Shown: in pieces, positions 1-64,000 of the stretch | How positions within the stretch are numbered: the stretch's first letter is position 1 | Layout: each line of letters starts with the position of its first letter | From: Luteolibacter ambystomatis | GTDB taxonomy: Bacteria; Verrucomicrobiota; Verrucomicrobiia; Verrucomicrobiales; Akkermansiaceae | Assembly: GCF_018137965.1 (NCBI RefSeq) | Contig: NZ_CP073100.1 | Coordinates: forward strand, 1,984,001-2,048,000 | Length of the DNA: 64,000 nucleotides | Direction: 5' to 3' | The notes under the pieces: model-generated | What the model saw: the letters and a program-made list of their open reading frames with translations, nothing else | What the model was told of the DNA's origin: nothing | The model's database searches: none | Made by a program: the position numbers and the translations under genes

Positions 1-329
1 GTCTCGTTTGAAAAAAGACCGCGAACCAAGAAGGCCTTTTTACCATTATCTTGCCGATAGTAGTGCCCTGTGAGGTACTTCGCCTGCTCAGGAGTCAATT
101 CCTTTGATGAATTTCCCCCCAACCAACCTACGGCGGTGTAAACATGTGTGAGGCCAACTACATAAAAATTGGTCTCGGCCACCTCTGTTGCGGGAGTTGA
201 AAGTGTTTCTGGAGGGTTTTTCAGCCAATCTTTGGGCGATGGCGGATTTGGGTCAGCACCAAGAGAAAGAGTATTTCCCGCGATCGTCACCGCCAGAACC
301 ATCATCGCGATTCCAACACATGTTTTCAT
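1..329 (-). CDS. Secreted hypothetical protein, 3' end outside window
   Basis: An open frame of 109 codons starts at an ATG (327-329, minus strand) and runs off the left edge without a stop. The first ~24 residues (MKTCVGIAMMVLAVTIAG..., then SLGA before the mature part) form a plausible Sec signal peptide with a basic start, hydrophobic core and small residues at the cleavage region. The visible mature part has no motif I recognise. It lies directly behind an RHS fragment, so it occupies the same relative position as the small genes after the two other RHS modules. A partner or immunity role is inferred from position only. Base composition is less GC-rich than the chromosome average here. 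Confidence 0.6.
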   Translation of the reverse strand, partial: MKTCVGIAMMVLAVTIAGNTLSLGADPNPPSPKDWLKNPPETLSTPATEVAETNFYVVGLTHVYTAVGWLGGNSSKELTPEQAKYLTGHYYRQDNGKKAFLVRGLFSNE

Positions 330-430
330 TCAAATAAAATACCCATGTTGATTTTTCATCGCAATCACATTGTCGTAGCGCCATCCATACTATCGCCAAA
401 GGTCTGTCTCATCGGCACTACGGAAGCCGA

Positions 431-535
431 TCAACGAACTTCCCGGAAGTAGTCGTTGTCCTGGGTGTTCACGGACATCGCGTGCGCCTTGTCGTCGCGC
501 CGACACTCTACCCCGCCCACCCGGTTGCGTCCATC
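431..535 (-). pseudogene. RHS fragment A (truncated, silent)
   Basis: About 34 codons match the YD-repeat region of the complete RHS gene (GRNRVGGVE.RRDDKAHAMS..., then NTQDN) and then stop at a TGA (431-433) after a divergent tail of a few residues. There is no start codon or obvious leader, and the fragment covers only a few percent of an RHS protein. Like fragment B it carries Cys where the complete gene has Trp in the VE(W)RRDD segment, so A and B are closer to each other than to the full gene. It is best read as a displaced RHS cassette that has been shortened almost to nothing. Confidence 0.7.
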
Positions 536-822
536 GCGGGAAGGAGGGGCTGGAGACTTGTTAGGAGGACGGGATCTGACAGGCTTCAGGCGACATCATC
601 GGACGAGTCGCGCTTCTCATCCGCTTTCCGAAACCCGCATGGCTGAAAGACGCTCTGGAATGCGGGCTTGGTTGGCGGAAACAGGACTTACAGTGGGTGG
701 AGTTTGTCTTGAAGCGTTCGGAAGGGTAAGACCGCAAGCCGTCACGAAGCCTCTGCGCACGAGAAGCTCCTATCCGGCTTTGGCATGGAAACCGAGTGGC
801 ACGCCTACTGCGGTTGGTTGCC
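449..822. repeat. Direct repeat, copy A (374 bp)
   Basis: Nearly identical to 1935-2307 in the same orientation, with a few substitutions and one single-base indel. Read on the minus strand, the unit begins just after a small gene, holds ~285 bp with no recognisable gene, and ends inside RHS-coding sequence. It also supplies the last few codons of the gene at 805-1362. The repeat links the RHS modules and is a natural site for homologous recombination between them. Confidence 0.9.
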
Positions 823-1362
823 ACTTTTGTCGGCATCGGTCAGTTTAATGATGGCACTCCATTTCTCATATTCCTCAGGCTTTTTATTGGGCCCCATATT
901 ATCTAATTTGAAGACGGTCGATCGGACCTCCAACTCGTCGTCCTTTCTGAATTTAACAATATCCGTAACCCACATTCCTTTATTATCGCCGCACACCAAA
1001 TACCCATCGCCCAACATTCTAGATTGAATTCTTCCATCTGTGGATTTCAAAACCAACAACCCAGAAAAATTATACCCCAACCCATGCCGTTTCCTGATCA
1101 ACAATACACATCTATTTTTCTCAGCGATGGCCCCCCAAACACTCCCATCTGCTTGGGAAAACAATACCATCCCGTTTTGATCTCTAATCTTCAGCAATCG
1201 CTGATCCTTTTGAATACTCAGCTTAAATACTTCACTTAGCGACAAATCACCCTTCAATTCGTCTTTGGGAATAGTTTCGAATGGAATCTTATCGACAAGA
1301 GAGGCGTCTCCCCCTCGAGCCCAACAAGAAAATAGAAACAATACTAAAATCGCCTTTCTCAT
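805..1362 (-). CDS. Secreted hypothetical protein behind RHS fragment B (candidate partner or immunity gene)
   Basis: 185 residues. The N-terminus (MRKAILVLFLFSCWARGGDA) is a good signal peptide, possibly lipoprotein-like because of the Cys. The mature part contains short strand-rich segments (LLVLKSTDGRIQSRMLGDG, VWGAIAEKNRCVLLIRK) but no family I recognise. The gene begins ~45 bp after the end of RHS fragment B. Its last codons (GNQPQ, stop) lie inside direct repeat copy A, so its 3' end was set by the recombination that placed the repeat there. It is clearly AT-richer than its surroundings. An immunity role is inferred from position; the export signal would fit protection against a periplasm-acting or surface-delivered toxin. 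Confidence 0.6.
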   Translation of the reverse strand: MRKAILVLFLFSCWARGGDASLVDKIPFETIPKDELKGDLSLSEVFKLSIQKDQRLLKIRDQNGMVLFSQADGSVWGAIAEKNRCVLLIRKRHGLGYNFSGLLVLKSTDGRIQSRMLGDGYLVCGDNKGMWVTDIVKFRKDDELEVRSTVFKLDNMGPNKKPEEYEKWSAIIKLTDADKSGNQPQ

Positions 1363-1406
1363 AAATCAATTAAAGCCTATAAGTATATGAATTACTACCC
1401 TCCCCG

Positions 1407-2021
1407 CTAGACCCAGGCCCTTCCCCCGGGAGTACCAGGAACGTCTACTCGCGGCCCGACTTGGGTTGCTCCGGGGCTATATGGAAGAGTAGTAAATGCC
1501 AATGTTCTTGTAAAACTCTTGGGGAATTCGTCATCGGTATTGGGGCACTCATCCACACATCGATCTACCTTTGTGCTCATACTCCGAATCGACTGCGGAG
1601 GATCACCTGATATTGATCTTTTCAGATCGCAGGTATACGTCAACAAAATCCAGTCGCCCGGTTTGGGGATCGTGGTCATGTTGCCCGCCAGATCGTAGGC
1701 GGGTTGCACCACGCTTGCCGGACCATCCAGACTGACGATCTGGTTGGCCTGGTTGTTCACGCGGCTTTGGTCGAGCGCCGGGCTTTCGCTGTAATTGGAG
1801 TTCCAGTTGCCGGTCTCATCGAAGTTGAACAGCTCCTGCTGCTGGCGGTTGTCGACCCCGGTGTAGGGCGGACCGAAGGAAGGCACCAGATTGCCGCGAT
1901 CGTGGCGGGTCACCTGCTGGAGACCGTCATACCAGTAGTAGTTGTCCTGGGTGTTCACGGACATCGCGTGCGCCTTGTCGTCGCGCCGACACTCTACCCC
2001 GCCCACCCGGTTGCGTCCATC
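1407..2021 (-). pseudogene. RHS fragment B with divergent C-terminal tip (silent cassette)
   Basis: From ~2021 down to ~1650 this frame is almost identical to an internal YD-repeat stretch of the complete RHS protein (GRNRVGGVE... to TTIPKPGDW). It then diverges completely into ~80 residues ending in a TAG near 1407. The tip is Cys-containing (DRCVDECPNTDDEF) and shares only general character with the Cys-containing tail of the complete RHS gene. There is no ATG at the start of the homologous part (only an in-frame GTG near 2006), and upstream in-frame stops lie in the repeat leader. It is therefore probably not expressed alone. It has the arrangement of an orphan RHS C-terminal cassette that could be swapped onto the main gene. 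Confidence 0.75.
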
Positions 2022-2307
2022 GCGAGAAGGAGGGGCTGGAGACTTGTTAGGAGGACGGGATCTGACAGGCTTCCGGCGACATCATCGGACGAGTCGCGCT
2101 TCTCATCCGCTTCCGAAACCCGCATGGCTGAAAGACGCTCTGGAATGCGGGCTTGGTTGGCGGAAACAGGACTTACAGTGGGTGGAGTTTGTCTTGAAGC
2201 GTTCGGAAGGGTAAGACCGCAAACGGTCACGAAGCCTCTGCGCACGAGAAGCTCCGATCCGGCTTTGGCATGAAAACCGGGTGGCACGCCTACTGCGGTT
2301 GGTTGCC
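1935..2307. repeat. Direct repeat, copy B (373 bp)
   Basis: Second copy of the unit at 449-822. On the minus strand it starts 5 bp after the stop codon of the lipoyl-like gene and runs into RHS fragment B. Its distal ~90 bp are also homologous to 4080-4165 inside the complete RHS gene. The ~285-bp leader part is absent from the complete RHS gene, so A and B must derive from a common duplicated module and not from independent copies of the RHS gene. Confidence 0.9.
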
Positions 2308-2312
2308 GCTAT

Positions 2313-2690
2313 TCACTTTTCTCTAAACAAATCATTAACGTTCGATTCAATAAATTCTCGCCGAGGAACACCGCCTCTAATGCGGTCTATAATCGACATT
2401 ACTTCTAGAGGCACACGCAAACCCACAACGACAACACCATCATCGCATCGATCACACACAATTCTCCCAATAACATCCCCAACCCTACATGGATGCAACC
2501 CATCATCCAAAATAACAATATACCCAGAGTGAAAACTTTCTATTTGAAACACACAGCCATCACTAACCAGTTCAAATATCACTTGCCCCCGAACGACATA
2601 CGACCCATTCGGCACCACCCACCCATTCATTTTCAAGTCCTCAGGCAGCGACAATGACACAACAGGAACGTAAACATCTTCAACTATCAT
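2313..2690 (-). CDS. Small lipoyl/biotinyl-fold-like protein, candidate RHS partner or immunity protein
   Basis: 125 residues from ATG 2690; a TTG two codons upstream is the alternative start. It begins ~30 bp after the RHS stop on the same strand. Residues ~25-75 follow the biotinyl/lipoyl hammerhead pattern: G-x-V at the first turn, VVRGQVIFEL, then ESFHSGYIV, then a second CRVGDVIGRIV half. At the turn where lipoyl or biotinyl domains carry the modified Lys, this protein has SDGC, with no Lys, so it cannot be a normal cofactor carrier. No signal peptide is visible, so it is predicted cytosolic. Composition is AT-richer than the flanking chromosome. The immunity role is inferred from position; the fold call rests on pattern resemblance only. 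Confidence 0.6.
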   Translation of the reverse strand: MIVEDVYVPVVSLSLPEDLKMNGWVVPNGSYVVRGQVIFELVSDGCVFQIESFHSGYIVILDDGLHPCRVGDVIGRIVCDRCDDGVVVVGLRVPLEVMSIIDRIRGGVPRREFIESNVNDLFREK

Positions 2691-2720
2691 AGCCAAATAT
2701 TTGTTTTAATTTTATCGAAC

Positions 2721-5700
2721 TTAGCCATTGGTCCAAGCGCCCGTCATACCCTCAAGAATCGGCTTACCCACAGGAACCACCGGGAACGAGAACGGACAAT
2801 CCTCCTTCTTGAGCGCAGGCACCACAACTATTGAAACATCCGAACATTTATATACACAACTGCAAGAAGTGGATCCACCATGTTCCAATGGCACACCAGA
2901 CTCATTCATAAATGGACTACCAAACCTATCGAATGAGCATATAGGAACTCGCCTTTTGGGCTTTGGGTCTGGTTGGGGCAAGACGGGTGGCAAGACGGGT
3001 GGTTTAGGCTCGGGTTTAGGCTCGGGATCGGGATCGGGGTTCAGCGATGGATTTTTCTTACGCGCAGCATCAACTGCCGCTGCCGCGACAAGCATTGACA
3101 CTCCAAATGTCTCCGAAATTTCAGCAGCTGTCATCCCCGCAGCGGCCGCACCAGCCACCCCTCCAGGAAGTGTAAGCTGGAGGCCAAGATAGTCTTGACC
3201 ATCGATAGGATTATCGCCGACGAAATTATATAAATTCAACCCACCCTTCTCCCCTATCGGATCCATTGAAATCCACCTACCGAGATCTGGATGGTAATAC
3301 CGGTATCCGTAATTATAGAGGCCCGTCTCCACATCTTGGAATTCCGCGTGGAATAGGAAGTTCCACTCGTAGCTGCTGGACGAGCGCGATGCGAATGAAG
3401 CGTCCATGAAGCTCACAGGGCCGAAGGCATCGTAGCCGTAGCGCTCCACCACCGCACCCGTCGCATCGATCAGAGCCACCGGATCGAGGTAGTCCTTGAG
3501 CGGATAGAGCACCTCGTTGAGGGTTCCTCCTCCGGTCGAACGCAAACGACGAACCAGATCCCAGCGGTCCAGCGGATTCCAGTCATACTTGTGATCGATC
3601 ACCGTTGGCGTCGCCACCGGGCGCTCTTCCAGCACCCGCCACTGGTTGTCGTAGATGAAGTTCTTCGCCACCCCGCCCACCGTGGTTTTCACCCGGCAGT
3701 TTCTGGCATCGTAGGCATAGGAGGCGATCACCGTCGCGCCGCTCTTCACCGTCACCAACCGGTTCCAGGCATCCCATACAAGGTCATAACCCGCCGTCCA
3801 GTCGCCCGGTTTGGGGATCGTGGTCATGTTCCCGGCCAAATCATAGGCGGGCTGGACCACGCTCGAAGGACCATCCAGGCTGACGATCTGGTTGGCTTGG
3901 TTGTTCACGCGGCTTTGGTCGAGCGCCGGGCTTTCGCTGTAGTTCGAATTCCAGTTGCCGGTCTCGTCGAAGTTGAAGAGTTCCTGCTGCTGGCGGTTGT
4001 CGATCCCGGTGTAGGGCGGGCCGAAGGAAGGCACCAGATTGCCGCGGTCGTGGCGGGTCACCTGCTGGAGACCGTCATACCAGTAGTAGTTGTCCTGGGT
4101 GTTCACGGACATCGCGTGCGCCTTGTCGTCGCGCCGCCACTCTACCCCGCCGACGCGGTTGCGTCCATAGCGGGCATGCACCTGATCCCCGCCGGTGTTC
4201 TTCCAGAGGGTTTCCACCAGCCGCCCGAAGCGGTCGAGGCCGGTGTATTTGTCACCCGCATCGCCCGTCGAACCGTTCTGCATGGTCCATTCCGAAATCG
4301 GCACCGTGCTCGAACCCGCTGAATATACCTTCTGGTCCACCAGCGTCCCCAGCCCCAAATACGAGGTCCTGAGGATCGAAATCGGAGTGGAGTAGTCGAT
4401 TTCGTCCGGCCGGCTCAACGCATCGGCCATCGCCGAATTGTAGACAATCTGAACCCCGACGGAGGAAATGATGCTGGATCTCGTCATCCGCAGGGTATTG
4501 GCGCTGCCGTTCGCATATTCGTAGGAGACCCCCACCGAGGGAGAAGCCGCAGAGCCATTGGGCCGCTGGGTTTCCGAGGTGAGCTGGTTGAAGACATTGT
4601 AGCTGGACAGCACCTGGTTGAGGTTGACCGAACCATCCACGTTCCAACTGCTCTGGACCGAGAGCAGGCCGTTCGGGTTGTAGCCGGTGGTGATCCGGCC
4701 CACCGTGGTGTCCACGCCGGTGCCGAAGGCCTCGACCTGATCGACCAGAAGGCGGCCGAGCTTGTCGATCTGGTAGGCATGCACGGTGCCGTTCTGATCG
4801 GTCATGCCCGTCACCTGGAGCTGGCGGTTGTAGAGGTAGGTGATCCGGTCGGCGGTGCCGGTGCTGTCCGGATAGATCTTCTGGAACACCAGCCGGTTGC
4901 TGTTGATGGTGGACCCTTGGGCGATGCTCACGCCGCGGACCCACTCCGTGACCTGCAGGCCGGTGTCCGGGTTCTCGCTCTTGAGCTTGGTCAGCCAACC
5001 GTCATCGGTGTATTCGTAGTGGGTGGTGCGCGAGCCAGTGGCGGCATCGTTCTCCACGGTGGTGACGAGGCGGCCGGCATCGTCGTAGAAGCGGGAGTTG
5101 GTGATATCCGCCGGATCGGTGGCGGCCGTCGCATTGCCCGCGGCATCGTAGAAGGTGGAGTTCACCAGAATGGTGTCCGAGCGCAGAGGGACGATCTGGC
5201 TGCGGTTCCACGAGGTTCCACCATTGGTGCCGTAGGTCGCCACGGCCACCAGGCGACCGGTGGCATCGGCATACCCGGCGGCATAGCTCACGCGGGCCTT
5301 CGGCTGGGTGGTGGAAGCGGGAGTGCCCAGAGGACCGTCGCCGCTGGCGTCGTCGAAGCGCTTGCGGCCAATCGTGCTGATCAGGTTCCCTACTTCGTCG
5401 TAGGCCATTTCCTGCTGCTCCATGACCACGCAGTGCGACATGTCGGTGGGATCGGTGGTCGGACTGTCACCGGTGTCCGGATAAGCCTGGTAGGAGACAG
5501 CCAAGCGGCCGACCGCGTCATAGACATTCGCGGTGAACAGCTTGCTGCCGGAGGGGGCGTTGCGGGCCACCCGTCCGGTGGCGTCGTAGTAGAGCGACGA
5601 CTTCTGGCGGTTCGTCGAAATGCCGTTGCTCTGGTAATTCCAGATGGTGAAGGCGCGTCCAAGCGCGTCATATTCGGTATTCGTCCGCGCGATGGAGTTG

Positions 5701-8618
5701 CTCGGGGCCGCGGCGTCGGTCTTGTAGGTCCGCTGGGAGGTGACCAGATTCCGGTTGTCGTAGGCGTAGGTGTCGATGAACGCCAGGGGGAACTCGTCGA
5801 AGTGACGCGCCGAAGTTAAGAGGCGGTTGCGGAAGTCGTAGGTGTTCGTCGTCACCCGGTCGTTCGCGGTGTTTGTGTCCACCGGCGCGGTGACCTGGGT
5901 CACGTTGCCGTTGGCATCGAACTCGCGCACCGTCGTCACACTCAGGCCCGCCACCGTGCCGAGTTCCTCCCGCACCGGCCAGCCCATCGCGTTGAATGTC
6001 GTCTGGTCGATCGTCGCCCCGGCACACATCGTCCAATTCTGGCGGCCCACGCTGTCATACGCGAACAGCTTGCGACCGTAGTTCTCCGACTGGTGGCCGT
6101 AGCCGCCGAGCGGGATGTTGAAGTAGGTCCATTGCTCCTTATACTCAGACGCGCGGTCGCTGAGGCCGACGGTCCAGCGGGTCCAGGTTTCCTGGCCAAA
6201 GACGGTGTCCGGCGCGGGGATGCCCTCGCCGTCATAGACCGCCTGGATCAGCGACGACTGGCGCCAACCGGCGTAGGCCGCCATGTCCGCGGGCGGTGGC
6301 AGGTTCGGACGGTTGATGCTCACCGGCCCGACGATCTGGTCGACCGCCGGGCCAACGGTGGTGCGGTAGCCATTGAAGGTCCACGTGCCCTCGATGTCGT
6401 CCTGGAAATAGGTCCAGCGGCAGGTGCGCAGCGCGGTGGGCGTGCCGGCGAGATCGACCTCATGCTCCGGTCCCAGAGTCAGAATGGTGCGGCCGCGGCG
6501 GTCCAGTTCGTAGTCGGTGACCAGATTCAACCCCGTGGGGTCCTGCGTCATCCTAGTCATGCCGCCGGTGGCCGCATCGTATTCGTAGGTGGTCGCCACG
6601 CCGAGTTGGTCCACCGTCTTGATCAAGGCACCGAGGGTATTGAAGTGCGTCTCGGTCTGGTAGGACGCGCCGGTGCCGTTTTCACTCGTCGGGACCACCG
6701 GCAGATGGGTGGTCTTTTTCGAAATCTGGTTGGTGCCGCTGTGGTAGTCGTAGGAGTAGGTCGTGACGACCTCCTGCGTACCGGCATCATCCCGGTAGGT
6801 GGTGCGCTTGTTGACCACGTAGATCGTGCCGTTGGCCGTTTCCGGGCACGCCTGGTATTCCAGCTTCTCCTGCGGAATCAGGGTTCCGGAGGTGCCATTC
6901 TGGATCTTCGTATTCTGCAGATAGCCCGCGGCCGTATAGTCGTAGACAGTGATTTTCCCCACCGTGGCCGAGAGGTTCACCAAGGTCGGGGTGCCTTCAT
7001 CAATGCCTTCGATCGCGGAGCCGGACGCCGACAGCAGGATGCGGCCGCTGCCTTCCTCGAACTGCTGGCACAGCGGATACCACGTCTGGTCACCATCCTG
7101 GACCATCTTGAGCATCAGCTGGCCGCTGCGGTTGTAGTAGCAGCTCATCACCGAGCCGTCCGCGCGCACCACCTCCGTGCAGGAGGCCCAGCCGGTGAAC
7201 GCCGAAGCGGGCGGCACCGGGTTGGTACGATAGCTGAAGGTCTGCTGATACCGCCGCCCGCTGGTGTAGAACAGCGTCACCCGGTTGTTCGCATCGTACT
7301 CCGCGAACTCCGAAGCGGCGTATTCGTTGAGCTGGCTCTCCGTGGCCTCCTCCGGATCGATGCCGTTGTTCATCATCTGGCGGTGGATCTGCGGCGGGAT
7401 CACATGCCGCATCCGGTTGCTGCCGGGATGATAGCTGTAGAAAGTGGTCGAGATCGGGGCATCACCCCAGTCCGCCGGTTCTCCCGCGGGGGCGCGGTTT
7501 TCCCACAGCTTGACAGTCGTCAGGTTGCCATCGGTGTAGCCGTAGGTGGTCTTGAGCACCGGATCATCGTCCACCTCGTACTTGAGCTCCGAAGTCATGC
7601 CCGCGGTGTTCGTCTCATAGCGGTAGCGGTTCGATCCGCCACCCAGGCTGGGGATGTTGATGTCCTTGAGGCGGTCGCCGTCGAAGGTGAAGTTGGCGGC
7701 GACGTTGCCCGCGCCGACCATGGTCTTGAGCTTGCCGTTGATGTCGAAGGTGAACTTCTTGCCCGTGCCCTGCAGCATCGTGTAGATGCCGCCGCCGCCG
7801 ACCTCGCTCTTGAACGAGAACTGGTCCTTGACGAAGTAGAGCGTGTTGAAGGTGGTGGTGCCGCCCGGAGGCGGAGGAGGAGTGCCCGGAGGCAGGCCGC
7901 AGACGGCGCGGTCCTGCTGGGGTTTGCACACGATCGGGCCGCTCGCCGGGCCGCTGCTGTTGGTGCCGGAGAGGCCGGCGCAGCCGCAGGCGATCCACTT
8001 CTGGCCGTGGTCCGCGCCATTGCTGCCGGGGCCGCCGGAACGGCTGCTGTAGGAAAGGCCGGTATCGATCACCACGTCGCCCTTGCCGCCGCCGCGGGGG
8101 GCGGGTGGATCGCCCTTGGGACGGTTGCCGCCCGCGCCGGGATCGCCCTGGGGTCGGCGGCTGTTCGGCCCCGGATCGCCCTTCGGCAGGCTGGAGGGAT
8201 TGGCTCCGCCGGAGCGGTTGCCGCCATAGGCCGGCATCCCGGCGACCTGCGCATTGGCCGAACCGTCGGACAGGGAGACCGAGCCGCCGCCGGCGTCACC
8301 CGATTCCGCGTTTTCCGAAAGACCACCCTCGCAGGAATCCTCACACGAGCCGGAGGGACACGACGGCGAAGGCGGCAGGCTGGAGGTGAACTCCGAGGAG
8401 GACGAATCACCGGACGAACCACTGTCGGAGGACGACGAGCTGCTCTCCGAAGGGCCCGAACCGGAGGAGGAATCCGATGAGGAGGAACCACTGTCAGCTC
8501 CACCCGAACTCGAAGACTCGGATTCCGACGAGGAGGACCCGCTGTCCGGGAATTCCGAGGAGCTCGAAGATTCAGAAGATGGTGCGGACGAGGACGACGA
8601 AGATGAGGATGACGCCAT
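2721..8618 (-). CDS. RHS/YD-repeat polymorphic-toxin-like protein
   Basis: 1965 residues from ATG 8618; an in-frame stop ~35 bp upstream limits the start. Order: residues 1-~85 almost pure Ser/Glu/Asp/Gly; ~85-250 Gly/Pro-rich linker with repeated KGDP/QGDP motifs and several Cys; ~255-1780 RHS/YD repeats (YDAAGR, YEYDA, YDAFGP types); then an RHS-associated core motif (GRWISMDPIGEKGGLNLYNF, then VGDNPID) ending near residue 1813. The remaining ~152 residues are the tip: an Ala-rich helix, a PDPEPKPEPKPP linker and a short Cys-containing tail. RHS proteins form a shell around a C-terminal toxin; this tip resembles no toxin I know and is short. There is no classical signal peptide. No VgrG, PAAR or Tc partner is visible nearby. 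Confidence 0.9.
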   Translation of the reverse strand: MASSSSSSSSSAPSSESSSSSEFPDSGSSSSESESSSSGGADSGSSSSDSSSGSGPSESSSSSSDSGSSGDSSSSEFTSSLPPSPSCPSGSCEDSCEGGLSENAESGDAGGGSVSLSDGSANAQVAGMPAYGGNRSGGANPSSLPKGDPGPNSRRPQGDPGAGGNRPKGDPPAPRGGGKGDVVIDTGLSYSSRSGGPGSNGADHGQKWIACGCAGLSGTNSSGPASGPIVCKPQQDRAVCGLPPGTPPPPPGGTTTFNTLYFVKDQFSFKSEVGGGGIYTMLQGTGKKFTFDINGKLKTMVGAGNVAANFTFDGDRLKDINIPSLGGGSNRYRYETNTAGMTSELKYEVDDDPVLKTTYGYTDGNLTTVKLWENRAPAGEPADWGDAPISTTFYSYHPGSNRMRHVIPPQIHRQMMNNGIDPEEATESQLNEYAASEFAEYDANNRVTLFYTSGRRYQQTFSYRTNPVPPASAFTGWASCTEVVRADGSVMSCYYNRSGQLMLKMVQDGDQTWYPLCQQFEEGSGRILLSASGSAIEGIDEGTPTLVNLSATVGKITVYDYTAAGYLQNTKIQNGTSGTLIPQEKLEYQACPETANGTIYVVNKRTTYRDDAGTQEVVTTYSYDYHSGTNQISKKTTHLPVVPTSENGTGASYQTETHFNTLGALIKTVDQLGVATTYEYDAATGGMTRMTQDPTGLNLVTDYELDRRGRTILTLGPEHEVDLAGTPTALRTCRWTYFQDDIEGTWTFNGYRTTVGPAVDQIVGPVSINRPNLPPPADMAAYAGWRQSSLIQAVYDGEGIPAPDTVFGQETWTRWTVGLSDRASEYKEQWTYFNIPLGGYGHQSENYGRKLFAYDSVGRQNWTMCAGATIDQTTFNAMGWPVREELGTVAGLSVTTVREFDANGNVTQVTAPVDTNTANDRVTTNTYDFRNRLLTSARHFDEFPLAFIDTYAYDNRNLVTSQRTYKTDAAAPSNSIARTNTEYDALGRAFTIWNYQSNGISTNRQKSSLYYDATGRVARNAPSGSKLFTANVYDAVGRLAVSYQAYPDTGDSPTTDPTDMSHCVVMEQQEMAYDEVGNLISTIGRKRFDDASGDGPLGTPASTTQPKARVSYAAGYADATGRLVAVATYGTNGGTSWNRSQIVPLRSDTILVNSTFYDAAGNATAATDPADITNSRFYDDAGRLVTTVENDAATGSRTTHYEYTDDGWLTKLKSENPDTGLQVTEWVRGVSIAQGSTINSNRLVFQKIYPDSTGTADRITYLYNRQLQVTGMTDQNGTVHAYQIDKLGRLLVDQVEAFGTGVDTTVGRITTGYNPNGLLSVQSSWNVDGSVNLNQVLSSYNVFNQLTSETQRPNGSAASPSVGVSYEYANGSANTLRMTRSSIISSVGVQIVYNSAMADALSRPDEIDYSTPISILRTSYLGLGTLVDQKVYSAGSSTVPISEWTMQNGSTGDAGDKYTGLDRFGRLVETLWKNTGGDQVHARYGRNRVGGVEWRRDDKAHAMSVNTQDNYYWYDGLQQVTRHDRGNLVPSFGPPYTGIDNRQQQELFNFDETGNWNSNYSESPALDQSRVNNQANQIVSLDGPSSVVQPAYDLAGNMTTIPKPGDWTAGYDLVWDAWNRLVTVKSGATVIASYAYDARNCRVKTTVGGVAKNFIYDNQWRVLEERPVATPTVIDHKYDWNPLDRWDLVRRLRSTGGGTLNEVLYPLKDYLDPVALIDATGAVVERYGYDAFGPVSFMDASFASRSSSSYEWNFLFHAEFQDVETGLYNYGYRYYHPDLGRWISMDPIGEKGGLNLYNFVGDNPIDGQDYLGLQLTLPGGVAGAAAAGMTAAEISETFGVSMLVAAAAVDAARKKNPSLNPDPDPEPKPEPKPPVLPPVLPQPDPKPKRRVPICSFDRFGSPFMNESGVPLEHGGSTSCSCVYKCSDVSIVVVPALKKEDCPFSFPVVPVGKPILEGMTGAWTNG

Positions 8619-8805
8619 AAAAAGAGGCTGGTTCCAGCTTCCTCGCTGAAATCAGAATCCATGACTCCGGTCAATGGATTTCCCCGTCTTCACGGTAATT
8701 TCACACATCCCGTCATCTTCACATAAAATCCATCGTCCGGCGCTCCAAATTCCTTGCCACCGACATCGGCCCAACTATGCGTGATATCGGTCGATCGACA
8801 CCACC

Positions 8806-9849
8806 ATGCCAGCCATCAAGCGCTTGTTTGTCCACGGGTTCCCCGGCCTCTACGGCGGGGCGGGTACGGAACTCCATCACCAGATCGTCGTCTGGCAGCA
8901 CATGGGAATCGAGGTGAACCTCATTCCGAGCATGAAGAACTATGAGTTGGAGCCGTTGTATCCCGAAATGCTGGAACGCGGCGTCAAGATCCACCCCCAC
9001 AACGAATGGCCTGCTGTGCAGCCTGGGGATCCCGTTCTCGGTTTTTGCAACTCTGAATTCCTCAACAACTTGCACGAAATCCGCAAGCGCACGCGCCGCA
9101 CGGTGTTCCTCAATTGCATGACCTGGCTTTTCCCCAAGGAGAAGGACCGGATGGCCAACGGCGAGATTGCGATGTTCCTCTACCAGAACGAGGACGTGCT
9201 CCGGAAACACGAGCCGGAACTCCGGGCGCTGAACGAAGATCCCGAAGTCCGTTTCATGACCTTCAGGCCGTACTTCGACACCACCCGTTTCCCTTTCCAC
9301 GCCTCCCGCGAATCCGAGTACTTCGGCTGCGGCCGGATCTCCCGCCAGGATGCCGACAAGTTTTCAAAGAACACATTGCATATCTACGAGTATTTTGTTT
9401 CCCCGAGATTCAAGCGTGGCTTGTTCCTTGGGTTCGACCAAAGGAGCGAGACCAAGATCGGCAAACCTTATAACTGGATCCGCACCGCCCGGGATCATCA
9501 CGAAATATCCCAACAGGACTTCTACAAACACTGTGAGATCATTCTCCAGCCGACGGACACGACCGAAAACTGGCCGCGCGTCGGATTCGAGGCGATGGCC
9601 AGCGGCAGCGTGCTGATCGTGGACAACCGCGGCGGATGGAAGAAACAGGTCGAGCACGGAGTCACCGGCTGGCTGTGCGACCACGAGCGCGACTTCATCT
9701 ACCATGCCAGCAGGATGGCCTACGAGCCCAACCTCCGTGCAGACATGGCGGAAGCGGCACGATTGCGTGGCTTGGAGCTCGGCGGGTTGGAAGCCTCGAT
9801 CGCCAGTTGGGAGGAGGTTTTCGAAGCAATCGCCAAACTTCCCGAGTGA
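8806..9849 (+). CDS. GT4-like glycosyltransferase
   Basis: 347 residues. The N-terminus has the loop GFPGLYGGAGTELHHQI, typical of GT-B enzymes that start with a Gly-rich acceptor-side loop. The C-terminal half carries the GT4-type donor-site signature ENWPRVGFEAMASGSVLIVD, including the Glu of the EX7E-like region, followed by VEHGVTGWLC. It should be a cytoplasmic transferase acting on a surface-glycan precursor; donor and acceptor cannot be told. It is divergent from the RHS gene, with 187 bp between their starts, and is followed after 13 bp by the multidomain glycan enzyme, so the two are probably one operon. Confidence 0.8.
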   Translation: MPAIKRLFVHGFPGLYGGAGTELHHQIVVWQHMGIEVNLIPSMKNYELEPLYPEMLERGVKIHPHNEWPAVQPGDPVLGFCNSEFLNNLHEIRKRTRRTVFLNCMTWLFPKEKDRMANGEIAMFLYQNEDVLRKHEPELRALNEDPEVRFMTFRPYFDTTRFPFHASRESEYFGCGRISRQDADKFSKNTLHIYEYFVSPRFKRGLFLGFDQRSETKIGKPYNWIRTARDHHEISQQDFYKHCEIILQPTDTTENWPRVGFEAMASGSVLIVDNRGGWKKQVEHGVTGWLCDHERDFIYHASRMAYEPNLRADMAEAARLRGLELGGLEASIASWEEVFEAIAKLPE

Positions 9850-9862
9850 GGCGGGGAACGGG

Positions 9863-12800
9863 ATGCAACCAGCGCCATCGATGTCCACCCTTCCTTCATC
9901 ACCCTCCGGGGCCCTTCTTCCGAAAATCCTGGTTGGGATCTGCAGTTGCCGTGCTTATCCGGAAAAGCGTGCCGCCGTCCGTGAGACATGGCTCGCGGAG
10001 GCCCGGCCGAACATCGAGTGCCGCTTCTTCGTGGGCCGTGGAGAGACGGCCCTTCCGGGGGAGGCCGATACGATCCAACTCGATGCGGACGACTCCTATC
10101 ATTGGCTGCCGGAGAAAGTCATCGCGTTCTTCAAACATGCCCTCGCCACATCGGACTTCGAATGGTTGTTCAAATGTGACGACGACACCTATGTGGCCTT
10201 GGACCGTCTCACCGGCTTGATCGATCCCGCGTTCCAACTCATCGGCAGCGAGTATGTCCAGCAACGGGGCTCTCCCAGCGGAGGAGCCGGGTATTTCCTG
10301 CCCCGGGACATGGTGGCGAAGATTGCCGCCGACCGGACGCTACCGCTTACAGGAGCGGAAGATGTCATCATCGGAGAAGCGGCTGTCCGCCTCGGAGCTA
10401 AAGCGTTGGGTTCCGCCCGCTTGAGAATGAGCGCGACTCCCTTCCCTCGTCCCGAAAACGAGGTGGTGACGGCGCACTGGTGCTCACCGGACCGCCTCAG
10501 GGCGGTGCATGCGATCTACCGGACCGATCCCATCCGCATCACCCGCTATCGGCATCCCTACTGGCATGACGACATCTTGTTTTACGAAAGCGGCCATTTT
10601 GTCCGGCGGGCCACCGCCTGCTCCGGCACCTGGACCACGGATACTTCGGGCACCCGCCATCTGGTCTGGTACGATTGGGAGGAACAGATTCAGATCCCAT
10701 CGCCTCCCGCCGTGAGGAGCCGGGTTTTTGACGCCCTCCATCACCATTGGAGCGATATGGTGGTGCTGCACCCGGACGGCACCTTCCAGCGCGCCTCGAC
10801 AAGCTGCGGCGGCCGTTGGACGGAAGCGGATGGAGTTCTCCTTTTGAACTGGGCGCAGTGGCCATCCGATACCCTGAAGGCGGAGGGCGACGGCTACAGG
10901 AGTGATTCGCTGGTTTTGAAAGAGGCGCCGTCCCTGTCGGATGACTGGCCGGAGCGTCCTCTGGTTTCCGATGAGCGGATCTCCCGAACCGGGGAATGGA
11001 ACGGGCAATGTCCCGACCATGGCTGTTACGATTTCCGGCTGGGGAATGCCATCGCGGAACTGCTCGCACGCCAAGGCTGCCGGTCGGTCGTGGATTGCGG
11101 CTGCGGCTCGGGACGGTACACGTCGTTGCTGCGTGTCCGCGGTTTCGAGGCGATGGGATTCGATGGCAACCTTGAGACCGATGTGTTGTCAAAGGGAACC
11201 TGCCGGAGCAAAAATCTGAGCCGGCCAGTGGAACTCCCCTTGTCGGACGCCGCGATCTCATTGGAGGTCGGCGAGCATATTCCGGCGGAATACGAGGATG
11301 CGTTTCTCGACAACCTGGTTGGTGCCACCCGCTCCCTGCTCGTATTGAGCTGGGCGGTTCCCGGGCAAGGTGGCCGCGGGCACGTGAACCTGCGGCCGAA
11401 CCTCCATCTCGAAGAGCAATTGAAACGGCGCGGCATGGTTCGTTGGCATTTCGCCGAGCACCTTCTGCGTGAGCAGTGTTCGATTGGTTGGTTCCGCAAT
11501 TCGCTGATGGTTTACCGGCGGTCACCACAGAGCGAAGACACCACCACGCTGTTCGCTTTCGAAAGCCATCCGGATGAGCGCTCGAAAAGAGAAGAAATCA
11601 GGCGGTCCATCCTTTCGCACAGCGACGATCGCGCACAGATCTGTTTCTTTGCTCCCGAAGAAAGCGGTCGGCTGATGGACGAAGCCGACTTTATCCAGGT
11701 GCCGTTGGGAGAGCAGCGCACACCGGACGCCGTATTGCATGGCTTCCTCGCGCAAGCCGTTCATTCCAGCGATTTCAGCCACCTCGTCATATCGACCACC
11801 GAACACGGTTCTCCCGTCGGGACGAATGGCTCCAACGATGGTGGATCCCGGTGGTCGCGGGAAGAAGTGGAGCAATGGGTCCATCGTTTCAACCTGGGTT
11901 TGAAGACCCCGGGTCCCACCCATCTCACAGTTGGGCTCGCGGGCGGAATGGGCAACCAGATGTTCCAGTATGCTTACGCCCTCCGGCTGGCGCGCCAGTT
12001 CGGCCTTCCCCTCAAAACCACCTTCCTCCCGCTCGGGCGGGCGTTCGCCCTTCGCATGTTCGGAATCGAACCGGATGCCACCCCGAGCTCCCCCTTCGAG
12101 AAAATCGAATACTGGGATTCCTACCCGGGGCCCGTCGGCTGGACCGTGGCAGGAAGGATTCGTGAATCCTCCACCCCCGAAGTCCTGATCGCCGGATACT
12201 TTCAGAATGAGGAATACTTCCTACCGGTGGCCGATGAGATCCGGAGGCTGTTCAAAATCGAACCCCATCTTCCCATCTCTTGTGGGGAACGGCTGCCGGT
12301 TGCGATTCATGTCCGGAGGGGTGACTTTCTGACCGTTCCTCAGCACCAAGTCTGTGGAATGGATTACTATCGCCGGGCGATGGAGCTAATGAGGAACTTG
12401 GTTCATGCTCCTCAGTTCATCGTGGTTTCCGATGACCCGGATTGGTGTTCAGCGGAGTTCGGAGGCGCGGACGATGTTTTTGTCTGTGGCATCCAGAACG
12501 AAGCCCAGGCAATGGCCACCTTCGCCGGGTGCCGTGCATTCATTCTCTCCAACAGCACCTTTGGTTGGTGGGGCGCCTGGCTCGCGAACGCGGCCCCGGT
12601 CATCGCGCCGGACCGGTTTCTCAACAGCCGTGAGTGGCAAGCCTGGCCCGATCGCTGGATCACGATCCCGGCATCGCTTTCCTCCCCACCGAAGGGGCCG
12701 GTGCCTGTTGTCGTTGGCGCCAAGTCGAATGGCGGCAAGGAGGCCGTCGTGACGGAGCACCTGCCTATCCGGCTTGGGCTGCTCTTCCTGACGCGGCAGG

Positions 12801-13501
12801 ATCTGAACCACCCGCAGCTTTGGAAGCAGTTCATCGACTCGGCAGACGGCGAGGTTGCCGTGTTCGTCCATCCCAAACACCCGGCTGAAATCCGGACTCC
12901 GTGGTTGAAGGAGCATGTGATCCGGGAGCTTCATCCCACGAACTGGGGGGACGCTTCGTTGGTCCGGGCCATGCTCGCGCTACTCAAGGAAGCGTTCAGG
13001 GATGCGACGGTAACGCACTTCGCGCTCTTGTCGGAAAGCTGCATCCCGATCAAGGCCTGGCACCAAATCAAAACCGCCTTGCAATCCGATCCGAGATCCA
13101 GAATCGACGAGCAGACCATTGATAGAATGTCAGGATCCCACCGTGGGCGATTTCAATCCAGCAGCAGGGTGTTATCCTCCAGCTGGCGCGTGCATTCGCA
13201 ATGGGTGCTGTTGGACCGGCAGGCTGCAAGCGAGATTCTGCTTGCAGGCCGCCTCAATGATTTCGGAAATGTGTTTGCCGCTGACGAGCACTACTTCGGA
13301 ACGATGCTGGCTTCGCGTGGCTATCCGGATGACAAGCTCAACCGCTCTTCTGCAATCTGGATCAGATGGGCCGGAAGTCCTGTTTCATTCGAGCACCTGG
13401 ACGAAGCCCTCATTGAGGAACTACGACGTTTTCCCGGGTTCTTCGCGCGGAAGTTCCCACCTCAAGCGGACATTCAATCGGTTCGATTTTCAGAAGATTA
13501 A
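9863..13501 (+). CDS. Multidomain glycan enzyme: GT31-like, methyltransferase, GT11, GT14-like
   Basis: 1212 residues from ATG 9863, preceded by a purine-rich stretch; a longer open frame upstream overlaps the previous gene and is rejected as a start. Residues ~20-200 resemble GT31 galactosyltransferases (KILVGICSCRAYPEKRAAV, DDD at 106-108, GAEDVIIGEA). Residues ~215-340 hold paired Trp-rich motifs (CSGTW, CGGRW). Residues ~380-560 are a class I SAM methyltransferase (DCGCGSGR from 411). Residues ~685-925 are a GT11 alpha-1,2-fucosyltransferase (GGMGNQ at 694-699, HVRRGD at 816-821, NSTFGWWGAWLA). Residues ~970-1212 resemble GT14/core-2 branching enzymes (FALLSESCIPI, then WVLLDR). The frame is continuous, so this is one polypeptide. 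It probably builds a branched, methylated surface glycan. Confidence 0.82.
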   Translation: MQPAPSMSTLPSSPSGALLPKILVGICSCRAYPEKRAAVRETWLAEARPNIECRFFVGRGETALPGEADTIQLDADDSYHWLPEKVIAFFKHALATSDFEWLFKCDDDTYVALDRLTGLIDPAFQLIGSEYVQQRGSPSGGAGYFLPRDMVAKIAADRTLPLTGAEDVIIGEAAVRLGAKALGSARLRMSATPFPRPENEVVTAHWCSPDRLRAVHAIYRTDPIRITRYRHPYWHDDILFYESGHFVRRATACSGTWTTDTSGTRHLVWYDWEEQIQIPSPPAVRSRVFDALHHHWSDMVVLHPDGTFQRASTSCGGRWTEADGVLLLNWAQWPSDTLKAEGDGYRSDSLVLKEAPSLSDDWPERPLVSDERISRTGEWNGQCPDHGCYDFRLGNAIAELLARQGCRSVVDCGCGSGRYTSLLRVRGFEAMGFDGNLETDVLSKGTCRSKNLSRPVELPLSDAAISLEVGEHIPAEYEDAFLDNLVGATRSLLVLSWAVPGQGGRGHVNLRPNLHLEEQLKRRGMVRWHFAEHLLREQCSIGWFRNSLMVYRRSPQSEDTTTLFAFESHPDERSKREEIRRSILSHSDDRAQICFFAPEESGRLMDEADFIQVPLGEQRTPDAVLHGFLAQAVHSSDFSHLVISTTEHGSPVGTNGSNDGGSRWSREEVEQWVHRFNLGLKTPGPTHLTVGLAGGMGNQMFQYAYALRLARQFGLPLKTTFLPLGRAFALRMFGIEPDATPSSPFEKIEYWDSYPGPVGWTVAGRIRESSTPEVLIAGYFQNEEYFLPVADEIRRLFKIEPHLPISCGERLPVAIHVRRGDFLTVPQHQVCGMDYYRRAMELMRNLVHAPQFIVVSDDPDWCSAEFGGADDVFVCGIQNEAQAMATFAGCRAFILSNSTFGWWGAWLANAAPVIAPDRFLNSREWQAWPDRWITIPASLSSPPKGPVPVVVGAKSNGGKEAVVTEHLPIRLGLLFLTRQDLNHPQLWKQFIDSADGEVAVFVHPKHPAEIRTPWLKEHVIRELHPTNWGDASLVRAMLALLKEAFRDATVTHFALLSESCIPIKAWHQIKTALQSDPRSRIDEQTIDRMSGSHRGRFQSSSRVLSSSWRVHSQWVLLDRQAASEILLAGRLNDFGNVFAADEHYFGTMLASRGYPDDKLNRSSAIWIRWAGSPVSFEHLDEALIEELRRFPGFFARKFPPQADIQSVRFSED

Positions 13502-13609
13502 CGGGTATTGGATTCATGAAGACCTCTTACATCGCAATCGGCTTTATTCCCGGTTGTGATCCATCGTAATCCCAACCTCACACTCACCCTCAACCACCGG
13601 AGAACATCC

Positions 13610-13945
13610 TCAAATAGCCGCCTTTTTCAGCCGGTGAAGCTTCGCTTCCGCTGCCGCCAGTTTCCGGCGAAGGTCCGACACTTCCGCTTCAACCACTGCC
13701 AGTTCGGCCAATCTCCTCGCCCGTTTGTCCCGTCCCGCCCCCACCACCTCCATCCAGCCCTCGCCTCCTTTGGCGATTTTATAGCCAGCCATCCAGTATG
13801 AGACGGCAGCATCACTGAGCCCGAATTTTGCAGCCGCGGCCGCCTGCCCTCCCTTGCCATGCTTCTTGTTGTGACTGAGCACGAAGGCCACGATTTTCGA
13901 TTTCTCTTTGGCTGAGAATATCTTGCGTGTCCTCTTGGCGGCCAT
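13610..13945 (-). CDS. Small HTH plus coiled-coil protein (transposase-like or regulator)
   Basis: 111 residues from ATG 13945. Residues ~10-55 (SAKEKSKIVAFVLSHN, then GGQAAAAAKFGLSDAAVSYW) look like a helix-turn-helix of the kind found in transposase OrfA and SWI/SNF-like small DNA-binding proteins. Residues ~75-110 (RLAELAVVEAEVSDLRRKL, then AAAEAKLHRLKKA) have heptad spacing of a coiled coil. There is no second transposase frame and no visible terminal repeat, so I do not call an insertion sequence. A longer frame with further upstream starts exists, but its extra N-terminus looks non-coding. A DNA-binding role is likely; the target is unknown. Confidence 0.65.
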   Translation of the reverse strand: MAAKRTRKIFSAKEKSKIVAFVLSHNKKHGKGGQAAAAAKFGLSDAAVSYWMAGYKIAKGGEGWMEVVGAGRDKRARRLAELAVVEAEVSDLRRKLAAAEAKLHRLKKAAI

Positions 13946-14274
13946 GGAGCATGGGATAGTTACCTGCTGCGCGCGGGGCAACCATGATTTCTGCCCGGGA
14001 CTGAGCTGGGGTGTCTCTGATTGAGGTCGTGCCATTTGCCGAGCCTTCACACCGATACATGTGACGTCCGAAAGCCAACGCCCGGGATACGTGGAAACTC
14101 CAGGCCCAATAGAAGACTCAGCGCGAGGGAGCGTCGGAAGGCATGAAAAGAATGTATGCGGGCAAAGGGGGGGAGTCTGGGAGAAAATCTGCCAACCCAT
14201 TCCCCTTAACAAGTAGATGTCCCGCCGCTTCGGCAGGATCGGGCACAATACGGGCACCACTGTCCCCCGTCCAA
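13946..14274. other. Intergenic region without recognised gene
   Basis: About 330 bp between the HTH gene and the tRNA terminator. No open frame with plausible coding character, no RNA fold I recognise and no clear repeat. A G-run near 14168-14174 is the only compositional oddity. It must hold the promoter of the minus-strand HTH gene. Confidence 0.5.
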
Positions 14275-14301
14275 CGAAAAACGGAGCCTTTGAGGCTCCG
14301 T
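14275..14301 (-). terminator. Rho-independent terminator of tRNA-Leu
   Basis: On the minus strand an 8-bp perfect GC-rich stem (ACGGAGCC / GGCTCCGT) with a short loop is followed directly by TTTTC. It lies ~20 bp past the 3' CCA of the tRNA. Confidence 0.85.
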
Positions 14302-14320
14302 GATTCCCAGACTAACATGA

Positions 14321-14407
14321 TGGTGCGCGCGAGAGGACTCGAACCTCCACAGGGTTGCCCCTACTAGAACCTGAATCTAGCGCGTCTACCAATTCCGCCA
14401 CGCGCGC
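14321..14407 (-). tRNA. tRNA-Leu (anticodon CAG)
   Basis: 87 nt including an encoded CCA (14321-14323). The acceptor GCGCGCG pairs perfectly with CGCGCGC. The D-arm reads GGCGGAATTGGTAGACGC. The anticodon stem CTAGA/TCTAG encloses TTCAGGT, giving anticodon CAG. There is a long class II variable arm (GTAGGGGCAACCCTGT) and a T-arm with GGTTCGAGTCC. The long variable arm and the A discriminator fit leucine. Transcribed away from the M16 genes. Confidence 0.96.
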
Positions 14408-14567
14408 ATCCTGTTGTTGTGACCGGTGAACCGGCGGGCGGAAAGCACCATAGTGCCGGACGATTTGCAATATCGATTTGCAAGAATTTCGTCACAGAGA
14501 CGGAAGTCCCCCGCCCTGCCGCTTTCAACGTTGCAATCCCCACCCCGGGGCCACCACGTTCCCACTC

Positions 14568-17518
14568 ATGCAAAGTTTGACTCCGCTCGCCATGGTTGCG
14601 GTCCTCGGAGGCTCGGCCATCTACTTCCAGGCCAGCTCGAAGACCGCCGCGCCCCCGGCTCCGGCGGCTCCGAAAGAGGAGGCCCCGGCGGCTCCCGTGA
14701 CGAAACCGGCCAATCCCGCCAAGCCCGCGGCCGAAGCCCCGGCCCCGCTCCCGCCCCGACCTCGAAGGCCCAGCCGTGGCCGCAGGAATCCTCCGACATC
14801 AAGGCCGATCCGAAGGCGGTCTTCGGCAACCTGCCGAACGGTTTCCGCTACCTGATCTATCCGAACGGCGAACCGGCGAAACGGGTGTCACTGCGCCTGC
14901 ACGTCGCCACCGGCTCGCTGATGGAGGCGGATGACCAGCAGGGTCTCGCCCACTTCCTGGAGCACATGGTTTTCAACGGCTCCACCCACTTCAAGCCGGA
15001 CGAACTGGTGAAGACCATGCAGCGCCTCGGCCTCGGCTTCGGCGGGGATGCGAATGCCTTCACATCCTTCGACCAGACCGTCTATATGCTCGACCTGCCG
15101 AGCCTGAGCGAGGAGGAGCAGGAGTTCGGCTTCAAGGCTCTCCGTGATTTCGCCGATGGCGCCTCGCTGCTCGACAATGAGATCCAGGACGAACGCGGCG
15201 TGATTCTCTCGGAGAAAACCAGCCGGGACTCGGTGGAGTCCCGCCTTCAGGAGAAGCAGTTCGCCCAGCTTCTGCCCGGATCGCTCATCGCGAACCGCTT
15301 CCCCATCGGCAAGGAGGACGTGATCTCGAAGGCTCCGCGCGAGCGTTTCGCCGACTACTACAGCCGCTACTATGTGCCCTCCCGCATGACGTTCATCGTG
15401 GTGGGCGATGTCGATCCGGCGGAGGTACAGGTGCGGATCGAGAAGGCCTTCGGTTCGATGAAGAACCCGGAGAACCCCGGCAAGAACCCGGATCTCGGGC
15501 CGGTGAAGTCGCCCGAGGGATTGGAGACCGCGGTATTCACCGACAAGGAGGTGAAAGCCACCGATCTCTCGCTGGTATCGGTGCGACCCTATACCGTGGA
15601 AAAGGATACGACCACAACCCGTCTCAAGCATCTGCCTCTGGATGTGGCGCACTCGATGATCTCCCGCCGCTTCGAGCGCTTTGCGAAAAAGGAAGGCTCG
15701 CCGATTCTCAGCGGCTCCGCCTCGCGGGACACGATTTTCAATCACGCCGAACTCGGTGGCATCAGCGTGACGGTGGCCGATTCCAAATGGCAGGAAGCCG
15801 TTCCCGTGCTGGAGCAGGAGTTTCGCCGCGCCATCGAACACGGGTTCACCGAAGCGGAACTCGCCGAGGCCAAGGCGAACCTTCTCAACGCCTACGAGCA
15901 GGCGGTGAAGGCCAAGCCGACCCGCAAGTCCGATGACATCGCCACGGAAATCGCGCAGTCGATGCCGCAGGAGGACGTCTTCTCGACTCCCGAGACGGAT
16001 CTGGAAATCGCCCGCAAGGGCCTCGATGCCCTGACGCTGGAAGCCTGCCACAAGTCTCTCAAGGACTTCTGGGGTGACACCGGCCTGCACCTGATCCTCA
16101 CAACCAGGGAAGCGCAGGAGGAAACGAAGAACGATCTCGCCGCCGCCTATCAGGAATCCCGTGGCAAGCCGGTGGCGGCGCCCGTCGGCTCGAAGGTTGC
16201 CGCCTTCGCCTATGCCAGCTTCGGCCCGGCCGGAAAGGTGACGACCACCAAACAGGTGCAGGACCTCGGCATCACCCAGCTCGTGCTGTCCAACAACGTG
16301 CGGGTGAACCTGAAGAAGACGGACTTCGAGAAGAACAGCATCCGCCTGATGGCGCGCATCGGCTCCGGGCAGCTCACGCAGCCGGCGGAGAAGCCGGGCC
16401 TGGCCATCGTGGCAAACGCGCTTTTCGCCGGAGGCGGCCTCGGCAAGCATTCGGTGGACGATCTGGAACAGATCCTCGCCGGACGCAATGTCGGTGCCTC
16501 GATCGGGATCGGCGAAGATGCCTTCACGCTCGCCGGACGCACCACGCCGGAGGATCTGGCGCTGGAACTCCAGCTCGCCTGTGCCACGCTCTCCGATCCC
16601 GGCTACCGCGATGAAGCGCTGCGCCAGTTCCGCAAGGCGCTGCCGATGATCGAACAGCAACTCAAGCATTCCGCCGCCGGTCCGCAGGCCGAATTGGAAT
16701 CGTGGCTCCGTGGTGGCGATCCGCGCTTTACCATGCCATCGGTCCAGAAACTCGGCTCGTATGGCATCGAGGACGTGAAGAAATGGGTCACTCCCGATCT
16801 CGACAAGGGCTATCTCGAACTGAGCATCGTCGGTGACTTCGAGGAAGACACGCTCATCCCCGCGATCCTCAACACCTTCGGCGCGCTGCCGAAACGCGCC
16901 GCCGTGAAACCGCCGGTGGACAACCTGCGCAAAGTGAAGTTCCCCAATGCCCCGGCGCTGAAGAACTACACCTTCGACAGCAAGATCCCCTCCGCCACCG
17001 CGCTGGCGCTTTGGCGTACCGATGGCGTCCGCGGCAATACCGCGGAAGTCCGCCGCCTGAACATCCTCGCGGACATCTACGGCGACCGCCTGCGCGAGGA
17101 GATCCGTGAGAAACTCGGAGCCTCCTACAGCCCGAATGCCGGAGCCTCCGGTTCGGACGCGTTGGACAAGTTCGGCTACATCATCGGCGAAGCCTCCGCG
17201 AAGCCGGAAGACGTCGAGCGCCTCGGCACCGTGATGCGCGATCTCGCCGACAAGTTCGCCCAGGGCGGCGCGACCGATGACGAACTGGACCGCGCCAAGA
17301 AGCCGGTGCTCGCTTCGCTGGAAAAGACCAGCCGCGACAACAGCTACTGGCTCGGCACCGTGCTCGCCCAATCACAGGAAGATCCGAAGCGCCTCGATCT
17401 CGCCCGCCAACGCGACAGCGACTATCGCTCGATCACGCTCAAGGAGATCAACACGCTGGCAAAGAAATACCTCGGCGCGGCGAATGCCATCAACGTGGGC
17501 ATCAAGCCGGTCGAATAA
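14568..17518 (+). CDS. M16 (insulinase-type) zinc protease with frameshift after the signal peptide
   Basis: The signal peptide (MQSLTPLAMVAVLGGSAIYF) and an Ala/Pro-rich linker are in one frame from ATG 14568. The catalytic body, from WPQESSDIKADPKAV onward, is in the next frame. Restoring one G at ~14747 (CCCCGCTCCC to CCCCGGCTCCC) gives a continuous APAPAPAP linker and a ~984-residue protein matching the paralogue at 18113. The body has the inverted zinc motif HFLEH and the downstream NERGVI Glu, then the second, non-catalytic M16 half, as in PqqL-like 100-kDa peptidases. Periplasmic or secreted peptide degradation is expected. A perfect terminator follows. The lesion may be real, slippage in a GC-rich run, or a sequencing error. 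Confidence 0.85.
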
Positions 17519-17547
17519 GCGGCAGCCCCTATCCACTCTCATTCGAA

Positions 17548-17575
17548 AGGCCCGGCACCTCGCCGGGCCTTTTCT
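17548..17575 (+). terminator. Rho-independent terminator after first M16 gene
   Basis: A 9-bp perfect stem AGGCCCGGC / GCCGGGCCT with a 5-base loop, followed by TTTTCTTCT; 30 bp after the stop codon. Confidence 0.9.
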
Positions 17576-17581
17576 TCTCCC

Positions 17582-17633
17582 GATCTCGGAGAGGTCGCGG
17601 ATCATAGCCGGAGCGTCGCGTAGCGACCTCCGG
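17582..17633. repeat. Palindromic repeat unit (REP-like)
   Basis: A ~52-bp unit containing the hairpin CCGGAGCGTCGC...GCGACCTCCGG. It matches 51789-51840 in direct orientation and 51994-52045 in inverted orientation, with only a handful of differences. It lies just past a terminator, as is common for REP-type elements. Confidence 0.8.
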
Positions 17634-18112
17634 ATCAGTCATCACTCTTGGGATTCCGACCCCGATAGTGAGTCGCAGAAAGGCGGAAAGATTTGGGAGA
17701 GCGAATGGCAGAACCAAATTCAACCGCCTTTCCGCTCTCTTGTGGCACGCCCTCCGGGGTGCTGGGATTTTGCAAGCTGCCTTACCCCGGGTGGCACTCG
17801 CCGAGGCTATGTTCCGGTATCCCTTCGGGCTCCAAGAGTCATCCCCACCGCGTTCTGAGATGGGTATAAGGATCAGACCTTCACCCCAGGCTGGCATGGG
17901 CCGCACCTTTGGCACGGTAGAGTTCCATCGCAACTCCACGCCGGGCCTGCGAGCGCCCACCATTGCTGACCATTCCGCTTGGTTCACTAGGGCTTGACAT
18001 TCCGTCGATTGCACGGAAACAGCCATGGACTTGCCGTGTTTGCACGCGTTAGACAGATGCCTTCCACAGCATCGCTGACGGCCCTGTGAACATCCTGATC
18101 CGAAAGACCCAC
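17634..18112. other. Long intergenic region between the two M16 genes
   Basis: About 480 bp. A minus-strand open frame through it has no coding character that I trust and probably reflects GC content. A TTGACA at ~17995 could be a -35 box for the downstream protease, but I see no convincing -10. The stretch following the palindromic unit may be part of a larger dispersed repeat, which cannot be confirmed from one copy. Confidence 0.4.
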
Positions 18113-20989
18113 ATGCAACGCATCCACCCGATCGCCCTGGCCGCGATCCTCGGCGCATCCGCCACCAGCTTCGTCCCGCACGTCCATGCCGAAACCCAGG
18201 CACCGGCCAAGGCTCCCGCCACTGCGGTCAAGCCGAAGCCGTGGCCGCAGGATGGCTCGGACATCCCGGCGGATTCCAAGGCGGTCTTCGGCACCCTGCC
18301 GAACGGACTGCGCTACATGATCTATCCGAACAGCGAGCCACCGAAGCGCGTGTCGCTGCGGATGCACATCGCCACCGGTTCGCTGATGGAGGCGGATGAC
18401 CAGCAGGGTATCGCCCATTTCCTGGAGCACATGGTCTTCAACGGCTCGAAGCACTACAAGCCGGACGAACTCATCCCGGTCATGCAGCGCCTCGGCATCG
18501 GCTTCGGCGCGCATGTGAATGCCTTCACCTCGTTCGACCAGACCGTTTACATGCTCGACCTGCCGGATCTGTCCGAAGGCGTGCTCGATCTCGGCTTCAA
18601 TGTGATGCGTGACTTTGGCGATGGCGCGCTGCTGTTGGACAAGGAGATCGACAACGAGCGCGGCGTGATCATCTCGGAAAAGGTCAGCCGCGACAGCGTG
18701 CGCCAGCGTCTCCAGGAGAAACAGTTCGCCACGCTGCTGCCCGGCTCGCTCATCGCAAACCGCTTCCCCATCGGCAAGGAGGACGTCATCTCGAAGGCTC
18801 CGCGCGAGCGCTTCACCGACTACTACAGCCGCTACTACATCCCCTCCCGCATGACCTTCATTGTGGTGGGTGATGTCGATCCGGTGGTGATGAAGGAGCG
18901 CATCGAGCAGTCCTTCAGCTCAATGAAGAACCCGGAGAACCCCGGCAAGAACCCGGATCTCGGTCCGGTAAAGTCGCCCTCCGGTCTGGAAGCCGCAGTG
19001 TTCACCGACAAGGAAGTCGCGACCACCGAAGTCTCGCTGGTCGCCGTGCGTCCGTATGAGAAGAAGCCGGACACCACCGCGAACCGCATCAAGGACATGC
19101 CGCTGGCGATGGCCAATGCGATGATCGGCCGCCGCTTCGACCGCCTTTCGAAAAAGGAAAACTCGCCCATCCTCGGCGGTGGCGCGGGGAAGGATGATCT
19201 CTTCAACCACGCGGAACTCGGCAGCATCGAGGTCACGGTGACGGACACCCGCTGGAAGGAAGCGGTGCCGGTGCTGGAGCAGGAATTCCGCCGCGCGCTC
19301 GAGCATGGCTTCAATGATGCCGAGCTCGCCGAGGCCAAGGCGAATCTCATCAATGCCTACGAACAGGCGGTGAAGACGAAGTCCACCCGCAAGTCGGAAG
19401 CGCTCGCCTCCGCCATCGCACGTTCCATTCCGGATGAAGAGGTGTTCTCTTCCCCCGAAACGGATCTGGAGATCGCCAGCAAAGGTCTGGACAGCCTCAC
19501 CGTCGCGGCCTGCCATGCGGCTCTCAAGGAGTTCTGGAAGGACCAGGGACTGCACCTGATCCTCACCACCAAGGAGGCCCCGGACAACGCCAGGGACGAA
19601 CTCGTTTCGCTCTACAAGGAATCCAACGCCAAAAAGGTCGAAGCACCGGAGGCCAACAAGGCGGTGCCATTCGGCTACACCGAGTTCGGAACACCGGGTA
19701 CGGTCGTTTCCGAGAAGAAGGTCGAGGATCTCGGCATCACCCAGCTCGTGCTTTCCAACAACGTGCGGGTGAACCTGAAGCGCACCACCTTCGACAAGGA
19801 CAAGATCCAGTTGCTCGCACGTATCGGCTCCGGCCAGCTCAGCCAGCCGAAGGACAAGCCCGGTCTCGGCATGCTTGCGAAGGCGCTGCTCGGCGGCGGA
19901 GGTCTCGGCAAGCATTCGGTGGATGATCTGGAACAGATCCTCGCCGGTCGCAATGTCGGTGCCAGCATTGGCATCGGAGAGGACTCCTTCGCCCTTTCCG
20001 GCGGTGCCACTCCGGAGGACCTGGAACTGGAGCTCCAGCTCGCCTGCGCCACGCTCACCGATCCGGGCTATCGCGAGGAAGCGCTGTGGCAGTTCCGCAA
20101 GGCGTTGCCGACCATCGAGCAACAGCTCAAACACTCTCCGTCCGGTCCGCAGGCGGAAATGCAAGGTTGGCTGCATGGAGGAGATGCCCGCTACACCATG
20201 CCGCCGATCGCCACGCTTGCCGGATACACCATTGATGATGTGAAGAACTGGATCACGCCGGATCTCAAGAAAGGTTATCTGGAACTCAGCGTGGTGGGTG
20301 ACTTCGATGAAAGCGCCATCGTCCCGCTGCTGCTGAAAACCTTCGGTGCGCTCCCGGAGCGCGCTGCCACCAAGCCGGCCATGGAAGACCAGCGCAAGGT
20401 GGACGTGCCGGACGCACCGGTGACGAAGACCTTCACCTTCGACAGCAAGATCCCGACCGCCGTCTCCATCACGCTGTGGCCCACCGATGGCCCGCGCGGC
20501 CACGTCAAGGAAGCCCGCCGCCTGAACATCCTCGCGGACATCTACGGCGATCGACTGCGCGAGGAAATCCGTGAGAAGCTCGGTGCCTCCTACAGCCCGG
20601 GTGCCAAGTCCAGCGGTTCCGATGCTCTGATCGACTATGGCTTCCTCATGGGCAATGCCACCGCGAAGCCGGAGGATGTCGAGCGGCTCAATGGCGTGAT
20701 GCGCGATCTGGCCGACAAGCTCGCCAAGGAAGGCGCGACCGCGGACGAACTCGACCGCGCGAAGAAGCCGGTGCTCGCTTCGCTGGAGAAAACCAACCGC
20801 GACAACAGCTACTGGCTCGGCACCGTTCTCTCCCAATCACAGGAAGATCCGACCAAGATCGGAAGCGCCCGCGAACGCGACAAGGATTACGCCGCAGTCA
20901 CCCTTGAGGAAATCAACGCGCTGGCGAAGAAATATCTCGGAGCGGACAAAGCGATCAGCGTGGGCATCAAGCCTGCGGCCGCGGAATAA
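18113..20989 (+). CDS. M16 (insulinase-type) zinc protease, intact paralogue
   Basis: 958 residues from ATG 18113, chosen because the signal peptide (MQRIHPIALAAILGASAT) then aligns with that of the first copy; a start 27 bp upstream is possible. The zinc site is H102-F-L-E105-H106 with E182 in NERGVI. The second half (from ~residue 500, with LSNNVRVNLKRT and GGGLGKHSVDDL) is the M16C non-catalytic lobe. The length fits full two-lobe PqqL-like peptidases. It is very similar throughout to the gene at 14568, so this is a tandem duplication. Predicted periplasmic; likely degrades peptides trapped between the two lobes. A terminator follows. Confidence 0.92.
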   Translation: MQRIHPIALAAILGASATSFVPHVHAETQAPAKAPATAVKPKPWPQDGSDIPADSKAVFGTLPNGLRYMIYPNSEPPKRVSLRMHIATGSLMEADDQQGIAHFLEHMVFNGSKHYKPDELIPVMQRLGIGFGAHVNAFTSFDQTVYMLDLPDLSEGVLDLGFNVMRDFGDGALLLDKEIDNERGVIISEKVSRDSVRQRLQEKQFATLLPGSLIANRFPIGKEDVISKAPRERFTDYYSRYYIPSRMTFIVVGDVDPVVMKERIEQSFSSMKNPENPGKNPDLGPVKSPSGLEAAVFTDKEVATTEVSLVAVRPYEKKPDTTANRIKDMPLAMANAMIGRRFDRLSKKENSPILGGGAGKDDLFNHAELGSIEVTVTDTRWKEAVPVLEQEFRRALEHGFNDAELAEAKANLINAYEQAVKTKSTRKSEALASAIARSIPDEEVFSSPETDLEIASKGLDSLTVAACHAALKEFWKDQGLHLILTTKEAPDNARDELVSLYKESNAKKVEAPEANKAVPFGYTEFGTPGTVVSEKKVEDLGITQLVLSNNVRVNLKRTTFDKDKIQLLARIGSGQLSQPKDKPGLGMLAKALLGGGGLGKHSVDDLEQILAGRNVGASIGIGEDSFALSGGATPEDLELELQLACATLTDPGYREEALWQFRKALPTIEQQLKHSPSGPQAEMQGWLHGGDARYTMPPIATLAGYTIDDVKNWITPDLKKGYLELSVVGDFDESAIVPLLLKTFGALPERAATKPAMEDQRKVDVPDAPVTKTFTFDSKIPTAVSITLWPTDGPRGHVKEARRLNILADIYGDRLREEIREKLGASYSPGAKSSGSDALIDYGFLMGNATAKPEDVERLNGVMRDLADKLAKEGATADELDRAKKPVLASLEKTNRDNSYWLGTVLSQSQEDPTKIGSARERDKDYAAVTLEEINALAKKYLGADKAISVGIKPAAAE

Positions 20990-21014
20990 TTCGTTCGCAA
21001 TTCCTCTGCTCTTC

Positions 21015-21047
21015 AAACGCTGCGATCCACGGAGATCGCGGCGTTTT
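21015..21047 (+). terminator. Rho-independent terminator after second M16 gene
   Basis: Stem AAACGCTGCGATC / GATCGCGGCGTTT (one wobble) with a short loop, followed by a T-run; 25 bp after the stop. Confidence 0.85.
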
Positions 21048-21128
21048 TGTTTGGATGCGAACCTCGCCATCGCGGCAAGACCTCTTCCATCTTCAGGGCC
21101 AAAGGCCCTCAAGATCCGATACATGCGA

Positions 21129-21635
21129 TTATCTCCGCGGCACCGTACGCCGACCACCCATGAGCGCACCCGCCGCAATCCCCAATCCTCCCACCACGAA
21201 CAACGCCGGGAACCAGATCGAATACAGCGGCGCTTGTGAATCCGTCTTGAGAATGGCGAAGGACGGATCATCCGGATTCACATGGCACGTGAACGTTCCG
21301 CCCACGGGATATTTCGCCACATTCGCCTCGGCATCCTGTGGCTTCGAGGACCACGGGCTTTCCCGCCACGTCCAGTGCGTGGAGGTGTAGGGCTTGCTCT
21401 GCCATTCATAGCCATACTGGATCGCGAAGCGGAACTCCGGCGCGGAGTTCGGATCGATGCGGCGTTCCTCCACTCCGGAATACAGCACCACGCAGGAAAC
21501 CTCCGGCCACGCCCGCATGTGATGCGCGCGGTCATACGACCGCCACATCAGCCAACAGAAAAAACCGCCCACCAGCGCGAGCGCCATGCCGATCATCGCG
21601 AGGTAGAGCCGACCGGCCATAGAACCGCTTGCCAT
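21129..21635 (-). CDS. DUF3592 membrane protein
   Basis: 168 residues from ATG 21635; a GTG at 21671 and an ATG at 21620 are alternatives. An N-terminal transmembrane helix (YLAMIGMALALVGGFFCWLM) and a C-terminal one (YSIWFPALFVVGGLGIAAGA) flank an extracytoplasmic domain with the DUF3592 pattern: WPEVSCVVLYSGV, then a long extended segment, then YPVGGTFTCHVNPDDPSFAIL. The family has no established function. It is downstream of, and close to, the GNAT gene on the same strand. Confidence 0.75.
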   Translation of the reverse strand: MASGSMAGRLYLAMIGMALALVGGFFCWLMWRSYDRAHHMRAWPEVSCVVLYSGVEERRIDPNSAPEFRFAIQYGYEWQSKPYTSTHWTWRESPWSSKPQDAEANVAKYPVGGTFTCHVNPDDPSFAILKTDSQAPLYSIWFPALFVVGGLGIAAGALMGGRRTVPRR

Positions 21636-21677
21636 GCCGGGTGCATAGACCGCTCCAGCCCGGAGCGCCACTGCGAT

Positions 21678-22220
21678 TCAAGAACCCATCCGAAGTTCCA
21701 GTATCTCCTCGATCCCATCCACCTCATCCACATGCTCGCCGATGCGGTGGAAGCCGAGCCCGGAGGCCAAGGCCTGCGATGGATGGTTGCCCGGACTGAT
21801 GGTGAGAACGAATGCCCGCACCCCGTGTTCGTCCACCGCCCATCGCATCATCCCCTGCGCGGCCTCACGAGCATAGCCGCGTCGCCGATGTTCCTCCAAA
21901 ACACTGAAACCGAACTCCACCGCACCCGGCGACCACGGTTCCAGATACTCCGGTCCCGGAGCGGTGTGAAAGCCGATGTGACCGACCATCGTCCGCGTTT
22001 CACGCAGCACCATCGCCCTCAGCAGCCACGGCTCCAGCGCGGGAACTGCCTCCAACTGCTCCAAGCGCATCGCAAGAATCTCTGGGATGGAGGGCCAATC
22101 CGGCGGTAAGGTCGCCCCGATCGCCACGGAGGCCGCAGCCGGATCCCCGGAAAGGGAGGCCCGCAGGAAATCCGGTCCCATCGGGATCAGATCGAGACGT
22201 TCGGTGGAGATCACGGCCAT
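21678..22220 (-). CDS. GNAT-family N-acetyltransferase (RimJ/RimL-like)
   Basis: 180 residues. It begins with the RimJ-type TERLDLIPM. Acetyl-CoA site motif A is EFGFSVLEEHRRRGYAREAA (R-R-G-Y loop), followed by LTISPGNHPSQALASGLGF, the usual N-x-x-S-x-x-x-x-x-GF end of the fold. Transfers acetyl from acetyl-CoA to an amine. The substrate may be a protein N-terminus or a small molecule and cannot be told. Divergent from the YqeY-like gene. Confidence 0.85.
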   Translation of the reverse strand: MAVISTERLDLIPMGPDFLRASLSGDPAAASVAIGATLPPDWPSIPEILAMRLEQLEAVPALEPWLLRAMVLRETRTMVGHIGFHTAPGPEYLEPWSPGAVEFGFSVLEEHRRRGYAREAAQGMMRWAVDEHGVRAFVLTISPGNHPSQALASGLGFHRIGEHVDEVDGIEEILELRMGS

Positions 22221-22368
22221 GGGACGGAAGGTGGCACCCGTCTATTCCGAACCGCATCACCAAAAAAGTCCGGAAACTCCGCCGGAGAACCTTCGCCTTA
22301 CAATCCCGCTCACAACTGCGCATCGGGGTTTTGCTTGGCCGTTGGCCGGGCCGTGCTACCTAGAACGC

Positions 22369-22824
22369 ATGAGCGAAACCGCCGCACGCATCCCCGAGGA
22401 TCTGAAAACCGCCATGAAGGCCAAGGACACCGTGGCCCTCAATGCCCTGCGTGCCCTGAAGACCGCGCTGACCAATGCCGCTATCGAGAAAGGCGGACTC
22501 GGCACCCCGCTCGATGAACCCGAAGTGCTGGCCGTGATCCGCAAGCAGCTCAAGCAGCGCCAGGACTCCATCGCCCAATTCGAGCAACACGGCCGTCCGG
22601 AGCTGGCCGAGGTCGAAAAGGCCGAGATCGCGGTGCTTTCCAAGTATCTCCCCGCCGCTCTCACGGAGGAGCAGATTATCGAGATCGTCGAGCAGGCCGC
22701 CACCGAAACCGGTGCCACCGGCAAGGCGGACATGGGCAAGGTCATGAAGCGCGCCCAGGAACTCGCGGACGGCCGTGCCGATGGCAAGGTCCTCTCCGCT
22801 GCGGTGATGAAGCGCCTTTCCTGA
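22369..22824 (+). CDS. GatB/YqeY domain protein
   Basis: 151 residues from ATG 22369. All of it matches the YqeY family: IPEDLKTAMKAKDTVALNAL, then RQDSIAQFEQHGRPELAE, KAEIAVLSKYLPAALTEEQI, and a C-terminal KADMGKVMK. YqeY proteins share the tail domain of the GatB amidotransferase subunit and are thought to bind tRNA; their exact role is unsettled. First gene of a tight run with ispD (3-bp gap), an M16 protease and gluQ. Confidence 0.9.
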   Translation: MSETAARIPEDLKTAMKAKDTVALNALRALKTALTNAAIEKGGLGTPLDEPEVLAVIRKQLKQRQDSIAQFEQHGRPELAEVEKAEIAVLSKYLPAALTEEQIIEIVEQAATETGATGKADMGKVMKRAQELADGRADGKVLSAAVMKRLS

Positions 22825-22827
22825 GCC

Positions 22828-23490
22828 ATGTCCTGCTGCGCGATCGTGGTCGCCGCCGGTTCCAGTCGGCGGATGGGATTCGACAAGCTGGCCGCGCCAC
22901 TGTCGGGCGTGCCGGTGCTGCGCCGCAGCGTGGAGAAATTCCTCGCCTCCTCCGCCGTCAGCTCCGTGGTCGTGGTCGCTCCCGCCGATCGTTTCGATGA
23001 GCTGTTGGGCGGATCGTTCGCCAAGGCCGTGATCCGTGTCGATGGAGGCTGCAACCGCCAAGATTCCGTTCAGAACGGCCTCGCCGCCGTGCCGCAAGGA
23101 ACCACCGTCGTCGCGATCCACGATGGCGCGCGCCCCTTGGTCACTGTGGAAGCCATCGACCGCTGCATCGCCGCCGCGGCGGAAAGCGGTGCCGCCGCCC
23201 TCGCCCGTCCGGTGACGGAAACCCTCAAGCGCGCGGACGCCGATGGCCTTGCTCGCGAGTCCGTGGACCGCGAGCAACTGTGGTTCATGGAAACGCCGCA
23301 GTGCTTCCAACTGCCGCTGATCCTGCGCGCCTATGCGGAGGTGAACCAGCGCCAGATCACGGTCACCGATGAAGTCTCCGCCCTGGAGGCGATCGGCATC
23401 CCCACGCTGCTGGTGGATGGCCGTCATCCCAATCTCAAGATCACCCACCCTTCCGACCTCGCCCTCGCGGCGGCCCTTCTCGACTCATGA
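22828..23490 (+). CDS. ispD: 2-C-methyl-D-erythritol 4-phosphate cytidylyltransferase
   Basis: 220 residues, normal family length. It transfers CMP from CTP to MEP in the non-mevalonate isoprenoid pathway. Visible motifs: nucleotide loop AIVVAAGSSRRMGFDK (residues 5-20), VDGGCNRQDSVQNGL (Arg and Ser of the MEP site), HDGARPLV, LARPVTETLK and the terminal LKITHPSDLALA. Cytosolic. Its stop overlaps the start of the next gene (ATGA). Confidence 0.95.
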   Translation: MSCCAIVVAAGSSRRMGFDKLAAPLSGVPVLRRSVEKFLASSAVSSVVVVAPADRFDELLGGSFAKAVIRVDGGCNRQDSVQNGLAAVPQGTTVVAIHDGARPLVTVEAIDRCIAAAAESGAAALARPVTETLKRADADGLARESVDREQLWFMETPQCFQLPLILRAYAEVNQRQITVTDEVSALEAIGIPTLLVDGRHPNLKITHPSDLALAAALLDS

Positions 23491-24725
23491 GCGGCGCACG
23501 TTACTCCTGGCAATCGCTTCCCGGCGGTCCGCGTCTCGCGCTGGCCACCCTGCCGCAATCCGAATGCGCGGCGGTTTCCATCTACATCCCCACCGGCAGC
23601 CGCGATGAAAGCGATGTGCCCGCCGGTCTCGCCCACTTCGTGGAGCACATGGTTTTCAAGGGCACGCACCGCCGCAGCGCGCGCGAACTGAGCTTGGAAA
23701 TCGAAAGCGCCGGCGGTCAGATCAACGCCTGCACCAGCGAGGACAACACGGTCTATGAAGGCCGCGGCGAGGCCTCGCTGCTGCCGCTTCTCGCGGACGT
23801 GCTTGCGGACATGGTCTGGCACCCGGTGTTTCCGGAAAGCGAGATCGACCTGGAGCGCGATGTCATCGGCGAGGAGATCACGATGTATCGCGAGAGCCCG
23901 TCCGATCACATCGGCGATCTGCTTTCGCAGGCACTGTGGTCGCCGCATCCGCTGGGGCATCCCATTTCCGGCAGCTTGGAATCCATCGCCCGCATCGACC
24001 GCAAGACGCTGGCGAAGTTCCGCGACCGCCATCATTTCCGCAGCGATATCGTGATCGCCGTCGCCGGTCCGTTTTCCAGCGACGAAGCCCTCGCCGCGAT
24101 CCTTCCGCATCTGCCCACCGCCTTCAAAACACCGCAGCCATCGCTGAAGTTCGACCGCACCACCGCACGCTCCCGCCAGTTGGTGGAGCACCGCGATACC
24201 GAGCAACTCCAACTCGCTCTGGCCTGGCATGCGCCGGGCCGTCACGATTCCTCGCGCCACGCGATGCGCCTGCTCAGCCTGATGCTCGGAGAAACCGCCA
24301 GCTCGCGGCTGTTCCTCGGCCTGCGCGAGGAACGCGGGCTGTGCTATCAGGTGGCCTCGGACGTGACGCTGTTCGATGAAACCGGCGCGTTTGAAATCGT
24401 CGCAGGTCTCGATCCCGAATCTCGCGATGAAGCACTCGAATGCATCCAAGCCGAGATCGCCGATCTAATCGCAAACGGCCCGCGCTCCGGTGAACTCGAT
24501 CGCGCCAAGCGACTGGCGATCGGCCAGAGCAAGATGGCCTTCGAAAGCACCGGAGCCCAGGCTTCGTGGGCCGGTGAATGCCTGCTCGATTTCGGTCGCA
24601 TCCCGACTCCGGAAGACTGGCGCAAGGATATCGCCGCCGTGACCGATGAGGACATCCACGCGGTGGCGCGCAGTTTGTTTGAGAACATCGAGCCCAGCAT
24701 GGCGGAGATCCGGCCGGAGGCATGA
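23487..24725 (+). CDS. M16B-type zinc peptidase (processing-peptidase-like)
   Basis: 412 residues, the single-chain length of the mitochondrial-processing-peptidase-like group. The zinc motif is H50-F-V-E53-H54 followed by MVFKGT, with a downstream E in LERDVIGEEI. The C-terminal half has LRLLSLMLGE-like and LREERGLCYQV segments typical of the second domain. There is no signal peptide, so it is predicted cytosolic, unlike the two secreted M16 proteases in this window. Overlaps ispD and gluQ by 4 bp each, which suggests translational coupling. Confidence 0.9.
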   Translation: MSGARYSWQSLPGGPRLALATLPQSECAAVSIYIPTGSRDESDVPAGLAHFVEHMVFKGTHRRSARELSLEIESAGGQINACTSEDNTVYEGRGEASLLPLLADVLADMVWHPVFPESEIDLERDVIGEEITMYRESPSDHIGDLLSQALWSPHPLGHPISGSLESIARIDRKTLAKFRDRHHFRSDIVIAVAGPFSSDEALAAILPHLPTAFKTPQPSLKFDRTTARSRQLVEHRDTEQLQLALAWHAPGRHDSSRHAMRLLSLMLGETASSRLFLGLREERGLCYQVASDVTLFDETGAFEIVAGLDPESRDEALECIQAEIADLIANGPRSGELDRAKRLAIGQSKMAFESTGAQASWAGECLLDFGRIPTPEDWRKDIAAVTDEDIHAVARSLFENIEPSMAEIRPEA

Positions 24726-25555
24726 TCCGCACGCGCTTCGCTCCCAGCCCGACGGGGCGGCTTCATCTCGGCCACGCCTACGCGGCGAAAGTGGCGCGGG
24801 ATCTGGCCAGGAGCGATAGCGGTGAGTTCCTGCTGCGCTTCGAGGACATCGATACCACCCGTGTCCGCGAGGAATTCTATCAAGGCATCGAGGAGGATTT
24901 ACGTTGGCTGGGGCTGGAGTGGGATGGCGTTCCTCTCCGTCAGACCGCACGGCTTGCGGCCTACGATGCGGCATTGAAAACGCTGGAGCAGCGCGGTGTT
25001 CTCTACCCGTGCTTCTGCACCCGGCGGGAGATCGACAGCGAGATCGCCCGCATGGCCGGTGCCCCGCATGGGCCGGAGGGTCCGCTCTATCCCGGCACCT
25101 GCAAACGGCTGCCGCTCTCCGAACGCGCGGCGAAGCTGGCTGGCGGCCTGCCTTTCAGTTGGCGGCTGGATGCGGAGTCAGCAGCGGCGGCCACCGGTCC
25201 GCTTTCCTTTCTTGACCTCCTGCATGGCATACAAGAGGTCGATCCCGGTCTGTTAGGCGATGTCATCCTCGCGCGGAAGGACATCGGCACCAGCTACCAC
25301 CTCGCCGTGGTGGTGGACGATGCCTATCAACAAATCACCCACGTCACCCGCGGCGAGGATCTGCTGGCGTCCACTCACGTCCACCGGCTGCTGCAAACGC
25401 TGTTAGGTTTCCCCGAGCCCGCCTACCTGCACCACCGCGTGCTCACGGACGAAACCGGCAAGCGCCTGGCCAAGCGTCACGATTCGCTCTCGATCCGTGT
25501 GCTGCGGGAAGGCGGCGTTTCCGTGGAAGACGTGATGGCCCGACTCGCGGATTGA
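24722..25555 (+). CDS. gluQ: Glutamyl-Q tRNA(Asp) synthetase
   Basis: 277 residues, about the length of GluQ-RS and much shorter than GluRS because the anticodon-binding domain is missing. The HIGH-type motif is HLGH (15-18) after RFAPSPTGRL. The zinc ligands of the family are present as CFC and the Y-x3-C of YPGTC. The KMSKS equivalent reads KRLAKRHDS. The enzyme activates glutamate and transfers it to queuosine at position 34 of tRNA(Asp). Starts inside the stop of the M16 gene (ATGA overlap). Confidence 0.94.
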   Translation: MIRTRFAPSPTGRLHLGHAYAAKVARDLARSDSGEFLLRFEDIDTTRVREEFYQGIEEDLRWLGLEWDGVPLRQTARLAAYDAALKTLEQRGVLYPCFCTRREIDSEIARMAGAPHGPEGPLYPGTCKRLPLSERAAKLAGGLPFSWRLDAESAAAATGPLSFLDLLHGIQEVDPGLLGDVILARKDIGTSYHLAVVVDDAYQQITHVTRGEDLLASTHVHRLLQTLLGFPEPAYLHHRVLTDETGKRLAKRHDSLSIRVLREGGVSVEDVMARLAD

Positions 25556-25586
25556 TTATAAACGGGGCTTCACGCATCGTTCACGC

Positions 25587-25832
25587 GTGTCACCCATCCT
25601 CGCATTCGATTCCGGAGATGCCCGCCGCTGGTTCTGGGTGATCCTGGGCGGCGTCGTTTTCAGCATCATCGGCCTCGGGGCCTTCGGCTACGGCAAGAAG
25701 CTGGAGCTGTGGAAGCCCAAGGCCATCGGCCTGCTGCTCATGGGCTACCCGTATTTCGTTTACAACGTTTGGGCCGTGTGGGGCATCGGTTTCGGACTCT
25801 GCACCCTGCTGTGGTTCCATCACGATGAGTGA
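25587..25832 (+). CDS. Small two-helix membrane protein
   Basis: 81 residues from a GTG start at 25587, 31 bp after gluQ. Two hydrophobic segments (WFWVILGGVVFSIIGLGAFG and IGLLLMGYPYFVYNVWAVWG continuing to FGLCTLLW) are joined by a short basic turn (KKLELWKPK), so both ends should be on the same side of the membrane. No family recognised. Likely co-transcribed with gluQ and the cyclophilin. Confidence 0.7.
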   Translation: MSPILAFDSGDARRWFWVILGGVVFSIIGLGAFGYGKKLELWKPKAIGLLLMGYPYFVYNVWAVWGIGFGLCTLLWFHHDE

Positions 25833-25919
25833 AAATGGACTCTGAGAGCCGGTCGCCTTCCCGGACCGCCACCTCTCTTGGTTCTGGACTCCGGATTCCG
25901 GACTCCCGATTCTCCCGGC

Positions 25920-26462
25920 ATGTCCGATATCCGTATCACCGTCCACACCACCGCTGGAGACTTCGACGCCACCATTTTCGCCGACAAGGCGCCGGTCACC
26001 TCGGCCAACTTCCTCAATCTGGCCAAGCGTGGCTATTACAACGGCGTGGCCTTTCACCGCGTGGTGGACGGCTTCATGATCCAGGGCGGCGACCCGACCG
26101 AATCCGGCCGTGGCGGCCCGGGCTACAAGTTCGGCGATGAGTTCCACCCGGAGCTGCGCCACAACAAGCCGGGCATCTTCTCGATGGCCAATGCCGGCCC
26201 CGGCACCAACGGCTCCCAGTTCTTCGTCACCCACGTCCCCACCCAGTTCCTCGATGACCGCCACTCCGTCTTCGGCGAGGTGACCAAGGGCTTGGAAATC
26301 GTGAAGGCCATCACTGGCAAGAACAACACCGGCGAACGCGGCTGCAAATTCAACGGCACCGGCGACAAAATCACCTCCATCACCTTCCACGACGATGCCT
26401 CCGCTCTGTTCGAAAATCAGAAGGATAACATCGAACATTGGAACTCTATCTTGGATCGTTGA
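25920..26462 (+). CDS. Peptidyl-prolyl cis-trans isomerase, cyclophilin type
   Basis: 180 residues from ATG 25920 ([15 protein letters not shown]). Cyclophilin signatures are all present: [16 protein letters not shown] with the catalytic Arg, [26 protein letters not shown] and the [11 protein letters not shown] end of the barrel. No signal peptide, so cytosolic. It catalyses proline isomerisation during protein folding. A strong terminator follows about 50 bp downstream. Confidence 0.93.
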
Positions 26463-26513
26463 TATTTTGGATTTCTTGAATATAGGCTGATTTTGGCCTC
26501 CATCTAACACTTC

Positions 26514-26549
26514 AAAATCCCCTGCAGCCCTTGGCAGCAGGGGATTTTC
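26514..26549. terminator. Bidirectional-type terminator after cyclophilin gene
   Basis: A perfect 12-bp stem AAAATCCCCTGC / GCAGGGGATTTT with a loop of about 12 bases. A- and T-tails are built into the stem ends, so it can work on either strand; the plus-strand operon ends here. Confidence 0.9.
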
Positions 26550-26693
26550 TGCGTTTTGGCGTTCAAACTGAGTCCCCCACGCAATCGCGTAGGTTATTAC
26601 GAAACCGTTGAATTCAAAGGGGATGAGGGCGTAAGGTGACGGCGGTTCGGAAGTTCCCCAAGTGCTTCCAGACTGTTGTTTCCCCCCACAACC

Positions 26694-27416
26694 ATGAAAC
26701 GCATCCCGCTCCCCCCGCGGGCCCTCGTACTTGCAGTGCTGTCTTTGGCAGCGGCTGCATTGGCCCCCAACATCAAGGCTGCCACCACCGACACCAACTC
26801 GGTTCCCCGCGGCACCCTCACGACCAGCGCCGACCTCCTGCGGGTGGGCCTGAAGCCGACCCTGTCCTGGAACGTCGAGTTCCCGAGTGAAATCAGCACC
26901 GTCGTTGACATCGTCCCGCCGAATACGGTCGTCCCGAAACAGGACGTGACGATGAAGATCCGGGTGCTGGGAGCCTCCTTCCAGGAAAGCCTCCTCTCCT
27001 TCCTCACCGTCCAAGCCTTCTACCGCACCAACGGCGGCTCCTGGGTCACCGCTTTCAGCGGCCTCCAGACGCTCGTCAACCCGAGCTCGATCCTGGTGCA
27101 GAAGACGATCACCAAGAACACCAGACTGGACTTCGGCGGCCGCGGCTACCGTTCCGGCTGGCTCACCCTCTACAACACCGGCTCCACCGCTCCGAACGTG
27201 GTGATGCTGAAAAACGGCGACAATGTTCCCGACACCACCCCGGCCTTCCAGCAGGGTGAGATCGAGAGCTTCCTGAAGCCCTACATCAACTCCACCACCA
27301 AGAAGATCGCCATCGGTCCGAAGGACCTGATCATCCTCTACGAACTCGGCCAGACCGATCCGGATGCCTCGGGCTTCGACCTTCAGGACCTGGTGATGCT
27401 GGTCACTTTCGAATAA
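26694..27416 (+). CDS. Secreted protein of unknown function (first of a three-gene cluster)
   Basis: 240 residues from ATG 26694 (MKRIPLPPRALVLAVLSLAA, then AALAPNIKA as the end of a signal peptide). The mature part is rich in Thr, Ser and Val, strand-like, with segments SWNVEFPSEISTVVDIVPP and DLIILYELGQTDPDASGFDL. No family recognised. It starts a run of three signal-peptide genes in the same direction (35-bp gap, then a 4-bp overlap), after a strong terminator, so it should have its own promoter in 26550-26690. The cluster looks like a surface or pilus-like set by organisation alone; that is speculation. Confidence 0.7.
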   Translation: MKRIPLPPRALVLAVLSLAAAALAPNIKAATTDTNSVPRGTLTTSADLLRVGLKPTLSWNVEFPSEISTVVDIVPPNTVVPKQDVTMKIRVLGASFQESLLSFLTVQAFYRTNGGSWVTAFSGLQTLVNPSSILVQKTITKNTRLDFGGRGYRSGWLTLYNTGSTAPNVVMLKNGDNVPDTTPAFQQGEIESFLKPYINSTTKKIAIGPKDLIILYELGQTDPDASGFDLQDLVMLVTFE

Positions 27417-27451
27417 GCTGTCCGTCCCCACCCTCACCCCACAACCCAGCC

Positions 27452-27973
27452 ATGAAAGCCCGCGGTTTTCCCCACCCGTCGGTTCTCACCGGTCTCGCCC
27501 TGTTCGCCTGCCTGCAGGCACATGCGGAGCCGGCGATGAAAGACATCACCACGCCCGAACAAATGGCCGCCAGGATGCGCGCCAATCAGGAAGCTCCGCT
27601 TCCGGGCGAGCCCGTGACCGGTGAAACCCGCGTGATCAACAAGGCTCCGGAGGGTATCTTCGAAACCTCCCAGATCCTCGTCGCCAACGGCCAGTGGACC
27701 TTCGTCCCGAAGGGTGCCGTGGTTCACATCCCGCCCACCCTGCAGAGCTACGTGACCACCACCCCCACGGGCAAGCTGGTGCCGCTGCAGGACTTCATGG
27801 CGGTGAACCGCCAGTGGCTGACGAATGAAGAAGTCAGCATCGCCCAGGCGGCGGGCCAGGAAGCCCTCAAGCCGGACACCCGCAAGAACTGGACCGGTCT
27901 GAACAAGGTCGTGATCGCCACCCATCAGGGCGGCGCCGTGTCGTTCAAAACCGAAGCCCCCGCGAAGCCATGA
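27452..27973 (+). CDS. Secreted protein of unknown function (second of cluster)
   Basis: 173 residues. Signal peptide MKARGFPHPSVLTGLALFAC then LQAHA, with cleavage expected near AHA-EP. The mature part includes TSQILVANGQWTFVPKGAVV, HIPPTLQSYV and LVPLQDFMAVNRQWL, suggesting a compact mixed fold. No recognised family. Its stop overlaps the next start (ATGA), so it is translated with the 348-residue protein that follows. Confidence 0.7.
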   Translation: MKARGFPHPSVLTGLALFACLQAHAEPAMKDITTPEQMAARMRANQEAPLPGEPVTGETRVINKAPEGIFETSQILVANGQWTFVPKGAVVHIPPTLQSYVTTTPTGKLVPLQDFMAVNRQWLTNEEVSIAQAAGQEALKPDTRKNWTGLNKVVIATHQGGAVSFKTEAPAKP

Positions 27974-29016
27974 GAACCCTGCTGCTCACCACCCTCGCCA
28001 CCGCGGCCACCATTTCTCCGCTTGCCGCCCAGTCGTCCGCCTACACCACCTTCATCCGCCAGACCCAACAGAGCACGGGTGTGGTGTGGGACCAGCCGTT
28101 CACCACTCTGACCGGTTCCTCCACGGCACAGCTCGCCATGGAGACGAACGGCGCGCTGTTCCAGCTCTATGCCGTGAAAACCAGCGGCGCGACCAGCTAC
28201 CTGCTCGATCAGAAGCTGGTGGGAGCCTACCTCCCGACCGCCACCGTCAAGACCGTGACCGAGGATCCCTATACCAAGGTCACCCGCACCCGCGCCGACC
28301 GCCCGTTCTCGGTGCAGGTCACGGTTGCCGGCCTTGTCAGCGGCACCACCACCACCGGCGGCACCGTAATCACGGATGGCGCGAAGAAGGTTCTGGTCCA
28401 GCGCTACACAACCAACTACCCGACCTCCGGCACGCTCACTCTCGCCCAAGCCACCACCGGTACTCCGAAGCAAACGTGGTACAATCAGACCAATGGCACC
28501 ACCACCACCAACTATACCCTCACCGGCCTGACACCGACCACCGGCCAGCTCGCGACCAAGGTGACGGGTGAGGAATGGTTCCTCGTCCAGGCACTGGCGG
28601 ACTCCAGCATCGCCCAGACCCAGATCGCCTCCGGCTACGTGCAGATCCATCCCGTGCCATCCGGCTCGATCAGCGGCATCGCCAATGGCGACATCATCCG
28701 CCTCAAGGCCCCGACGATCACGCTGCCGCTGAAGGACATGTATCCCCGCAGCGACACCTGGCTCCAGGTCTATCCGGGCAGCCCGGCGCTCAATACCGTG
28801 GGAACCACCGTCCCCGGCTCCATGCTGGTGCTCGATCAGGAGAAGCCGGACACCCGCACGCTGACGATTTCCGATTGGGATTCGGCGTTCACCACGGATG
28901 GTCCCTACACCATCGAGCTGCTGACCAAATCTTTCGTGGGTACCGAGCGACTGGCGTATCTCACGGTCACCGTGAAGCGCACGCTCAGCATTCAGGCAAC
29001 GGTGGTGGATTATTGA
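27970..29016 (+). CDS. Secreted Thr-rich protein of unknown function (third of cluster)
   Basis: 348 residues with signal peptide MRTLLLTTLATAATISPLAA. Very rich in Thr (for example VSGTTTTGGTVITDG and NQTNGTTTTNYTLTGLTPTT) with predicted beta structure, as in extracellular adhesive or fibre proteins. The C-terminal part (SDTWLQVYPGSP, then YTIELLTKSFVGTERLAYL) reads like an Ig-like domain. No sorting signal or anchor is visible. Overlaps the preceding gene by 4 bp. Confidence 0.7.
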   Translation: MRTLLLTTLATAATISPLAAQSSAYTTFIRQTQQSTGVVWDQPFTTLTGSSTAQLAMETNGALFQLYAVKTSGATSYLLDQKLVGAYLPTATVKTVTEDPYTKVTRTRADRPFSVQVTVAGLVSGTTTTGGTVITDGAKKVLVQRYTTNYPTSGTLTLAQATTGTPKQTWYNQTNGTTTTNYTLTGLTPTTGQLATKVTGEEWFLVQALADSSIAQTQIASGYVQIHPVPSGSISGIANGDIIRLKAPTITLPLKDMYPRSDTWLQVYPGSPALNTVGTTVPGSMLVLDQEKPDTRTLTISDWDSAFTTDGPYTIELLTKSFVGTERLAYLTVTVKRTLSIQATVVDY

Positions 29017-29091
29017 TCGTGGAAAAGGCGGAGATTTCCGCCGCTTCCCGATTGACCAGGCGGTTGGAAGTGAAGAACTTCCCGCCGCCTC

Positions 29092-31107
29092 ATGCTTTCC
29101 ATCCAGTCACTCCGCGTCGAATACGGCGCCCGCGTCCTGTTCTCCGACCTCGCCTTCACCGTGCAGGCCAAGGAGCGCATCGCCTTCGCCGGCCACAACG
29201 GTGCGGGGAAATCGACGCTGATGAAGTGCATCGCGGGTATCATCCAGCCCACGGCCGGCCGGATCAACATGCCGAAAGGCACCCGCATCGGCTACCTGCC
29301 GCAGGAAGGCATCCACGTGAAGGGCCGCACGCTGTGGGACGAGACCGAATCCGCCTTTGGTGAAACGATCGCCCTGCGCGAAAAGATCGAGCGCCTTTCC
29401 AACGAACTGGAGAAACTCGACCCGCGTTCCTCGCCCTACGGCGATCTGCTGGAGGAGATCGGCGAGCTGGAGCTCCAGCTCGATGATGTCGATCCGGACC
29501 GCATGAAGCCGAAGATCGAGAGCGTGCTGCAGGGCCTCGGCTTCAGCAAAAAGGATTTCACCCGTGACTGCGGCGAGTTCTCCGGTGGCTGGCAGATGCG
29601 CATCGCCATGGCGAAGCTGTTCCTCCAGGAACCCGCCGCGCTGCTGCTGGACGAACCGACGAACCACCTCGACATCGGCACGCAGCGCTGGGTGGAGGAA
29701 TATCTCAAGAGCTACCCGGGCGCGATCCTGCTCATTTCCCACGACCGCGGCCTGCTCGACACCCTCTGCACCCGCACCATCGCCTTCAGCCATGGCCGGG
29801 CCGAGGAGTATGCCGGAAACTTCTCCTACTTCGAGCGCGAGTCCGTGCTGCGGAAGGAGATCCGGCTCAAGCAATACACCGCCCAGCAGCGGGAGATCGC
29901 AGACATCCAGCGTTTCATCGACCGCTTCCGCGCTTCCGCGAACAAGGCTACGCTCGTCCAATCCCGCATCAAGATGCTGGACAAGATCGAGCGCATCCCC
30001 GCGCCCGAGCAGGACGATGCGGTGATGAACTTCCGCTTCCCGAATCCGCCCGCCTCCGGCCAGTCGGTGGCGAAGCTGGACAATGTCTCGAAGGCCTACG
30101 GCCATCTCCAGATTTTCAAAGGCTTCGATTTCGAGGCCACCCGCGGCGAGAAGATCGCCATCGTGGGGCCGAACGGCGCGGGCAAGTCCACCTTTTGCCG
30201 CATGATCACCGGCCAAGAGGCTCCGGATGACGGCAGCCACAACTTCGGGCACAAGGTCGCCACTTCGTTCTTCTCCCAGAACCACGCCGACGAACTCGAT
30301 CCGACGAAGACCGTGCTCGAAACGGTGGAGGAAGTCGCCAGCCGCGAGAACGTCGCCCAGGCGCGCAGCCTGCTCGGCTGTTTCCTGTTCCGTGGCGACG
30401 ATGTCTTCAAGAAGGTCGGCGTGCTGTCCGGCGGCGAGCGCTCGCGCGTCGCGCTCGTTCGCATGCTGCTCCAGCCCGCGAACTTCCTGATCCTGGACGA
30501 GCCGACGAACCACCTCGACATGCAGTCGCAGGACGTGCTCCAGCGTGCGCTCATCGACTACTCCGGCACGGTGATGATCGTGTCCCACAACCGCTACTTC
30601 CTCGATCCGCTGGTCACGAAGACCCTCGAGTTCCGCCCCGGCGAGGATCCGCGCGTATTCGTGGGCAACATCACCTACTACCTCGACAAGATCGCCGAGG
30701 AAGAAAAGGCCGAGCGGAACTCTCCCGCGAAACTCTCCAAGCGCCCGGCCACGCCGGTGATCAAGCCGATCGTCGCGCCCCAACCTGCCGCCGCTCCAGC
30801 GGAAACCGCAGGCAACCGCAAGGACCAACGCCGCCAGGATGCCGAGCTGCGCCAGAAGCGCGCCAAGGTGCTGAAGCCACTGGAGGATGAATTCGCCGCG
30901 CTTGAAAAGAAGATCGCCGAACTGGAAGTGGCCCAGAACACCCTGACCGAGCACCTTTCCGACCCGGCGGTCGCCGCCGATCCCGATAAGTTCCGGCAGG
31001 CCTCGAACGCCGTGGCCTCCGTGACCACCCAGCTTGAAACCGCCTATTCCCGCTGGGCGGAGCTTTCCGAGGAAATCGAGAAATTGTCCGCGCAGTTCGC
31101 GGGTTGA
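29092..31107 (+). CDS. ABC-F family ATP-binding protein (Uup/EttA-like)
   Basis: 671 residues with two ABC cassettes and no membrane segments. Cassette 1: Walker A GHNGAGKS at 34-41, signature FSGGWQMR, Walker B LLLDEPTNHLDI. Cassette 2: GPNGAGKS, LSGGERSR and FLILDEPTNHLDM. The linker between them has the basic helical ABC-F form (SRIKMLDKIERIP). The C-terminal ~110 residues (RKDQRRQDAELRQKRAK..., then LEKKIAELE) form a coiled coil like that of Uup. ABC-F proteins act on ribosomes; the specific role here is not resolvable. Confidence 0.93.
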   Translation: MLSIQSLRVEYGARVLFSDLAFTVQAKERIAFAGHNGAGKSTLMKCIAGIIQPTAGRINMPKGTRIGYLPQEGIHVKGRTLWDETESAFGETIALREKIERLSNELEKLDPRSSPYGDLLEEIGELELQLDDVDPDRMKPKIESVLQGLGFSKKDFTRDCGEFSGGWQMRIAMAKLFLQEPAALLLDEPTNHLDIGTQRWVEEYLKSYPGAILLISHDRGLLDTLCTRTIAFSHGRAEEYAGNFSYFERESVLRKEIRLKQYTAQQREIADIQRFIDRFRASANKATLVQSRIKMLDKIERIPAPEQDDAVMNFRFPNPPASGQSVAKLDNVSKAYGHLQIFKGFDFEATRGEKIAIVGPNGAGKSTFCRMITGQEAPDDGSHNFGHKVATSFFSQNHADELDPTKTVLETVEEVASRENVAQARSLLGCFLFRGDDVFKKVGVLSGGERSRVALVRMLLQPANFLILDEPTNHLDMQSQDVLQRALIDYSGTVMIVSHNRYFLDPLVTKTLEFRPGEDPRVFVGNITYYLDKIAEEEKAERNSPAKLSKRPATPVIKPIVAPQPAAAPAETAGNRKDQRRQDAELRQKRAKVLKPLEDEFAALEKKIAELEVAQNTLTEHLSDPAVAADPDKFRQASNAVASVTTQLETAYSRWAELSEEIEKLSAQFAG

Positions 31108-31127
31108 GGTAGTGACGAATGCGTGGC

Positions 31128-31144
31128 TGCGGCGTCCCGCCGCA
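31128..31144. other. GC-rich hairpin downstream of ABC-F gene
   Basis: Perfect 7-bp stem TGCGGCG / CGCCGCA with loop TCC, 20 bp after the ABC-F stop. A second CGTCCCGCCGC occurs ~30 bp on. No T-run follows, so this is a possible REP-type or Rho-associated structure and not a standard terminator. Confidence 0.4.
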
Positions 31145-31308
31145 GGCCGTGGTCGTGACGTCCCGCCGCGACATTATTTATCAGAACATCGGTGGGAGGC
31201 CGATGCCACGGACGGTTTGTTACGAGGGGCCAAGTTTTGGATGGCGTCGGGCGAAAGATTGCGTGTAATTCACCAATCGTCTTTTTCTTTATCTTTTTCC
31301 GATCCCCC

Positions 31309-34300
31309 ATGAATCGTCACACAATTTTCCGGCATTTGATTGTGGCTTTGCTCGGTATCTCTCCTCTGGGAGCCCAAACCGTCAATCCTGCGGACTTCGG
31401 AACGATCTCCCTGCACCTGAAGGCGGATGACCTCACGCTGGCGAACAACGCCCCTGTCACCACCTGGGGTTCTCTCGCGACGGCCACCGACAATGCGCCG
31501 ACCTACGTCGCCAGCGACGCGAGATTCAACAACAAGCCGGTAGTGCGTTTCGATGGAGCGGACGATTTCCTGTTTCGCGCGGCGGCGAACACCAAGGCGC
31601 GGACCATCTTCGTGGTGGGCACGATGGAAAGCGGCTCGGTCTCGCTGGCCACGCTGATCTCCACCGGCCAGGACAAGCTGGACATCCGTCGTGATGGCAC
31701 CGCCGCGCGTTACCGGGGGCCGGGTGCGAATGCGGACACGAACGACTTCACCACCTCCGGAACGGTACAGGTGAACCAGGTGGCCGGAGGCATGGTGACC
31801 TATGGTTCGCCACACCTGCTGCTCCAGGTGGCGAGCTCGCAAAAGACGTACGGCGACTTCTATCTCGGCAATGCTGGCACCTCCACCTCCGGAGCCACAC
31901 TGACCCGCTACTGGAATGGTAGTATCGCGGAAGTGATCGTCTATGACGGCGTCCTCACCACCGATGGTATCAACCACGTCGGCTGGTATCTTCAGAACAA
32001 GTACGCCCTGCCCACCACCTATCCCTCCCCCGCTCCGGCGGCCACGCTGACGGCCTCCGTCAATGGCATCACTTCCGGCAAGGGAGTGCTCTCCACCAGC
32101 GGCACGGCGGTCACGCTGGCGTGGACGATGCAGAATGGAACCTCGGTTTCCATCGACAATGGCGCCTTGGCCACCACCTCCGCCACCAGCGGCAGTGTGA
32201 CCGTTTCCCCCACCGTCACGACCACCTACACGCTCGCCGCCATCAACAGCTACGGCACCACCACCATTCCCGTCACCGTGACCATCGGCGGCTCGACCCA
32301 ACCGACCACCATCAACGAGTTCCTCGCCAGCAATTCCGGCGGCTACCGCGATGAGGATGGCGACAGTTCAGACTGGATCGAGATCTACAATCCGAATCCC
32401 TATGCCATCGATCTGAACGGCTACCAGTTGAAGGACAGCAACAGTACCTGGATCTTCCCCGCGGGATCGATCATCGAGGCCACCGGCTACCGGCTGGTGT
32501 TCCCGTCCTCGAAGAATCGCAACAATCCCGCCGGAAACCTACACACGAATTTCGGCCTGAGTGCGAATGGCGAGATCCTCACGCTGCTCACGCCCGGTGG
32601 CGCCACCGCCACCGCGTTCACACCCGGTTTCCCGGCCCAGCGTGCGAACGTCTCCATGGGTCTGGAGTCCGGCGTGCAGGTCTTCTATGCGAACCCCACG
32701 CCGCTCGCGCCGAACGACGCGCCTTCCTCCGGTCTGGTCGCGGACATCGCCTTCAGCAGCGCCCGCGGGTTCTACACCGCCTCGTTTCCTCTGACGCTGA
32801 CCTGCGCCACACCTGGTGCAACGATCCGCTACACCACGGACTCGACCACACCGACGCTCGCCAATGGCACCACCTACAGCGGCCCGATCACCATCTCCGC
32901 CACCACCACCCTGCGCGCCGCCGCCTTCCTCACCGGCTGGCTGCCCACTCCGGCGGTGACACAGACCTACCTGTTCCTTGATGACGTGCTGGCAAACCAG
33001 GTCTATGCCACCGGCACCGCGCCCTCGGGTTGGCCGACCACGACGGTCAATGGCCAGACCTTCCGCTACGGCTGGAACACGGTACTAAAGGCACAGTACA
33101 CGAATCAACAGCTTCTCGACGGCCTCAAGCAGATCCCCAGTATCTCCATCGTCACCGACCAGGCGAACCTGACCAATGCCAGCACCGGCATCTATGTAAA
33201 CGCGGACCTGAAGGGCGATGACTGGGAACGACAGGCCACGGCGGAATATCTGCCCGCCGATGGCTCCACGAAGTTCTACGTCAATGCGGGCCTGCGCATC
33301 CGCGGTGGAGCGAGCCGTGGAGACAGCTACGTGAAGCATTCGCTGCGCCTGCATTTCCGCGGCGAATACGGCGACTCCAGCCTGGTGTTCCCGTTGCACG
33401 GAACCACGGGCACCGACGAATTCGAGACGCTCGATCTGCGCACCGAACAGAACTACCACTGGTCGCTCGGCAGTGAATCCGGCCGCACCGAGAACACCGC
33501 CGTCCGCGAGGTATTCTGCCGCGATCTGCAAACCGCCCTCGGCCAGCCGACCACACGCTCACGCTACCTCCATCTCTACCTGAACGGCCAATACTGGGGC
33601 ATCTACCAGACCGAGGAACGGGCTCAGGAAGACTACGGCGCAAGCTACTTCGGCGGTGACAAGGATGACTACGATGTCATCCAGACCTCGAACCACCCCA
33701 ACTTCACCTACGAGCTGAGCAGCGGCACCATCACCGCCTGGCAGACGCTCTGGAACATGGCCCGCGCCCATCAGGCGAATCCCACGGCGGCGAACTACTT
33801 CGCCATCCTCGGCCGCAATCCCGATGGCACCCGCAATCCGGCGCTGCCCGTCTATCTGGATGCGGACAACCTCATCTCCTACATGCTGCTGCACTACTAC
33901 ACCGGCGATGGCGACGGGCCGTTGTCGAATTTCCTCGGCATGAACCGGGCGAACAACTGGCGCGGCATGCGCAACCGCAACACCGCCGATGGTTTCCGCT
34001 TCTTCGTCCACGATGCCGAGCACACCCTCAACGCGCCTTCATGGGTGGCGAACCGTGCGAACACCAGCGCGCCCAATGGCAGCAACCGCGGAAACTTCAC
34101 CTATAGCAATCCCGAGTGGATCCACGAGGACCTGAGCGCGAACCCGGAATACCGCATCCGCATGGCAGACCTCGCGCAAAAGTTCCTTTTCAACGGCGGT
34201 CCGATGACCCAGGCCACGGCGCAGGCCTTGTTCGATGCGCGCGCGGCGCAGATCAACCAAGCCATCATCCCCGACGCGGCGCGCTGGGGCACCAATGCCA

Positions 34301-35631
34301 CCAACCACACCTTGGCCCAGTGGCAGAACCGGCTGGCCGCGATCCGCACCAGCTTCTTCGCCAGCCGCGAAACCACGCTCATCAGCCAGCTCCGCACGCG
34401 TGGTTTCTTCCCGTCCGTGAATGCGCCGACCTTTGCCCAGCGCGGTGGCCAGGTGGCTCCGAACTACCAGCTCGTGCTCAGCCAAGGCGTACAGACCGGC
34501 GCGATCTACTACACCACCGATGGCAGTGATCCGCGTGCGATTGGCGGCGCGATCGCGGGCACGCTCTATGCGTCCCCGGGCATCACGCTCAACGGGCTGG
34601 TGACGGTGCGGGCTCGTTTCCTCAGCGACACCGGCGTGTGGTCGGCGCTCGATGAAGCGACCTTCAGCGCGCTGGCTGTCGCCGCACCAGGCAATCTCGT
34701 CGTGACGAAGATCCACTATCGCCCGACCGCCGCGAATGCAGCGGAAACCACCGCAGGCTACACCGGTTCCTCCGACTTCGAATACGTCGAGCTGATGAAC
34801 ATTTCCGCCGCATCCATCGATGTGCGCGGCGTACAGGTGCAGAACGGCATCACCTTCAACTTCGCCAGTTCAACCATCTCCACCCTGCAAGCGGGAGCAC
34901 GGATGCTGGTGGTGGGCAATACCACTGCCTTCCCCTTCCGCTACGGCAGCGGCCTGCCGGTGGCCGGACAATACGGCGGATCACTGAGCAATTCCGGTGA
35001 AACCGTGCGCGTGGCCAATGCGGCGGACGACACCATCGCCTCGATCAACTACGGCATCGCATCGCCCTGGCCTGCCGCCGCAAACGGCACCGGTGCCGCG
35101 ATGGTACTGAAAAATCCATTCGCCAATCCCAACCAGGGACTCGGCGTGAACTGGCGTGCCAGCTACAACCCCGGCGGCAATCCGGGACTGCCCGACCTGC
35201 AAAGCTACACCGCCTGGAGGACCGCGACCTTCGCTCCCGCCGATCTGTCCGATCCAGCGAAGGAAACCATCGTGTGGGGTGACCACGCCGATCCGGATGG
35301 CGACGGACTTTCCAATCTGGCCGAGTTCGCCACCGGTGGCAGCCCGCTCGGCGGGAACTCCCGGTACGCCCCGGCGCAGAGCGTGTGGACCGATCCCAAC
35401 ACCTCGCAGCGCTACCTGACCCTCACCTGCCGCCTCAATGGCGACAGCACCGGAATCGCGGTGGCCGCCGTCGCCGGTTCGGATCTTACCGCTTGGCCGG
35501 TGAGCGTATCGCCCATTGGCAGCCCTGTTCTGCAACCGGACGGCGGCTATCTCCAGACCTGGCGCGATCCGCTGCCCTACGGCACCGCCGCAGGTGGCAA
35601 ACGCTTCATGCGGTTGGTGTTCTCGCGCTGA
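31309..35631 (+). CDS. Very large secreted CotH / lamin-tail domain protein
   Basis: 1440 residues from ATG 31309; signal peptide MNRHTIFRHLIVALLGISPL then GAQ. Order: ~25-235 LamG/concanavalin-like (VVRFDGADDFLFRAA); ~240-325 Ig-like; ~330-450 lamin-tail domain (INEFLASNSGGYRDEDGDSS, then DWIEIYNPN); ~475-560 chitobiase-type domain (GATIRYTTDSTTPTLANGTT); ~600-980 CotH-type kinase-like fold (YLNGQYWGIYQTEER); ~1045-1110 second chitobiase-type domain; ~1125-1260 second lamin-tail domain; ~1320 Ca-binding DPDGDGLSNLAEF. CotH folds in spore coats are atypical protein kinases. An extracellular surface or adhesion role is likely. Confidence 0.88.
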   Translation: MNRHTIFRHLIVALLGISPLGAQTVNPADFGTISLHLKADDLTLANNAPVTTWGSLATATDNAPTYVASDARFNNKPVVRFDGADDFLFRAAANTKARTIFVVGTMESGSVSLATLISTGQDKLDIRRDGTAARYRGPGANADTNDFTTSGTVQVNQVAGGMVTYGSPHLLLQVASSQKTYGDFYLGNAGTSTSGATLTRYWNGSIAEVIVYDGVLTTDGINHVGWYLQNKYALPTTYPSPAPAATLTASVNGITSGKGVLSTSGTAVTLAWTMQNGTSVSIDNGALATTSATSGSVTVSPTVTTTYTLAAINSYGTTTIPVTVTIGGSTQPTTINEFLASNSGGYRDEDGDSSDWIEIYNPNPYAIDLNGYQLKDSNSTWIFPAGSIIEATGYRLVFPSSKNRNNPAGNLHTNFGLSANGEILTLLTPGGATATAFTPGFPAQRANVSMGLESGVQVFYANPTPLAPNDAPSSGLVADIAFSSARGFYTASFPLTLTCATPGATIRYTTDSTTPTLANGTTYSGPITISATTTLRAAAFLTGWLPTPAVTQTYLFLDDVLANQVYATGTAPSGWPTTTVNGQTFRYGWNTVLKAQYTNQQLLDGLKQIPSISIVTDQANLTNASTGIYVNADLKGDDWERQATAEYLPADGSTKFYVNAGLRIRGGASRGDSYVKHSLRLHFRGEYGDSSLVFPLHGTTGTDEFETLDLRTEQNYHWSLGSESGRTENTAVREVFCRDLQTALGQPTTRSRYLHLYLNGQYWGIYQTEERAQEDYGASYFGGDKDDYDVIQTSNHPNFTYELSSGTITAWQTLWNMARAHQANPTAANYFAILGRNPDGTRNPALPVYLDADNLISYMLLHYYTGDGDGPLSNFLGMNRANNWRGMRNRNTADGFRFFVHDAEHTLNAPSWVANRANTSAPNGSNRGNFTYSNPEWIHEDLSANPEYRIRMADLAQKFLFNGGPMTQATAQALFDARAAQINQAIIPDAARWGTNATNHTLAQWQNRLAAIRTSFFASRETTLISQLRTRGFFPSVNAPTFAQRGGQVAPNYQLVLSQGVQTGAIYYTTDGSDPRAIGGAIAGTLYASPGITLNGLVTVRARFLSDTGVWSALDEATFSALAVAAPGNLVVTKIHYRPTAANAAETTAGYTGSSDFEYVELMNISAASIDVRGVQVQNGITFNFASSTISTLQAGARMLVVGNTTAFPFRYGSGLPVAGQYGGSLSNSGETVRVANAADDTIASINYGIASPWPAAANGTGAAMVLKNPFANPNQGLGVNWRASYNPGGNPGLPDLQSYTAWRTATFAPADLSDPAKETIVWGDHADPDGDGLSNLAEFATGGSPLGGNSRYAPAQSVWTDPNTSQRYLTLTCRLNGDSTGIAVAAVAGSDLTAWPVSVSPIGSPVLQPDGGYLQTWRDPLPYGTAAGGKRFMRLVFSR

Positions 35632-35679
35632 GGCCGGCGGATTCTTCTTTTGCGGAAGGCGGATTCGTGGGCTATCTGC

Positions 35680-36681
35680 ATGCCGCGCTCACCCGTGCCC
35701 GCTCTCCGCACCATCCTCCGGGGCCTGTTGCAAGGTCTGGTCTGGCTCGCCCTGGCCATCGGCGTGGCATGGACCTTCGGCGCGCTGTGGTTCGATTCCA
35801 TATGGCGTGGTTTCGCCGTGCTGTTCCTGCTGGCGGCGGTGGCGGCGTTGTTCCGCTTCCGGCCGCTGTGGAAACCGCAAGCCGGCGTCGCAGGAACAAT
35901 CGTACTGGTTATCGGCTGGTGGCTGACGGTTCCGCCGAAGCAGGACCGCGATTGGAAACCCGAGGTCGCGCGGCTGGCCTCGGCACGCATCGATGCCGAT
36001 GAGGTCGTGATCCAGAACGTGCGGAACTTCGACTACCGCACGGAAACCGATTTCACGCCGCGCTATGAAACGCGGACCTACCATCTCAGCCAGCTCCGCG
36101 GCATCGACCTGTTCGTGAACTACTGGGGTTCCAAGTGGATGGCGCATCCCATCGTCTCGTTCGATTTCGGCGGTGAAGGCCGGGTTTGTTTCAGCATTGA
36201 GACACGGCCCGAGAAGGGCGAGGGCTTCTCGGCGCTGGGCGGGCTCTACAGGCAGTTCGAGTTGATCTGCGTGGTTGCTGACGAACGCGATGTGATCCGC
36301 GTCCGCACGAACTACCGCCACGGTGAGGACGTATATCTTTATCACTTCAACGCCACGCCCGAACAGGCGCGGAAGAGCTTTGGCGAGTATCTGGCCACGC
36401 TCAACCATCTCGCCACCCATCCACGATGGTACAATGCCGTCACGGACAACTGCACCTCCGCCATCCGTCACCAGCGTGTGGCCAGCGAACGCTCGCCGTG
36501 GGATTGGCGGATGCTGGTGAACGGCTTTGGTGATGAGATGCTCTATGAACGCGGCGCGCTGGATCGTTCAATTCCTTTCCCCGAGTTGAAAAGCCGCGGG
36601 CACATCAACGACCGCGCCAAAGCCGCCGATCAGAGCCCGGATTTCTCCAAGCTCATCCGCGAGGGCGTGCCTGGGTGTTAA
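35680..36681 (+). CDS. DUF4105 (Lnb-type periplasmic domain) membrane protein
   Basis: 333 residues from ATG 35680; an earlier in-frame start is possible. Three hydrophobic segments lie in the first ~95 residues (LVWLALAIGVAWTFGALWF, GFAVLFLLAAVAALF, AGVAGTIVLVIGWWLTV). The rest is a soluble domain with DUF4105 hallmarks: RNFDYRTETDFTPRYETRTY, VSFDFGG and the NCTSAIR motif, where the Cys is expected to be catalytic-like. The family is annotated from the Lnb N-terminal periplasmic domain; its biochemical role is not settled. Ends ~75 bp before the insertion island. Confidence 0.82.
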   Translation: MPRSPVPALRTILRGLLQGLVWLALAIGVAWTFGALWFDSIWRGFAVLFLLAAVAALFRFRPLWKPQAGVAGTIVLVIGWWLTVPPKQDRDWKPEVARLASARIDADEVVIQNVRNFDYRTETDFTPRYETRTYHLSQLRGIDLFVNYWGSKWMAHPIVSFDFGGEGRVCFSIETRPEKGEGFSALGGLYRQFELICVVADERDVIRVRTNYRHGEDVYLYHFNATPEQARKSFGEYLATLNHLATHPRWYNAVTDNCTSAIRHQRVASERSPWDWRMLVNGFGDEMLYERGALDRSIPFPELKSRGHINDRAKAADQSPDFSKLIREGVPGC

Positions 36682-36728
36682 TGCCAAATCAATCGCCGCA
36701 CCCGATCTACAAGGACCAAAGGCCCGTC

Positions 36729-36742
36729 CCATACCAGCCTAG
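36729..36742 (+). repeat. 14-bp inverted repeat, left boundary of insertion island
   Basis: CCATACCAGCCTAG; its exact reverse complement occurs at 38912-38925. The pair encloses both IS5 remnants and everything between them. The right copy abuts the IS end directly, and the left copy is separated from the IS end by a few bases and a second CTAG. Confidence 0.75.
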
Positions 36743-36756
36743 GTCGCCAGGCCTAG

Positions 36757-37317
36757 AAGCTATCTCAAAAGGGGCTGGTACAGGTTTTGAAGGTGTGGCA
36801 GGTTCGGCTCATGGATATGAACGAGCCGCAATGGACTGTCCTTGAGCCTCTTCTGCCAGACGACAATACCGGTCCGATCGGACGCCCGCGCGTGGGCCGA
36901 CGCGCGATCCTCAATGGCATCCTGTGGATCCTACGCACCGGAGCCCAATGGGCGGATCTTCCTACCCGTTATGGTTCCTACCAGACGGTTCACCGGCAGT
37001 TCCAAGAATGGGAGCAGCAAGGTGTCATGCGAACCCTGCTGCGTGCTCTGGCCGATGATCCGCGTGACCGCGGCAAACTTGATGTCAGTGAATGCTTCGT
37101 CGATGCGACCTTCGCCTCGGCGAAAAAGGGGCGATGGAATTGGCAAAACCCGCAAGGGCAAAGGGGATCAAGATCATGGCAATGGTCGACCGCCATGGTC
37201 TTCCTGTCGCCGTTTGCACGGAAAGCGAGCCGCTGGGAACGCAAAGCCCGGAACTACCAGGCTTTGGTCGCACTCGCCTGTGTCATCATTTTGCTCAATG
37301 CCCTTTTGAGATAGCTT
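36757..37317 (+). mobile_element. IS5-family element, copy 1 (internally deleted, defective)
   Basis: Ends are perfect 15-bp inverted repeats, AAGCTATCTCAAAAG (36757-36771) and its complement (37303-37317). They are flanked by CTAG on the left and CTAA on the right, compatible with a 4-bp YTAR-type target duplication. The element keeps the 5' half of a transposase and its extreme 3' end; the middle is gone. At 561 bp it is well below the usual 0.8-1 kb of this family. Confidence 0.85.
36787..37314 (+). pseudogene. IS5-family transposase, 5' half, frameshifted and deleted
   Basis: Starts as a normal IS5/IS427-type transposase (EPQWTVLEPLLPD, then RTGAQWADLPTRYG, and the first catalytic Asp in FVDATFASAKKG). 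After that the homologous sequence changes frame (GDGIGKTRKGKG, then IKIMAMVDRHGLP) and jumps at GAGCCGCTGGG to the C-terminal RWERKARNYQALV. The second Asp region (DRAYDS) and the final Glu region are missing, so the product cannot be an active transposase. The missing part is what copy 2 retains. Confidence 0.88.
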
Positions 37318-37362
37318 CTAAGGTTGGATGCAGGGCTTTATTCGGCTCCTTTTCTTTTTGAT

Positions 37363-38136
37363 TCATTCAACAGAAATTGCTGCTTCGGACGGAAACTCAG
37401 TGAAGTCATGATATCCGAATATCTCTATCTCCGGAGCATGCTTTTGAGCCAAGCGGCGAAGCTCAGATAGACTCGCGCGGCGAAGATCGTCATCATCGGC
37501 TCGCTGGGTTGCAAGTGTCGACACCGGATGGTTGTCGGTCGATAGCTCTACCCGTAAGTAGTAGGCATCTCCGGCATGTAGCAACCACCGGTCTCCGTCC
37601 TGAATAGCCACACCACAATGTCCAAGAGTATGACCAAACAGAGGGATTAAATGGATGCTAATTCCGTTGAATAGGTCTAATGAGCGGGCTTCCAGCCCAA
37701 ACCACCGCTCGGATGACGTTGGGTGCGTGATCCATCGTGGTCGGTGCGCAAACTGGGCCGATGAGTATCGCCGGTGATCGATTCCTAACTGAAAATGCTC
37801 TTCTTCCGAGATATGCACATTTGCATTTGGGAAATCGGCTAACCCTCCGACATGATCGTGGTCACCATGAGTAAGGATGATGTCGGTCACGTCAGCGGCT
37901 CGGAACCCAAGGCGTTCAATCTGTCGGATGGCTGTCAGCGGCTCATGGAATTGAAAGCCGGCAGCATTTATGGCGGACGAACCAATCCGCTCTACCGGGT
38001 GAGCAATGTCCTCTAATCCGATACCTGTATCCACGAGCACGAGTCCGCTATCGTGTTCAAGCAGCACACAATGGCAAGATGCTTGCGGACTCGGAGGTGC
38101 GTGAAGAACGCCGCAGTTCAAGTGTTGGATTTGCAT
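37363..38136 (-). CDS. Metallo-beta-lactamase-fold hydrolase
   Basis: 257 residues. The metal-binding loop is LTHGDHDHVGG (H90-G-D92-H-D94-H95), the HxDxDH variant of HxHxDH. Further ligand regions are GHTLGH (~180) and HAGDAYY (~205). An N-terminal VLVDTGIG strand-loop is typical of the fold. No signal peptide. The substrate is unknown; overall form resembles lactonase or glyoxalase-II-like MBL proteins. It lies inside the island bounded by the IS5 remnants and is visibly less GC-rich than the flanking chromosomal genes, so it was probably acquired. Confidence 0.85.
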   Translation of the reverse strand: MQIQHLNCGVLHAPPSPQASCHCVLLEHDSGLVLVDTGIGLEDIAHPVERIGSSAINAAGFQFHEPLTAIRQIERLGFRAADVTDIILTHGDHDHVGGLADFPNANVHISEEEHFQLGIDHRRYSSAQFAHRPRWITHPTSSERWFGLEARSLDLFNGISIHLIPLFGHTLGHCGVAIQDGDRWLLHAGDAYYLRVELSTDNHPVSTLATQRADDDDLRRASLSELRRLAQKHAPEIEIFGYHDFTEFPSEAAISVE

Positions 38137-38578
38137 ACGAAGTGTGTCCTTTTTGTCGATCCGTGGCGACAGATTCCTGACGGCTCATTGTCGGTGATTT
38201 TGACACTCAACCAAGAACAGACTTCTGTCGTTTTCTTCACAAGAGTCCTCCGCGTTGGACTAATTCTACTTGGTTAGATCGCGAGATTGCCGGTTGGCTC
38301 GCTTCTTTCTCCGCGCGATATCTTCCTGACGCTTGCGGTGGCGCTGGCCCATCTGGAGGAGTTGGTCGCGGATCTGCTAGCAAATAGAAGTCCAGCAGCT
38401 CTGTCAGATCCCGGAGACTCAAAGGCGGGACGCTCTCCGATGTCCGGATCCGCTCGCGTGTGCTCCAGCTTCAACGGCTCCCGGGCAGGAGCCGGGGTTG
38501 CCATTCGGCAATCGCCGCGCACACGGCAGCGAGCTTGTTGTCGTCATGGCTGATCCGCAGTTCCAGCAGACAGCCTAG
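38137..38578. other. Region between MBL gene and second IS remnant
   Basis: About 440 bp. The first ~130 bp (to ~38265) should contain the minus-strand promoter of the MBL gene. The rest holds the decayed coding remnant listed separately. No other gene, RNA or repeat recognised. Confidence 0.5.
38266..38565 (-). pseudogene. Decayed coding remnant, unidentified
   Basis: Protein-like stretches occur on the minus strand in more than one frame: LELRISHDDNKLAAVCAAIA then EWQPRL; then LRDLTELLDFYLLAD; then in another frame IRDQLLQMGQRHRKRQEDIA then RRKKRANRQSRDLTK and a stop at 38266. Sense-like composition broken by frame changes suggests the 3' end of a gene damaged by indels. I cannot name the family; the basic C-terminus would fit a mobile-element or DNA-binding protein. 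Confidence 0.4.
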
Positions 38579-38911
38579 AAGCTATCTCAAAAGATCTTCG
38601 ACTTCATGTTCATCGAGGTGATGCCGGAGCGCCTCATTGGCGACCGGGCCTACGACAGCGACAAGCTCGATGAGGAACTGCGGCAGCGTGGAGTGGAAAT
38701 GATCGCACCAAACCGCTGCAACTGCTGGCAATCCCAGGATCGCCGCCCATTGCGTCGCTACAGACGACGTTGGAAGATCGAGCGGTTCTTCGGGTGGCTG
38801 CACAACTACCGCAGGCTGGTGAGCCGCTGGGAACGCAAAGCCCGGAACTACCAGGCTTTGGTTGAACTCGCCTGTGCCATCATGCTGCTCAATGCCCTTT
38901 TGAGATAGCTT
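38579..38911 (+). mobile_element. IS5-family element, copy 2 (5' half deleted, MITE-like)
   Basis: Perfect 15-bp inverted ends identical to copy 1 (38579-38593 and 38897-38911), flanked on both sides by CTAG (38575-38578 and 38912-38915), a clean 4-bp target duplication. Only 333 bp remain: the left end is joined directly to the 3' half of the transposase gene. Confidence 0.88.
38606..38908 (+). pseudogene. IS5-family transposase, 3' half only
   Basis: 100 residues covering the part absent from copy 1: the second catalytic Asp in LIGDRAYDSDKLDEEL, the KIERFFGWLHNYRRL region with the final Glu, and the C-terminal RWERKARNYQALVELACAI that copy 1 also keeps. The first catalytic Asp and DNA-binding half are lost. 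The shared 3' segment differs from copy 1 at only a few positions. Confidence 0.88.
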
Positions 38912-38969
38912 CTAGGCTGGTATGGAGCGCGCCGTTGGCGCTTCAGATCATATTGCCTCGCACGCGCCC

Positions 38970-40688
38970 TCAGCTCTCCGCAAACCTCCACGCTGGCTTC
39001 CACGCCTTCGGCAGCTTCTCGCCCTCGAGTGCGGCGCGGATCATTTCAATCGGTACCGCTCCCTCGTGGAGGATGCGGTCATGGAAATCCCGTGGCGTCA
39101 TCTTCCCGCCCGTCACCAGTTCCTTGTAGAGCGCGCGCAATTGCAAACCACCGGTCATGTAGGCGGCCTGATAGAGCGGACCGTAATCATCCCCGATGTA
39201 ACGCCGCACCTCCGCCGTCGCTCCGGCACGTTCATGTCCCACCCGATCGACGAGGAAATCCACCATCTCATCCGGCGTCATTTCACCGAGGTGGAACTTG
39301 AGGCTCACGATCACCCGCGCGCAACGGTGCATGCGCCAGAATAACGCCCCCACCTTCTCCTGCGGTGTGGCCACGTAGCCGAGATCCCACAGCAACATCT
39401 CCCAATGCAACGCCCAACCTTCCACCAGGAACGGCGTGGAAAACATCTGCCGCTCCGTCGCATAACGCCGTGCCATGAATCCCTGCAGATGGTGCCCCGG
39501 GATCAGCTCATGCGGCGTGACGATGTGAAGGAAGGACGCGTTGTTTCCCCGCATCGCCATCAACTTGTCCTCGTGCGACATCGACTCATGCGCATAAGCC
39601 ACGGCAATGTTCGGACGCGAATACGCCGCATACGGCAGGCTCTTCTGCGTGTCCGTGCCTAGCATCGAAACTCCCCAGCATTCCTCCGCCAGCGGCGGGA
39701 TCGTCACGAGCTGCTTGTCCTTGAGAAAGCGGATCGACTTCTCCGCCTCCTGCTGTGCGAGCGCCGCCTGACCACCGGGTGGGACGTGCGCCGTCTTGAT
39801 CTTTTCCAGAGCCTCCTTGCCATCCTTGCAATCCATCGCGGCGGCGGCCTTTTTCATCTCTGCCTCGCACCACGCGAATTCCTTCTCAGCCACCGCGAGC
39901 AGCTCCGCCGGCGAATACGCCACCATCTCTCCCGCCAGCATGTCCGAGAGAGCGTCCGGCCCCACCGGGTCACCGATCAACGGATCGTCCGGCTCACCCT
40001 TGAGCCCGGCGATCTCCTTGCGGAAGAACCCCGCCGTGCTCTCCAACTCCTTTGACAAGGCCCCCTTCGGCTGCCGCGCCCACCAGCCGAACTCCGGCTG
40101 GAAGCCGTCATAAAACTGGAACCACCGGTCGAGCCTGCCGCGCAACGCATCGAGGGTTGCCGCAATCCTGACTGCGAGCACCGGTGTCGGCTTGAGGTTG
40201 CCGGAATTGAAATGCCCTTGGTCGAGCTTCTTGCGCAGTTCCTTCAACTGCTCCGCCGCCTCGGCCAGCATGCCGGAGGCTTTCTCCGGATCAAGCCCGA
40301 CACGCGCGGAACGATCGGATACCAGTTCCTGCACCGGCCCGAGGAACCCAAGCATCGGCTCCATCTCCTTGAGACGGGTGCGTTGCAATTCGGACTGCTG
40401 CTGCTCTGAAATCAGGCGGCGGTGCAGCAACTGCCAGTCGATGCGATCCGATGCCGAAAGCGAATCGTAGCCGAGGCCATCAAGCCGCTTCAGCCAATCC
40501 GCCGCCAGTCCCTGCTGGCGCTCCAGCGACCTCGCCGACACCAGGCCGCCGAGCACGGCGGAAAGGTCCGCATCATCCGCACGGTAGCCGGTGATGAGCG
40601 GCTCCAGCGTCTGCGCCTGCACGGCACCGCCGAGGGTAACAACCGCCCAAATCCCAAGGGCCTTCGGAAACACGGATCGAATCATCAT
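38970..40688 (-). CDS. DUF885 zinc-peptidase-like secreted protein
   Basis: 572 residues from ATG 40688 (a GTG 9 bp upstream is possible). Signal peptide SVFPKALGIWAVVTLGGAVQA. The DUF885 motif HELIPGHH (H393, E394, H399, H400) is the HExxxGHH-type zinc site, followed by FLVEGWALHWE with the third ligand Glu. The long helical N-terminal half is typical of this M3/M32-like family. Probably an extracytoplasmic metallopeptidase of unknown substrate. The 3' end lies 59 bp from the insertion island, and the gene appears intact. Confidence 0.86.
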   Translation of the reverse strand: MMIRSVFPKALGIWAVVTLGGAVQAQTLEPLITGYRADDADLSAVLGGLVSARSLERQQGLAADWLKRLDGLGYDSLSASDRIDWQLLHRRLISEQQQSELQRTRLKEMEPMLGFLGPVQELVSDRSARVGLDPEKASGMLAEAAEQLKELRKKLDQGHFNSGNLKPTPVLAVRIAATLDALRGRLDRWFQFYDGFQPEFGWWARQPKGALSKELESTAGFFRKEIAGLKGEPDDPLIGDPVGPDALSDMLAGEMVAYSPAELLAVAEKEFAWCEAEMKKAAAAMDCKDGKEALEKIKTAHVPPGGQAALAQQEAEKSIRFLKDKQLVTIPPLAEECWGVSMLGTDTQKSLPYAAYSRPNIAVAYAHESMSHEDKLMAMRGNNASFLHIVTPHELIPGHHLQGFMARRYATERQMFSTPFLVEGWALHWEMLLWDLGYVATPQEKVGALFWRMHRCARVIVSLKFHLGEMTPDEMVDFLVDRVGHERAGATAEVRRYIGDDYGPLYQAAYMTGGLQLRALYKELVTGGKMTPRDFHDRILHEGAVPIEMIRAALEGEKLPKAWKPAWRFAES

Positions 40689-40748
40689 GGAACACACAAC
40701 CCGGAATCCTACGGCCCAACAAGAAGCAATCTTCCCGCAATCGGGAGA

Positions 40749-43358
40749 TCACTTCAGGGACTTGATGTAGAGGATCAGGCTGTCGATCTCGCCATCGCTG
40801 AGGACTCCCGCGTAGCTGCCCATGCCGAGCTCGTAGCCCTTCACGATCTTCTTGGCGGGATCGAGGATCGATTCGCGGAGGTAGGCGTCATCGGCGGTCG
40901 CGCTGGTGCCATCCTTGAAGGTGCGCTTGGAACCGGGCAGCCCCTTCCACGTCGGGCCGCTGTGGCCGACCGTCGCGCCATCCACCGAGTGGCAGGCGAT
41001 GCAGCCGTAGCGGGTGGCGAGCTCCTTGCCCGCATCCGCACTGGCAGGACCTGATGCGGCCCTTTCATGCACCGCGGCGACGGTGGCATCCAGCTTCGGT
41101 GGCGCGAATCCCAGCGCATTCCAATCCGCGGCGTGCGGGGCGCTCACGGTGAGATAAACGGTGCCGGACACAGGCCTCGCTCCCTTGAGTCCGAAACCCG
41201 TGACCAGCTCCATCTGCATCGTCGGCTTCAGTCCGGGGATGTGGATGAAGACGCCCTTGCCATCCTTGGAGAGGAACACACCGCCGGTCGCCACCGGATC
41301 CGAGCCGGTCTTGCCATCACGGTTCAGGCGCGGCGATCCGTAGCTGGCACTGCGCTTGTACTGCCACTCCTTCGCCTGCACGTTGGCCGGGGTGACGGTG
41401 GCTGGATCGACTTCGCCGGAGTAACGCAGCACCACGCCGTCCTTCACCAGCTTCGCATCCACGGCGGTGGCCAGTGGTACATTGGTGCGGCGCAAGCGGC
41501 CGATGCCTTCCGTGTCCTGCACCTTGGAATCGTAAATGCGGAAACCCGCCATCCACAGGCTGCCATCGCCCGGATGCACGCGCATGTGAAGCAGCGGCAG
41601 GCCTGTCTCGATCTGAAGCGGCATCACCGCGCCCTCCTTCACCGGCCATCCCTCGGCGGGTCTCACCAGGAACAAACGACCGGTGCCGTAGGAAAGGTCC
41701 ATCACCGCGCCTTCCCATTCGGTGAAGGACGATTTCCGGATCCACAGCGGCGAGGACGATGACGTGTCATCCTCATGCGGAATCCATGCGACCGGCGGCG
41801 TGAGGCCGTCGTCCTTCTTGTCACCATATCCATAGTAGGAGCCGGGCATGACCGGAAAGATGCCGGAGGCGGGAATGTAGTTGCCCTGCTGGTCGGACAT
41901 CGCGATGCGGCCCGTGGCCGGATCGACATCGAAGAAGGGCTCGCGCGCGTGCTTGCCGAGGATCTCCAGTTTTTTGCCGTCGACGGAGATCTTCGTCACC
42001 GCGCCGCTGTGGGGCACGGTGGAAGCCTCGTTGTTGATCGACTTCTCGCTGGTGACAATGCCGCCGATGGCAAAGAAAGTTTCCCCGGCCGCGTTCACCT
42101 TCATGTCGAGCGGATAGCCGCGCGCGCTGGAGGTCTGCACCATCAGGCTGCAGAAGTTCTCATAGGAATCGATTTCGCCGTCGCCATTGTCATCGCGCAG
42201 CCGGATCACGCCGTTGCGGGTGAAGACCTGGAGCACGCCGTTCACCTGGGCGATCGACATCGGCTCGCACAGGCCTGCGGCGATGCGACGCCATTTGCAG
42301 GACTTGCCGGAGATGTCGACCATCCACACATCGCCCTCGAAGGTGACCACTGCCGCACGATCGTTGCCGAGAAACGCGATGTCCGCCGGACGCACCCGGC
42401 GTTCCCAGGGATTCTTGGAGGGCAGCGCCACACGGTCGATCGCCCAACCGGGGCCGCTCTGGTCAGCATTGCCGATGATGGTTTCCGTGGTGCGGTTCCA
42501 CTTCGCGGCCTTCACCACCGGCGTCGCAGGAGTCGGCTTCACCGCCCCACCCGCGGTGGTGTAGCAAAGGCTCACACGGCGCTCGTTCTTGGAGGCCTCC
42601 AAACGTGCGACCAACAGGTTGCCGGATTGCTCCAGCTTGAGGCCGGGATGATTGGAGAGAATGGTGAGATTGTCGGAGCCGCCCTTGGCCTCCTGCGTGC
42701 CTTTGAGCGTGTAGGCGCCACCGGCCACGAGGAAGTAACGGACCTCACCCGGAACCACCACCAGATGGCGGAACAAACGCGCGCCACCGCTGCTACGGTC
42801 TGCCTCATACCATTCCTGGACCTTCACGCCGTGGTCGTCGCTGCTTAGAACGCCGGAGTCCTCCGCCACGCGGTAGCCGGAGAAGGTGCGACCGCTTTCC
42901 TGCAATCCACCGCGCCCGAGATCCGGCGGATAGGTAGGACGCGGATCGGTGGTGAGCAGGGAAGCCTCGCCACCGATCCCCGGCAAGGCCGGAGCAAGTA
43001 CGACGCCTGTCGCAGCAGGCAACGGATACTTCACGCCGCCTTTCTTGGTCGGCTCATACCAGGAGGCCTGCGCCATCGTTTCGAGCGTCAGCGGGTCCTT
43101 GCCGTCTTCCGAAGCGAACCAATATGCCGGACGCAGCAACTCCGGATCGTAGATCACCCACTCCCCTTTTCCCGCTTTCAAGAGCAGGCTGCGGGCTAGC
43201 ACCTGTCCATCCGCCAGCTTCACCGGCGAGCCATAGACCGGCATCGACGGATCGAAAAACGGCGCCTGCTTGGCGGAAGCTCCGGCCAGCAGGAGCGTCC
43301 CGAGAGAGATGGTTCGGAGCGTGAATTTCAGGATGCAGAAAGGTGCGATGGCTTGCAT
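40749..43358 (-). CDS. Secreted monoheme c-type cytochrome with DUF6797-like N-terminus
   Basis: 869 residues from ATG 43358, followed by a signal peptide (FTLRTISLGTLLLAGASA). The N-terminal ~230 residues (YWFASEDGKDPLTLETMAQ, YSGE-type strands) look like the domain called DUF6797 in planctomycete/verrucomicrobial proteins. Residues ~330-640 are a beta-propeller-like region (IAFLGNDRAAVVTFEGDVW). The C-terminus is a cytochrome c domain with C786-I-A-C789-H790 and a downstream Met (YELGMGSYAGVLSD). Probably periplasmic electron transfer coupled to oxidation of a sugar or other substrate; the substrate is unknown. Confidence 0.82.
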   Translation of the reverse strand: MQAIAPFCILKFTLRTISLGTLLLAGASAKQAPFFDPSMPVYGSPVKLADGQVLARSLLLKAGKGEWVIYDPELLRPAYWFASEDGKDPLTLETMAQASWYEPTKKGGVKYPLPAATGVVLAPALPGIGGEASLLTTDPRPTYPPDLGRGGLQESGRTFSGYRVAEDSGVLSSDDHGVKVQEWYEADRSSGGARLFRHLVVVPGEVRYFLVAGGAYTLKGTQEAKGGSDNLTILSNHPGLKLEQSGNLLVARLEASKNERRVSLCYTTAGGAVKPTPATPVVKAAKWNRTTETIIGNADQSGPGWAIDRVALPSKNPWERRVRPADIAFLGNDRAAVVTFEGDVWMVDISGKSCKWRRIAAGLCEPMSIAQVNGVLQVFTRNGVIRLRDDNGDGEIDSYENFCSLMVQTSSARGYPLDMKVNAAGETFFAIGGIVTSEKSINNEASTVPHSGAVTKISVDGKKLEILGKHAREPFFDVDPATGRIAMSDQQGNYIPASGIFPVMPGSYYGYGDKKDDGLTPPVAWIPHEDDTSSSSPLWIRKSSFTEWEGAVMDLSYGTGRLFLVRPAEGWPVKEGAVMPLQIETGLPLLHMRVHPGDGSLWMAGFRIYDSKVQDTEGIGRLRRTNVPLATAVDAKLVKDGVVLRYSGEVDPATVTPANVQAKEWQYKRSASYGSPRLNRDGKTGSDPVATGGVFLSKDGKGVFIHIPGLKPTMQMELVTGFGLKGARPVSGTVYLTVSAPHAADWNALGFAPPKLDATVAAVHERAASGPASADAGKELATRYGCIACHSVDGATVGHSGPTWKGLPGSKRTFKDGTSATADDAYLRESILDPAKKIVKGYELGMGSYAGVLSDGEIDSLILYIKSLK

Positions 43359-43462
43359 TTGTTGCAGGCAATTATTAATAGCGGATTTGTGGAAAAATGA
43401 CAGTCCAAACCAGTGCGATCTTGGGGGGATTTCTTCGTATGCAGTTCCTCCTTCGGAAGGAA

Positions 43463-45259
43463 CTACGAACGAGGATGAGCCCACGCGGGGGCCTCGGCGG
43501 TGAACTCCATCCGGCGGCCGTCGTAAGGATGGTCGAAAGCCAGCTTCCACGCGTGCAGGCACAGAGGCGGATCTGCAACATCGAGCGTTTGCTTGTCGCC
43601 GTGGCTGCCGTCCGCGAGATACGCCGGATCGCCCTGCACCGGATGGCCGAGCTGCCACAGATGCACTCGGATCTGGTTGGTGCGTCCCGTGAACGGACGC
43701 GCCTCCAGCAACGCCGTCCCATCGGCATCGCGGGAAAGTACTATGAATCCCGTACGTGCCTCATGCCCATCCTCCTCATCCACGGTCCGCGCGCCAAGGC
43801 GCGATGACTCCCGGCTGATCGGTGCTTCGCAGGTGAACGCGTCCCACTCCGGATGCCCCTGCACCCGGACGAGATAGACCTTCTCCACCGCGCCCTTCTT
43901 GAAACCTTCCTGCATCTTTCCCGCATGACGGCGGGTACGACCAAATACCACCACCCCGGTCGTGTTCGCATCCAGGCGATGCACCGCGCGCGGGCGCTCC
44001 GGTTCCCACGCGGCATTCACCAGCCATTGCAACGTATGACGATGGTAGCGGCCGCTCGGATGCATCGGCAGCGGGGCGGGCTTGTGGACGACCACGATCG
44101 ACTCATCCTCGTGCAGCACGCGGATAGTCGTGGCAACGTCCGGCTCCACCGTGCCGGGCAGCAGGCGCAGGTAGCTTTCGCCGGAGCGAACGCGGATGTC
44201 CGGTGACACCGGCTCGCCCTCGCGGGTGAGCAGTTTCCCTTGTTCGAAAAGACCTTCCCAGAATGACCGTTCGACATGCGCGAAGAGATGGCACAGCGCA
44301 TCGAGCAGGGTCATGCCATCGCACTCGGTGGAGATCCGCACCGGGCAATGGTTGTCATATGGCACGCTGCCGGGCAGCGGCGAGCAGACCTGATCGAGCG
44401 CGATCTGGCGCAGCTTGATCTGCTCCATCTGGCGATCCTCATCCGGCTTGTAGCAATGCGGACAGGAAACCCCGGCGACATAACGCGGGTCTTCCTGCTC
44501 GGAAATTTCCAGCGGCGTCTGGCAGGCGAAGCACACATCGGAAGGCGTTTCACGTAGCGCCGGATCGACGCCCACGCGCTGGTCGAACACGAAGCATTCG
44601 CCATCGTAATGATCGCCGCCGACTTCCTCGAAGTACTTCAGGATGCCGCCCTCGAGCTGATAGACGTTCTTGAAGCCCTCGCGTTCCATGAACGGCGCGG
44701 CCTTCTCGCAGCGGATGCCGCCGGTGCAAAACGTGACCACCGGCGCGTCCTTCATCTCCGGCGGCAGCTTCGCGACTGCGGCGGGGAAGTCGCGGAAGTG
44801 ATCGATGCCCGCGGGGATCGCCCCCTTGAAGGTGCCGAGCTTCACCTCGTAGTCGTTGCGGGTGTCGTAAAGCAGCACCGGCTTCCCTTCATCGAGCCAC
44901 TGCTTCAACGTCCGGGCATCGAGTCGCGGTGAGGTGTATTTCGCGGGTTCAATTCCCTCCACACCGAAGGCAATGATCTCCTTCTTCAAGCGCACCAGCA
45001 TCCGCGAGAACGGCTGGTGATCGCTATGGCTTACCTTCGGTTCCAGTGCCTCCAGGCCGGAAATGGACCGCAGTTCCACCAGCAACTCGCCAATCTCCCC
45101 CTCCCCACCCGCGACGAACAGGTTGATGCCCTCGGGTGCGAGCAGGATCGTCCCCTTCAGATGGCGGGTCTTGCAAAACGCCAGCAGGCGCTCCCGGAGC
45201 GGTTTCAGTTCCGAGAGCGAGGCGAATAGATAAGCGGCGATATTGGTGACGATGGCCAC
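43463..45259 (-). CDS. Fusion of tRNA uridine-34 hydroxylase TrhO and RluA-type pseudouridine synthase
   Basis: 598 residues. Residues 1-~290 are TrhO/YceA: N-terminal ferredoxin-like domain, rhodanese domain with the catalytic loop FCTGGIRCEKA (C178), and a C-terminal Cys-rich segment (CFACQTPL, then CPHCYKP) as in the family. Residues ~300-598 are an RluA-family pseudouridine synthase with the catalytic motif HRLD (H427-D430), then ANTTGVVVFGR and RPFTGRTNQIRVHL. TrhO hydroxylates U34 of some tRNAs, and RluA enzymes isomerise U in rRNA or tRNA. One chain therefore carries two uridine-modifying activities. The reading frame is continuous and the linker short, so the fusion looks real. Confidence 0.9.
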   Translation of the reverse strand: MAIVTNIAAYLFASLSELKPLRERLLAFCKTRHLKGTILLAPEGINLFVAGGEGEIGELLVELRSISGLEALEPKVSHSDHQPFSRMLVRLKKEIIAFGVEGIEPAKYTSPRLDARTLKQWLDEGKPVLLYDTRNDYEVKLGTFKGAIPAGIDHFRDFPAAVAKLPPEMKDAPVVTFCTGGIRCEKAAPFMEREGFKNVYQLEGGILKYFEEVGGDHYDGECFVFDQRVGVDPALRETPSDVCFACQTPLEISEQEDPRYVAGVSCPHCYKPDEDRQMEQIKLRQIALDQVCSPLPGSVPYDNHCPVRISTECDGMTLLDALCHLFAHVERSFWEGLFEQGKLLTREGEPVSPDIRVRSGESYLRLLPGTVEPDVATTIRVLHEDESIVVVHKPAPLPMHPSGRYHRHTLQWLVNAAWEPERPRAVHRLDANTTGVVVFGRTRRHAGKMQEGFKKGAVEKVYLVRVQGHPEWDAFTCEAPISRESSRLGARTVDEEDGHEARTGFIVLSRDADGTALLEARPFTGRTNQIRVHLWQLGHPVQGDPAYLADGSHGDKQTLDVADPPLCLHAWKLAFDHPYDGRRMEFTAEAPAWAHPRS

Positions 45260-45304
45260 GGCGGCGGAAACGTGCGGACCCGCACCCCGCCTGCCAAGCG
45301 CGAA

Positions 45305-45730
45305 TCACGCCTTGCGCCCCTCGTCCACGTCGTAGAAATCGTAGAAGGTCACGATGTCCTCGCGCTCGCCGAGCCCAGATGCCGCCTTCATCTCCTGGAG
45401 CTTTTCGCTGCCGCCATCGGTGTCCTGCCAGCCGCGCTTGCGGGCGAAGCCGTTCCACACGATCACGTCGATCTCGGCCAGACGGCGGCCGTTTTCCTGG
45501 CACCATTCCAGAGTCTCCTCATCGCTGGCACCGGACAGGACCTTTTCCCGCACGGCGGCATAATCCACCTTCAGGTAGCCGCAAATCCGACCATCGAATC
45601 CGGCACCGAGAAAGGGATGATAGTCCTCCGGCAGCTTCCCGGCGTGATGCAGGCGGATCTTGTCACACATCCGGGCGAAATACACGAGTCCGCCGGTCAA
45701 ATCGAAGGCGCTGCGCGGGGTCTTGGGCAT
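45305..45730 (-). CDS. DUF5069 protein
   Basis: 141 residues from ATG 45730 (MPKTPRSAFDLTGGLVYFAR), the start that matches the family; a longer frame upstream is ignored. Conserved-looking segments are RMCDKIRLHHAGKLP, YHPFLGAGFDGRICGYL, VWNGFARKRGW and VTFYDFYDVDEG. DUF5069 has no known function and is common in Verrucomicrobiota. No signal peptide. Same strand as, and ~45 bp upstream of, the TrhO-RluA gene, so possibly co-transcribed. Confidence 0.82.
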   Translation of the reverse strand: MPKTPRSAFDLTGGLVYFARMCDKIRLHHAGKLPEDYHPFLGAGFDGRICGYLKVDYAAVREKVLSGASDEETLEWCQENGRRLAEIDVIVWNGFARKRGWQDTDGGSEKLQEMKAASGLGEREDIVTFYDFYDVDEGRKA

Positions 45731-45870
45731 GGGTCCACGGCTAACGGCGGGACCCGGCCGATGCAAACGGGATCTTTGCAACAAACGAACGATTGACCCG
45801 CCTTGTAGCCGGAAATTTGACCAAACGCACGATTGCGCGGCGTGCGGAGCTGAACCATCCTTCGGGATTC

Positions 45871-48762
45871 ATGAAAGTCACCGTCGCCGCCCTTTTGCTC
45901 TTGGCCGCGCAGCCCGTCCACGCGCTGGCCGTGGCGGATGCCGTGACGATGTGGACCAGCCGCAAGGCCCGGATCTCCGTGCTGGCGAACGATTCCGGCT
46001 ACAAGACCCCGCCGGTGGTGGCGATCACCAAGGCCCCGACCAAGGGCACCGCGACGGTCGATTCCTCCGGAAAGGTGCTCTACACCAGCACCAATTCCAC
46101 CGCGACCAGCGACAGCTTCGAGTATTCGATGAGGCGCACGAACAACCTGCTGTCAAAGGCGACGGTGAACGTGAGCTTCACCAGTGCCACGCGGGCCGCA
46201 GGATCGTTCAACGTTCCCTCCTCGCCTCCGCCGCTGTCGGTTGCCGTCACTCCGGCGTTCGGTTCGCTGGCCTTTTCCGAGCCGGTGTGCCTGGCCTCGC
46301 CACCCGGGGAAACCAAGCGCCTCTTCGTCTGTCAGAAAGGCGGCCTGCTGCGGTTGATCCCGGATGTGACCTCCGCCTCGCCGGTGGCGAATACCTTCCT
46401 CAACCTGCCCGCGCTGCTGACCTCGCGCGGCGAAAGCATCGCCACCGGCAGCGAGATGGGTTTGCTGGGGCTCGCGTTCCATCCGAACTACGCCACGAAT
46501 CGTACTTTCTTCCTGTTCTACTCCGTGAACAAGGGCGGCTTGCAATACGAGCGCGTGTCACGCTTCACCACCCAGGCGGGCAATCCGGATGCCGCGGACA
46601 CCGCTTCGGAAGCGATCCTCATCGAGCAACGCGACGAAGCCTCCAATCACAACGGCGGCTGCATCCAGTTCGGCCCGGACGGGTATCTCTACATCTCCGT
46701 CGGCGATGAGGGGAACCAGAACGACTCGTTCCAGAACGGCCAGAAGATCGACAAGGACTTCTTCTCCGCCGTGATGCGCATCGATGTGGACAAGAAGCCC
46801 GGCAACCTCGCCCCGCACGCCCACGCCTCCATCCCCGCGGGCACGCCGAACTACTCGATCCCGGTGGACAATCCCTTCGTCCACACCACCGAAGGCGGCA
46901 CGTGGAACGGCACCTTCAATGGCGCGGCGATCCCGGATCTGAGCAAGGTCCGCAGCGAATTCTGGGCGGTGGGTTTCCGCAATCCATGGCGGTTCTCATT
47001 CGATTCCGTCACCGGCGAACTGTGGCTGGGCGATGTCGGCCAGGATGCGTGGGAGGAAATCGACATCATCACGAAGGGCGGCAACTACGGCTGGTCCTCG
47101 CGCGAAGGCAAACACGCCGGCCCGCGCCCGGTGACGGGAGCCACCCCCATCGACCCGATCTGGGAATACGCCCACGGCAGCGGTGCCTCGCAGGGGAACT
47201 CGGTGACCGGCGGCGTGGTCTATCGCGGCACCCGCTTCAGCGCCTTCACCGGCGCGTATGTCTTCGCCGACTACCAGTCCGGCAACATCTGGACACTGCG
47301 GCGTGATAGTGGCGGCAATCCCACCGTCACGCGCGTGGCAGGCGAAGGCGGCCTCTCCGCCTTCGGCACCGATCCCTCGAATGGCGACATCCTGATGGCG
47401 GATCTCAATGGCAGCATCCAGCGCCTTGTGGCCACCGCAGGCGCCGGCACGTTTCCCCAGACGTTGACCGAAACGAACATCTTCTCGGATCTCACCGATC
47501 TCTCGCCTTCCACCGGCCTCTACGACTACACGGTGAATGTTCCCTTCTGGAGCGATTACGCGAAGAAGCGCCGCTGGTTCTACGTGCCACCGCCTTCCAC
47601 GCTCACGTGGTCGCAGGATGATCCGTGGACGTTCCCGGCGGGCACGTTCTGGGTGAAGCACTTCGATGTTGAAATGCAACGCGGCATCCCGGCGAGCGCG
47701 AAGCGGATCGAGACGCGCTTGTTCGTTAAAACCGCCGGTGGAGCCTACGGCGTGAGCTACCGTTGGAATGATGCTGGCACGGAGGCCACGCTGGCAGCGG
47801 ACGAGGGCGTTGAGTTCGATCTCAACATCACCGATGGTGGCACGCCAAAAACGCAACGCTGGCACATTCCCAGCCGCGCTGAATGCATGAGCTGCCACAA
47901 CGCGCAGGCCGGGTATGCGCTGTCCTTCAACACCCGCCAGCTCAACCTCACCGGCACGATCAATGGCAGCAGCGGCAACCAGCTCTCGCTGCTCCAGAGC
48001 AACGGCTTCTTCAGCAACACGGTCCCCTCGCCCAACCTGCTGCCGCGGCACCTGCGGCCGGATGAAGCCACGCAATCGCTGGAGGCCCGCGTGCGTTCCT
48101 ACCTCGCCGTGAATTGCTCCTATTGCCACCAGCCCGGCAGCGGCACCAGCGCTTCATGGGACGGTCGTCCGCAACTGACGCTGGACGCCACCGGCCTGAT
48201 CAATGGCACCGCCACCAGCAATGGCGGCGATCCACAGAACAAACTCATCGTTCCCGGCAGCACCGCCCACTCGGTGGTGTACAACCGGGTGGCAGTGACC
48301 AATGGCTTCACCCGCATGCCGCCCATCGCCACCAGCGAGCTCGATCAGACATCGATCGCGCTGCTGGCGGATTGGATCTCCAACGATCTCCCCTCCCGCC
48401 AGACCTACACCCAGTGGCGGCAGACGAATTTCGGCGGTCTGCCCAGCGGCGATCCCGCAGCCGATCCGGATCAGGACGGCCGGAGCAATCGCGAGGAATA
48501 TCTGGCGGGCACCTCGCCGACCTCCGGCAGCGGATTCTTCAGCCCCACCGTGCAGCGCTCGGGGAACAACGCCACGGTTTCCTTTTCACTCCCGGCGAAC
48601 CGTTCCTACCAGATCCTGACCTCTCCGGATCTCACGACCTGGACACCTTGGGACATTCCGGGAAACGCGGGGATCGCCCATCCAGGCGGAATTGTCAGCC
48701 TGACCGGCCCGATCACCCCGCCGCAGCGCCATTTCTTCCGCGTGGTGCTGAAGGAGGATTGA
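45871..48762 (+). CDS. Secreted sugar-dehydrogenase-like propeller / diheme cytochrome fusion, paralogue 1
   Basis: 963 residues from ATG 45871; signal peptide MKVTVAALLLLAAQPVHA. Order: ~22-110 cadherin/Ig-like domain (SVLANDSGYKTPPVVAITKA); ~135-500 glucose/sorbosone-dehydrogenase-type propeller (GLLGLAFHPNYATNRTFFLF, then GPDGYLYISVGDEG, GLRNPWRFSFD-type strand); ~510-860 domain with two hemes, C672-x2-C675-H676 and C749-x2-C752-H753; then a Ca-binding DPDQDGRSNREEYL and a short C-terminal strand domain. Such propellers use PQQ in sugar oxidation, and the hemes would accept electrons. Extracytoplasmic. Tandem paralogue of the next gene. Confidence 0.86.
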   Translation: MKVTVAALLLLAAQPVHALAVADAVTMWTSRKARISVLANDSGYKTPPVVAITKAPTKGTATVDSSGKVLYTSTNSTATSDSFEYSMRRTNNLLSKATVNVSFTSATRAAGSFNVPSSPPPLSVAVTPAFGSLAFSEPVCLASPPGETKRLFVCQKGGLLRLIPDVTSASPVANTFLNLPALLTSRGESIATGSEMGLLGLAFHPNYATNRTFFLFYSVNKGGLQYERVSRFTTQAGNPDAADTASEAILIEQRDEASNHNGGCIQFGPDGYLYISVGDEGNQNDSFQNGQKIDKDFFSAVMRIDVDKKPGNLAPHAHASIPAGTPNYSIPVDNPFVHTTEGGTWNGTFNGAAIPDLSKVRSEFWAVGFRNPWRFSFDSVTGELWLGDVGQDAWEEIDIITKGGNYGWSSREGKHAGPRPVTGATPIDPIWEYAHGSGASQGNSVTGGVVYRGTRFSAFTGAYVFADYQSGNIWTLRRDSGGNPTVTRVAGEGGLSAFGTDPSNGDILMADLNGSIQRLVATAGAGTFPQTLTETNIFSDLTDLSPSTGLYDYTVNVPFWSDYAKKRRWFYVPPPSTLTWSQDDPWTFPAGTFWVKHFDVEMQRGIPASAKRIETRLFVKTAGGAYGVSYRWNDAGTEATLAADEGVEFDLNITDGGTPKTQRWHIPSRAECMSCHNAQAGYALSFNTRQLNLTGTINGSSGNQLSLLQSNGFFSNTVPSPNLLPRHLRPDEATQSLEARVRSYLAVNCSYCHQPGSGTSASWDGRPQLTLDATGLINGTATSNGGDPQNKLIVPGSTAHSVVYNRVAVTNGFTRMPPIATSELDQTSIALLADWISNDLPSRQTYTQWRQTNFGGLPSGDPAADPDQDGRSNREEYLAGTSPTSGSGFFSPTVQRSGNNATVSFSLPANRSYQILTSPDLTTWTPWDIPGNAGIAHPGGIVSLTGPITPPQRHFFRVVLKED

Positions 48763-48816
48763 TTGCAACACGCGGACGTTTGACCGGCGGCGGGGTTGTT
48801 GTACGGTCCCGCGCGG

Positions 48817-51738
48817 ATGCCCTCCACGCGCGCCATCGTTTCCCTCCTTCTCGCCGGTGGCGCCTGCCTGTCATGCGTCCGCGCGACGGCGGTGGATGAT
48901 ACCGCCGTGGTCCAATACGGGCAGAAGGTGTTGATCCCGGTGCTGGCGAATGACAGCGGCTATCGGAAGCCCGCCACGGTTTCCATCGTCACGCCCCCGT
49001 CTCATGGCAGTGTCACCGTGGACTCCGCAGGTCGCATCCTCTATACCCACACCACGGGAACCCCCGCCACGGATACCTTCCGCTATGCGGTGAAGCGCAC
49101 CGCCACGCTGACCTATCAGGCGAAAGTCACCGTCACGCTCAGCGGCGCGCTGCGGATCGAGAATCCGGCGCTCACCATGCCCGCCGAGCCTCCACCCACC
49201 GACTACTCGCTGGTGAATGCCTTCGGCTCGGTGGTGTTCCGGAATCCGGTGTGCATGGCCTCCCCCCCCACGGACAAGAAGCGGCTCTTCGTTTGCGAGA
49301 AAACCGGCGTCATCAAGGTGATCCCGGACGTCACCGCGAAGGCTCCGGCCAGCAAGGTCTTCCTCGATCTCAATGCGGCGCTGCCGGCGGGCGAAAAACT
49401 GGAGACCACGAATGAGATGGGCCTGATCGGCCTGGCCTTCCATCCGTCCTACGCGACCAACCGCTACTTCTACATCTTCTACTCGGTGAAGGTGGGCGAT
49501 GTGTTTTACGAGCGGCTCGCACGCTTCACCGCCAAGGCCACCGATCCGAACGCCGCCGATCCGGCCACCCAATACATTCTCATCAACCAGCTCGACCGCG
49601 CCAACGAGCACAACGCCGGCTGCCTGCACTTCGGCCCGGACCGCTATCTCTATTTCTCCGCGGGCGACGAGGGCAATCAGAACGACATCTACAACAACTC
49701 TCAGAAGATCACCGGTTCGTATTTCTCCGGCATCTTCCGCATCGATGTGGACAAGAAGCCCGGCAACCTGCCACCAAACCCGCATCCCGCGCTGCCGCTC
49801 GACAAAGGTGCGGCGCGTTTCTCCGTGCCGGTGGACAATCCGTGGGTCCATACCAGTCTCGGCGGCTCATGGGACGGTCGTTTCGCGGGAGAGGAAATCC
49901 CGAATCTCTCCACCGTGCGCACGGAGTTCTGGGCGATCGGCCTGCGCAATCCGTGGCGCTTTTCCTTCGATCCTCCCACCGGCGATCTGTGGTGCGGCGA
50001 CGTCGGTGGCGCGGTGATGGAGGAGGTCGATCTCATTACGAAGGGAGCCAACTACGGCTGGGCCTTCCGCGAGGCCACCATCGACGGGCCGAAGATCGGC
50101 CAATGGCCGCAGGGCGTGCTGCTGACCGCGCCGGTGTATGCCTATTCGCACAACAATGCCTCCAGCGCGATCGTGGGCGGCGTGGTCTATCGTGGTGCGA
50201 AGATTGCTTCGCTGTACGGCAAGTATGTCTTCGGCGACTACGCCACGGGTGGCATCTTCACGCTGGAACGCAATGGCGGCGATCCTCCGATCGTGAAGCG
50301 TATCTCGGGCGACTACCTGCTTTCCGCCTTCGGCACCGACCCGTCGAACGGAGACATCCTGCTGGCGAATCTCGCCACCGGCCGCCTCCATCGCCTGACC
50401 GCCACCACGGGCACCAGCAACTTCCCGCAGACCTTGTCCGAAACGAAGCTGTTTGCGGACCTCGGCACGATGTCCCCCGCCCCCGGTCTGCTGCCGTATG
50501 ATGTGAACCTTTCCTTCTGGAGCGACCACGCCATCAAGCGCCGCTGGTTCACGATTCCGAAGGGAACCACCATCGGCTGGTCGCAGGACAATCCGTGGAG
50601 CTTCCCGGCTGGAACCTTCTGGGTGAAACACTTCGAGATGGAAATGACGCGCGGCCGGCCGGACACGCGCAAACGGTTGGAGACCCGCGTGCTGGTGCGG
50701 AATGGCACCGGCATCTACGGCGTGAGCTACCGCTGGAACGATGCGGGCACGGAGGCCACGCTGGTGCCGGACGAGGGCGTGGACTTCGACCTGAACGTCA
50801 TCGAAAACAACACGCCGCGCGTCCAGCGCTGGCACATCCCCAGCCGCTCGGAGTGCATGAACTGCCACAGCGTGAACGGTGGCTTCGCACTCGGCTTCGA
50901 TACCCGCCAGCTCAATCTCGACGGGGCCATCCACGACTTCACCGGCAACCAGCTCGCGCTGCTGCAGAACGGTGGCTACTTCACCGGGACACTGCCTTCC
51001 CCGAACATGCTGCCGCGCCACCTGCGGCCGGATGAAACGGCGTTTCCGCTGGAAGGCCGCGTGCGATCCTATCTCGCGGTGAACTGCTCCTACTGCCATC
51101 GTAATAACGCCATCCCCACCGCGAACTGGGATGGTCGCGCCGCGCTCCCGCTGGATGAAACCGGCCTCATCAACGGCCAACCGTTCAACGCGGGAACCGA
51201 TGCATTGAACAAGCTCATCGTTCCCGGAGATACGGGACATTCCGTACTTTTCAAACATCTCACCGCCGGCGATGGATTCAGCCGCATGCCGCCGGTGGCC
51301 AGCAACGAGCTGGACCAGGCCTCCATCGCCCTCGTGAGCAACTGGATCACGCAGGATCTGCCCATCCGCCAGAACTACGCGAGTTGGCGGCTGGCCAGCT
51401 TTGGCTCGTCCACCTCACCTCGCGGCGAGGCTGGCGCGGACCCGGACAAGGACGGACAGAACAATCGCGAGGAGTATCTCACCGGCACCCCGCCCACGGA
51501 CCCCAATGCCAAACCCGTGCCCGCATTGAAGATCACCGGGCATCGAGCATCGCTGAGTTTCAATCTTCCTCCCGCACGGTCGTTCCAAGTCGAGACATCC
51601 CCCGACCTCAAGACATGGCATCCCTGGAACATCCCGGGCAATGGCGGTCTTCCCGCCAAAGGAGGCACCTCAACGCTCGATGGTCCGATCGCCCCGGGCG
51701 ACCGCCATTTCTTCCGCGTGATCATCCGGGAGAATTGA
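48817..51738 (+). CDS. Secreted sugar-dehydrogenase-like propeller / diheme cytochrome fusion, paralogue 2
   Basis: 973 residues from ATG 48817; a start 21 bp upstream exists. Signal peptide STRAIVSLLLAGGACLSCVR. Same architecture as the upstream gene along its whole length: Ig/cadherin-like domain (IPVLANDSGYRKPATVSIVT), propeller (GLAFHPSYATNRYFYIFYS, FGPDRYLYFSAGDEGNQND), hemes C680-x2-C683-H684 and C757-x2-C760-H761, and DPDKDGQNNREEYL near the end. Differences cluster in loops, so a tandem duplication with possibly different substrates is likely. The gap between the genes is ~54 bp, so they are probably one transcript. Confidence 0.86.
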   Translation: MPSTRAIVSLLLAGGACLSCVRATAVDDTAVVQYGQKVLIPVLANDSGYRKPATVSIVTPPSHGSVTVDSAGRILYTHTTGTPATDTFRYAVKRTATLTYQAKVTVTLSGALRIENPALTMPAEPPPTDYSLVNAFGSVVFRNPVCMASPPTDKKRLFVCEKTGVIKVIPDVTAKAPASKVFLDLNAALPAGEKLETTNEMGLIGLAFHPSYATNRYFYIFYSVKVGDVFYERLARFTAKATDPNAADPATQYILINQLDRANEHNAGCLHFGPDRYLYFSAGDEGNQNDIYNNSQKITGSYFSGIFRIDVDKKPGNLPPNPHPALPLDKGAARFSVPVDNPWVHTSLGGSWDGRFAGEEIPNLSTVRTEFWAIGLRNPWRFSFDPPTGDLWCGDVGGAVMEEVDLITKGANYGWAFREATIDGPKIGQWPQGVLLTAPVYAYSHNNASSAIVGGVVYRGAKIASLYGKYVFGDYATGGIFTLERNGGDPPIVKRISGDYLLSAFGTDPSNGDILLANLATGRLHRLTATTGTSNFPQTLSETKLFADLGTMSPAPGLLPYDVNLSFWSDHAIKRRWFTIPKGTTIGWSQDNPWSFPAGTFWVKHFEMEMTRGRPDTRKRLETRVLVRNGTGIYGVSYRWNDAGTEATLVPDEGVDFDLNVIENNTPRVQRWHIPSRSECMNCHSVNGGFALGFDTRQLNLDGAIHDFTGNQLALLQNGGYFTGTLPSPNMLPRHLRPDETAFPLEGRVRSYLAVNCSYCHRNNAIPTANWDGRAALPLDETGLINGQPFNAGTDALNKLIVPGDTGHSVLFKHLTAGDGFSRMPPVASNELDQASIALVSNWITQDLPIRQNYASWRLASFGSSTSPRGEAGADPDKDGQNNREEYLTGTPPTDPNAKPVPALKITGHRASLSFNLPPARSFQVETSPDLKTWHPWNIPGNGGLPAKGGTSTLDGPIAPGDRHFFRVIIREN

Positions 51739-51788
51739 GAAGGCAGATTCAATCTCCGATCATTTCAGGTGGCACCATCTCTTTAGCC

Positions 51789-52045
51789 GACCTCGGAGAG
51801 GTCGTAGATCATAGCCGGAGCGTCGCAACGCGACCTCCGGGCAAATGGGCCTTCCACATTTTCTTCGACCCCGAAGCGGGTCGCACACCTGCGGATGGCT
51901 CGTCGGCTTGTTGCCCGTTCACGAACATCACATGGCCACTCTACCTGTGGCGCCCCGCTGACGCATGGGCGCGAATTTGTGAGAGACCTACATCCGGAGG
52001 TCGCTTCGCGACGCTCCGGCTATTTTCCGTGACCTCTACGAGGTC
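51789..52045. repeat. Palindromic repeat element with inverted ~52-bp ends
   Basis: The left end (51789-51840) and right end (51994-52045) are inverted copies of the unit at 17582-17633, each with an internal hairpin CCGGAGCGTCGC...GCGACCTCCGG. The ~150 bp between them contain no gene. The remainder of the 51739-52146 gap holds nothing recognisable apart from the leader of the next gene. It resembles a REP doublet (BIME-like) or a small non-autonomous element. Confidence 0.8.
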
Positions 52046-52146
52046 AAAAGATCTCTCCGTATACGGATTCGAAAAACCATCCGCCACGATCTTTTGACAC
52101 GGATTTGACCAAAGGCGGCAGGGTGGCGTGGCAGGATGATTCCGTC

Positions 52147-52989
52147 ATGAAGAACCAATTCATCAACACCGGCCTCGCCGCCCTGCTCCTGTGCGCCGCA
52201 GCCTACGGTCAAAACCCCCAGAAGGATCCACTCAAGAACGGCGAACAGGGAAGCCCGGCCGAAGCCGCTGGCAATCCCTCCCCCAATCTGGCCATCCGCT
52301 ACGAAACGTTTTCACTGGGCCTCGCGGACGCCGCAGCCCTGACCCGGGAGAATCCCCGCGACAGCGAGCTGTATGCGAAACTGGTTGCGATGATCGCCAA
52401 AAAGGAAGCCAAGCAGGAAGCTCTCGTGCTGCTACGGTCAAAAAGCGGCCAGAAGGCTACCGCGGAAAGCATCTCGGAGCAAACCTACGTCACCGAGTAC
52501 GAGCCCCCCGAATTGCCGGAGGCGGTGGGCGCCAGCTTCATCACCCGGAAGGGACCGGAGATCAAAAATCCCGATGGCACCACCGCCAGGCAGCCGGCCC
52601 AGATGCCGAATGCCGCAGCTCTGGAGGATGCTCCGTCCGTTTCGGAACTCTCCGGTCTGGCCACCCCGGCCAGCCCCAGTTCATTTCAAGCCCGCAATGT
52701 AGGCGACACCCTCGAAATCGAACCCATCTTGAGCGAGGACAACCGGTTGATCGATCTGCGACTCGTGCCCGAACGGATCACGCGGACCGGAAACAGCACA
52801 TGGGGCCAGGGGCTTTCTAAAGTGGAAATGCCGGAATTCGAAAGCCAGAGGGTCAATACCTCCGCCACCCTCGAAATCGGAAAACCCTTCCTCGTCGGCA
52901 CCGTCAATCGTCCTCCGGTTTCAAAAGAGGATGGTGACTCCGCCAACCGGATCTGGTTTGCTTTTGTGACGGCGAATTTCGCCAAATGA
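52147..52989 (+). CDS. Secreted protein with secretin-like segment
   Basis: 280 residues from ATG 52147; signal peptide MKNQFINTGLAALLLCAAAY then GQ. The middle is Ala/Pro/Glu-rich. Near residue ~195 the segment VGDTLEIEPILSEDNRLIDL then RLVPERI matches the pattern seen in type II/III secretin barrels and in verrucomicrobial secretin-like proteins. The protein is too short for a full secretin. Its stop overlaps the histidine kinase start (ATGA), so it may be the envelope input component of that two-component system. That role is inferred from position. Confidence 0.6.
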   Translation: MKNQFINTGLAALLLCAAAYGQNPQKDPLKNGEQGSPAEAAGNPSPNLAIRYETFSLGLADAAALTRENPRDSELYAKLVAMIAKKEAKQEALVLLRSKSGQKATAESISEQTYVTEYEPPELPEAVGASFITRKGPEIKNPDGTTARQPAQMPNAAALEDAPSVSELSGLATPASPSSFQARNVGDTLEIEPILSEDNRLIDLRLVPERITRTGNSTWGQGLSKVEMPEFESQRVNTSATLEIGKPFLVGTVNRPPVSKEDGDSANRIWFAFVTANFAK

Positions 52990-54563
52990 TGCGCGGGATT
53001 TCCATCACCCTGCTGCCCATGCTTGCCGCCGCCGCTCTGGTGATCTGGGGTGGCGGGCGGCTGGCCCGGCGTGAGGTAATCCACCGCACTCCAGCCGATC
53101 GGGTACGGCTGCTGGATTTCTCCGCAGCACTACAGGAAGAACTGAACCGGATCGACCGCCTCTATGCCGGGCATCTGGAGAACGTCGCGGCACGCAGTCT
53201 CGTGGATACGCCGGACGTTCTCTCCAAGCGAATCCAGGAAGTGGCGGCCATCCGTCAGTGCCAGATCTTCGATGGCAAAAAACAGCCCGTCCAAGTGGAG
53301 GGCAATCTGCTGCGGAAGAACGAAAAACTGCCGGAGGTGCTGATGGAGGGCGGCAAGCGTCCCTTCAATCCGGAGCAGGCCGTCATCCTGCCGAAAGACC
53401 TCGGCACCTTGGAAAATGGCGACCGGTGGGGCTGGATCACCGCCCCGGATGGCATCCACCGGATCTACTGGCAGCGTCCCCTGCCGGATCACCTGATCGC
53501 CGTGGTGATCGATTTCACCGAAATCCAAGAACGCCTCAACCGCCACCTCACCGAATGGATGGCCGTATCCTTCTCGCCGCTGCGTGACTCCGGCGAATTC
53601 GTCTCGGTGACCGGCCCCGATCACCATGATCTCACCGGCCCCGGCAAAACCACCGAGCGGGGACCGGCCGCACTGGTGATTCCTTTTCGCAACCGCCTCG
53701 GCGAATGGCAGATCCAGTCCTGGGACAAACAGCATGTCATGCTGACTCACGATGCCACCACCGTGGCCTCCGCCATCGCCATTGCCGGCATCCTCATCGT
53801 GCTCGGAATCTTCCTCTGCGTTCAGCAGAACCGCGCGCTCCGCCTCGCAGAGGAACGTGTCTCCTTCGTCAACCGCGTCTCGCACGAGCTCGGCTCGCCG
53901 CTGACCAACATCCTGCTCAATCTCGATCTGGCCGCCGATGCCATCCACAAACAGCCGAAGCAGGCGGAAGGCCGCCTCAAGCTCGTCGGCGAGGAAGTCC
54001 AGCGCCTCGCCCGCCTCGTCTCAAACGTACTGACATTCTCCCGCAGCGAACGCAAGATGCTCGATCTGAAACCTGGCCCATGCGTCCCGGATACCGTGAT
54101 CGCCGGCATGCTCGCGCAATTCCAGCCATCGCTCGACCGGCGGAACATCCGTGTCGAATGGCAGCGTGGCGCGGGTGACACCGGCACCCTCGATCCGGAC
54201 GCACTTGCCCAGATCGTGGGCAACCTCATCTCAAACGTCGAAAAGTACGCGGCCAACGGCGGCTGGCTGGGATTGGACAGCCGCATCGAGGGAGATCAGG
54301 TGAAGATCCGTGTCTCCGATCACGGGCCGGGCATTCCCGTCAAACACCGGGCACGCATCTTCGAATCCTTCGAGCGTGTGAAACAGGATGTCAATGAAGG
54401 CTCCAGCGGTACCGGCCTCGGGCTGTCCATCGCGCGCGATCTCGCCACCCGCATGGGCGGCGATCTGGTGCTGATCCCTTCGGACGAAGGCGCGGTCTTC
54501 GAATGCCGCCTCCCTATTGCCCAACGCTTTTCCATCGTGAACCCCACTACCTCCGCGGCATGA
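52986..54563 (+). CDS. Sensor histidine kinase
   Basis: 525 residues. Transmembrane helix 1 (ITLLPMLAAAALVIWGGGRL) and helix 2 at ~256-280 (VASAIAIAGILIVLGIFLCV) flank an extracytoplasmic sensor region of ~220 residues. The dimerisation/phosphoacceptor box is VNRVSHELGSPLTNILLNL with H300 as the phosphorylated His; Gly replaces the more usual Arg/Lys after HEL. ATP-binding boxes: N-box NLISNVEKYA, G1 DHGPGIP, G2 GSSGTGLGLSIA. No HAMP domain is obvious. Overlaps genes on both sides by 4 bp, consistent with a three-gene operon. Confidence 0.92.
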   Translation: MMRGISITLLPMLAAAALVIWGGGRLARREVIHRTPADRVRLLDFSAALQEELNRIDRLYAGHLENVAARSLVDTPDVLSKRIQEVAAIRQCQIFDGKKQPVQVEGNLLRKNEKLPEVLMEGGKRPFNPEQAVILPKDLGTLENGDRWGWITAPDGIHRIYWQRPLPDHLIAVVIDFTEIQERLNRHLTEWMAVSFSPLRDSGEFVSVTGPDHHDLTGPGKTTERGPAALVIPFRNRLGEWQIQSWDKQHVMLTHDATTVASAIAIAGILIVLGIFLCVQQNRALRLAEERVSFVNRVSHELGSPLTNILLNLDLAADAIHKQPKQAEGRLKLVGEEVQRLARLVSNVLTFSRSERKMLDLKPGPCVPDTVIAGMLAQFQPSLDRRNIRVEWQRGAGDTGTLDPDALAQIVGNLISNVEKYAANGGWLGLDSRIEGDQVKIRVSDHGPGIPVKHRARIFESFERVKQDVNEGSSGTGLGLSIARDLATRMGGDLVLIPSDEGAVFECRLPIAQRFSIVNPTTSAA

Positions 54564-55246
54564 CCATTCTGCTGGCAGAAGACGATCCCCTGACCTTGGA
54601 AGCCCTCGCCACCTGCTTGCAGGCGGAAGGGTTCGAAACACTCTCCGCAGCCGATGGCAGGCAGGCTCTCGATCTCTGGACCCGCCACAAACCGGACCTG
54701 CTGTGCCTGGACATCATGATGCCTGAGGTCGACGGCTTCGAGGTCTGCCGACGCGTCCGCAGCAACGACACCACTGTTCCGATCCTGTTCCTCTCCGCGA
54801 AGAATGAAGAGGCGGACATCGTGGTGGGGCTGGGCCTGGGTGCGGACGATTTCATCCGCAAGCCCTTCACCCGTGCCGAGGTCATTGCCCGTGTCCGCGC
54901 CGCGCTGCGCCGGGCGCACCCCGCATCTCCACAGGAGCGGACGTTCCGCATGGGGGATCTGACGGTTCATCCGAAGGCGCTTTTCGCCGAACGCGGTGGC
55001 GATTCGATCGATCTGACTCCACGCGAGGTTTCCATGCTGGAGCTGCTCCACCGGAACGAGGGCGATCCGGTCAGCCGCGATGCCTTTCTCAATGCGTGCT
55101 GGGGCCTCGATTATTTCCCGGACTCGCGTACCCTCGACCAGCATATCCTGGTGCTGCGGAAAAAGATCGAGGTCGAACCGGCGCACCCCGCGATCATTGA
55201 GACGGTGCGGAGCGTGGGCTACCGCTACCGGTTGGCCACAAGCTAA
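54560..55246 (+). CDS. OmpR-family response regulator
   Basis: 228 residues from ATG 54560, overlapping the kinase stop. Receiver domain: acidic pocket E7-D8-D9, phosphoacceptor D51 (LLCLDIMMPEVDG), conserved Ser/Lys in LFLSAKNE and DDFIRKPF. C-terminal winged-helix DNA-binding domain from ~130 (LTPREVSMLELLHRNEGDPV, then LDQHILVLRKKIE and VGYRYRL). Expected to be phosphorylated by the adjacent kinase. Target promoters are not identifiable; the operon itself is a likely one. Confidence 0.94.
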   Translation: MTILLAEDDPLTLEALATCLQAEGFETLSAADGRQALDLWTRHKPDLLCLDIMMPEVDGFEVCRRVRSNDTTVPILFLSAKNEEADIVVGLGLGADDFIRKPFTRAEVIARVRAALRRAHPASPQERTFRMGDLTVHPKALFAERGGDSIDLTPREVSMLELLHRNEGDPVSRDAFLNACWGLDYFPDSRTLDQHILVLRKKIEVEPAHPAIIETVRSVGYRYRLATS

Positions 55247-55305
55247 GAAGCTGCTGGCAAGAGCGCGGCATCCCGTGTTGAATCGCCGGACTTGCTCCTG
55301 CTTCC

Positions 55306-56259
55306 ATGAAATTGGTTTTCCTCGATGCCTCGACAATCGACCGCGCGGATCTCGACTTCGCTCCGCTGCGCACTTTCGGAAACCTGACCCTGCATCAGGT
55401 CACGCCGCCGGAGAAGGTGGGCGATCGTATCGCGGACGCGGAGATCGTCATCACCAACAAGGCGGTCGTCGGCCGGGAGGCGCTGGCCAAGGCTCCGAAA
55501 GTGCGGTTGATCGTTTCCGCGGCCACCGGCGTGAATCAAATCGACCTGGAGGCCTGCAAGGAACGCGGCATCACCGTGTGCAACGTGGCCGGATATTCCA
55601 CCGAAGCGGTCGCGCAGCATACCTTCGCGCTGCTGTTGAATCTCGTCACGGCGGTGGACCGCTACTCCGCGCATATCGCGCAGGATTGGCCGTCTTCACC
55701 AATCTTCACGCGCCTCGATCATCCGGTGACGGAGCTCGCCGGAAAGACGCTGGGCATCGTCGGCTTCGGCACCATCGGCCAGGCGGTGGCGAGGATCGCC
55801 ACGGCCTTCGGCATGAAGGTGGTGGCGTTCGCACGCAGCGAGGCCTCGCCGGACGCGCCCGTTCCACGGATCGCCGGAGAAGAGTTTTTCAGCTCCTGTG
55901 ATGTGATTTCGCTGCACTGTCCGCTCACCGCGCAGACGGAGCGTTTCATCAATCGTATCAGCCTCGCGCTGATGAAGCCGGACTCCCTGCTCATCAATAC
56001 CGGTCGGGGCGCGCTGGTGGACGAGAACGCGCTGGCGGATGCCCTGCGCCACGGTGAGATCGGCGGAGCGGCTCTCGACGTGCTCACCACCGAACCTCCG
56101 CCGAAGAACCATCCGCTGCTGGCCACGGACATCCCGAACCTGCTGATCACCCCGCACACCGCGTGGACCAGCCAGGAAGCTCGGCAGCGCCTGCTGGCCG
56201 GAGTGATTGCGGATATCCAGGCTTTCCTCGGCGGGCATCCGATCCATCATATCGTGTGA
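55306..56259 (+). CDS. D-2-hydroxyacid dehydrogenase (glycerate dehydrogenase-like)
   Basis: 317 residues. NAD(P)-binding loop GIVGFGTIGQAVARI (~residue 150). Catalytic residues are visible as Arg in INTGRGALVDE, the Glu in LTTEPPP and His in TPHTAWTS. NVAGYSTEAVAQHTFAL is the substrate-side signature. The family reduces 2-keto acids such as hydroxypyruvate or glyoxylate; the exact substrate cannot be told. Cytosolic. Confidence 0.9.
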   Translation: MKLVFLDASTIDRADLDFAPLRTFGNLTLHQVTPPEKVGDRIADAEIVITNKAVVGREALAKAPKVRLIVSAATGVNQIDLEACKERGITVCNVAGYSTEAVAQHTFALLLNLVTAVDRYSAHIAQDWPSSPIFTRLDHPVTELAGKTLGIVGFGTIGQAVARIATAFGMKVVAFARSEASPDAPVPRIAGEEFFSSCDVISLHCPLTAQTERFINRISLALMKPDSLLINTGRGALVDENALADALRHGEIGGAALDVLTTEPPPKNHPLLATDIPNLLITPHTAWTSQEARQRLLAGVIADIQAFLGGHPIHHIV

Positions 56260-56372
56260 CCCGGACCTGCGGGTGGATGCACGATCATCTATCGGTTCGG
56301 CTCGTTTGATGGCAAATCCGCACAGGCGGTTCTAGGGAGGGAGGACGGCTCCGGTCGTCCCATCCTCCTGCC

Positions 56373-57536
56373 ATGATTGCGAAAACCCAATACCCGGCCG
56401 CGGCAAACCGCCTGGCCATGCTCGCGGCCGCAACCGCGCTGATCCTACCCGCCTCCGCCGCCGCTCCGAAGGGCGAACCCTTCGGCACCGCCAATGGCAA
56501 GCCGGTGGAGGTCTTCACCCTGACCAACCACAAAGGGCTGAAGCTCCGCGCCATGACCTATGGCGCGATCGTGCTCAGCCTCGAAACGCCGGACCGTGAC
56601 GGCAAGAGCGCGGACGTGGTGCTCGGTTACAAGACGCTCGACGAGTATATCAAGGACACGCCGTACTTCGGCGCGGTCGTCGGCCGCGTGGGCAACCGCA
56701 TCGCGAAGGGCAAGTTCACTCTCGATGACAAAACCTACACGCTCGCACTGAACAACGATCCCGGCGGCATCAAGTGCTCGCTACACGGCGGCCTGAAGGG
56801 CTTCGACAAGGTCGTGTGGCAGGGCGAAGGCGTGGAGAAGGACGGCGTGCAGGGGGTGAAGTTCCACTACCTCAGCAAGGATGGCGAGGAAGGCTATCCG
56901 GGCAATCTCGACGTCACCGTGATCTACTGGCTCACCGATGACAATGAGTGGAAGATCGATTACAGCGCCACCACCGACAAGGCCACGCCGGTCAATGTCA
57001 CGCAACACAGCTATTTCAATCTGAAGGGCGAGGGCAATGGCGACATCCTCGATCACGAGATCACCTTCAAGGCCTCCAGGTTCACCCCGGTGGATGCGGG
57101 CCTCATCCCCACCGGCAGGCTCCAGCCGGTGGAAGGCACGCCGTTCGATTTCACCACACCGCACAAGGTCGGCGAGCGCGTGAATGCCGAAGACGAGCAA
57201 CTCAAGTTCGGCGGCGGCTACGATCACAACTGGGTGCTCGACAACCAGAGCGGCGGGCTCGCGCTGGCCGCCGTGGTGCATGAGCCAACCACCGGGCGCA
57301 CCATGGAGATCCTCACCACCGAGCCGGGTCTCCAGTTCTACTGTGGCAATTTCCTCGATGGCCAACTCACTGGCAAGAGCGGCAAGCCCTACAACCATCG
57401 CAACGCGCTGGTCTTCGAAACGCAGCACTATCCGGACTCACCGAACCAGCCGACGTTCCCCAGCATCATCCTCAAACCGGGCAAGACGATGAAAAGCACG
57501 ACCGTCTATCGGTTCGGCCTGAAGAGTGGAAAGTAA
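56373..57536 (+). CDS. Exported aldose 1-epimerase (galactose mutarotase)
   Basis: 387 residues with an N-terminal export signal (RLAMLAAATALILPASAAA), so periplasmic. Family motifs: GAVVGRVGNRIAKG, SLHGGLKGFDKVVW with the catalytic-site His, NVTQHSYFNLKG, NWVLD and the catalytic Glu in LTTEPGLQFYCGNF. It interconverts alpha and beta anomers of aldoses released outside the cytoplasm. It precedes a predicted glycosidase by 40 bp in the same direction, a sensible pairing for external polysaccharide use. Confidence 0.92.
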   Translation: MIAKTQYPAAANRLAMLAAATALILPASAAAPKGEPFGTANGKPVEVFTLTNHKGLKLRAMTYGAIVLSLETPDRDGKSADVVLGYKTLDEYIKDTPYFGAVVGRVGNRIAKGKFTLDDKTYTLALNNDPGGIKCSLHGGLKGFDKVVWQGEGVEKDGVQGVKFHYLSKDGEEGYPGNLDVTVIYWLTDDNEWKIDYSATTDKATPVNVTQHSYFNLKGEGNGDILDHEITFKASRFTPVDAGLIPTGRLQPVEGTPFDFTTPHKVGERVNAEDEQLKFGGGYDHNWVLDNQSGGLALAAVVHEPTTGRTMEILTTEPGLQFYCGNFLDGQLTGKSGKPYNHRNALVFETQHYPDSPNQPTFPSIILKPGKTMKSTTVYRFGLKSGK

Positions 57537-57576
57537 TGAAGGCCCCTCGTATCCAATCCATGCCACTGCATTCATC

Positions 57577-58704
57577 ATGTTGAAAACCTTTGTTCATCTC
57601 CTGATCGCCGGTGCCCTCGGTACCGCCACGCTGCACGCTCAGGACGCTCAACCTTGGACTCCGGAAAAGGCGAAAGCCTGGCAGGAAAAATCCGGCTGGC
57701 TCAACGGCTGCAACTTCATCCCGAGCAACGCGATCAACCAGCTCGAGATGTGGCAGGCGGACACCTTCGACACCGCCACCATCGACCGCGAGCTGGGCCT
57801 CGCCGAGTCGCTCGGCTTCACCAGCGTGCGCGTGTTCCTGCACGACCTGCTGTGGCAGCAGGACAGCAAGGGTTTCTCGAAGCGTATCGATACCTTCCTC
57901 GGCCTAGCGGAGAAGCATCACATCGGAGTGCTGTTCGTGCTCTTCGACAGTTGCTGGTATCCGAAGCCGAAGCTCGGCAAGCAGCCCGATCCCCTGCCCC
58001 ACCGCCACAACTCCGGCTGGGTGCAGAGCCCGGGCATCGATGCGCTGATGGATGAGAACCAGATCCCGCGCCTGCATGAATACGTCACCGGAGTGGTGAA
58101 GCAGTTCGCCAACGATCCCCGCATCCATGGCTGGGACGTTTGGAACGAACCAGACAACAACGACGGCGGCAAATCGAAGCGCCCAGACCTGGAACCGGAT
58201 CAGAAGATCAAATCGCAGCATGTGGAGAAACTGCTGCCACAGGTTTTCGCCTGGGCCCGCGAAGGCAAGCCAACCCAGCCACTGACCTCCGGCGTGTGGC
58301 TCGGCGACTGGAGCGATCCCAACAAGATGTATCTCATCCAGCGCATCCAACTGGAGCAGAGCGACGTCATCTCATTCCACTGCTACGGCAAGCCGGATCA
58401 CCTCACCAAACTCATCGGCCAGCTCCGCCGCTACAACCGCCCGATCCTCTGCACCGAGTACATGGCACGACCGGAAGGCAGCACCTTCGATCCGAACCTG
58501 GGTGTGCTGAAGAAGGAAGGCGTGGGCGCCTACTGCTGGGGTTTCGTCTCCGGCAAGTCGCAGACCATCTATCCATGGGACTCATGGGAAAAGGACTACG
58601 ACGGCGAGCCGCAGCTCTGGTTCCACGACATTTTCCGTACTGATGGAACACCCTACCGCCAACCCGAAGTGGACTACATCCGCTCGCTGACGGGCAAAAA
58701 GTGA
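57577..58704 (+). CDS. Secreted GH5-like (clan GH-A) glycoside hydrolase
   Basis: 375 residues from ATG 57577; signal peptide MLKTFVHLLIAGALGTATLH then AQ. A TIM-barrel glycosidase pattern is visible: FTSVRVFLHDLLW (strand with conserved Arg), GWDVWNEPDNND with the NEP acid/base Glu, DVISFHCYG, and LCTEYMARPEG with the nucleophile Glu. Resembles proteins annotated as cellulase/beta-mannanase or 1,4-beta-xylanase; substrate not assignable. A strong terminator follows ~30 bp later. Confidence 0.87.
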   Translation: MLKTFVHLLIAGALGTATLHAQDAQPWTPEKAKAWQEKSGWLNGCNFIPSNAINQLEMWQADTFDTATIDRELGLAESLGFTSVRVFLHDLLWQQDSKGFSKRIDTFLGLAEKHHIGVLFVLFDSCWYPKPKLGKQPDPLPHRHNSGWVQSPGIDALMDENQIPRLHEYVTGVVKQFANDPRIHGWDVWNEPDNNDGGKSKRPDLEPDQKIKSQHVEKLLPQVFAWAREGKPTQPLTSGVWLGDWSDPNKMYLIQRIQLEQSDVISFHCYGKPDHLTKLIGQLRRYNRPILCTEYMARPEGSTFDPNLGVLKKEGVGAYCWGFVSGKSQTIYPWDSWEKDYDGEPQLWFHDIFRTDGTPYRQPEVDYIRSLTGKK

Positions 58705-58736
58705 AATGACTTCATTGCAATAGAGCCGGACATGGC

Positions 58737-58770
58737 GGCCCCGGAGAGTGGTTACTCCGGGGCCGTCTTT
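58737..58770 (+). terminator. Rho-independent terminator after glycosidase gene
   Basis: Perfect 10-bp stem GGCCCCGGAG / CTCCGGGGCC with an 8-base loop, followed by GTCTTTTTC. It lies between converging genes. Confidence 0.9.
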
Positions 58771-58822
58771 TTCGTTCGTACCAGCAACCACCGGCCCCAA
58801 CCGGCTTGCAAAAAAAACCGCG

Positions 58823-59803
58823 TCAACTTCGCAGCGTAGGCCGTCTCCGCCACCACAGCAGCAGGCAGCCGATCATTACCGGAAAGCAGCCTCCCGGTTC
58901 CGGCACGGATGCGCCGCTGCCATCCTGGCTGCCCGACCAGTAGTACCAGTTGTTGCCGCGCGAAGTCACCGAATCGGAAACCATCGCATACAATCCGTCA
59001 TGTCCTCCGCCATCGGAGGATCTCGCACGGCCCGCAAGGGCGAGTACCGGTTCCTCCGCCGCCGTAGGAGTGGTCACCGCCATCTCACCGAAGGATGGAG
59101 CTTCACCGCCGAATGCCTCGCGGGCCGCGATCCTCCCGGCGTCCTTCCATTCGTGGATCGGTTCGACACCTTCGGGAAGTTCGGCCGCAGTGGGAATTTC
59201 CATTTTCGCCACCGCAGGCACCATGGCCGCGGAAGCCGGATCCGGCTCAACCGCGAATGGAGGCGCAAATGCCGTCACATGCGCCGGTGCTTCGGCACTG
59301 GAAGGCACCAGCGAGATCTCCGCCACAGGCACATCGTTTCCTCCGGTCGTGGCGGCCGTTCCGGTGGAACCGGTCTTCTTTGAAGGCAGTATCTGCAATG
59401 TCACCATGGCGGCGAGGGAGGCAGCCATCGCGCCGGCGATCAAACCTACGGCACGCATCGTACGTCGCGGAGTCTTCGCGCCGCGCTCCAGTGTGGAGGC
59501 GGCCGTCAGGCGCAGTGCCGAACGCAGTTCCCGCAGGAAGCCATGCTGGGCAACCACCGCGGCGCAGAATCCCGGGTGAGTCACCAGGCGGTCCATCAGG
59601 GCGACATCCGCCGGACGCTCGCCCATCAGCCAATCAAAGGCCGCCTGCTCGTCATCGTTCACGCACGGGAATGGCACCACGTTCTCCGGCATCACCACCG
59701 GTCCCATCGCGGCGGCGAACAAGGCGGCACGCCGTGCCTCGCCAAGCTCGAAGTCCGGAACCTCCAGCGAGGTCTCCAGCAGATCGACGAAGGAATCGCT
59801 CAC
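58823..59803 (-). CDS. Anti-sigma-factor-like membrane protein with PEP-CTERM-like tail
   Basis: 326 residues. Residues 1-~110 are a soluble, probably cytosolic part (SFVDLLETSLEVPDFELG...); 117-139 is a transmembrane helix (VGLIAGAMAASLAAMVTLQI). A long Ala/Pro/Glu-rich extracytoplasmic stretch follows. The C-terminus reads VPEP (300-303), hydrophobic helix, then RRR, the PEP-CTERM plan recognised by exosortases. Its start overlaps the stop of the ECF sigma gene (4 bp), the usual place for an anti-sigma factor. I see no zinc-finger anti-sigma motif, so the anti-sigma function is inferred from position and topology. Confidence 0.72.
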   Translation of the reverse strand: MSDSFVDLLETSLEVPDFELGEARRAALFAAAMGPVVMPENVVPFPCVNDDEQAAFDWLMGERPADVALMDRLVTHPGFCAAVVAQHGFLRELRSALRLTAASTLERGAKTPRRTMRAVGLIAGAMAASLAAMVTLQILPSKKTGSTGTAATTGGNDVPVAEISLVPSSAEAPAHVTAFAPPFAVEPDPASAAMVPAVAKMEIPTAAELPEGVEPIHEWKDAGRIAAREAFGGEAPSFGEMAVTTPTAAEEPVLALAGRARSSDGGGHDGLYAMVSDSVTSRGNNWYYWSGSQDGSGASVPEPGGCFPVMIGCLLLWWRRRPTLRS

Positions 59804-60330
59804 GCGTCCCCCCCTTCCACGCGCCAGCGCTGGCGCAGTTGTTTCACCGCGAGATGGAGGAAGTAGCCGACATTCCCTTGTGAAATGCCGGTGACCTCCT
59901 CGATCTCGCGGTAACTCAGACCCACCTGGAACTTCAAACGCACCAGCTCGCGCTCGCGGTCCGGCAGTTCCGCCACCAATTCCGCCAGCTTGCGCTCGCG
60001 TTCACCGCGATCGAGCTGCGCGTCCGGCGACATGCCATCATCATCCGGGATGTCGAAGCGGGCCGGATCCAGACCGAAGGTCACGACCTTCTGGCGGCGC
60101 AGGTGGTCACTGACCACATTGCGGCAGACGGTGAAAAGCCAGGCGGCGAGGTTTTCCGGCATGCCTTTCTCGCGGTGACGGATCAGACGGAAGAAGGTTT
60201 CCTGCACGGCATCGCGCGCCAGCTCACGGTCCGAGCACAGCGTGTAGGCGTGCTTGAGCAATGGCTTCTCATAGCGGACGAGGATTTCCGCCAGCCAGTT
60301 CCCGGACTCCATGGGCACCGCTTCGCTCAC
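59800..60330 (-). CDS. ECF-type RNA polymerase sigma factor
   Basis: 176 residues, normal for the group. Region 2: LLKHAYTLCSDRELARDAVQ then ETFFRLIRH, and the -10-binding WLFTVCRNVVSDHLRRQ. Region 4: LPDRERELVRLKFQVGLSYR, then EIEEVTGISQGNVGYFLHLA as the helix-turn-helix that reads -35. Middle gene of a three-gene minus-strand operon with 4-bp overlaps on both sides. Activity is probably held in check by the membrane protein encoded next. Confidence 0.93.
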   Translation of the reverse strand: MSEAVPMESGNWLAEILVRYEKPLLKHAYTLCSDRELARDAVQETFFRLIRHREKGMPENLAAWLFTVCRNVVSDHLRRQKVVTFGLDPARFDIPDDDGMSPDAQLDRGERERKLAELVAELPDRERELVRLKFQVGLSYREIEEVTGISQGNVGYFLHLAVKQLRQRWRVEGGDA

Positions 60331-60851
60331 GGTGGAGGCGGTGTGGGTTCGGGGTTGGCGAGGAGATTGGCGACGGTTTCACGCGCCTCATCGGTCTCCG
60401 ACCATGAGGGCAGCTCCAGGAAGTCCGCCGCTTCCCGGCAGGCATTCGTTTCAGCGGGATCGCTCATCCGGGTGGCCGCCAAGCGCAGCACGGCGATCCC
60501 ATCCGGCTCGCCGAGCTGGATCAAGCCCTCGCGTGCGGCGCTACGTAGATCCCGATCCGTGCTGGTGAGATAGGGTGCGATCGCCTTCACCGCGGCGGGT
60601 TCATAGCTTTTCACCGCCTCGTCGATCCGGGCCATGACATCCGCGCGCTCTTCGGCGGAGGACCCGGCGGTGGCACGGGAGGAAACCCGCGCCGAGGCGA
60701 CCTGCTGCCGGGAGGCTGGCAGCTTCGCGTCCTCGGACGGGCGGAGCGTTTCAAACGCACCCGCTACACCCGCTTTCCCACCCCGATGCCGGGTGGCGAA
60801 GCCGAGAACGACCGCAAAGCCCAGCAGGATGACAGCGAGATAGCGTTTCAT
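60327..60851 (-). CDS. Exported or anchored HEAT-like repeat protein upstream of ECF sigma
   Basis: 174 residues. N-terminal hydrophobic helix (YLAVILLGFAVVLGFA) after MKR acts as a signal or anchor. Residues ~70-155 contain HEAT-type helices (AVKAIAPYLTSTDRDLRSAA, then REGLIQLGEPDGIAVLRLAA). First gene of the operon with the sigma factor (stop/start overlap). It could be the extracytoplasmic part of the sensing module; this is positional inference. Confidence 0.72.
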   Translation of the reverse strand: MKRYLAVILLGFAVVLGFATRHRGGKAGVAGAFETLRPSEDAKLPASRQQVASARVSSRATAGSSAEERADVMARIDEAVKSYEPAAVKAIAPYLTSTDRDLRSAAREGLIQLGEPDGIAVLRLAATRMSDPAETNACREAADFLELPSWSETDEARETVANLLANPEPTPPPP

Positions 60852-60859
60852 GCGTCAGG

Positions 60860-60905
60860 AAAAAGGAGCATCCCCCGATCCTACCCAAGAAGGACCGGGA
60901 GATGC
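60860..60905 (-). terminator. Rho-independent terminator between secreted gene and sigma operon
   Basis: On the minus strand a 15-bp stem (GCATCTCCCGGTCCT pairing with AGGATCGGGGGATGC, two wobble pairs), 8-base loop, then TCCTTTTT. It separates the 60921-61595 gene from the downstream sigma-factor operon. Confidence 0.88.
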
Positions 60906-60920
60906 CCGGATGCATTCTTC

Positions 60921-61595
60921 TCAGGGCACTGCAGCGCCTGGGAAGAACGGGGTGAGATTGATCGGATTCGCACGCTGCACCTTGTAGGTGCCGGTGTAGA
61001 TCGCGTTTCCGGTGGCGGCTTTGCCGGAAAGATCGAAGGTTTCCGTGCGGGTGATCACCGTGTTGCTGGAGTCACCGATTTTCAGCGTGGCGGACTTGAT
61101 GGTCTGCGTGCCGATGCCCGATCCCGCGCCACCCTTGAAGGTGAGCGTGGTGTAGGCGCGGCGGGTCAGACTCGGAAGCTCCGGGCTGTTGGAGGTGTTC
61201 TTGGTGAGCGTGCCGCTGTCGGCCTTGCCCTGCACGACCGGCTGGGTGAGCAGCGAGGCCGGAACGGCGACCGCCACCTTGCCTTGCTTCGCAGCGTAGA
61301 TGTTGCCCACGTCATTGGCATTGGTGAAGCGGGTCAACACCCAGCCGCTGATGGTGCCGTCCAGAAGATTGGCCGCGCGCATGGCATCGAGGATTTCGCG
61401 GTTGGTGAAGCGCGCGGAGGTCACCGCGTAGGTCTTCTTGGTGCCGCCGTTGGGAAGCTGTTGGGTGACCGGCGCACCTTCCGTCACGACTGTGGCGGAA
61501 AGGGCGATCGGAGCATTGGCTCCCGGCTTGACGGTCTGGCCGTATGCGGAGGCAGCGCCGAGCACGCCGGCGGTAACGAGGATGATGGATTTCAT
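60921..61595 (-). CDS. Secreted hypothetical protein
   Basis: 224 residues; signal peptide MKSIILVTAGVLGAASAYGQ. The mature part is Thr/Ala/Gly-rich and strand-like, with ARFTNREILDAMRAANLLDG then TISGWVLTRFTN, LTRRAYTTLTFKGGAG and FDLSGKAATGNAIYTGTYKV. No recognised family or anchor. Monocistronic by context: a terminator follows directly, and the upstream FtsK gene ends ~150 bp away on the same strand. Confidence 0.72.
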   Translation of the reverse strand: MKSIILVTAGVLGAASAYGQTVKPGANAPIALSATVVTEGAPVTQQLPNGGTKKTYAVTSARFTNREILDAMRAANLLDGTISGWVLTRFTNANDVGNIYAAKQGKVAVAVPASLLTQPVVQGKADSGTLTKNTSNSPELPSLTRRAYTTLTFKGGAGSGIGTQTIKSATLKIGDSSNTVITRTETFDLSGKAATGNAIYTGTYKVQRANPINLTPFFPGAAVP

Positions 61596-61748
61596 GAGGT
61601 AATCGGATGTTTCAAGGCGAGCGCCGCGGACCGCTCGCCATGAACATCGGATGACCGGAGGATTTCTTGGCGATTTCCGAAAAAATCACGTGTGACGGTT
61701 CTGTGACCGACCTAACCATGGCGGCGGTTTCCAACCACCGCCAACACC

Positions 61749-64000
61749 TCACTTCAAATACACCTCGCGCGGTTTCGCGCCGTCTCCAGGGCCTACGACC
61801 CCGCGTGCTTCAAGGATGTCCACCATGCGCGCGGCCCGGGTGTAGCCGAGACGCAGGCGGCGCTGGAGCAAAGACGTGCTGCACTTCTGCTCCTGGCGTG
61901 CAACTTCGATGCACTTGATGATGAGTTCCTCATCGGCATCGGAGATCTCCTCCTCATCCGAATCCCCGCCGCTGTCGATGGAGGCCTGAATGTCGGTCGC
62001 GAAATTCGGCGAAGCCTGGGCGGCGCAGTGATCCACCAGACGCTCGACTTCCTGATCGGAAACGAAGGCACCTTGCGCGCGCTCCAGTTTCGCGGAACCC
62101 GGCGGCAGATAGAGCATGTCGCCCTTGCCCACCAGTTTGTCCGCGCCCTTGGTATCGAGGATGACGCGCGAATCGAGCGCGGAGGACACCTGGAAGGCGA
62201 TGCGCGAGGGAATGTTCGCCTTGATGATACCGGTGACCACGTCCGCGCGCGGCGTCTGTGTGGCGATGATGAGATGGATGCCGGCCGCACGAGCTTTTTG
62301 CGCGATGCGGGCGATGCACATCTCGACATCCGCCGGAGCGGTCTGCATCAGGTCCGCAAGCTCGTCGATGAGCACGACGATGTACGGATAGCGGTCCGGC
62401 ATCTCGTCCTCTTCCGGAATCAATTCGTCCTCGTCCGCTTCCGGGCCGAGTTCACCGGACTCCAGCGCGGATGCGATGGATTCGATGGCGTCCATATCCA
62501 CCTCTTCCTCCTCCTCGGACTCCGGCTCCGGTTCGGGTGCGGCGGTCTTTTCCGGACGCACACGTTGGTTGTAGGCATCAAAATTGCGCACGCCTACCTT
62601 GGCAAAGACGCGATAACGCTTCTCCATCTCATTGACCACCCACTTGAGCGCGGCCACGACCTTCTTCGGATCGGTGACCACCGGCACGACGAGGTGCGGC
62701 AGCTTGTTGTACATCTGCATCTCGACCACCTTCGGGTCCACCATGATGAACCGCAGCTCATCCGGGCCGAACTTGAAGAGCATCGAGGCGATGATGGAAT
62801 TGATGCACACCGACTTGCCGGAACCGGTGGCACCGGCGACGAGCAAATGCGGCATCGCGGCGAGGTCGGCGATGACCGTCTTGCCGTAGACATCCTTGCC
62901 AAGCGCGAGCGGGATCTTCTTCTTCGCGGACTTGAACTCCGGATCGTCGATCAACTCACGCAGCGGCACGGCGACCTTCTTGGAATTCGCGATCTCGATA
63001 CCGACGGTGTCCTTGCCGGGAATGGGAGCGAGGATGTTGATGCGCTCCGCCTTGGTCGCGCGGGCGATGTCCGCCTCAAGCTGCGAGATACGGGACACGC
63101 GCAGACCGGTGCTCGGATAGATCTCGTAGCGGGTGATCGTCGGGCCGCGGGTGATGTCGCCCGGAGTCACATCGATGCCGAAGGCTTTGAGCGTCTCGAT
63201 GATGATCTGCTGGTTCGAAAAAAGCTCGTCTCGGTTCGCGGCTTCCGGAGCATCGTCCACCTCGATCTTGTCAAGCAGGTCGAAGCCCGGCGTTTCGTAG
63301 TCCTCGTAGCCGGTGGGCGTGAGCGACTGGTGGCCCGCTTTCTTCCGCTCGAAGGGTTTCGCCCCCGCCGGGACATCCACCAGACGGCGCTGCGAGGCAT
63401 CAATGATCTTCGGCACCGGCGTTTCGCGCAGGCCGAGTTCCGCCTGACCGTCGTCATCCGCAGCGGCTGCGGCCTGAGCCGAGGATGAGGCGGCTTTCGC
63501 GGCCTCGCGTTCGCGGCGGCGCTGCTCGCGCTGGCGTTCGCGCTCCGCGTCCAGTTCCGATTGGCGGGCCGAGGCTAGGCCTTCGGCTTCGCGGCGCTCC
63601 AGGAACGCGTGATAACGGAGACGACCCAGGCGATAGCAGGCCCGCACGAACTGGATCGGCGGCTGGCCGGTGAAAAGGATCAGCGCCACCAGATAACCGG
63701 TTCCGAACAGCAGCAGCGTGCCGATCCGACCGATCAGCCGCTCGAACACATAGCCGCCCACGCCATAGCCAACCACGCCACCCGGGCTGATGATCCGGCA
63801 GCGCGCGGCCCAATCCTTGAAAAAGAAATCCGCGGCGTGCAGCCAGACCGCTCCAGCCACCAGCAGGATCAGGAAACCCAGCACCTTGCGCGGCCACAGG
63901 CGGCCGTCGCGCAGCAGCTTCACCACGCCGAACCACACCAACGTCACCGGGATCAGCCATGCGGTGGCTCCGAACAAAAGGATCTGCACGAAGGCGAGGA
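61749..64000 (-). CDS. ftsK: FtsK/SpoIIIE DNA translocase, 5' end outside window
   Basis: The frame is still open at the right edge. A GTG at 63989 is an unlikely true start because the homologous hydrophobic N-terminus continues upstream. About 750 residues are visible: membrane helices in the first ~140, a charged Ala/Glu/Arg-rich linker (~140-240), then the motor with Walker A GATGSGKS, Walker B IVVLIDELADLM and ATQTPRADVVTGIIKANIPS. An acidic insert lies between them (PEPESEEEEEVD). The last ~65 residues are the winged-helix gamma domain (RRLRLGYTRAARMVDILEAR) that reads KOPS. It pumps DNA through the septum during division. Confidence 0.94.
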   Translation of the reverse strand, partial: LAFVQILLFGATAWLIPVTLVWFGVVKLLRDGRLWPRKVLGFLILLVAGAVWLHAADFFFKDWAARCRIISPGGVVGYGVGGYVFERLIGRIGTLLLFGTGYLVALILFTGQPPIQFVRACYRLGRLRYHAFLERREAEGLASARQSELDAERERQREQRRREREAAKAASSSAQAAAAADDDGQAELGLRETPVPKIIDASQRRLVDVPAGAKPFERKKAGHQSLTPTGYEDYETPGFDLLDKIEVDDAPEAANRDELFSNQQIIIETLKAFGIDVTPGDITRGPTITRYEIYPSTGLRVSRISQLEADIARATKAERINILAPIPGKDTVGIEIANSKKVAVPLRELIDDPEFKSAKKKIPLALGKDVYGKTVIADLAAMPHLLVAGATGSGKSVCINSIIASMLFKFGPDELRFIMVDPKVVEMQMYNKLPHLVVPVVTDPKKVVAALKWVVNEMEKRYRVFAKVGVRNFDAYNQRVRPEKTAAPEPEPESEEEEEVDMDAIESIASALESGELGPEADEDELIPEEDEMPDRYPYIVVLIDELADLMQTAPADVEMCIARIAQKARAAGIHLIIATQTPRADVVTGIIKANIPSRIAFQVSSALDSRVILDTKGADKLVGKGDMLYLPPGSAKLERAQGAFVSDQEVERLVDHCAAQASPNFATDIQASIDSGGDSDEEEISDADEELIIKCIEVARQEQKCSTSLLQRRLRLGYTRAARMVDILEARGVVGPGDGAKPREVYLK

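What the first reader, a model, noticed from the sequence alone, without database searches (positions are those of the whole stretch)
58823..60851. ECF sigma operon whose putative anti-sigma factor ends in a PEP-CTERM-like tail
A HEAT-like exported protein, an ECF sigma and a membrane protein are joined by 4-bp overlaps. The last has an internal helix plus a C-terminal VPEP-helix-RRR, the plan of exosortase substrates. An anti-sigma factor processed by exosortase could report on protein sorting or exopolysaccharide status; I know of no established example.
Basis: partly seen in the sequence, partly recalled or inferred. Interest (0 to 1): 0.65.

Follow-up and report, generated by a model that had tools for sequence, protein, structure and literature searches.

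The report
Anti-sigma factor with exosortase sorting tail
In one small group of bacteria, the membrane protein that probably holds a gene switch in check ends in the tag of a protein-sorting enzyme, and in the sister group it ends in an outer-membrane barrel, which suggests that these cells may read the state of their envelope directly through the switch's brake.

Summary
On the minus strand a HEAT-like protein, an ECF sigma factor and a 326-aa membrane protein are joined by 4-bp overlaps; the last ends in VPEP-helix-RRR. All 8 homologues found in 260 family genomes keep this order, both overlaps and the tail; after the first membrane helix only P301, E302, P303 and R320 are invariant. All 8 genomes encode an exosortase, but so do 86 of 97 sampled relatives. 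New here: the sister sigma clade (7 of 7 loci) pairs with proteins of similar plan (probably related N-domain, helix, Pro-rich linker) that end in an autotransporter beta-barrel instead. The same ECF-like promoter lies before a secreted-protein gene that precedes the PEP operon (8 of 8) and directly before the sister sigma genes (7 of 7), which indicates autoregulation. Most likely it is an anti-sigma factor whose outer end is a substrate of an envelope-sorting machine and whose sorting state is the input. Sigma binding, cleavage and the signal are inferred, not shown. In the DNA scanned the promoter was not found at exosortase or PEP-CTERM genes, so a simple exosortase stress loop is not supported.

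The parts
61638..61679 (-). Putative ECF-type promoter block: CCAAGAA (-35 like), 13 bases, CCGAT (-10 like), upstream of gene 1
   Evidence: Block present in 8 of 8 PEP-clade loci and, with identical spacing, upstream of sigma in 7 of 7 barrel-clade loci
60921..61595 (-). Gene 1: 224-aa protein with a signal-peptide-like start (by eye), unknown family; likely target and first gene of the unit
   Evidence: ORF; homologue at the same place in 8 of 8 loci; no Pfam match above cut-off; no useful PDB match; AlphaFold model unusable
60866..60907 (-). Terminator-like hairpin between gene 1 and the HEAT-like gene
   Evidence: 17-pair stem followed by CTTTTT; a hairpin at the same place in 8 of 8 loci, with a T run in five of them (G000, G127, G006, G019, G137)
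60327..60851 (-). HEAT-like protein with an N-terminal membrane anchor or signal (by eye); possible periplasmic co-regulator
   Evidence: sub-threshold HEAT_2; weak match to a chain called PLS9-PPR, 5iww; upstream of sigma in 8 of 8 loci with a 4-bp GTGA overlap
59800..60330 (-). ECF sigma factor (regions 2 and 4)
   Evidence: PF04542, PF08281, TIGR02937
58823..59803 (-). Putative anti-sigma factor, 326 aa, with PEP-CTERM-like tail
   Evidence: homologues in 8 of 260 family genomes, own genome included
59468..59803 (-). N-terminal domain, residues 1-112, presumed cytoplasmic and sigma-binding; helical in a low-confidence model; motifs ELGEARR..PENVV and FDWLMGE
   Evidence: alignment; profile match to the sister N-domain, E 2.2e-4 but probability 45%; secondary structure (mean pLDDT 38)
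59396..59452 (-). First transmembrane helix, residues 118-136
   Evidence: hydropathy peak 2.08; predicted helix 116-136 (low confidence)
58907..59389 (-). Presumed extracytoplasmic spacer, residues 139-299, low complexity, mostly without predicted structure
   Evidence: mean pairwise identity 0.22; one predicted helix (218-230) and pLDDT under 40 per block
58841..58906 (-). PEP-CTERM-like tail, residues 300-321: VPEPGGCFPVMIGCLLLWWRRR
   Evidence: TIGR02595 16.6 bits in six-frame search, 11.8 in protein scan; conserved 8 of 8

Best explanation
It is an autoregulated ECF sigma / membrane anti-sigma pair in which the anti-sigma factor is itself a substrate of an envelope-sorting machine. The N-terminal helical domain holds the sigma factor in the cytoplasm. 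One helix crosses the inner membrane, a long unstructured linker runs through the periplasm, and the distal end carries a sorting signal: PEP-CTERM for exosortase here, an autotransporter barrel for the BAM machine in the sister clade. I think the sorting state of this distal end is the input: while the end is processed or anchored the sigma factor is held; when sorting fails or the anchor is lost, the anti-sigma factor is degraded or changes shape, and the sigma factor transcribes its own unit, starting with a secreted protein. SHOWN by sequence: gene order, overlaps, helix and tail, conservation in 8 of 8, exosortases in all 8 genomes, barrel in 7 of 7 sister loci, shared promoter-like block. 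INFERRED: anti-sigma activity, exosortase cleavage, promoter use, the sign of the signal, proteolysis, a role of the HEAT-like protein as periplasmic co-regulator.
For: Tail kept in 8 of 8 homologues; P-E-P and one R are the only invariant residues after residue 138. Two exosortase genes in the genome, one over the TIGR02602 cut-off with a downstream EpsI-like gene (sub-cut-off); 8 of 8 carrier genomes have one. No recognisable sensor domain between helix and tail, so the sorting signal is the only recognisable extracytoplasmic element. The sister sigma clade (PEP clade 95/98, the two clades joined at 88/70) pairs with proteins that have a probably related N-domain (the N-domain profile of the PEP clade also hits three of these seven proteins weakly, E 0.02-0.1), a helix, a linker and PF03797 barrels over cut-off in 7 of 7, all ending in Phe (that this is typical of outer-membrane proteins is recalled). 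Sister N-domains match NCBIfam anti-sigma models at E 7e-6 to 8e-5 in three of four scanned (0.53 in the fourth), all below curated cut-offs. Promoter block with fixed spacing in both clades; a matrix made from barrel-clade sites alone has its best hit of the whole 11-16 kb locus on this block in 7 of 8 PEP loci.
Against: No tool here tests sigma binding or cleavage. TIGR02595 is under its cut-off for the annotated protein (11.8 of 16); 4 of 8 homologues match it at E up to 10; of six scanned at E up to 1, one is over the cut-off (G019, 21.6), one just under (G352, 15.8) and four have no match to it. Exosortase is common in the family (86 of 97), so 8 of 8 is no association by itself. The N-domain has no Pfam match and is not significantly similar to two other ECF-linked anti-sigma-like proteins compared directly. 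The promoter block was not found at PEP-CTERM or exosortase genes in the scanned DNA, which weakens a plain exosortase stress loop. The reverse promoter test is weaker: the PEP-clade matrix gives the seven barrel sites 2.8 to 31.6, only four of them above the best unrelated hit (9.1) in own DNA; the barrel sites were found by looking for the CCAAG core already seen in the PEP loci; the eighth PEP locus, G127, failed the barrel matrix. Exosortase would cut at the distal end and leave a ~160-residue stub, unlike site-1 cuts that prepare a site-2 protease (recalled). The AlphaFold model is unusable. The tree flags long branches.
Confidence: 0.5

Rival explanations
1. Exosortase is only a maturation enzyme. 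It trims the tail constitutively and places the linker end in the envelope, while the real signal is read by the HEAT-like protein or by the secreted gene-1 product, as RseB or a ligand would do.
For: The HEAT-like gene overlaps sigma in 8 of 8 loci, and no such gene was seen directly upstream of the barrel-clade sigma in the six loci read. The putative promoter lies before gene 1, whose product could feed back. PEP-CTERM genes are not in the apparent regulon.
Against: The spacer that a co-regulator would bind is barely conserved. The sister clade seems to manage without the HEAT-like gene.
Confidence: 0.25
2. Exosortase acts as the site-1 enzyme of regulated proteolysis: a signal exposes the tail, exosortase cuts, and further proteases release the sigma factor, much as signal peptidase cuts the anti-sigma factor RsiP.
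For: Tail conservation. Precedent of a secretion-pathway peptidase as site-1 enzyme of an anti-sigma factor (PMC8844934, title and start of abstract seen in the listing).
Against: The cut would leave a long periplasmic stub; the sister clade has a barrel, not such a tail, at the same place.
Confidence: 0.12
3. The C-terminal segment is only a second membrane anchor that happens to resemble PEP-CTERM and is never processed.
For: Score under the curated cut-off in the protein scan. The protein lacks the N-terminal signal peptide usual for PEP-CTERM proteins (the usual state from the abstract of PMC1569441).
Against: An anchor does not need P-E-P, yet these are, with one R, the only invariant residues after residue 138, in genomes that all encode exosortase.
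Confidence: 0.08
4. The third protein is not an anti-sigma factor but an unrelated membrane or surface protein co-transcribed with the sigma factor.
For: No Pfam match; direct profile comparison with two other anti-sigma-like proteins is not significant.
Against: 4-bp overlap with sigma in 8 of 8, topology, profile match to the sister N-domain, which itself matches anti-sigma models below cut-off.
Confidence: 0.05

Closest known systems
PEP-CTERM / exosortase (EpsH, Xrt) sorting system, Haft et al. 2006 (PMC1569441)
   Same: Tripartite tail: PEP motif, helix, basic end; exosortase present; many other PEP-CTERM hits in the genome
   Different: Known substrates generally have an N-terminal signal peptide; this one has an N-terminal soluble domain and an internal helix. 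The regulation described there is sigma-54 with PrsK/PrsR in Proteobacteria (abstract and passages seen), not an ECF pair
ECF sigma / membrane anti-sigma pairs with regulated proteolysis (RseA-DegS-RseP, recalled; RsiP-signal peptidase, PMC8844934, listing)
   Same: Overlapping genes, N-terminal soluble domain, one crossing helix, periplasmic part, probably autoregulated
   Different: Distal end looks like a substrate of a sorting machine; no sensor domain recognised; a second helix before processing
NlpE-Cpx, a sensor that is itself a substrate of the sorting route it monitors (PMC6538781, abstract and section list seen)
   Same: Principle: a sorted protein reports failure of its own sorting
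   Different: There a lipoprotein acts on a separate kinase system; here, if the reading is right, the anti-sigma factor itself is the sorted protein
ECF-linked anti-sigma-like proteins with vWF_A/YfbK domains in the same bacterial family (L171)
   Same: Related sigma factor, N-terminal domain with an ALGELP-type motif, one helix by eye
   Different: C-terminal vWF_A and YfbK_C domains in the one scanned; by eye no PEP or barrel tail in the 15 complete proteins of 16 loci read; order of the two N-domain motifs is swapped (by eye)

Membership tests
PEP-CTERM / exosortase substrates | C-terminal PEP motif, transmembrane helix, basic cluster | tested here: met
   8 of 8 homologues by alignment
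PEP-CTERM / exosortase substrates | Score over the TIGR02595 cut-off (16 bits) | tested here: inconclusive
   16.6 in six-frame search, 11.8 in protein scan; 4 of 8 homologues match at E up to 10; G019 21.6, G352 15.8
PEP-CTERM / exosortase substrates | Exosortase in the genome | tested here: met
   two genes; 8 of 8 carriers; background 86 of 97
PEP-CTERM / exosortase substrates | N-terminal signal peptide (general, not universal, by the abstract of PMC1569441) | tested here: not met
   only strongly hydrophobic stretch before the tail is residues 118-139
PEP-CTERM / exosortase substrates | Cleavage by exosortase | not testable with these tools
   needs a mutant and a tagged protein
ECF sigma factors | Sigma regions 2 and 4 over curated cut-offs in a short protein | tested here: met
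Membrane anti-sigma factors of ECF sigmas | Overlapping gene downstream of sigma, N-terminal soluble domain, one crossing helix | tested here: met
   helix also in the low-confidence model
Membrane anti-sigma factors of ECF sigmas | Sequence similarity to a known anti-sigma domain | tested here: inconclusive
   no Pfam match; E 2.2e-4, probability 45% to the sister N-domain; sister domains match NCBIfam anti-sigma models below cut-off in three of four; one PEP-clade homologue (G006) matches NF052375 at E 0.0048 over residues 100-172, which holds the helix; not significant against two others
Membrane anti-sigma factors of ECF sigmas | Binds and inhibits the sigma factor | not testable with these tools
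Autotransporter barrel (sister clade only) | PF03797 over cut-off; C-terminal Phe | tested here: met
   7 of 7 (ends)

The most novel reading that the evidence does not exclude
One ECF lineage has plugged its anti-sigma factors directly into envelope assembly: the brake on the sigma factor is in one clade an exosortase substrate and in the sister clade a protein that spans both membranes and ends in an outer-membrane barrel. Transcription then reads, in cis, whether exosortase or the BAM machine has finished its work, or the tension of the resulting tether. This would be a class of trans-envelope anti-sigma factors.
Probability: 0.4. Interest if true: 0.88.

Novelty: new variant of a known kind. 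Interest (0 to 1): 0.72.

Why it matters
The biological role of exosortase sorting is poorly known (recalled), and my searches turned up no paper that describes an anti-sigma factor among its substrates. A switch whose brake is an exosortase substrate would give a built-in reporter of exosortase activity. The sister barrel form would be a single protein that links an inner-membrane anti-sigma factor to the outer membrane, a direct test case for how cells sense outer-membrane assembly outside the well-studied Proteobacteria. Both can be tested with tags and gene removals.

Tried and rejected
A tail that is chance or ordinary: rejected by conservation in 8 of 8. More PEP-tailed anti-sigma factors in the same genome: 52 PEP-CTERM hits set against 43 sigma region-4 hits gave no second case. 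The nearest look-alike (L144/L011) is a LuxR-type regulator beside an ordinary PEP-CTERM protein; a weak PEP hit (11.7 bits, under cut-off) lies 2.2 kb downstream of another ECF sigma (L149) and was not read. A regulon over PEP-CTERM and exosortase genes: not seen (matrix scan over about 5% of the genome, one exact pattern over all of it). Exosortase presence as an association: dropped, because 86 of 97 relatives have one. Structure predictions of the anti-sigma factor (mean pLDDT 38.1) and of gene 1 (41.8) were too poor for a fold search, so none was run. Direct comparison with two other anti-sigma-like proteins was not significant. PDB searches of gene 1 and of the HEAT-like protein gave nothing useful. 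Homologues outside the family: none in 386 order genomes or 288 phylum genomes apart from weak partial hits. The whole-protein profile matched 62 of 386 genomes, but only six matches are full-length; the rest are matches to the C-terminal part, mostly the PEP-CTERM tail, and were dropped. Of the 17 weak rows, three are barrel-clade proteins (G064, G039, G108) and one is another ECF-linked gene (L078); two more were read (L077, L086) and look unrelated; 11 were not examined. When checking this report I trimmed two rival odds (0.13 to 0.12, 0.07 to 0.05) so that the five readings sum to 1.
Full report
What is there. Their order is HEAT-like protein, ECF sigma factor, membrane protein, with a 4-bp overlap at each junction. 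The sigma factor is clear. The HEAT assignment rests on a sub-threshold match. The membrane protein has a soluble N-terminal part, a helix at about 118-136, a low-complexity spacer and a C-terminal VPEP-helix-RRR.

Is the tail real? The annotated protein scores 11.8 bits for PEP_CTERM, under the curated 16, while the six-frame search of the genome gives 16.6, over it; both are reported because they disagree. Among the homologues 4 of 8 match the model at E up to 10; of six scanned at E up to 1 one is over the cut-off (G019, 21.6) and four have no match to it. Conservation is stronger evidence. A profile of the N-terminal domain finds 8 homologues (own genome included) in the 260 held genomes of the family, at E 4.3e-41 or better, with a gap to the next hit at 2.7e-3. 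None beyond the family was found in 386 order genomes or 288 phylum genomes, apart from weak partial hits. All 8 keep the order HEAT-like, sigma, membrane protein, both 4-bp overlaps (start codons inferred), and the tail. Mean pairwise identity is 0.44 in the N-domain, 0.26 in the first helix, 0.22 in the spacer, 0.54 in the tail. After residue 138 only P301, E302, P303 and R320 are invariant. Two of the eight (G352, G662) are close relatives, so the independent lineages are fewer than eight.

Is there an enzyme? The genome holds two exosortases. The first matches the exosortase subfamily TIGR02602 over its cut-off, is nearest to XrtA (under that cut-off), has Cys, Arg and His in the expected places (the assignment is recalled) and is followed by an EpsI-like gene under its cut-off. 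The second is nearest to XrtQ (under that cut-off) and lies beside a VWA-like protein that itself ends in SVPEP-helix-RRR. All 8 carriers have an exosortase, but 86 of 97 sampled family genomes do too, so this meets a requirement without being an association.

The sister clade. A profile of the 8 sigma orthologues over 254 family genomes gives 8 hits at E 9.6e-100 or better, then 7 hits from 2.7e-59 to 1.8e-57, then the rest at 4.8e-40 or weaker. In the 7 sister loci the gene downstream of sigma encodes an N-terminal domain, a helix, a Pro-rich linker (these by eye) and a C-terminal autotransporter beta-domain, PF03797 over cut-off in 7 of 7, ending in Phe. Sister N-domains match NCBIfam anti-sigma models at E 7e-6 to 8e-5 in three of four proteins scanned, 0.53 in the fourth, always under the curated cut-offs. 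The two N-domain families match each other over 97 columns at E 2.2e-4 with a probability of 45%; the PEP-clade profile also hits three of the seven sister proteins at E 0.02 to 0.1. The sigma tree groups the 8 PEP rows (95/98) and joins them to the 7 barrel rows with moderate support (88/70) and a warning about long branches. One genome, G137, has both forms. More distant sigma factors of the same kind (16 loci read, 15 with a complete downstream gene) show neither tail by eye; the one scanned carries vWF_A and YfbK_C.

The promoter. Upstream of a gene for a secreted-looking protein that precedes the HEAT-like gene in 8 of 8 loci lies CCAAG(A/G)A-N14-CGA(T/C). In 7 of 7 barrel loci CCAAG(G/T)A-N14-CGT(C/A), with the same spacing, lies directly upstream of the sigma gene. 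A matrix built from barrel sites alone has its best hit of the whole 11-16 kb locus, both strands, on this block in 7 of 8 PEP loci; the exception is G127. The reverse test is weaker: the PEP matrix gives the barrel sites 2.8 to 31.6, four of seven above the best unrelated hit in own DNA, 9.1. I looked for the CCAAG core in the barrel loci after seeing it in the PEP loci, so those sites were not chosen blindly. The element resembles ECF promoters (recalled). It suggests that the sigma factor transcribes its own gene and, in the PEP clade, the secreted protein first. Between the two lies a hairpin in 8 of 8 loci, with a T run in five, so the regulatory genes would be made by read-through, unless a promoter was missed. 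In the window's genome one exact pattern occurs twice, here and at one other place; in about 274 kb of the genome's DNA in hand (partly overlapping), with 30 of the 52 PEP-CTERM hits and both exosortases, only this site scores well (54.7, next 9.1).

Mechanism. The simplest reading that covers both clades is that the distal end of the anti-sigma factor is handed to an envelope machine, and that the completed or failed hand-over sets sigma activity. It fits the lack of a recognisable sensor between helix and tail. It has a precedent in principle in NlpE, which reports failure of its own sorting (PMC6538781, abstract), and a precedent for a secretion enzyme acting on an anti-sigma factor in RsiP (PMC8844934, listing only). 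Sigma binding, cleavage, the sign of the signal and the roles of the HEAT-like protein and of gene 1 are inference. The narrow apparent regulon speaks against a classical stress response that raises exosortase levels.

What is known. Searches for PEP-CTERM with anti-sigma (one paper, where the two terms stand in unrelated passages), exosortase with anti-sigma (one paper, passages unrelated), PEP-CTERM with anti-sigma factor and exosortase (none), PEP-CTERM with sigma factor and Verrucomicrobi (three papers, of which only Haft 2006 was opened), and anti-sigma with autotransporter domain and Verrucomicrobi (none) gave no earlier description in the open-access library. A broader search on anti-sigma factor, autotransporter, beta-barrel and fused listed 15 of 268 papers, none on such a protein judging by title; none was opened. 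A search on ECF sigma factors of Verrucomicrobia and Planctomycetes gave one paper, not opened. Subscription journals are mostly not held there, so this is no proof of absence.

Verdict. I rate it a new variant of a known kind, the ECF sigma / anti-sigma pair, with a real chance of being the first seen member of a class of anti-sigma factors read through envelope sorting.

Noticed in passing
L183:1479-3548, L184:3019-5106, L185:1534-3594, L186:3120-5081, L187:2253-4202, L188:1995-3977, L189:1163-3325: Seven putative anti-sigma factors that end in an autotransporter beta-barrel, i.e. apparently single proteins that reach from the cytoplasm to the outer membrane.
   Followed up: partly
L002:934-3656 (own genome C1:4855603-4858325): An XrtQ-like exosortase next to a VWA-like protein that itself ends in SVPEP-helix-RRR: a likely dedicated exosortase-substrate pair.
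   Followed up: no
60921-61595: Conserved secreted-looking protein of unknown family, first gene behind the putative ECF promoter in 8 of 8 loci; its C-terminus (PGAxVP-like) is conserved.
   Followed up: partly
60866-60907: Terminator-like hairpin between gene 1 and the sigma operon, with a hairpin at the same place in 8 of 8 loci, which suggests that the regulators are made by read-through (attenuation).
   Followed up: partly
59468-59803 compared with L181: By eye, the two N-domain motifs (ELGEARR..PENVV and WLxGE) come in the opposite order in more distant anti-sigma-like proteins such as L181, as if permuted or derived from a repeat; barrel-clade proteins seem to carry two or three copies of the first motif.
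   Followed up: no
58734-58767: Strong hairpin with a T run between the converging glycosidase-like gene and the anti-sigma gene.
   Followed up: no
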